Shown here: one piece after another, positions 1 to 25,132 of the stretch
Layout of the letters: the number at the start of each line of letters is the position of its first letter
How positions within the stretch are numbered: position 1 is the stretch's first letter
IMG/VR virus record: IMGVR_UViG_3300030116_002396
Coordinates: 1-25,132 of that record
Reading direction: 5' to 3' (one strand)
Source of the DNA: a virus
DNA length: 25,132 nt
Position numbers and translations under genes: made by a program
The notes under the pieces: generated by a model
Databases searched by the model: none
Seen by the model: only the letters and a program-made list of their open reading frames with translations
Told to the model about the DNA's origin: nothing

Positions 1-224
1 TTCTCATACACTCTATCGTTATGTGCGTTAGGGTATCCCCTACTTTCGCAGTGTAGGACACGCATGGCCACGTCTACATCCTGCCTATCCCATTCATCCC
101 ACACATACGCTACTAATGGCTCCCATACCTGTGTGCGATCAGGGTACGGTCCATCCAGGTTCACTGCTTGAGCGTCTATAGGTGCTGTAGGTATAAACCA
201 CAGCATCAATATTAAAGACCACAC
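1..224 (-). CDS. Partial secreted cell-wall lysin (transglycosylase/lysozyme-like)
   Basis: The C-terminus lies beyond the left edge. The visible part reads as a hydrophobic leader (WSLILMLWFIPTAP), a likely cleavage region near AQA, then a helical stretch ending VAMRVLHCESRGYPNAHN. The HCESRG motif, with its glutamate followed by Arg-Gly and Pro-Asn-Ala, matches the active-site entry of lysozyme-like transglycosylases common in actinobacteria and their phages. The likely role is therefore peptidoglycan cleavage. The GTG at 224 follows GAGGG and gives a full leader; the ATG at 206 is the alternative and shortens it. The GTG start overlaps the end of the upstream gene by 13 bases. The family call rests on one motif and is moderately sure. 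Confidence 0.6.
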   Translation of the reverse strand, partial: MWSLILMLWFIPTAPIDAQAVNLDGPYPDRTQVWEPLVAYVWDEWDRQDVDVAMRVLHCESRGYPNAHNDRVYE

Positions 225-1033
225 ATACCCTCACATTCCTCAAGCAAAGATAATTGATTAGCAGATTCTTTCGTAGTGAATGTAACCTGGTCTAATGGCA
301 TACAAGAGGAATGCAGATATTCATTAGGGTTTATCTCTCTTAATTGTTTATCGAATAGCACAGCGTCTTGCCATGATTCTTTATCGTTTTCTTTCATGTC
401 CATCCATTCATCCTTGCTATGGAATGGACAGAATGTACACGCTGATCTAGGTGGTACTGGATAGTTTCGTTCAATTTGCCAGTCAAGACAATCCTGGCGT
501 GTCATCTTCATATCAATCAGCGGATACTCATTAGTCATAAATGGTTCTAACCTATGATCCTTAACCCTGAACACTTCATCGTAGCTGATGCCTAATATGT
601 TGGTCACTGTACCGTGTGCTTTAGATCGTCTTTGTTTGTACCCTAACCCTATTAACTCTCTTTGTTTGCGTATCACTGGCGCTAACTTAAATTCTCTTGT
701 GCATTGCCTACGACCTATGGAAACCTTACCGTTAGGTTTCTTAACGTACACAGGGATAGGATTAAACGCTTTCTTGTTAGGATTCTTACCTAACGCATCA
801 TCACGCAAATTCCCAGCAGACACGACATGAATAGTCACATTACCTGTTTCTTTCGCTTGCTCCTGGAGCCAGGATAAATTACGGTAGACACTAGCAGGTT
901 CGCTCATCGTATCAGAGAAGACATAGTCCTCAACATACGCAAAGTATTCATCAGGGTAATGCATGTTCATTAACGCTAGGCATGACGACTGTACGCCAGC
1001 ACCTAGAGACAACACACGTTTATTTGGATACAC
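212..1033 (-). CDS. Phosphoadenosine phosphosulfate reductase-like PP-loop protein
   Basis: 273 aa from a GTG start. Residues 9-17 (SLGAGVQSS) form the PP-loop of the PAPS-reductase/ATP-pyrophosphatase fold, which binds the nucleotide phosphate. RRQCTREFK around Cys111 and a C-terminal CTFCPF with Cys199 and Cys202 are the cysteine sites usual in phage members; LGISYDE near 147-153 is also typical. Family members act in sulfate reduction or in sulfur transfer to nucleic acids, as in DndC. The real substrate of the phage versions is unknown, so no reaction is assigned. Upstream, frame-matched DNA reaches a TAA with no ATG, which supports the GTG start, although its ribosome site is weak. It lies between a small phage protein and the lysin. 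Confidence 0.75.
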   Translation of the reverse strand: MYPNKRVLSLGAGVQSSCLALMNMHYPDEYFAYVEDYVFSDTMSEPASVYRNLSWLQEQAKETGNVTIHVVSAGNLRDDALGKNPNKKAFNPIPVYVKKPNGKVSIGRRQCTREFKLAPVIRKQRELIGLGYKQRRSKAHGTVTNILGISYDEVFRVKDHRLEPFMTNEYPLIDMKMTRQDCLDWQIERNYPVPPRSACTFCPFHSKDEWMDMKENDKESWQDAVLFDKQLREINPNEYLHSSCMPLDQVTFTTKESANQLSLLEECEGMCGL

Positions 1034-1047
1034 ACTACGACTATAGC

Positions 1048-1329
1048 CTATTTAAAGAGTATAGATAGTGAACATATCTCACCATCTTGTAGCGTAGCGA
1101 CTACAGGAAACGTACCGTCACCTATTCCAGTTTCAGAGAATACGATACCCTGCTTTATGTCATCCTTTACATACTCACCAAACTTAGATTTAATAGTCAA
1201 GTCTCGCAAGACGGTACTGCCCTCGACCATTACTTCATCTTCAATCTGTTTCGACCTACATGGATCAGCTATCGTGACGCATCCGCTATCTACCCATACA
1301 TGACCTACTAATTCTTGTCGCTTATTCAT
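1048..1329 (-). CDS. Small phage protein with VDSG / DPC / GDGxxPV motifs
   Basis: 93 aa, starting MNKRQELVGHVWVDSG. A longer reading from 1401 would overlap the upstream gene by 80 bases. The ATG at 1329 follows GGGAGAG at good spacing and overlaps the upstream stop by only 8 bases, so it was chosen. The pattern VDSGxxxIADPC near the N-terminus followed by ETGIGDGTFPV recurs in small uncharacterised phage proteins. The C-terminus looks beta-rich. No catalytic role can be given. It sits in the leftward operon just upstream of the PP-loop protein. Confidence 0.7.
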   Translation of the reverse strand: MNKRQELVGHVWVDSGCVTIADPCRSKQIEDEVMVEGSTVLRDLTIKSKFGEYVKDDIKQGIVFSETGIGDGTFPVVATLQDGEICSLSILFK

Positions 1330-1606
1330 CGTCACTCTCCCAGAAATCATGATCATCACAAATAAACATAGGTGGCATAGGTGATGGCCGTAGATGCGCA
1401 TTTATCTTTCTATCAGCTATCAGAATAATTTCCCTATCACTAGCGGATAACTCAGGGAAATCACGCATCGTATCTCCACCATGCAGATAGTGATCAAACC
1501 TATTCTTATCTACAGTTAATGATTTACTGCTATTACATTGAACACATTTATGTGTGATGACGACCTGGTCACCTTTAACCTTTACAAATTCAGGATATGT
1601 AATCAT
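1322..1606 (-). CDS. Small phage protein with CxxC motif and FPELSxxxRE segment
   Basis: 94 aa. A CVQC knuckle (21-24) is followed by a helical segment FDHYLHGGDTMRDFPELSASDREI. This resembles a widespread small phage family that has a zinc-knuckle N-terminus and the phrase FPxLSxxxRE before a second cysteine pair. Here the second pair is mostly missing: only Cys83 remains, before an acidic tail. A single zinc site or none is therefore likely. Its ATG overlaps the stop of the upstream gene as TAATG, and the GAAAGAGAG motif lies 8 bases upstream. Function unknown. Confidence 0.75.
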   Translation of the reverse strand: MITYPEFVKVKGDQVVITHKCVQCNSSKSLTVDKNRFDHYLHGGDTMRDFPELSASDREIILIADRKINAHLRPSPMPPMFICDDHDFWESDDE

Positions 1607-1878
1607 TACTTATACTCTCTTTCTTCAATATACCAATCATACAAATTGTGCCTGGATGGTTTGCCAAACTCAGCGATAAACTCTCTACGTTCGTTAGCTA
1701 TGAATGATTTACATTCACGATAGTTGTTAGATTCAAATAGTGGATAATCTTGTTCAGGTAAGCATCCATCTATCCCATACCATACGCTGTACTTGTACTC
1801 ATTTAACTTATCTACTTCATCTCTAAACATATCGCCATGACTATCGTCACTTGATACACCTATAAATTCTATCTGCAT
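1606..1878 (-). CDS. Hypothetical protein, 90 aa
   Basis: Not recognised. A beta-strand start (MQIEFIGVSS) is followed by acidic and aromatic segments (EYKYSVWYGIDG) and a helical, charged C-terminus rich in Arg and Glu. No cysteine pairs, no membrane segment. The start is supported by a GAAAGAGAG motif seven bases upstream and by the TAATG junction with the next gene. It is a soluble protein of the leftward arm, where phages usually keep host-takeover genes. Confidence 0.7.
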   Translation of the reverse strand: MQIEFIGVSSDDSHGDMFRDEVDKLNEYKYSVWYGIDGCLPEQDYPLFESNNYRECKSFIANERREFIAEFGKPSRHNLYDWYIEEREYK

Positions 1879-1901
1879 TACTACTCTCTCTTTCTATTAA
1901 T

Positions 1902-2150
1902 TTAACCTACGTCTAAGCTATCTTGTAGACGATCTTCTAGCCATGAATCCTCAACACTAGCGCCAGGTAAGATATCACAAGTGTACACGTACCCATTGTA
2001 TGGGTTCATAGGTAGGAAATTGCCTACCTCAGTTTTCCAGGTCTCCCTAAAATTCCATGCATCCTGATAGCTATCGAATACCTTACTAAATTGTAGGCCA
2101 CTATAAGAATTAACATACAGTGTCTGCTTAGGTTTATTGTTGTTACTCAT
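1902..2150 (-). CDS. Hypothetical protein, 82 aa
   Basis: Not recognised. After a polar start (MSNNNKPKQ) come a short strand (TLYVNSYSG) and a helix rich in aromatics (FDSYQDAWNFRETWKTEV), then a Tyr-rich stretch (NPYNGYVYTCDI) and an acidic end. It looks like a compact soluble alpha/beta protein. Its start overlaps the stop of the upstream gene as TAATG, and the GAAAGAGAG motif ends 8 bases upstream, inside the end of the previous gene. The 23 bases after it carry the ribosome site of the next gene. Confidence 0.7.
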   Translation of the reverse strand: MSNNNKPKQTLYVNSYSGLQFSKVFDSYQDAWNFRETWKTEVGNFLPMNPYNGYVYTCDILPGASVEDSWLEDRLQDSLDVG

Positions 2151-2356
2151 TATACTTTCTCTCTTTCATTATATTTATTAATTGCATCCGCCATAGCCAC
2201 GCCTAACGGATTATCTTTGATATCCTTTAACGCTTTACTAGTCGCATCTATGACAAACTGATGAGCGTCTACAGCTTTAGGAAAATCTACCTTAGATACC
2301 TGGACTGATCCATGCCAGTTACCTAGCTGTATTGTTATGTTCCATACATCATTCAT
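2150..2356 (-). CDS. Hypothetical protein, 68 aa
   Basis: Not recognised. Strands (WNITIQLGNWHGSVQVSKV) precede one long helix (PKAVDAHQFVIDATSKALKDI), consistent with a small alpha/beta fold. Its last codons (EREKV) encode the GAAAGAGAG motif that serves the next gene. Its own start lies behind a near copy of the motif (2363-2376), about 40 bases downstream of the predicted promoter at 2404-2432. It would thus be the first gene of a sub-operon running to the window edge. Confidence 0.7.
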   Translation of the reverse strand: MNDVWNITIQLGNWHGSVQVSKVDFPKAVDAHQFVIDATSKALKDIKDNPLGVAMADAINKYNEREKV

Positions 2357-2403
2357 ATGTAATCTCTTTCTCTCTTACGCTACCCTATTGAGTAGCTACT
2401 ATT

Positions 2404-2432
2404 AATGTAACGCATACCCAACCATATGTCAA
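2404..2432 (-). promoter_or_regulatory. Sigma70-like promoter, leftward
   Basis: On the minus strand TTGACA (2432-2427) is followed after exactly 17 bases by TACATT (2409-2404), which matches TATAAT at four of six positions. It lies in a 95-base gap without a gene and points at the gene starting at 2356. The -35 box and spacing are identical to the promoter at 4225-4253. The estimated start of transcription is near 2397. Confidence 0.6.
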
Positions 2433-2451
2433 GCATACCCTAACAAATTTA

Positions 2452-2598
2452 CTATTTATCATATTTACTAACCTTACCTAAGTCTAGATAATTGATCAGG
2501 AAACGCCATACCCTAGCGATTAGGTAGATACCGTACCCTATTAGCGCCAGGTCTAGTATCCAATAGAACCCTATGCCTAGAATTAATTGCCAGTCCAT
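2452..2598 (-). CDS. Small single-span membrane protein, 48 aa
   Basis: The frame starts MDWQLILGIG and runs through about 25 hydrophobic residues (roughly 5-30) to LIARVWRF, then a short polar and basic end (GKVSKYDK). It overlaps the end of the upstream gene by 16 bases, and AGGTGG lies six bases before the ATG, unlike the GAGAG sites of its neighbours. One transmembrane helix with a charged C-terminus is the only clear feature. It could be a small holin or antiholin working with the lysin further along this arm, or a host-membrane effector; neither can be decided from sequence. Confidence 0.6.
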   Translation of the reverse strand: MDWQLILGIGFYWILDLALIGYGIYLIARVWRFLINYLDLGKVSKYDK

Positions 2599-2813
2599 AC
2601 CGTACCACCTATCAGAATATCGTTACCTTGATCAGTTTCAGTTAGAAACCTAGAACTATACACGTTTAAAGGTGGTGCTAGCTTATGTTCGCTATGATAG
2701 CTACCATCTACACAAGTAGGTTCATCATCCTTATAAGGATCAGTACCTTTAACGAAATAGCAGTAATCCGCCATATCCCATTCAAGGTCTAATTCACATT
2801 TCTTACATTTCAT
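2583..2813 (-). CDS. Small cysteine-rich (zinc-knuckle-like) protein
   Basis: 76 aa starting MKCKKCELDLEW. The N-terminal CKKC (Cys3, Cys6) and later Cys18 and Cys34, the latter followed by a His-containing segment (YHSEHK), could bind one zinc ion. The spacing fits no family I can name. The C-terminus is polar. The GAAAGAGAG motif ends five bases before the ATG. Its last 16 bases hold the start of the 48-aa membrane protein, suggesting coupled translation. Confidence 0.7.
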   Translation of the reverse strand: MKCKKCELDLEWDMADYCYFVKGTDPYKDDEPTCVDGSYHSEHKLAPPLNVYSSRFLTETDQGNDILIGGTVWTGN

Positions 2814-2827
2814 AATTTCTCTCTTTC

Positions 2828-3664
2828 TTAGTTGAGTACTCTAACAAATCCGCTTGAATCTGATCTAGCTTTACCTTTAGCTTTTAATGCTATAACCGTA
2901 AACCCATCACTAGTCATATCCGCTAAATTATCGTGAATACCTAGTTTTACTGGCGTCTCTTGATAGTGTGTGAATGTTGGATAGTCACTAAATACAACGG
3001 CTACGCCATCATATCGACTAGCTAGGCTAGGTATCTTATCATCATCGAAACGTTCGCTAGCGCTATAAACTACCGTGTAATTATCTAGCTTACTGAGATT
3101 GCGTCTAGGATGCTTAGTATAATCCCAATAGGTTACACCATCTATATTAAATAGGCTAGGCGCTATTAATTCCCACCTTAAATCACTGTAATCATTTAAC
3201 CTACAGAATATCGCACCCTCTAACGCTACCTTACTTCTAATCTCTGATGCCAGTCGCTTTATAAATAGTCCTGGCATACGATGTAAAGCGATAGTCTTTA
3301 CAGTCCTAGCAAACTTAACGCTAGGTATTCCACCCTTACCAAATTCTGCAATGCATGCACGTCTACATCCATCCGTAGCGAACGAACACACATTAACGAC
3401 ATTACTAGCGTCGCTTTGCGCTAACGCTAGGCCATATTGATTAATTCCGTACTCTTCACTAGTCTTATCATGCTTAGTTATTTGATCACTCAATAGCTTT
3501 AACGTGGATGGTGTCTTATCCTTAGGGCATCTAACGTTATCCCTAATCGCTATTTCTCTCTGTATGTCGTTATAGGCATCTATGAATTGTGCTAACTCTT
3601 GAGGTGTTAGCCTATCCGTAGCATATGGGCCATTATCAACTAAATACTTATCTAGGTTAATCAT
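2828..3664 (-). CDS. Gp88-family phage protein (mycobacteriophage L5 gp88-like)
   Basis: 278 aa from the ATG at 3664, which follows a GAAAGAGAGAGA motif; an upstream frame extension to 3730 would run into the neighbouring gene and was rejected. The family signature is clear: GLALAQSD (78-85), VCSFATDGCRRACI with Cys93, Cys100 and Cys104, then FGKGG, VKFARTVKT, and RLNDYSDLRWE (155-165) followed by YWDYTKHPRR. The three close cysteines may hold metal or an Fe-S cluster. Members occur in actinophages, cyanophages and plasmids, with no proven activity. It is the largest gene of the leftward arm. Confidence 0.8.
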   Translation of the reverse strand: MINLDKYLVDNGPYATDRLTPQELAQFIDAYNDIQREIAIRDNVRCPKDKTPSTLKLLSDQITKHDKTSEEYGINQYGLALAQSDASNVVNVCSFATDGCRRACIAEFGKGGIPSVKFARTVKTIALHRMPGLFIKRLASEIRSKVALEGAIFCRLNDYSDLRWELIAPSLFNIDGVTYWDYTKHPRRNLSKLDNYTVVYSASERFDDDKIPSLASRYDGVAVVFSDYPTFTHYQETPVKLGIHDNLADMTSDGFTVIALKAKGKARSDSSGFVRVLN

Positions 3665-3677
3665 TGTCTCTCTCTTT

Positions 3678-4058
3678 CTATATTTCCATAAACAACTTAA
3701 CATTGTTAAGACTATTAAAGGTGTCGTCATGCACTAAATAAAATACGCCATTAGTAACACGTTCGCCATTATCGCAACGATAGAAATAATCACGATCCGC
3801 ATATTTCTTAGGATTATACGACACCTGAACAACATTACTAGGAACACTACTAACGACCTCATACGATCCCGCTGTATGGACTTTAGCGCACACTTCACGA
3901 CTACCACTGCTAACGATTGCCCTATGCCTAGCGCTAGACACCTTACATAGTCCACTAGATATCTTTACTATCGTATTGTGCATATAATCTACAGGTGCGC
4001 TACCTACTTTACGGCTAATGCATTTCTTGTTTATATTTGCATAGAATACAGTTTGCAT
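3678..4058 (-). CDS. Hypothetical basic protein, 126 aa
   Basis: Not recognised. Basic, and rich in Ser, Val and Tyr. The N-terminus (MQTVFYANINKKCISRKVG) is followed by a serine-rich middle with several Cys-Lys-Val repeats (LCKVSS, VCAKVH) and a C-terminal YFYRCDNGERVTNGVFYLV that looks like a beta hairpin. The GAAAGAGAG motif lies inside the end of the upstream 40-aa gene, ten bases before this ATG. The next gene follows after 13 bases. A nucleic-acid-binding role is possible from charge only. Confidence 0.65.
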   Translation of the reverse strand: MQTVFYANINKKCISRKVGSAPVDYMHNTIVKISSGLCKVSSARHRAIVSSGSREVCAKVHTAGSYEVVSSVPSNVVQVSYNPKKYADRDYFYRCDNGERVTNGVFYLVHDDTFNSLNNVKLFMEI

Positions 4059-4060
4059 AA

Positions 4061-4183
4061 TTATCCTACTCTCTTTCTTAAACTCTCTATAAACTGACCT
4101 AGTGGTGAATAATAAAACTCATGCGAACATTCCCACAAGTAACGGCCTAAGCCTAGTTTAAACTTATCCCATTTACTAATCAT
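4061..4183 (-). CDS. Short first gene of the leftward operon, 40 aa
   Basis: A 40-aa frame reads MISKWDKFKLGLGRYLWECS and ends ESLRKRVG. It starts five bases after a perfect GAAAGAGAG, has the predicted promoter 42 bases upstream, and its last codons (RKRV) encode the motif used by the next gene. It is basic and aromatic, probably one or two short helices. As a coding region it is supported mainly by this context. It could also be a leader peptide. Confidence 0.55.
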   Translation of the reverse strand: MISKWDKFKLGLGRYLWECSHEFYYSPLGQFIESLRKRVG

Positions 4184-4224
4184 AATTTCTCTCTTTCAAT
4201 TAAGGTATTTATAACGATATAAGG

Positions 4225-4253
4225 ACTTTAAGACATTTAAAACTATTTGTCAA
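4225..4253 (-). promoter_or_regulatory. Sigma70-like promoter at the head of the leftward arm
   Basis: TTGACA (4253-4248) and TAAAGT (4230-4225) are 17 bases apart on the minus strand; the -10 box matches four of six consensus positions. The flanks are AT-rich. It points at the 40-aa gene starting at 4183 and could serve the whole array down to 2452. The host RNA polymerase would read it, which suits an early operon. Confidence 0.65.
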
Positions 4254-4328
4254 GTTAATTTGAACATTTCTTTAAATGCATAGGTTAAAGGTCCATATTA
4301 TGTGGCCGTCTATTCCTGGCGACAATTG

Positions 4329-4436
4329 CACACACTCACACATAATAGGCATGCATGCACACACACACAATTGCAATAAACACTGTGAACCGTTCGCAAA
4401 TTCGCACACACACCCACACATTATGCGCACTGGCAA
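4329..4436. repeat. CA-rich tract with alternating purine-pyrimidine core
   Basis: Short CA runs occur at 4329-4343, 4359-4369 and around 4404-4419. The core at 4349-4369 alternates purine and pyrimidine without a break for 21 bases (GCATGCATGC followed by CA repeats). Such sequences can adopt Z-DNA under negative supercoiling. No protein-coding explanation fits. Confidence 0.6.
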
Positions 4437-4652
4437 ACGGCGCAGCAGGTGGACACGGCAGGGGGGGTGGGGTGTCGCCGCCGCTAGTATGTATAGATAT
4501 CAATCTACGGTGCGACAGTTTTTTGGAGGGGGGGGAGAAGCGTTGTACTGTTGGTTTTAACCTGGCACAGTTCCTTGTATGTCGTCTACTGTATCGTCAA
4601 TGTATTTGTAGAGCTTACACTGTGTTTCTGTGTTTCTGTGTACAGTATAAGT

Positions 4653-4681
4653 GGGGCAAATCGTGTGGTTCGATTTGCCCC
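4653..4681. other. Perfect 11-bp stem-loop
   Basis: GGGGCAAATCG (4653-4663) and CGATTTGCCCC (4671-4681) pair perfectly around a 7-base loop. No T run follows on either strand, so it is not a standard intrinsic terminator. It may be an RNA structure at the 5' end of the rightward transcript, a terminator that needs a partner, or a protein-binding site. Confidence 0.7.
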
Positions 4682-4700
4682 TTACAGTAACAGTAGGGAG

Positions 4701-4747
4701 TGTCCCACTTTTTTGACGTTTTTTGTGATATTTTTTGTGTTGGGACA
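4701..4747 (+). promoter_or_regulatory. Phased T-tracts within a TGTCCCA/TGGGACA inverted repeat
   Basis: The arms are TGTCCCA at 4701-4707 and TGGGACA at 4741-4747, 40 bases centre to centre or roughly four helical turns. Between them lie T6 tracts at 4709-4714, 4719-4724 and 4731-4736, spaced 10 and 12 bases, which should bend the DNA. An extended -10-like TGATATTTT (4726-4734) is also present. The element ends 28 bases before the small terminase ATG. It could be an operator, promoter or terminase-recognition site. Confidence 0.55.
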
Positions 4748-4775
4748 AGAAAATCTTATTGATAGGAGGTTTGTT

Positions 4776-5219
4776 ATGCCACAGAATGGTGGAGGCAAAG
4801 GTTGGAAAACTGATCCAGACACAGGCGAAAAAGTTATGCCTGACAACTGGAAGAAATATTTGGATTGGTTGTTAACAGAAGATCGTGAACCGTCTACGAC
4901 TAAAGCGTGGGCTGCTGAAAATGGTGTCAATGACAGAACTGTTCGGCGGTGGAAGTCTGATCCTCGTTTTATTCGTGAGTGGGACCGTAGGGCCGCTGAG
5001 TTAAATGTTCACCCTGAGCGTACACAGTCCGTTGTTGATGCGTTGCATGCTGCTGCGGTGGCTGGTGATGTTAAGGCAGCTTCGTTGTACTTGCAGTACA
5101 TCGAAAAGTTTACGCCTAAGCGTAGGGTTGTGGTTGATGATGACAGGATGGTGTCTGGTTTGTCTGATGCTGAGTTGCATGCTGAGTTGGAGTCGTTGAT
5201 GGAGGGGTTGGATGTCTGA
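4776..5219 (+). CDS. terS: Terminase small subunit candidate (HTH protein)
   Basis: 147 aa. The ATG at 4776 follows AGGAGG by seven bases; a longer frame upstream crosses the stem-loop and T-tracts and was rejected. The N-terminus is Gly- and Lys-rich. Residues about 41-60 (TKAWAAENGVNDRTVRRWKS) form a clear helix-turn-helix, followed by helices (VVDALHAAAVAGDVKAASLY) and a basic KFTPKRR, then an acidic helical end. This layout fits small terminase proteins that bind the packaging site and pass DNA to the large subunit. It is the first gene of the rightward arm, though the large subunit lies 3 kb away. A simple DNA-binding regulator is the alternative. Confidence 0.65.
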   Translation: MPQNGGGKGWKTDPDTGEKVMPDNWKKYLDWLLTEDREPSTTKAWAAENGVNDRTVRRWKSDPRFIREWDRRAAELNVHPERTQSVVDALHAAAVAGDVKAASLYLQYIEKFTPKRRVVVDDDRMVSGLSDAELHAELESLMEGLDV

Positions 5220-5316
5220 TTTTTTTATTGACGATTGGGATTTTGTGGGCGATAATGAAGATGAAGTATTGGAATGTGGGTTGGAAAACCCTGAGATATG
5301 TGAAAGTTGTGAGTAA
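5212..5316 (+). CDS. Tiny acidic protein, 34 aa
   Basis: A 34-aa frame reads MSDFFIDDWDFVGDNEDEV and ends EICESCE. It is strongly acidic with three cysteines near the end. The start overlaps the terminase stop by eight bases and is preceded by GGAGGGG. Its stop joins the next gene as TAATG. The two-sided coupling supports it as a real gene. Function unknown. Confidence 0.55.
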   Translation: MSDFFIDDWDFVGDNEDEVLECGLENPEICESCE

Positions 5317-5480
5317 TGCCTAAGAAGAAACCTGGTTTGTATGCCAATATTCATGCGAAGCGTAAGCGTATTAAGGCAGGGTCTGGTGAGCGTATGCGTA
5401 AACCTGGCTCTAAGGGTGCGCCTACTGCGAAAGCGTTTAAGCAGTCAGCTAAGACAGCTAAGAAACGAAAGAAGAAGTAG
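5316..5480 (+). CDS. Very basic small protein, 54 aa
   Basis: The frame reads MPKKKPGLYANIHAKRKRIK, then a Gly/Ser/Pro-rich middle and a Lys-rich end (KRKKK). Small proteins of this composition, with a KKKPGLYxNI start, are common beside phage structural genes and are often found in virions. Likely disordered and nucleic-acid binding. It overlaps the upstream stop (TAATG) and the downstream GTG start (TAGTG). Confidence 0.65.
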   Translation: MPKKKPGLYANIHAKRKRIKAGSGERMRKPGSKGAPTAKAFKQSAKTAKKRKKK

Positions 5481-5746
5481 TGCCTGCTAAGAAAGACCCT
5501 CGTTTGGCTAGGGCTGGTGTGTCTGGCTATAATAAACCTAAGCGTACACCTAATCATCCTACGAAGTCGCATGTTGTTGTGGCTAAGGAAGGTAACCAGA
5601 TTAAGACTATTAGGTTTGGTCAGCAGGGTAAGACTGGTGATAAGGGTAATACTGCTAGGTCTAGGTCGTTTAAAGCTCGTCATGGCAAGAACATCAAGAA
5701 AGGTAAGATGTCTGCTGCGTATTGGGCTAACAAAGTGAAGTGGTAA
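5480..5746 (+). CDS. Small basic phage protein of the SHVVVAKEG / MSAAYWANKVKW family
   Basis: 88 aa from a GTG overlapping the previous stop. Reads PAKKDPRLARAGVSGYNKPK, then HPTKSHVVVAKEG, TIRFGQQG, a basic RSFKARHGKNI, and ends KMSAAYWANKVKW. The same blocks recur in small proteins of marine phages and plasmids; I recall this as a DUF family but am unsure of the number. The pattern of a beta strand then a basic helical end suggests nucleic-acid binding. No activity is known. Confidence 0.7.
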   Translation: MPAKKDPRLARAGVSGYNKPKRTPNHPTKSHVVVAKEGNQIKTIRFGQQGKTGDKGNTARSRSFKARHGKNIKKGKMSAAYWANKVKW

Positions 5747-5772
5747 TTTAAATTTCAACTGGGGGGTTGGGG

Positions 5773-7218
5773 GTGAGCAGGTTATTTCGCCTGTTAAGTC
5801 GAGCGTTATTGGCTTCTTTGTTAGTGGTTGTGTGGTTTGCACCGCCTAGCGTGGCGCAAACTGTGTGTGAAGCTACTGACGAGGGATGGGATTGCAACAT
5901 AGTTGTGGATGTTGTGGGCGAAGGCCCACAATTTACGTTCGTCTTACAAGAAGAAACAGAAGTTACAATTAGAACGTACACATCGTTGACATGTGACGAC
6001 TGGGAAACAAACACTGGCACTGATTTGTATGCTGCTGATCCCATTCTTTCTTTGTATGACGACCAGGAAGTGTTGTTATTTCAAGATGATGACTCAGCGG
6101 AACACAATGATGGCACTAATTTTTGTTGGGATGCGTTGATTGTTGAAACGTTATCTGCTGGTTCATATGTGTTGCATGCTGACGCATACAATGAGGCTAC
6201 GACTGGCGTTTATTCTCTAGAAATTTCTGGAGGTGAATGGACTGTTCCTCAGGCAGAGCCTGTCGAAGAGCCAACGCCAACGCCATCTCCTGAGCCAATA
6301 GAGGAACCTGAGCAAGAGCCTGAACCAACTCCAGAGCCTGAGCCTGAGGTTCCTGATCCAACTCCTATTCCTCCAACTCCTGAACCTGTTCCTGATGAAG
6401 ACGTGCCAGAAGAACCAGAGCTACCAGAAGAGCCAGAAGAACCGCAGGAAGAACCCATAGAAGAAACAGAACCAATACAAGAGGAATTTGTACCCCCAGT
6501 ACAAGAAGTATGGACACCACCACCAATAGTGATAGAGATAGAGGTAGTAGAAGAAGACCCATATGTGAATGATATCACTTTTGAAGATATTGAGTGGGAA
6601 GACTATGATTTCTCTGACTTTGAAGAGGGACAATTAGAGTTATTAGTAGAAGAGGAAATTTTTGAGGAAATACCTGAAGAAGAAGTATTTGATGAATTAT
6701 TTGCAGAAGAAGACGAGACAGAGGCACAAGAGGAGACAGCTTTTGTTGATGAAACAGAACAGGAGCTCGAAGTATTTGAGTTCGTACAAGATGTGGAATT
6801 AGAGGACCAAGATTTTGAGTTGTTGGAGGTGGAAGATTTAGATGGCGAAACTCTTATTGAAATATTACAAGATGAAAATGCACCTGAGGAATTTTTTGAA
6901 GAGGTCATAGAAGATAATCCAGATTTTTTCGAGGAGAGCGAGGAAGATGAATTAGAGCAGGTGTTTGAGGCAGCTCCAGAGTTATTTAACGAGATGCCAG
7001 ATGAGGTTAAGGAAGAATTTGAGGAGGAAATTAATATATTTGCTGGGGGCTTTGAGGATTACCAGGCAGAAGATAGCACTATTACAGTGCAGGAACGGCG
7101 TGTTGTTGTGACTGCGTCAACTGTTAGTGCTGTGGCTGCTGCAAGGCCAACTGTTAGACCTATGCCAGCGCCTACTGTTGGTGGTCCGTCAATACCTCAG
7201 GGGGGTAGAAGAAGATGA
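5773..7218 (+). CDS. Secreted Pro/Glu-rich protein with PPC-like beta-sandwich domain
   Basis: About 481 aa. GTG at 5773 is preferred because a G-rich ribosome site lies five bases upstream; the in-frame TTG at 5767 abuts it. Residues 1-28 form a signal peptide (RRs then LLASLLVVVWFAPP, cleavage near VAQ). Residues about 30-150 form a domain with four cysteines and a pre-peptidase-C-terminal-like pattern (ADPILSLYDD, LSAGSYVLHADAYNEATTGVYSLEIS). Then about 90 residues of Pro-Glu repeats and about 170 very acidic residues. The tail (VQERRVVVTASTVSAVAAA) is more basic and ends GGRRR. There is no second membrane helix. A phage-coded exported protein is unusual; host envelope modification, superinfection exclusion or a lysis role are guesses. 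Confidence 0.75.
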   Translation: MSRLFRLLSRALLASLLVVVWFAPPSVAQTVCEATDEGWDCNIVVDVVGEGPQFTFVLQEETEVTIRTYTSLTCDDWETNTGTDLYAADPILSLYDDQEVLLFQDDDSAEHNDGTNFCWDALIVETLSAGSYVLHADAYNEATTGVYSLEISGGEWTVPQAEPVEEPTPTPSPEPIEEPEQEPEPTPEPEPEVPDPTPIPPTPEPVPDEDVPEEPELPEEPEEPQEEPIEETEPIQEEFVPPVQEVWTPPPIVIEIEVVEEDPYVNDITFEDIEWEDYDFSDFEEGQLELLVEEEIFEEIPEEEVFDELFAEEDETEAQEETAFVDETEQELEVFEFVQDVELEDQDFELLEVEDLDGETLIEILQDENAPEEFFEEVIEDNPDFFEESEEDELEQVFEAAPELFNEMPDEVKEEFEEEINIFAGGFEDYQAEDSTITVQERRVVVTASTVSAVAAARPTVRPMPAPTVGGPSIPQGGRRR

Positions 7219-7391
7219 TGAAATTTTGGAAGAAAATATTTTTTGAAACCAGCGCTTTAAGTTGGACTATTGGGGGAACTGGAATCGTTTTGATAACGCT
7301 TTCTGGGGAAACAAGAGAGATGGGTATATGGATTTCTATTGCCAGCTTTGTATTTCACATGATTGGCGTAGTGTTAGATAAGGATAAGTAA
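7215..7391 (+). CDS. Small two-helix membrane protein, holin candidate (58 aa)
   Basis: The frame starts MMKFWKKIFF. Two hydrophobic segments (about 17-30, WTIGGTGIVLITLS; about 37-54, GIWISIASFVFHMIGVVL) are separated by a short charged turn (GETRE), and the end is DKDK. That is the shape of a class II holin, but small membrane proteins of unknown role look the same. Its ATG overlaps the upstream stop by two bases and its stop overlaps the next start (TAATG), so it is cotranslated with both neighbours. Confidence 0.6.
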   Translation: MMKFWKKIFFETSALSWTIGGTGIVLITLSGETREMGIWISIASFVFHMIGVVLDKDK

Positions 7392-7657
7392 TGACAGAAA
7401 ACATGCAATTATTTGGAAACACATGCCTGCGTATTTGTAGCGTGTTTGGCATACAATGTATGGCGATTATTGGTGGCAGTTCCATTATTGGCGGTATTGA
7501 AGTGCATAAAGCTGCGATACTTAGCGGTGTTGCTGCGGTAGCGCAAGTTCTGCAAAGACTTGCGATAGCTTTTGCTGACGATGGTGTGTTAACAAAAGCT
7601 GAGTTGGATGCTGCGTTTAGTGGCTCTACCGTAGTGGAGGACCGTTCAGCCACATAA
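7391..7657 (+). CDS. Membrane protein, holin-like (88 aa)
   Basis: A hydrophobic segment (about 16-36, with GIQCMAIIGGSSIIGGI) and a second, weaker one (42-62, ILSGVAAVAQVLQRLAIAFA) precede DDGVLTKAELDAAF. The final pattern of a helix followed by a D-G-x-L-T-x-x-E motif is common in small phage holin-type proteins. It starts at a TAATG junction with the 58-aa membrane protein, so the two may form a holin/antiholin pair. Its last 32 bases overlap the end of the antisense oxygenase gene. Confidence 0.6.
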   Translation: MTENMQLFGNTCLRICSVFGIQCMAIIGGSSIIGGIEVHKAAILSGVAAVAQVLQRLAIAFADDGVLTKAELDAAFSGSTVVEDRSAT

Positions 7658-8243
7658 CTGCTGTTTTTCTGATACCGTTAGTAACAGGAGCTACACGATG
7701 ATGGATGAAACTAGGAAACGCTATAGCAGAACCTCTAGGGCATTGATCAAAGACGTGTGTTTGGTTATGGAAGTGAAGTTCTAATGTTCCTCCTTCGTAA
7801 TCTTCTGGGAAACTCAGGTTTACAGTCAAAGATACTTTCCGCACTAGCCCTGCTAGTAGTGGGTTTGTTGTTTTGTTTAGGGGCATTGGGTCTATGGATT
7901 TTTCGACCAAATGTCTTGCAGCGTATTGGTCTTGGTGGCCGTCAGTGTGCCAAGCATATTCGTCACCTTTTTCGTAAAGCGTGTACTGGATGGCTTCAGG
8001 CCGTATTAAGTGGAACATCCATCCAGCGTCAACGTTGGCTGTGTTTCCTATTTGATCTACCACGTTCATTGCGAAATCATCGTGGACCCAACTTATCGAA
8101 GATGACCTTTTGGAAGGGTCTTCTCCAAAGTGGAAGCCGTCTATAGGATGAACGTTGAACGCTTGCTCGCCTTTGCTTTCCAAGTAGTCGCATTCTTCTT
8201 GCGAAAGCACATCAGGCATGTACCAGAAGTGATTAGTTAACAT
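7626..8243 (-). CDS. 2OG-Fe(II) oxygenase (PKHD/prolyl hydroxylase type)
   Basis: 205 aa. The iron site is complete: HTD with His99 and Asp101, and a distal histidine at HHRVAP (181-182), followed by Arg192 for 2-oxoglutarate in GIRKTAVMW. SLTVNLSFPEDYEGGTLEL (138-156) is the usual core strand pair. Members hydroxylate protein or other substrates; several marine phages carry them, with targets unknown. The ATG at 8243 lies in a CATG that also starts the terminase gene on the other strand; an extension to 8288 is possible but would run 47 bases into it. It is the only leftward gene in the right arm and is tail-to-tail with the holin-like gene. Its ribosome site is weak. Confidence 0.85.
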   Translation of the reverse strand: MLTNHFWYMPDVLSQEECDYLESKGEQAFNVHPIDGFHFGEDPSKRSSSISWVHDDFAMNVVDQIGNTANVDAGWMFHLIRPEAIQYTLYEKGDEYAWHTDGHQDQYAARHLVEKSIDPMPLNKTTNPLLAGLVRKVSLTVNLSFPEDYEGGTLELHFHNQTHVFDQCPRGSAIAFPSFIHHRVAPVTNGIRKTAVMWLNGPPLR

Positions 8244-9129
8244 GGCATACACTCTATCAGAATTACGACAAGAAGCAGAGTGGCGCAAATGTCAAAAGAA
8301 TGAGGAACATTTTTTGCGTAACTACTGGCATATAGCGCATCCAGCGCATGGTCGCATATTGTTTGATTTGCGTGCAGCGCAATCAACAGCGTTAGAGCAT
8401 TGGGAAGAACACAGGTATTCGTTAACGTTGAAGGCTAGGCAGATTGGGTGGTCTACGCTTGTAGCTGCTCACCAATTTTGGTTAGCGTTTTTTCATGCAG
8501 ATCAGAACATTATTGATTTGTCTAGAACTGAACGTGAAGCTGTGTTGTTGCTACGCAAGACTAAGTATGGGTATAAGCATTTACCTGAATGGATGTTGGA
8601 GCGTGGGCCTAAGTCGTTAATGGAACATCAACAAAGAATGGGGTTTGATAATGGGTCACAAATTACATCAATGCCATCAGCTTCTGACCCAGCTCGTGGC
8701 GAATCAGCATCGCTTATTGTGGTGGATGAATGGGCGTTTCTCCCTAATCCTGAGGAAGCTTGGGCTTCTATCGAACCTGTTGCTGATATTGGTGGTCGCA
8801 TTATTGGTCTTTCCACTGCGAATGGTTCTGGGAATTTTTATCATCAGCTTTGGGTTGGTGCTACTACTGGTGCAAACAAGTTTGCGCCTATGTTTTTTCC
8901 TTGGTCAGCGACTGAAGATAGGGGAGATGCTTGGTATCAAGAAAAAATAGAAAGCATGTTGCCCTGGCAACTAGCGCAAGAATATCCAACTACTGCTGAG
9001 GAAGCGTTTGTTAAGTCAGGTAATCCTGTATTTGATTTAGATATTTTAGAGCAAATGGATCGTAATACTATTCGAGGTACAGTGGGGTATATGTGGCGTA
9101 ACAATAACCATGTGGAGTTTAGGCAATGA
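8242..9129 (+). CDS. terL-N: Terminase large subunit, ATPase part
   Basis: 295 aa. The ATPase motifs of large terminases are present: a Walker A variant KARQIGWST (64-72), adenine-side residues before it, Walker B LIVVDE (158-163) with the catalytic Glu163, and the coupling motif STANG (191-195). The N-terminus (LRQEAEWRKCQKNEEHFLRNYW) is typical. The gene stops after VEFRQ, at the linker where a normal terminase runs on into its nuclease domain. The next gene supplies that domain, overlapping by ATGA. It powers DNA translocation into the procapsid. The start shares CATG with the antisense gene, and its ribosome site is weak. Confidence 0.9.
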   Translation: MAYTLSELRQEAEWRKCQKNEEHFLRNYWHIAHPAHGRILFDLRAAQSTALEHWEEHRYSLTLKARQIGWSTLVAAHQFWLAFFHADQNIIDLSRTEREAVLLLRKTKYGYKHLPEWMLERGPKSLMEHQQRMGFDNGSQITSMPSASDPARGESASLIVVDEWAFLPNPEEAWASIEPVADIGGRIIGLSTANGSGNFYHQLWVGATTGANKFAPMFFPWSATEDRGDAWYQEKIESMLPWQLAQEYPTTAEEAFVKSGNPVFDLDILEQMDRNTIRGTVGYMWRNNNHVEFRQ

Positions 9130-9797
9130 GTTTGGAAATATGGCAAGAACCAGACTCTATGTCAGCGTATGTCATGGGTGTAGATACCGCTGAAGGTTTA
9201 GGGCATGGGGACTACTCGTGCATACAAGTACTTGAAGTAGGAACTGGTGAGCAGGTAGCGATATGGCATGGGCATATTGCACCTGATTTGTTAGCAGAAG
9301 AAGTTCACGCTGTAGGGTTATGGTATCGAGATGCACTATGTTGTGTAGAATCCAACAATCATGGTTTAACCACAATCACTGAACTACGGCATTTAGGATA
9401 TCCCAATTTATTCAGGCGTAGACTATTGAATAATGTTAGCAACAGGATAGGACAAGAGTACGGTTGGAAAACAACCAGAACGTCTAAACCTTTGATGATT
9501 GATGATTTAAGTTCTGCGTTAAGGAACTGGGAATTACAGATTAATGATAAACATACCGTTGCAGAGTTACGCACGTTTACGAGGAATGAGCGTGGCAGCA
9601 TGTCAGGTTCGCCTTATGATGACCGTGTTATGGCTCTTGCTTTGGCTAATCAAATGAGGAAATATGCGTATGAACCTGAGTATGCTCCGCAAGTGGATGA
9701 CTATTGGACTGTTGATTGGTTTGCTCGTTTGGGTGATAATACGCCTAAATCTAATCCGTTGCAGATAGGTATCCACAATGTTCGTGGGACACTGTGA
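9126..9797 (+). CDS. terL-C: Terminase large subunit, nuclease part
   Basis: 223 aa. An RNase H-like nuclease of large terminases: MGVDTAEG (Asp20) with GDYSCI, then CVESNNHG (Glu75) and SPYDDRVMALALA (Asp165/166), giving the expected three acidic metal ligands. It begins EIWQEPDS, the strand that normally follows the linker from the ATPase domain. GGAG lies eight bases before the ATG, so it can start on its own. Together the two genes (518 aa) match the usual length of a whole terminase. It would cut the concatemer at packaging start and end. Confidence 0.9.
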   Translation: MSLEIWQEPDSMSAYVMGVDTAEGLGHGDYSCIQVLEVGTGEQVAIWHGHIAPDLLAEEVHAVGLWYRDALCCVESNNHGLTTITELRHLGYPNLFRRRLLNNVSNRIGQEYGWKTTRTSKPLMIDDLSSALRNWELQINDKHTVAELRTFTRNERGSMSGSPYDDRVMALALANQMRKYAYEPEYAPQVDDYWTVDWFARLGDNTPKSNPLQIGIHNVRGTL

Positions 9798-9808
9798 TTT
9801 ACTTATAG
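9784..9808 (+). promoter_or_regulatory. Gene-boundary element, TGGGACA...CTTATAG copy 1
   Basis: Starts GTGGGACA in the last codons of the nuclease gene and ends CTTATAG in the 42-base gap. It matches the element at 12278-12302 at 21 of 25 positions without gaps. A 10-base palindrome (ACATATATGT, 9809-9818) follows. Sits 31 bases before the start of the next gene. A phage-specific promoter is the leading guess. Confidence 0.5.
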
Positions 9809-9839
9809 ACATATATGTTTACATGGAAGGTGTTTATTA

Positions 9840-10124
9840 ATGGCACGAAAATTTGTTTCGCACACTAGTGCGTCAGAAACAGTAGATGGTTCCAAAGGTC
9901 AAAATAACCGTATGGAACGTGGTTCTAGTGTTGTATCGAATCCTATTTGGGAACCAGGTGGTCCCAATAGCCCAGAGCAACGCTTTGAAAGCCCTGAATA
10001 CGCTAATCAAACAAGTGATGAAGGCGCTATTTCAGTACGTCAAACCCCTGAAAATCAGCATGGTATGACAGGCAGTGTAGAACCATCACATCATCAGCCT
10101 AACTACTCAGGTAGCGACGCTTAG
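9840..10124 (+). CDS. Hypothetical protein, 94 aa
   Basis: Not recognised. Low in hydrophobic residues and rich in Ser, Asn, Gln, Pro and Glu (for example SNPIWEPGGPNSPEQRFESP), so probably disordered. Basic start (MARKFVSHTS). No domain. GGAAGG lies upstream at usable distance, and the boundary element is 31 bases before. Its place between terminase and portal suggests a virion or assembly role, unproven. Confidence 0.65.
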   Translation: MARKFVSHTSASETVDGSKGQNNRMERGSSVVSNPIWEPGGPNSPEQRFESPEYANQTSDEGAISVRQTPENQHGMTGSVEPSHHQPNYSGSDA

Positions 10125-10126
10125 TA

Positions 10127-10384
10127 ATGGCGATCTTGCCTCAAGGGGCAAGCTACGAGGAATTTGTAGAATACGTTACTGATCTGCGTGGCGAAGTCCC
10201 TGAAGAAGAACTGAAGGAACTGTACCAACGCCGTTTAAAGCTTCATGGCATTACGTTTGACACGAAGCGAGGCTGGAAAGCAGTTGCGTTATCTCCTGAC
10301 GAACAAGATTTAACTGATAATCAGCGTGAACAGAAGATAATTGCAGAAGCAAAAGCTCAAGGCAGAAATATAGCAAGGGTGTAG
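10127..10384 (+). CDS. Hypothetical helical protein, 85 aa
   Basis: Not recognised. Mostly charged helix: YEEFVEYVTDLRGEVPEEELKELYQRRLKLHG, then a short loop (ITFDTKRGWKAVAL) and a second helix to the end. It follows the previous stop by two bases and precedes the portal start by one base, so it belongs to the packaging and portal operon. A small portal partner or capsid assembly protein is possible. Confidence 0.65.
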   Translation: MAILPQGASYEEFVEYVTDLRGEVPEEELKELYQRRLKLHGITFDTKRGWKAVALSPDEQDLTDNQREQKIIAEAKAQGRNIARV

Positions 10385-10385
10385 T

Positions 10386-12278
10386 ATGGCTAAAAAAACA
10401 CGTTTAGAAATCTTAGATGAATCTCAAGAACGTGTACGCAAATGCGAACAATGGCGTGAATCAGAAGGTTTAGATCGCACATGGCGTAGGTTAAACGACT
10501 TGTATCGTGGCAAACATTGGCCATCAACATTAGTCAACAATCAAGACCTTATAGCTGTCAATTTAGCGTTTTCTACAGTAAACGTTATAGCACCATCTGT
10601 AGCTGTTAACTATCCAAAGGTTGTCGTACAAGCAAACAATCCTGAAGATAAAGATAGAGCAGTATTTGTTGAAGCTGTCGTAAACCATTTGTGGAAACAC
10701 CATGACTTTAGGTCACCGTTTAGACGAGCCGTTAAAGACTTTCTTGTGTTTGGGCATGGATGGCTTAAAGTAGGTTGGAAGTTCGTAGAACAAGAACAAG
10801 CTGTTAGCGAAACAGAAAGAGAAACACTCATAGACCAGGCCATAATGGAAGCAGACGCTTTCGCTATGGAGGAAATGGATATGGCAGGCGATCTGCCATC
10901 AAACGATGACATCATAGCTAACATTCCCAGTACGATAATGCGAGTCGTAGAAGACCAGCCTTTCGTAGAAAGAGTTAGCCCCTTTGATGTATTTGTTGAT
11001 CCAGAAGCTACATGCATGGAAGACGCTAAGTGGATAGCGCAGAAAATAGTTCGACCATTAGAATCAGCGAAGAAAGATAAACGTTACAAACCATCTGCTC
11101 GTAAACGCTTGTATGCCACAACTAGCTACAATCTTTATGACACAAGTAGTTACGCAGAAGAAAAAGCAGAATACGTTGACGAACGAGTAACCATCTGGGA
11201 ATTTTATGACGTAATGACCAACACGCTTTCTGTATACGCAGAAGGAGCAGAAGAGTTTCTAGTAGACCCTGTTCCTATGCCATACGCATATGGGCAACCT
11301 TTTGTGATGCTACGAAACTATGACGTTCCAGATCATTTCTACCCAATAGGTGACTTAGAATCCATAGAGTCTTTACAGTTAGAATTAGATAAGACTCGTA
11401 GCCAGTTAATGAACGATAGGAAACGTTATGCAAGGAAATATCTTTACCACGAACGTTCCTTTGGGCCTGAAGGCCGTGAGGCATTGGAATCAGACGAAGA
11501 TGGTCGTCTTGTGCCTGTTGTCGATGAGAATAAGCCACTTACTGAAGTGGTTATGCCAATGCCACAAGTACCAGTATCTCCTGAAATCTACAATTATTCA
11601 GAAATAATAACAAACGACATTAACACTGTTTCAGGTATATCTGAGTATGCTCGTGGCGCTATGCCAGAAATACGGCGCACAGCGACAGAAGCAAGCATTA
11701 TTGCAGACGCACAGAATGCTCGTGCTGCTGACAAACTTGCAATTATTGAGCTGGGCATTTCGTATGTCGCTAGGCGAGTTGTGCAATTACTGCAACAATT
11801 TATGACAGGTGAGCAGGTTGCACGCATAAACTTGCGTGGTGGCGACAATCTATGGATACCTTACACAAGGGAAGAAATAGTAGGCGAGTACGATTTCAGC
11901 GTACAAGCAGGGTCAACGCAACCAATGAACGAAACAATTAGAAAGCAACAAGCTATTTCTTTAATGAACGCTGTTGCACCTATGATAGGTAGCGTCATTG
12001 ATCCTGCTGCTATGGCAATGCATATTCTTGAAACAGGGTTTGGTATTAGTGATCCTGAACGTTTCTTAGTACAACAACCACCTCCTGGTATGGGGGCTGA
12101 AGAAGGTCAAGCTCCTCCTGAGGGAGCGCCTCCTGGCGGTCCACCACCTATGCCTGGTGGCCCTATGGCTCCTCCTCCTAGTCCTGAAGGTGGGGCGTTT
12201 GCGCCTACTGGGGGCATACCTCCAGAGTTACTTGCACAGTTGCAAGGACAAATGGGAGTCGAATTACCTTCCCTTTAG
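10386..12278 (+). CDS. Portal protein
   Basis: 630 aa. The protein has the shape of podovirus-type portals: a charged N-terminus, then YRGKHWP, NLAFSTVNVIAPSVAVNYPK, a wing-like middle (RVSPFDVFVDPEATCMEDAKW, the pattern of portal clip and stem proteins), a long helical segment (ESIQLELDKTRSQLMND) and SGISEYARGAMPEIRRTATEA. The C-terminal 80 residues are rich in Pro, Gly and Met and probably flexible. It would form the dodecameric ring at one capsid vertex, through which DNA is packed and ejected. Position between terminase and scaffold agrees. The stop is followed at once by a boundary element. Confidence 0.85.
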   Translation: MAKKTRLEILDESQERVRKCEQWRESEGLDRTWRRLNDLYRGKHWPSTLVNNQDLIAVNLAFSTVNVIAPSVAVNYPKVVVQANNPEDKDRAVFVEAVVNHLWKHHDFRSPFRRAVKDFLVFGHGWLKVGWKFVEQEQAVSETERETLIDQAIMEADAFAMEEMDMAGDLPSNDDIIANIPSTIMRVVEDQPFVERVSPFDVFVDPEATCMEDAKWIAQKIVRPLESAKKDKRYKPSARKRLYATTSYNLYDTSSYAEEKAEYVDERVTIWEFYDVMTNTLSVYAEGAEEFLVDPVPMPYAYGQPFVMLRNYDVPDHFYPIGDLESIESLQLELDKTRSQLMNDRKRYARKYLYHERSFGPEGREALESDEDGRLVPVVDENKPLTEVVMPMPQVPVSPEIYNYSEIITNDINTVSGISEYARGAMPEIRRTATEASIIADAQNARAADKLAIIELGISYVARRVVQLLQQFMTGEQVARINLRGGDNLWIPYTREEIVGEYDFSVQAGSTQPMNETIRKQQAISLMNAVAPMIGSVIDPAAMAMHILETGFGISDPERFLVQQPPPGMGAEEGQAPPEGAPPGGPPPMPGGPMAPPPSPEGGAFAPTGGIPPELLAQLQGQMGVELPSL

Positions 12279-12302
12279 TGGGACAGTGTTTTTAACTTAT
12301 AG
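12278..12302 (+). promoter_or_regulatory. Gene-boundary element, TGGGACA...CTTATAG copy 2
   Basis: Begins at the last base of the portal stop and lies in the 60-base gap before the scaffold gene. GTGGGACA, TGT and CTTATAG are conserved with the copy at 9784-9808, 21 of 25 positions. Since it is not coding here, the conservation is not due to protein sequence. Confidence 0.55.
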
Positions 12303-12338
12303 GAACAACTTATTATCGAGACTCCTAAGGAGGGCGCT

Positions 12339-13055
12339 ATGCCTGAAGAAACAGAAGCCACAGAATCCACTGAAGCAGTGGACAACCTTGAAACTTCTAC
12401 AGAAGTACCACAGGAACCTGCATATACTGTCAAAATAGATGGTGAGGAACAGCAGGTCACCCTCGAAGAACTTCAACAAGGTTATCAACGACAAGCGGAT
12501 TACACTCGTAAAACGCAGGAGATAGCTGCTGAACGTGACCGTTTGCAACAAGCGGAAGCTATTGTGTCAGCTTTGGAACATGATCCAGAGGGGACACTAA
12601 AAACTTTAGCTCATTCATTTAACGTAGTCCCAATAACAGGGCAACAAGTAAGTGATGACGAATATGCTGAGGTAGATCCTACACAGCAGAAGTTAGCTGA
12701 GTTAGAGCAGAAAATAGCTAGGCAAGAGCAAATAGAAAGAGTTCAGCGAGTAGAGCGAGAAGTATCTACTTTGCAAGAAAAATACGGAGAGTTCAATAGA
12801 GAAGAACTATTAAACCATGCGTTAAAGAATGGTATTCCTAATTTGGAAGCTGCATACACACATATGCGTTTCAATGATGTTAAGTCAACTGCGGATAAAC
12901 TTTCGCAGGAGCAAGAAATAACTAACAAGAAACGTGAAGCAGCAGTAGTTACACCTGGTGGGTCCACCCAGTCAGGAGTCGAAACAGAACCAACTCCTAA
13001 AGTTTCTAGTCTCAGAGAAGCTTTCGCTTTAGCAAAGCAACAATTAGGCAATTAA
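12339..13055 (+). CDS. Scaffolding / capsid assembly protein
   Basis: 238 aa. Acidic start (MPEETEATESTEAVDN), then YTVKIDGEEQQVTLEELQ and GYQRQADYTRKTQEIAAE, a pattern seen in many phage scaffolds, then long coiled-coil segments (KLAELEQKIARQEQIERVQ and beyond). The C-terminus (SSLREAFALAKQQLGN) is a basic amphipathic helix, as in scaffolds that dock onto the capsid protein. It lies directly upstream of the capsid gene with AAGGAGG eight bases before its ATG. It would guide procapsid assembly and then leave. Confidence 0.8.
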   Translation: MPEETEATESTEAVDNLETSTEVPQEPAYTVKIDGEEQQVTLEELQQGYQRQADYTRKTQEIAAERDRLQQAEAIVSALEHDPEGTLKTLAHSFNVVPITGQQVSDDEYAEVDPTQQKLAELEQKIARQEQIERVQRVEREVSTLQEKYGEFNREELLNHALKNGIPNLEAAYTHMRFNDVKSTADKLSQEQEITNKKREAAVVTPGGSTQSGVETEPTPKVSSLREAFALAKQQLGN

Positions 13056-13078
13056 TTAACCTCTAAGGAGATAAGAAT

Positions 13079-14041
13079 ATGGCTGGTAACAGCAATTTTG
13101 ATGAGATTCTTACTACTACCTTAAATAACTATGTACCTAAATTGGTTGACAACATTTTCACAGCTAGGCCTCTGTTCTACGCTTTGACAAATGGTCAAAC
13201 AATTAGACGCATAAGTGGTGGTGCTAAGATAGTTGTTCCTGTAATTTATGGAACGAACTCAACTGCTGGTTCTTACAGCGGAACAGATTCAATTTCCACG
13301 ACTGCTCAAACAGGCATTTCAGCCGCTGAGTACAACTGGAAACAGTATGCTGCAACTGTAACAATCAATGGCTTAGAAGAAGCCAAAAACAATGGTGAGG
13401 CACAAATCATTGACCTTCTCGAAGGCAAGATTTTCCAAACCCAAGAAACAATAATTGAAAACATGAACGCAATGTTCTATGCAGACGGAAATGGCAACAG
13501 CCAAAAAGACTGGATGGGTATTGGCGGTATTGTTGGAACAGGCAATGATGGTGGTGGCGGTGCAGCCATTGGTAACATCGATGCTTCTGGTTCTAACAAC
13601 ACATGGTGGAGATCATCAGTTACTAACGTAGGTGGTGCTCTAACTGTGGCTGGCATGGCAACCATGTACAACAATGTTTCTGTAGGTAACGATCAGCCTA
13701 CAATCATCATTACAGACCAAGATGAATACGAAAAGTATGAATCTCTTCTAACAGGAAACATTCGATACACTGACACAGATATGGCTGACAGTGGATTCCA
13801 AAACCTCCTGTTTAAAGGTGCTCCTGTAACGTTTGATTCTGATTCAAACCTAGATGGAAAAATGTACTTCCTAAACACGAAGTACCTACAACTTGTCGCA
13901 CACAGCGATGTATGGTTTAAACCAACACCGTTTGTACGACCCACCAACCAAGACGCTGTGTTCTCACAGATTCTTTGTTACGGTGAGCTAACCACAAGCA
14001 ACAGATCACGTCAAGGTCTACTCGTTGGTCTAACTGACTAA
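13079..14041 (+). CDS. Major capsid protein
   Basis: 320 aa. The N-terminal helix (FDEILTTTLNNYVPKLVDNI) is followed by RPLFYALTNGQTIRRISGGA, KIVVPVIYGTN, SYSGTDSIST, AEYNWKQYAATVTINGLEEA and DLLEGKIFQTQETIIENMN. These blocks are characteristic of an HK97-fold capsid family common in marine podoviruses and siphoviruses. A Gly-rich loop (GTGNDGGGGAAIGN) and a tryptophan pair follow. AAGGAG is at suitable distance. Its position after the scaffold fits. It should be the most abundant virion protein. Confidence 0.85.
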   Translation: MAGNSNFDEILTTTLNNYVPKLVDNIFTARPLFYALTNGQTIRRISGGAKIVVPVIYGTNSTAGSYSGTDSISTTAQTGISAAEYNWKQYAATVTINGLEEAKNNGEAQIIDLLEGKIFQTQETIIENMNAMFYADGNGNSQKDWMGIGGIVGTGNDGGGGAAIGNIDASGSNNTWWRSSVTNVGGALTVAGMATMYNNVSVGNDQPTIIITDQDEYEKYESLLTGNIRYTDTDMADSGFQNLLFKGAPVTFDSDSNLDGKMYFLNTKYLQLVAHSDVWFKPTPFVRPTNQDAVFSQILCYGELTTSNRSRQGLLVGLTD

Positions 14042-14051
14042 GAGGTTGCAT

Positions 14052-14309
14052 ATGGGAAGAGGTTACGCTTACGCACATAAAGCTGGTTCACGGCCATATG
14101 GTCAACCAAAGGACAACTTTCGTGAAAGTAGTCCTAGACCTGAAGGCGTTGGTCCTTCCAGGAGGATACGCCAAGTTCCAGATACCAGCGTGATGCAAGC
14201 AGAGCCTACCCCAGTAGTTAGCAAATGCAGTGCGCTTACTCGCAGTGGGGAAGCCTGTAAAGGGCGACCCCCTGCGGGTAGCGATCTGTGCAATTTTCAT
14301 AGGAAGTAA
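14052..14309 (+). CDS. Small protein with C-terminal zinc motif
   Basis: 85 aa. The ATG at 14052 follows AGAGG by seven bases; an upstream TTG (14046) is less likely. The N-terminal half is basic and Gly/Pro-rich, likely unstructured. The end reads KCSALTRSGEACKGRPPAGSDLCNFH, with Cys59, Cys69, Cys80 and His83 forming one zinc site. This CxxxTRxGxxC...CxxH motif is common in small proteins of phages and bacteria. A structural or DNA-linked role is inferred from location. Confidence 0.7.
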   Translation: MGRGYAYAHKAGSRPYGQPKDNFRESSPRPEGVGPSRRIRQVPDTSVMQAEPTPVVSKCSALTRSGEACKGRPPAGSDLCNFHRK

Positions 14310-14311
14310 GC

Positions 14312-15025
14312 ATGCAAATCCAAGAGATGAGAACCTACATTCGTGGGTTGCTCGACATTGATTCTACTGACATTTCTGACGATATTCTTAATCGTTTTAT
14401 AGGAGAAGGATACGATCAGATTGTTTACTCAGAAAAGCGTTGGCCTTTCTATGAAGCTGAAGATACGTTTGCAACAGTTAGTGGCACATCAGATTATGAT
14501 TTAGAGTCAACATCTTCTGTGCTTGTCACTAACACGAATGGGTTGCGTGATATAGCTGCGTTACGAACAGATGACCATGTTCTAACGTATCTGGGGCGTG
14601 ACGATGGAGATGTTGTTTACCCATTGAACTCTAATGGCAGTGGGGAACCTTATTGGTGGTCTACTTGGGCTGAGAAAGTGCGTTTGTATCCTACGCCTTC
14701 TTCAGCAATAACTATTTATGTTAGAGGTTACAAGAAACCATCAGCGTTTGGTGTTGGTTCTGCGGATGGTACATCACCATCTGATTTCCCTGAACCTTTT
14801 CATGTGTTGTTTCCAACTTACGCTGCTGCTCGTGCTTATGAACAACAGGAAGATCCTGGCATGGCACAGCAGTATTATACGATCTTTGCTAGGGAGTTAG
14901 ATAATCTACGAGCAAGGTACATTGATGTTCCTACACCGCAACCACTTGTGCTTAATGGGCGCAATACTGATAGGTGGCGGTCACAGTCAATAATGCCTAG
15001 TCGTTTACGATACAGTTGGGAGTAG
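14312..15025 (+). CDS. Head-tail connector, tail tubular protein A-like
   Basis: 237 aa. It begins MQIQEMRTYIRGLLDIDSTD, then NRFIGEGYDQIVYSEKRWPFYE, and later YEQQEDPGMAQQYYTIFAREL and a basic C-terminus. This is the helical arrangement of adaptor proteins of podoviruses (T7 gp11-like and related). A beta-rich region (DYDLESTSSVLVTNTNG, LRDIAAL, KVRLYPTPSS, ITIYVRGYKK) lies in the centre. It would join the portal to the nozzle. The next gene starts four bases after its stop and encodes the nozzle candidate. Confidence 0.75.
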   Translation: MQIQEMRTYIRGLLDIDSTDISDDILNRFIGEGYDQIVYSEKRWPFYEAEDTFATVSGTSDYDLESTSSVLVTNTNGLRDIAALRTDDHVLTYLGRDDGDVVYPLNSNGSGEPYWWSTWAEKVRLYPTPSSAITIYVRGYKKPSAFGVGSADGTSPSDFPEPFHVLFPTYAAARAYEQQEDPGMAQQYYTIFARELDNLRARYIDVPTPQPLVLNGRNTDRWRSQSIMPSRLRYSWE

Positions 15026-15028
15026 CCT

Positions 15029-16630
15029 ATGGCTAAACAAGGCTACAAGACTGAAGCTATCGAGAATTTCTCTGGTGGTTTGAACTTTCGTACTGATCAA
15101 TTTAACTTACAACCTAACGAATCTCCTGATTTGTTAAACGTTGACGTTGACCCTCGTGGTGGGGTTAAGTTGCGTAATGGTGTAACAGCCATAAATACAA
15201 GTGCTTTGGGCGCTAATGTGGAAGGTATCGCATCGTTCTTTACAGATGGCGGTACATCTCAGATTATCGCTAATCATGGCACTGCTGTTGTGTACAGCAC
15301 AGGCAGTAACTTTTCTACAATGACAGGCCAAACAGCTAGAACTAATGGCACTCGAATGTATGGCATAACTATGAACAACGTGTTCTATGGTGTGTCAGGA
15401 GACAAGGTGTCTTTCAAGTGGACTGGCAGTGGTAGCGGTGCTGATTTAGGAACCACACTTGATGGTTCTGCTGGCAACTTTCCTATAGGGCAGTACATTA
15501 CATTCTGGAATAACTTTGTGTGGGTAGGGAAAACATATGAAGGTTCTACCTATTACAATTCTAGGTTGCGTTGGTCTAACGCCAACCAGCCTGAGAAGTG
15601 GACTAACACAGATTATGTGGATATAGACGTTGGGGAACGTGGTGACGTTATCACTGGTTTAGTTCCTTTAGCTGATCGTCTGCTTATATTTAAAAATAAT
15701 AGTGTCCATGCTTTGTATGGTTTTGATTCTGATTCTTTCCAATTAACTGCGCTGTCAAGAGATGTTGGTTCTCTAGCGTTGTCATCCCCTGTATCAACAC
15801 CGTATGGTGTATTCTTTTGGCATGATCGTGCAGGTGTGTACTTGTATGACGGTCAAAGTTTCATCAATGTGTTTGAGAAGCTAAGACCTGCCATAGATAA
15901 TGGCAGGATTAGCTTTACTACTCCTCCTCAGTTGGCGTGGTTTGAGAATCGTTTATATGTTTCTGTTGACATGTTGCAATACTATAAGTCAGGTTCGCAA
16001 GCAACGAAACGTCATGTATTGATTTACGATCCCAGTATCCAATCTTGGACTTTGACAGATATAGATGCTTCGACCTTACATGTTCATACACCTCCTGGTG
16101 GTGAACCTATAATGTTGGGTGCATGTGATTCTACGTCTAGCCCTGATCATACTGGTCGTGTTATTAAGTTTGAGCAATCTAATCCTACAGATGCGTATGA
16201 TGGTTCGACTGCTGCTCGTTTAGATTCGCATTTTACTACGCCTTGGTTGTCTGGTAAGAACCCTGTGACAAAGAAGCGTTGGGGTAGGCCTCAGGTTGTT
16301 TTAGATGCTGCTTCGTCTTTGACAATGCAAGTGGATGTGTATACCAATTATGATAAAGCGTCTACGTCTAAAACTGTTGATATTAATATAGCTGGTCGTG
16401 AATCTTCTTCTGTGTGGGACACTGCAACGTGGGCTTATGACGATGAAAGCGGTGACGCTAATAAAGGTATTTGGGGTGCAGAGTCAGCTAACAAAATTAC
16501 AGATGTTGTTCGTGTGCAGAGTCTTGGTAATGCCAAGTCTGTTGCGTTAAAGATTAATGGCCCATCGCAATCTAGCAGTTGGGAAATTAATGGAATTATG
16601 TTTACCTATAAACCAAGGAGATTACGGTAA
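15029..16630 (+). CDS. Tail nozzle protein, tail tubular protein B-like
   Basis: 533 aa, beta-rich. The start KTEAIENFSGGLNFRTDQFN, QPNESPDLLNVDVDPRGGVK and a run of strands with SLTQDVGS-like blades (for example TYEGSTYYNSRLRWSNANQP, NSVHALYGFDSD, PYGVFFWHDRAGVYLYDG) is the pattern of podovirus nozzle or stopper proteins with a beta-propeller (P22 gp10 / T7 gp12-like). The C-terminal third is a beta sandwich (TMQVDVYTNYDKAST). Its last codon is joined to the next gene as TAATG. It sits at the tail tip in the assembled virion. Confidence 0.75.
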   Translation: MAKQGYKTEAIENFSGGLNFRTDQFNLQPNESPDLLNVDVDPRGGVKLRNGVTAINTSALGANVEGIASFFTDGGTSQIIANHGTAVVYSTGSNFSTMTGQTARTNGTRMYGITMNNVFYGVSGDKVSFKWTGSGSGADLGTTLDGSAGNFPIGQYITFWNNFVWVGKTYEGSTYYNSRLRWSNANQPEKWTNTDYVDIDVGERGDVITGLVPLADRLLIFKNNSVHALYGFDSDSFQLTALSRDVGSLALSSPVSTPYGVFFWHDRAGVYLYDGQSFINVFEKLRPAIDNGRISFTTPPQLAWFENRLYVSVDMLQYYKSGSQATKRHVLIYDPSIQSWTLTDIDASTLHVHTPPGGEPIMLGACDSTSSPDHTGRVIKFEQSNPTDAYDGSTAARLDSHFTTPWLSGKNPVTKKRWGRPQVVLDAASSLTMQVDVYTNYDKASTSKTVDINIAGRESSSVWDTATWAYDDESGDANKGIWGAESANKITDVVRVQSLGNAKSVALKINGPSQSSSWEINGIMFTYKPRRLR

Positions 16631-17088
16631 TGGCTCTTTCAGTCAATGATTTTACAGCAGGAACGGTTATTACTGCTTCTGCAATGAATACTAACTTTGC
16701 AACTATTGAAAACTATGTGAATAGCTCACCTGGTTTAGCTGCGCTTACTGGTGCTACGTTTAGTGGTTTGGTAACTGCTAATGGTGGCATTACTGCTGCT
16801 GGAACTACAGCAGTTGCTACGTTAACTGCGTCAGGGTTAGCTACTTTAAGTGGTGGTTTAACTATTCAAGATGGCGATACGTTTACGTTTAATGGTGTAG
16901 GCCTGACAGCTATTCAGACTAGTTCTGAAGCGTTAGCTGATAATGATACGTCTATTATGACTGCTGCTCATATTATTGATGAGTTTGTGCAGAGTGGCAC
17001 TGATGGTGGTACGACTATATATGTTAGTTCGTCTGAGCCATCGTCAGGTTTGAAAACAAATGATATTTGGTTAGATACGAGTTCGTAA
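16630..17088 (+). CDS. Minor tail/fibre protein, 152 aa
   Basis: The N-terminus (ALSVNDFTAGTVITASAMNTNF) is a common start of phage fibre or base proteins. The middle has short hydrophobic repeats (GATFSGLVTANGGITAAG, AVATLTASGLATLSGGLTI), likely beta-helical or trimeric. The C-terminal phrase SSSEPSSGLKTNDIWLDTSS is typical of fibre domains. Preceded by AAGGAG nine bases upstream. It is cotranslated with the nozzle gene and with the next one (TAATG). It probably links the fibres to the tail. Confidence 0.6.
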   Translation: MALSVNDFTAGTVITASAMNTNFATIENYVNSSPGLAALTGATFSGLVTANGGITAAGTTAVATLTASGLATLSGGLTIQDGDTFTFNGVGLTAIQTSSEALADNDTSIMTAAHIIDEFVQSGTDGGTTIYVSSSEPSSGLKTNDIWLDTSS

Positions 17089-17840
17089 TGGTAGCTTTGA
17101 AGTATTACAACGGCAGTAGCTGGGTAGCGATACCTAATGGCACTAAGGTTCAGTATTATACTGGTAGTGCCTTTACTCAGCCTAAGCACGTTAAATACTG
17201 GGATGGGGATTCTTGGGAAACAGTATGGTCTAAATCAGATCCTGTGACACTTGCGTTTACTTGTAACGCTTCGCAAGGTTGGCGTAATAACGCTTGGAGA
17301 ACAGACAACAAAGTGCGCTTTGGAGCGTTTGAAAACTTTGGGGATAACTTAACTGTTCTTGAATTTAGTGACGATTCGACTACAGGTGGCTACACAAGTA
17401 CGTCTTTAGCTGAAGCTCTTGCTGTTCGACCTAATGTAACTAGTGCAACGTTAAGTTTGTATAGAAACGCTGGGGCTGGTGACAGCACAATTAGTGGGTC
17501 TACTAGCGAGACTCTTCTTGTAGGCCAATTAAACAAAACAAATGGAACTGCAATGTCAACATATAATGCTGGTTCATATGTGCAAACTACGAATATGCAA
17601 ACTGTTGCTGCATCAAGTCTTCAAAGCTGGGGTTCTAATGCTACAAGAGCGTTAGCGTTACCATCTTCAAATTTGACTGCGTTTATTACGCATGTATCTA
17701 CCAAACAAATGTGGGTGTCTGAAAAATCAAGTGGTTGGATAGCTAGTGGTGGTGGCACAAGCTCTTCTGACATTTATTCTGTGTGTGATGGATCAGCGCA
17801 AACTAATAAACCTGTACTAACTGTGACATTGGATTACTAA
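17088..17840 (+). CDS. Tail fibre/spike protein, 250 aa
   Basis: The ATG at 17088 overlaps the previous stop; an in-frame ATG at 17067 was rejected because it lies inside the upstream gene. The start ([35 protein letters not shown]) repeats a short aromatic module, typical of fibre head or shaft domains. The rest ([35 protein letters not shown]) resembles a jelly-roll or DNRLRE-type beta domain that binds ligands. Two cysteines only. Receptor binding is inferred from position, ahead of the collagen fibre. Confidence 0.6.
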
Positions 17841-19816
17841 TGCCTAGAGATATTCAATACACCAAACTACTAGGACCACAAGTTGAGATAACGATGACTA
17901 ACGGTCCTGACTATGAAGGAACGTACTCAGCGTCTACAACGTATGCTGCTGGTGATGTTGTAGCTTACAATGGGTCATCGTATGTCGCTCGACAAGGAAC
18001 GACAGGTAACACACCTGGCGACACTTCGTATTGGCAGACGTTAGCTTCTAAAGGCAATGATGGTCCAACTGGACCTACAGGGCCAGGTGGAAGTACTGGT
18101 CCTGCTGGACCCACTGGTCCTGCTGGACCTACAGGTCCAAGTGGCCCAACAGGGCCAACAGGTCCACAGGGACCACAAGGAGATACTGGACCTGCTGGAC
18201 CCACAGGTCCAAGCGGTCCCACAGGTAGCGCTGGTCCTCCAGGCCCAGATGGTCCTAGCGGACCTGCTGGTCCCACTGGTCCAACAGGAAGCACTGGACC
18301 TACTGGTCCCACAGGGCCAACTGGTCCAACAGGAGCGCAAATACTTAATGGTAGTGGTGATCCTTCTGGGCCAACAGGATCAGATGGTGACTTTTATATC
18401 GACACTGGGGATAATGAAATCTTTGGTCCTAAAGCAAGTGGTAATTGGGGTTCAGGAACTTCGTTAGTTGGTCCTAGTGGGCCTACAGGCCCAACTGGAC
18501 CTACTGGACCTACTGGACCTACAGGTCCAACTGGTCCAGGGGGGACAGGTCCAACTGGTCCAACAGGTCCAACTGGACCTACAGGAGATGCTGGGCCAAC
18601 TGGTCCAACTGGGCCTGCTGGGGGTACTGGTCCTGCTGGTCCTCCTGGACCTACTGGTAGTGCTGGACCTCCTGGTCCTGATGGTCCTGACGGTCCTGAC
18701 GGACCTACTGGCCCTACTGGTCCTAGTGGTCCTACTGGTTCTGCTGGGCCTCCTGGCCCTAGCGGTCCTGCTGGCGGTACTGGACCCACTGGACCTACTG
18801 GTCCAACGGGTCCAACTGGACCTTCTGGAACTGCTGGTGGTTCTGATACGCAAGTGCAGTATAACAACAGCACTGCGTTTGCTGGTTCTTCTAACATGGT
18901 GTTTGATGGGACACGTTTAAAGCTAACGAATACTGATGACGCTGATTTAGACGCTATATCTGGTTGTTTGATAACAGGTGGTGATGGTACAGGAGCGCAT
19001 TTAGCTTTTGATAATAATGAAATTATGGCTAAATCAGATGCTACTACTGCCGCAAGTTTGTATTTACAAAACGATGGTGGAACTGTCAAATTTGGTGCAA
19101 ACACTAACTTAACTACATGGGAAGTGCATGGAACTGATGGGGGAAATAAGATATTTGGTAGCGGTTCTATACTTGAGTTACATACGACTGCGGCTGGTGA
19201 TAAAAGCGGTTACATAGGATTCTTTAACGACTCAGATACTCGCATGGGTTATATAGGGTATGCCCAAAATGATGATATCCATATCAGAAATGAGAATGCT
19301 GGTGGTAATATTTACTTTGGTACGCAAGGCGCAGGAAGTGGTTACGCTTGTTATATAACGTCTGCTGGGAACTTTGTTCCGTACAATGATAATGCCAGTG
19401 ATTTAGGTTCTAGCACTAGATGTTGGGAACACCTGTGGTTAGGGCAAGGAAATACTTTTTCATCTGGTGGTTATTGGACATTACGTTCAAGAGACTCAGA
19501 CCAACAAGTTATGGAGTACACATCTAGTGAACGCTTTAAGAAAGACATTGTAGATTTACCTTTAGAGGAAGCGTATCAAATACTAGACGCTAGACCCATC
19601 AAATTCAGGGGTATTGAAGATGATGCGTCTGTTCCTCTTGAAGCAGGGTTATCTGCTGAAAGCTTGCATGAGGCAGGGTTTGAGTACGCTGTTCGTTACG
19701 ATGAGGGGCATTGGGGTGAAACTCCTAGAGCTGTGTATTACGAGATGCTTACTGCTCCTTTAATTAAGATAGTTAAAGACTTAAAAGACCGTATAGAAGC
19801 ATTGGAGGCAGGATAA
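17840..19816 (+). CDS. Collagen-like tail fibre with C-terminal S74 chaperone
   Basis: 658 aa. Residues 23-70 form a carbohydrate-binding-module-like region ([31 protein letters not shown]). Two Gly-x-y collagen blocks follow (about 72-165 and 211-332), mostly Gly-Pro-Thr. They are separated by a small domain ([20 protein letters not shown]) that recurs in phage collagen fibres. A beta-rich shaft runs from about 340 to 555. The end is an intramolecular chaperone of the endosialidase type (peptidase S74): SSERFKKDI (562-570) holds the Ser and Lys of self-cleavage, followed by ARPIKFRG and a helical end. The mature fibre is probably a trimer and binds the host surface. Confidence 0.85.
18053..18835 (+). 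repeat. Collagen-coding repeat tracts (two blocks)
   Basis: Nine-base-like units of the form GGxCCxACT and GGTCCAACA repeat over 18053-18334 and 18470-18835, with a unique stretch between them. Each unit encodes Gly-Pro-Thr or a variant. The codons vary between copies, so pairing is imperfect. Such tracts are prone to expansion and contraction. The long antisense frames here are products of this composition. Confidence 0.85.
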
Positions 19817-19971
19817 TGGATGTAGCGGCAGACGCAATATTAAAAGAAATACAGGCACGTTACCCACAGGAGTTCCTTATTAGCGTACAGGCGGTGCGTA
19901 TAGCAGCGTTGTTAAACCACATGAAAGAGTGTGTATGCACGCATTGTAATGAATTTGCTGGGACAGAATAG
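19816..19971 (+). CDS. Small protein with CVCTHC motif, 51 aa
   Basis: A 51-aa frame follows the fibre gene at a TAATG junction. It reads [20 protein letters not shown], then a helical middle (SVQAVRIAALLNHMKE) and CVCTHCNEFAGTE. Three close cysteines suggest metal binding or a redox role. It ends 19 bases before the next start and holds a TGGGACA copy at its end. Function unknown. Confidence 0.55.
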   Translation: MDVAADAILKEIQARYPQEFLISVQAVRIAALLNHMKECVCTHCNEFAGTE

Positions 19972-19990
19972 GCTTTAGGTAGGAGGATAC

Positions 19991-20458
19991 ATGGCTATTA
20001 CAGGGTATGGGTTAGATAGTTACCAAGACATAGCTTCTGCTGCTTTAGGTGGGTATGCAGGTAAAGTTGCTCCTACGTTTCAGCAGGCTGCGTTAAATAC
20101 GCAGAAAGGGTTGATGCAAAGCGAGTATCAACGTGATCTGATGCGTAGAAATAAGGCAAGATCGAACATTGATATGAACATTGCTGAGGAGAAAGCTTAC
20201 AGAGCTTTGCCTGGTCAGTTTAATAGGCGTGGCATGTTGGATAGTGGCCAGTATCAGCGTGGTGGTCGTGAGTTAGCGAGCAACATTATGCGTGCTAGGA
20301 ATAGGGCAGATGAGGATTTTATGCAGAACATGATGACGAGTCGATTGCAGGATGCTATGTCTATTTCTGATTTGGAGGGTTTGCGTGGTAACTTGACTGG
20401 GCAACAGTATCAGTCGTTGGTTGCTGCGTTGGTTAGAGGTTCTGGAGGTGTAGGATAA
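19991..20458 (+). CDS. Probable internal virion protein, 155 aa
   Basis: Not recognised by motif. The N-terminus (GYGLDSYQDIASAALGGYAG) is followed by a long helix (FQQAALNTQKGLMQSEYQRD) and a basic, Gln/Arg/Met-rich middle (PGQFNRRGMLDSGQYQRGGR). TAGGAGG lies upstream. Helical, Gln- and Ala-rich proteins after the tail genes of podoviruses are usually ejected with DNA. The next two genes share this character and coupling. Function inferred from place and composition. Confidence 0.55.
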   Translation: MAITGYGLDSYQDIASAALGGYAGKVAPTFQQAALNTQKGLMQSEYQRDLMRRNKARSNIDMNIAEEKAYRALPGQFNRRGMLDSGQYQRGGRELASNIMRARNRADEDFMQNMMTSRLQDAMSISDLEGLRGNLTGQQYQSLVAALVRGSGGVG

Positions 20459-21837
20459 TGTCTCAACAAACTAATGTTGGGGGCAAGCCAAACAAGGATG
20501 CAGGTTTATTTGATTTAACTCCTGAGGAATCACGTTTGCGAGCTGAAGGTGCTGCTTCAAGAGAAGCAGCACAATACGCTGATTATATTGCTCGTAATTC
20601 AGTTGCTGCTGGTGCAAGTGGGCCTGGTTCTTTCGCAGGAAGTAACGCTGCACAAGTAGCTGCACCTTACAATTTAGAACCTGGTTTAATGTCCAGAACT
20701 CTTGATAATACTTATGCTTCTTCTAGGGTTCCTGGTCGAGGGGGCAGGCAAGGTGGAAGAAACGATGTTGACAGGCGACAACCTGGTAGAGATGGGCGAA
20801 GAGGTGGAATACCTTTTGAAGGTGGACAAACATACGCTGATCTAAGAGCAGGAGGTTACGCAGGATACGACCAGATGAATCCGTTACATCCTGATAATGC
20901 ACAACTTCTTAACACTAGTGATGGAACTCCCACAGACCCTTTTACTGGCGGTGGGGGTGGTGGAATAGGCGCTGCTTACGAAAACTACTTCGCCAACCAA
21001 GAAAAATATGCACAAGAAAAATTTGATTCTATAACAGATTACTTGGATCAGTTGCAAATAAGTTCTGATGAGGGTTTTGCCGCAGATATGGATCGTATAT
21101 CTGGCATGTATGACCAACGCCGTGATGCTCGAAACCAACGCTTTGAAGAAGCGTTGAATCGTGCTGGTGGTCGTGAATCAGCAGCTATTGACACGTTGGC
21201 AGAGCTTGGCATACAAGCAGATGCCAACACGTTTGATCCTGTAACAGGTGAAACAAGAGACATGTTGTTCTCTCAGCAAATGAGTGGCGCTGACATGTTG
21301 AACAGCATGAGTTATATAACGAATACGATTTATGACTTTGCGAAGAACGAACAGGACTTGGCTATTGGTGCTGGGTTAGAGAATGCTCAACAGAATTTGT
21401 TGGCTGAGATGGCTGCGATTCAGATGGCTAGGGATAGTAAAGCTATTTCTGATGCTGAGGCTGCTGCTGCTGCTGCATCTGCTGCTGAAGAAGCTGCTAA
21501 TTTGCAACAGTATTATATTACGATGGGCCAAGCATTAGGTATGACTCCTGAGGTGGCTGCTGCTGCTGGAGCAACAGGAATGTTTGGCGACTTCTTTGAT
21601 GTTGCTACAGAAACTACTCCTCAAACGTATGAGTTCCCTGGCTACGAAGGTATAGATATGACGATAGATCAAGCTATATCTGCTGGATTGTTTGAACCTC
21701 AAGAGGGTGGCATAGGTGTTGCTATAGGTGGTCAACCAACTGTCTTACCATTTAACGCTAACTTTGAAGACTTATTAACGTTTGCACAACAGTACGGAAT
21801 TGATGTAGCTCCAATATCTTCTTTACAAGAAGGATAA
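20458..21837 (+). CDS. Probable internal virion protein, 459 aa
   Basis: Helical and Ala/Gln-rich. Start MSQQTNVGGKPNKDAGLFDL, then a disordered basic region rich in Gly and Arg (residues about 90-120, RGGRQGGRNDVDRRQPGRDG), then long helices (YFANQEKYAQEKFDSITDYL and beyond) including an alanine stretch near 330-345. No signal peptide or membrane helix. Overlaps the previous stop (TAATG). In podoviruses such proteins form an inner core and are injected before the genome. Nothing identifies an enzymatic domain. Confidence 0.55.
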   Translation: MSQQTNVGGKPNKDAGLFDLTPEESRLRAEGAASREAAQYADYIARNSVAAGASGPGSFAGSNAAQVAAPYNLEPGLMSRTLDNTYASSRVPGRGGRQGGRNDVDRRQPGRDGRRGGIPFEGGQTYADLRAGGYAGYDQMNPLHPDNAQLLNTSDGTPTDPFTGGGGGGIGAAYENYFANQEKYAQEKFDSITDYLDQLQISSDEGFAADMDRISGMYDQRRDARNQRFEEALNRAGGRESAAIDTLAELGIQADANTFDPVTGETRDMLFSQQMSGADMLNSMSYITNTIYDFAKNEQDLAIGAGLENAQQNLLAEMAAIQMARDSKAISDAEAAAAAASAAEEAANLQQYYITMGQALGMTPEVAAAAGATGMFGDFFDVATETTPQTYEFPGYEGIDMTIDQAISAGLFEPQEGGIGVAIGGQPTVLPFNANFEDLLTFAQQYGIDVAPISSLQEG

Positions 21838-21838
21838 C

Positions 21839-24800
21839 ATGGCTATAAATCGTGAAGAGTTAGCCAAACAGTTTGGCAGCTCAGATAAGCCTAAGAAAAC
21901 AGAGCAACCTAAAGTAGCGAAACTTGATAGGTCACAAATTAGCGATAGTTTATTTGGTGGCCAATCAGGTCAACAAGTTCGTGAAAACCTATTTGGGCAA
22001 ACAAGTCAACCTCGAAAGGTTTCGTTCACGAAACCAGTAGCACCTATTGTTACTCCTGAATGGGAACAGAAAAAAGGTGGCGGTGGATTCTTAGGATTCC
22101 TAGGCGATGTCATAGATATCATTGATACTCCTCGTGCTGCGATTGTGTCTACTGTGAAAGAGACAGGTGACTTGTTGCGTGGTGATGGGTTTAGCTTTGG
22201 TGATTGGTGGAATCAGACCTCTGACAACATGATGATGGGAGAGGTGTTTAGGGACTGGGGTGTTGATTTGCCTGGTCCTTTAGATTTTATTGTTGGTATA
22301 GGGTTTGATATTGCTCTTGATCCTTTAACGTATTTGACTGGTGGTGCTGCTGCTGCTCGCCAGTTGACTGGTAGGCAGGTTGCGACTGCGTTGACTCGTG
22401 CAAGTAAAGCTGCTGATAAAGCTAACGATGCAGTAAATGCTAAGCGATATGCTGATGCTGCTGCAAGGGTTTCGACAAGGGGTATTTTGTCAGCAGGTGA
22501 TGATGTTCTGCGTGACATAGGTTTGAGTGCTGGTTTGGGTATGACTATTCCTGGTACTGGTCGTTTAGGTAAGCGCATTATTGAAGCGCCGTTGCGTAGA
22601 GGAAGCAAAGGTGTAGGTCAGAGGCTTGATATGCGCCGTGTGCAACAGTTGCCTGAGGTGCAAGTAGCTAAGCAAAAAGGCAGGTTTAATCCTTGGCCAA
22701 GTTCAGAAGTTGTTACTAATTTAGGGACTAGAGAAGTTCAAGAAGCAATCGTTGACACTATGCGTAAGATACGAGCAGGGGAAAGCGTTAGTGATGTATC
22801 GAAGTATGAAAGCCTTGCGAGGCGTGCGTTGAATGCTCCTGTCCAGTTTGGTCAGAATGTTAATTATCGTATTCCTGGTACTGGAAAGTTTGTTTCTGTT
22901 GTAGCTGGTACACCTGGTCGTGCTGTTAACACAATAGCTGCAACGAATGTAGGCCGTTATATTGCGAAGTATATGAGTCCTGAAGCTGGGTTGAATCAGG
23001 CTGTTCGTGATTCTGGTAAGAAACTTTTAAACGCTACTGATGATAACGCTAGGCAGTTGGCATTGGATGAGCTTACATCTGTTACGAAATTGTCGCATGC
23101 TCGTGACGAGGCTGTTATTAAGATAGGTATAGCGGAGCATAAGGGTTTGGACATGTTGGGTGTGTTGCGTGCATCTGCTGATGATTTGGGTGTTGATTTT
23201 GATCAGTTGATGTTGTTAGCAGCAGAACAACCTAAGAGTGTTGTGGGGGTAGCTGGATTACCTGATCAGTTTGCGACTCCTAATGCTGCGTTGCGTGATT
23301 TAGACCCACGTTATATTGATGACCCTAAAGTTGCGGCATTGCATGATGCTGCTCAAACGTTCTGGGCTGAGTTAGGTGGTCAATACAATAAGATACTGGG
23401 AGATGTAGGAGTTGACTTTGATTTGATCAAAGACGAGTTCTATGTTGCTCGTATGTTGGGCAAGGATGCTCCTCGAAATGTAGCTAGGGATGCTGTTATT
23501 TCTGGTAGCCCTACTAATCGTAGAACGTATCGCACACCAAAGGGTATTAAAAAAATTCGTAACGATGGCGACATTAGTGATCAGTCAATTATAGACGCTG
23601 CTAAAGAAGCTAGGGTTTCTACGGTAAACGCTGATGGAATACCTAGAACCATTGACGAGATATTTAATGATGTTCTTAACGCTGGTGGTAAATTTACGTT
23701 GAATAACGGTGAGTCTGTTACCAACCGTTATATGAATACTGCTCTTAAAGATGTTCAAGGCACTGGTGGTATTCGTGGGCAAATGATTGACATAGGTGAG
23801 AAACAGCTTGGCGCTAAATACTATGATCAATTTTCAACAAACGCTGGAGATGTTATAGCTAAGTATATGAGCGCCATGAATAATCATGTGCGTATTCAAT
23901 ACATGCTTGGCTACATGGACAATATAGGTGTTACTGCTGTGGGAGTCAATGGCCGTGTGTTTGCCCAGGCAGCAGATGATGCTGCTAGGACAGCTAATCG
24001 TAATCTTAAAACATTAAACGAGCGTTGGGAACCGCAAGTAGCAAGGAAAGTTACGCAACAAGAAAAGATAGAGCGCATTGCTATGAGGCAAGCTGTAATG
24101 GAAGAACGTATCTTTGCTGTTCAACAAGCAATGGGTGATGTTGCTGGTCCTGTTGACGTAAGTCGTTTACCTAAATATGTGCAAGATGAACTTGTTAAAA
24201 TGCAAAACCTTAATGCGAAGATAGCTGACGCTGAAGCAATACGAGACAACATTCGTTCTGTAGCACGAAGAATTATTGAAGGTGACGTAAATGCGGTAGA
24301 TGAACTTTCGCCTGCTGCGTTTGATTTGTTAACAAGCGCAAGCACAAGTGCTAGTAGAAGAAAAGTAGCTGACGTAGGTAAAGCGATTACGCAGGAAGCG
24401 CAAGAAGAAGCTACCCAGTTTATTTACAACATGGGTGAACGTGTCCAGGCTTTGAATGATGTTAGAAACAAAGTGTTGGAAATATTTAATGCTGGTGACG
24501 AACTAACTAATAGTGCTGCAAAAGTTTTACTTGATGACATTGATGGAGTTATTCGTGAAAGCGAAGAGATTCTTAGGTCATTAAATAAAAATTATCTTGA
24601 CTCCATGTTTCAAGACCCTACTGTTATAGGAGCGCAAAAACTAGATGATCTGGTTGACGCATTTAGCGAATCGTTCTTGGGTCGTGGCAGTAAAGTTATT
24701 GACCCATTTGGTAATGTTACACCTAATCAGAAATTAGATGATTTATTAAAGGAAGTTAAAAGGCTTTACAGAAGAGAAGGCCGTAGGAAGGGTGTGCCGT

Positions 24801-25132
24801 ATGAAGCTGTTAAACGGTACGACAAGTTCTTTGATGATTTAAAAGCTTACAAGAAGTTAGCTGACGACTTAGACCCTGAAGTCTTGTATGCCTCAACTAT
24901 TGCACAAGCTGTCAGGAATTTGCCTGAGGCGCAGACTGCGATTAATGATTTGGCTGGTATTAATGTTATAGCTGATGAGATCGCTAGAGTTAAAGCGTCT
25001 TTAGAAAAGGCACGAGGCGTGGAATACCGTGGATTGCACACAGCGCCAGAAAGAAGTTTTGAAGGTGTTGGAGAAACTTTAGATGATCTTTCAAATGTCA
25101 TGCCTGACGCTGCTGGCCCCAGAGGTATTGAT
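21839..25132 (+). CDS. Giant internal virion / polyvalent-type protein, partial
   Basis: Open from the ATG at 21839 to the right edge, at least 1098 aa, with no stop. The start is MAINREELAKQFGSS. A Gly/hydrophobic zone (residues about 80-165: GGGGFLGFLGDVIDIIDTPR, LDFIVGIGFDIALDPLTYLT) could touch membranes. Long helical segments with many coiled-coil heptads follow (for instance 735-850). Near the visible end a block reads EYRGLHTAPERSF, then LDDLSNVMPDAAG, resembling a motif of large phage proteins; its activity is unsure. Two bases separate it from the previous gene... the stop of which ends at 21837. The C-terminus lies outside the window. Likely role: DNA ejection or inner core. Confidence 0.65.
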   Translation, partial: MAINREELAKQFGSSDKPKKTEQPKVAKLDRSQISDSLFGGQSGQQVRENLFGQTSQPRKVSFTKPVAPIVTPEWEQKKGGGGFLGFLGDVIDIIDTPRAAIVSTVKETGDLLRGDGFSFGDWWNQTSDNMMMGEVFRDWGVDLPGPLDFIVGIGFDIALDPLTYLTGGAAAARQLTGRQVATALTRASKAADKANDAVNAKRYADAAARVSTRGILSAGDDVLRDIGLSAGLGMTIPGTGRLGKRIIEAPLRRGSKGVGQRLDMRRVQQLPEVQVAKQKGRFNPWPSSEVVTNLGTREVQEAIVDTMRKIRAGESVSDVSKYESLARRALNAPVQFGQNVNYRIPGTGKFVSVVAGTPGRAVNTIAATNVGRYIAKYMSPEAGLNQAVRDSGKKLLNATDDNARQLALDELTSVTKLSHARDEAVIKIGIAEHKGLDMLGVLRASADDLGVDFDQLMLLAAEQPKSVVGVAGLPDQFATPNAALRDLDPRYIDDPKVAALHDAAQTFWAELGGQYNKILGDVGVDFDLIKDEFYVARMLGKDAPRNVARDAVISGSPTNRRTYRTPKGIKKIRNDGDISDQSIIDAAKEARVSTVNADGIPRTIDEIFNDVLNAGGKFTLNNGESVTNRYMNTALKDVQGTGGIRGQMIDIGEKQLGAKYYDQFSTNAGDVIAKYMSAMNNHVRIQYMLGYMDNIGVTAVGVNGRVFAQAADDAARTANRNLKTLNERWEPQVARKVTQQEKIERIAMRQAVMEERIFAVQQAMGDVAGPVDVSRLPKYVQDELVKMQNLNAKIADAEAIRDNIRSVARRIIEGDVNAVDELSPAAFDLLTSASTSASRRKVADVGKAITQEAQEEATQFIYNMGERVQALNDVRNKVLEIFNAGDELTNSAAKVLLDDIDGVIRESEEILRSLNKNYLDSMFQDPTVIGAQKLDDLVDAFSESFLGRGSKVIDPFGNVTPNQKLDDLLKEVKRLYRREGRRKGVPYEAVKRYDKFFDDLKAYKKLADDLDPEVLYASTIAQAVRNLPEAQTAINDLAGINVIADEIARVKASLEKARGVEYRGLHTAPERSFEGVGETLDDLSNVMPDAAGPRGID

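Follow-up and report, generated by a model that had tools for sequence, protein, structure and literature searches.

Conserved division of the large terminase into separate ATPase and nuclease genes in a clade of uncultured tailed phages

The large terminase (TerL) is a hallmark enzyme of tailed phages and a widely used single-gene phylogenetic marker. In the stretch of viral DNA analysed here (the window; 25,132 nt, positions 1-25,132 of IMG/VR record IMGVR_UViG_3300030116_002396) its two domains lie on two overlapping genes, which raises the question of whether they are a genuine two-gene enzyme, a single protein restored by frameshifting or splicing, or the outcome of error or decay. An earlier note, made from the letters of the window, had described a 295-aa ATPase gene and a 223-aa nuclease gene joined by an ATGA overlap, and these coordinates were verified. 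The features relevant to the question are the following.

8242-9129, + strand: TerL-A, terminase ATPase gene, 295 aa (Pfam Terminase_6N, PHROG terminase, T4 gp17 profile and fold matches, invariant Walker A, Walker B and motif C)
9126-9797, + strand: TerL-B, terminase RNase H-fold nuclease gene, 223 aa (Terminase_6C below threshold, PHROG terminase, T4 and RB49 gp17 nuclease profile and fold, invariant D20, E75, D165 and D166)
9126-9129, + strand: ATGA start/stop overlap of TerL-A and TerL-B (sequence; a 4-base overlap common to 79 loci)
9114-9117, + strand: GGAG, likely Shine-Dalgarno of TerL-B, within the VEFR codons of TerL-A (8-nt spacing, GTG-GAG codon bias)
9120-9122, + strand: TAG closing the nuclease frame 5' of the TerL-B ATG (sequence)
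4785-5219, + strand: small terminase subunit candidate (PHROG terminase small subunit, E 1.2e-5; Pfam HTH_Tnp_1_2; start codon provisional)
10386-12278, + strand: portal protein, partner of the packaging motor (Pfam SU10_portal, E 2e-23)

The TerL-A protein was matched by Pfam Terminase_6N (E 3.5e-8) and PHROG terminase large subunit (E 3e-29), and the TerL-B protein by the PHROG family phrog_24361, annotated as terminase (E 5e-21), and by Terminase_6C (E 6.1e-4, slightly under the Pfam curated cut-off). Profile searches against the PDB returned T4 gp17 for both TerL-A (4e-34) and TerL-B (1e-8), and the RB49 gp17 nuclease for TerL-B (1e-9). AlphaFold models of the two proteins were each matched to T4 gp17 by Foldseek (TerL-A: pLDDT 61, E about 2e-11; TerL-B: pLDDT 73, E 1.4e-12). 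TerL-A has the features of a P-loop ATPase, with Walker A (LKARQIGWST), Walker B and catalytic glutamate (SLIVVDEWAF) and motif C (GLSTAN), and residues K64-A-R-Q-I-G69, D162-E163 and S191-T192-A193 are invariant in 61 sequences. TerL-B has those of an RNase H-fold nuclease with an acidic triad (D20, E75 and D165/D166), all four residues being invariant in 63 sequences. Judged from these motifs, which are present in the window and conserved across the family, both active sites are intact, and the full nuclease triad that the earlier note had read is there. The two domains are not carried on one linker-joined polypeptide: two ORFs were found in 225 of the 225 readable loci of the clade described below.

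To locate the break, the halves were aligned with fused relatives. TerL-A ends in GYMWRNNNHVEFRQ followed by its stop codon and TerL-B begins with MSLEIWQEPDSMSAYVMGVDTAEG, and a fused relative (L082) reads YDITASRRSDVQLVDGGNFHIWETPNDKDRWSYVVGADIAEG across the same region, which puts the break where the fused proteins have a GG turn ahead of NFHIW. The ATPase half ends 1-10 residues past VEFR, and the nuclease half starts with MSLEIW. No domain is missing, so the suggestion that the ATPase gene stops at the inter-domain linker and that the halves add up to a whole terminase is borne out. The ATPase model ends in a C-terminal beta-hairpin (residues 283-287 and 290-294; the model is weak overall at pLDDT 61, with its last 30 residues near 80-88), and the nuclease model opens with an N-terminal strand (residues 2-5); on these models the break falls in the turn joining two strands that probably lie side by side when the protein is fused.

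The surrounding genes were annotated with Pfam. On the opposite strand, a 2OG-Fe(II) oxygenase gene (7626-8288, -; Pfam E 3e-10) adjoins the ATPase gene, and the palindrome CATG at 8241-8244 contains the start codon of the ATPase gene (ATG, 8242) and, on the other strand, what may be that of the oxygenase gene, so that the pair may run apart from start codons that overlap. The interval separating the genes of the small and large terminase subunits encodes a protein of 483 aa (5767-7218, +) that is very acidic, rich in Pro and Glu and signal-like at its N-terminus, and for which no Pfam match was found. Further away are a GP88-family protein (2828-3730, -; Pfam PF17338, E 5e-26) and a 658-aa protein with long collagen-like GPT/GPP repeats (17840-19816, +; Pfam Collagen, E 6e-25), whose C-terminus may be akin to the intramolecular chaperones of the S74 type that occur on tail fibres.

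Relatives were collected from IMG/VR with three kinds of query, namely the ATPase, nucleases from two split relatives, and a pair of fused proteins from the outgroups; IMG/VR was scanned five times and genome contigs were scanned with the ATPase, taking the best 80 loci per scan. Among loci with both halves listed, at least 225 are split and 33 are fused; some of the 225 are overlapping stretches of one contig, and the 160 distinct pairs of TerL-A and TerL-B are the safer count. One locus (L064) was left unclassed on account of ambiguous N bases in its nuclease gene. The earlier note had proposed aligning relatives for a conserved split, its reading standing to fall if all of them carried one fused gene; every readable clade locus proved to be split. 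No fused member was found inside the clade among the best 80 loci of the five IMG/VR scans and the genome-contig scan, and all 33 fused loci fall outside it. In the tree, the split sequences form one side of a branch with SH-aLRT 99, and the nearest outgroups are fused (L082, which is MW202803.1, and L084 and L195); manual inspection of three annotated phages from further away showed a fused terminase in each. Single-gene terminases are the rule, as the note had stated. The split is thus shown, at the level of sequence, to be conserved and monophyletic in this clade, within which the lowest full-length identity of TerL-A plus TerL-B to the window is 68%.

Single-base breaks are common in metagenome contigs, and a sequencing error, an assembly error or a decaying pseudogene would produce two such frames. 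The identical break recurs, however, in 160 distinct pairs from many samples and in two frame relations, and dN/dS between close pairs ranges from 0.03 to 0.11 in the ATPase gene and from 0.03 to 0.09 in the nuclease gene, values by which both genes are under strong purifying selection. Recurrence and selection together refute error or decay, to which we assign a negligible probability. The two halves also diverge in step (r 0.80), and each of the 16 longer records searched (16/16) holds exactly one match to TerL-A and one to TerL-B; these records may themselves be fragments, and a further, distant terminase-like gene may lie elsewhere in the genome.

The clade is a large, uncultured group of tailed phages, represented mostly by contig fragments, and the evidence on it is sequence throughout. 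It is apparently marine, an impression drawn from two metagenome-assembled bins and the character of the data. These bins, labelled Acidimicrobiaceae TMED189 and Euryarchaeota, were the only two genome-collection matches, and either may be binning noise; tRNA gave no pointer to a host.

The junction between the halves takes several forms. A 4-base overlap (-4, ATGA or GTGA), the form seen in the window, was found in 79 loci, and a 20-base overlap (-20), which sets the nuclease in another relative frame than in the 4-base class, in 128; the two overlaps mark two subclades. Members of the 20-base class share the ATPase tail DA[HY]SLA, as expected from dual coding in the overlap. Minor forms are TAATG (-1) in three loci and overlaps of 29-32 bases (-29 or -32) in another three. 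In the remaining form, seen in 12 loci, the halves lie 265-841 nt apart, and the gap holds one complete, unrelated ORF joined to both halves by ATGA-like overlaps, with no room for an intron.

Two kinds of inserted gene were recognised. A PAPS-reductase-like gene (PF01507, weak match) occurs in L002/L003, L007/L008 and L018, and a ferredoxin gene (Fer4_15, E 6e-17) in L066, L077, L116 and L117 and loci overlapping these. L002 is the closest relative of the window (ATPase 100% and nuclease 99.6% identical), yet it carries an insert. The three versions of the PAPS-reductase-like insert are 54-62% identical to one another and the adjoining ATPases are at least 91% identical to that of the window; these sequences are most simply read as the result of several insertions or exchanges at a single site. 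In other relatives, genes akin to the ferredoxin and PAPS-reductase-like inserts lie upstream of the ATPase. For ferredoxin the position immediately before the ATPase is a common one (dozens of loci), and in one subclade the gene lies between the halves (for example, L066:1601-1873). The window, which has no insert at its junction, carries a PAPS-reductase-like gene at 212-1033 (-) that is 45-48% identical to the inserts of L002, L007 and L018 and shares with them the C-terminus CEGMCG. Given the relatives upstream of the ATPase and the copy in the window, both kinds of gene seem to be resident cargo that changes its place among the packaging genes.

The junction forms bear on two ways in which a single protein might still be made. 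Overlapping frames are usual for programmed frameshifting, by which one fused TerL would be translated from the two genes, and the earlier note had judged this unlikely, pointing to a TAG in the nuclease frame that is indeed present at 9120-9122. The relative frame differs between the subclades, the 12 loci with inserts have no shared zone at all, their nuclease frame opening only 265-826 nt past the ATPase stop, and no more than 4 of the 225 loci contain an in-frame slippery heptamer of the form X_XXY_YYZ. A programmed-frameshift gene would keep one frame relation, a zone common to both frames and a slippery site; the clade does not, and for it the insert loci refute such a mechanism. We regard frameshifting as exceedingly improbable.

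Introns and inteins often interrupt terL (Jug phages, ICP1, IBB_35 and Mic1), and the two genes could by analogy be exons joined at the RNA level or pieces joined at the protein level. Here the halves overlap and leave no space for an intron, and the inserts are fully occupied by an ORF. No Rfam intron was found in the window and six relatives, and no intein or split-intein domain was found at the junction, TerL-B starting at the strand that aligns with fused relatives; with neither an intron nor an extra domain, the locus does not conform to an intron-split or intein-interrupted terL, and splicing is given almost no credence. Genes in pieces produced by a homing endonuclease, the most attractive of the alternatives, were likewise considered and are unsupported, since none of the scanned inserts (PAPS-reductase-like and ferredoxin) is a homing endonuclease gene, although an endonuclease since lost may have made the first break.

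Independent translation of the nuclease was addressed through its putative ribosome-binding site. The GGAG at 9114-9117, which the earlier note had taken to favour independent starts, lies 8 nt before the nuclease ATG and is encoded by the GTG-GAG of VEFR. In 62 representatives with this motif, GAG accounts for 50 of 62 codons at the VEFR glutamate, compared with 774 of 1533 at other positions of the ATPase genes (Fisher p 2e-6), and at the valine GTG accounts for 46 of 51 codons, compared with 326 of 817 at other positions (p 6e-13); related sequences were treated as independent, and both p values are inflated by kinship. The bias supports a nuclease ribosome-binding site that is embedded in the last ATPase codons and maintained there, in line with the note, and its direction fits translational coupling of the halves.

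We consider it very probable that this is a genuine two-gene TerL, whose halves are likely to be two translationally coupled subunits that pair non-covalently as the packaging motor. A fused gene of the gp17 type would have been cut within the inter-domain linker in an ancestor shared by the whole clade, and both halves would have been kept since the fission. The ATPase and the nuclease would be made as separate proteins through translational coupling at the ATGA. The hairpin that closes the ATPase and the strand that opens the nuclease may then pair non-covalently and rebuild the linker, a pairing that is tentative given the weak ATPase model, and the halves would also bind through the domain interface. 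The assembled pair would act as the motor at the portal, with the nuclease making the initiation and termination cuts, and the open junction would tolerate cargo genes, which would have entered repeatedly.

A different arrangement is that the ATPase alone translocates DNA, perhaps in the manner of phi29, whose motor is nuclease-poor, and that the nuclease, as a separable factor, is recruited for the initiation and termination cuts only. Separate genes, the nuclease having its own start, would allow a stoichiometry other than 1:1, and in some loci the halves are more than 800 nt apart. They are nevertheless adjacent or nearly so in every locus and diverge in step, the linker strand sits at the nuclease N-terminus, and in T4 it is the C-terminal domain that bears the translocation groove (PMC3012670). 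We regard such an accessory nuclease as unlikely, though less so than the readings set aside above.

The preferred reading, two subunits acting as one motor, has to be set against an experiment in T4, in which gp17 cut at the linker is reported to have kept its ATPase and nuclease activities and lost translocation (PMC3012670), so that reassembly of the natural halves is not guaranteed. The domain interface in T4 is described as exceeding 1000 square angstroms (PMC3012670). Either the natural split holds its halves together better than the T4 fragments or it needs no tether. We lean modestly towards the ATPase and nuclease being independent subunits, with force transmitted without a covalent linker or the nuclease recruited only for cutting; if true, this would contradict the conclusion drawn from split gp17. 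The clade has evidently been long-lived with the cut at the place corresponding to the one that fails in T4, and it offers a natural experiment in which the role of the covalent linker is directly testable. The junction is now also an insertion place for metabolic cargo genes inside a formerly single essential gene, and pipelines that expect a full-length protein would miss a widespread clade with a two-gene TerL or count it as truncated.

Among known systems, a two-gene TerL without rejoining was not found in the literature searched (open-licence papers). Interrupted terL genes, in Jug phages (PMC12363816), ICP1 (PMC10448857), Campylobacter phage IBB_35 (PMC3322345) and Mic1 (PMC7156551), are alike in that the coding region is in pieces or interrupted, and those pieces are rejoined by splicing or taken to be, with RNA evidence for Jug (PMC12363816) and ICP1 (PMC10448857); here, in contrast, there is nothing to splice and the inserts have no homing endonuclease. 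Other enzymes are made from two genes, sometimes with another gene between them, such as a ribonucleotide reductase split by a homing endonuclease (Friedrich et al. 2007, as cited in PMC3322345) and the two-gene DNA polymerases of MEP401-like OM43 phages (PMC10580990); the present case differs in the enzyme, in its PAPS-reductase-like and ferredoxin inserts, and in that most members have no insert. The T4 gp17-type terminase (Terminase_6N plus Terminase_6C; PDB 3CPE) shares both domains, their order, the catalytic motifs, the profile and fold matches and a position shortly before the portal gene, whereas here there are two genes, broken at the inter-domain linker and without about the first 120 residues of gp17. 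The closest annotated relative is the fused, 560-aa TerL of MW202803.1 (Podoviridae sp. ct52p938, Manatee Spring), 53% identical over the ATPase and 48% over the nuclease, which is encoded by one uninterrupted gene and reads VDGG-NFHIW across the linker, where the window has VEFR, a stop and MSLEIW.
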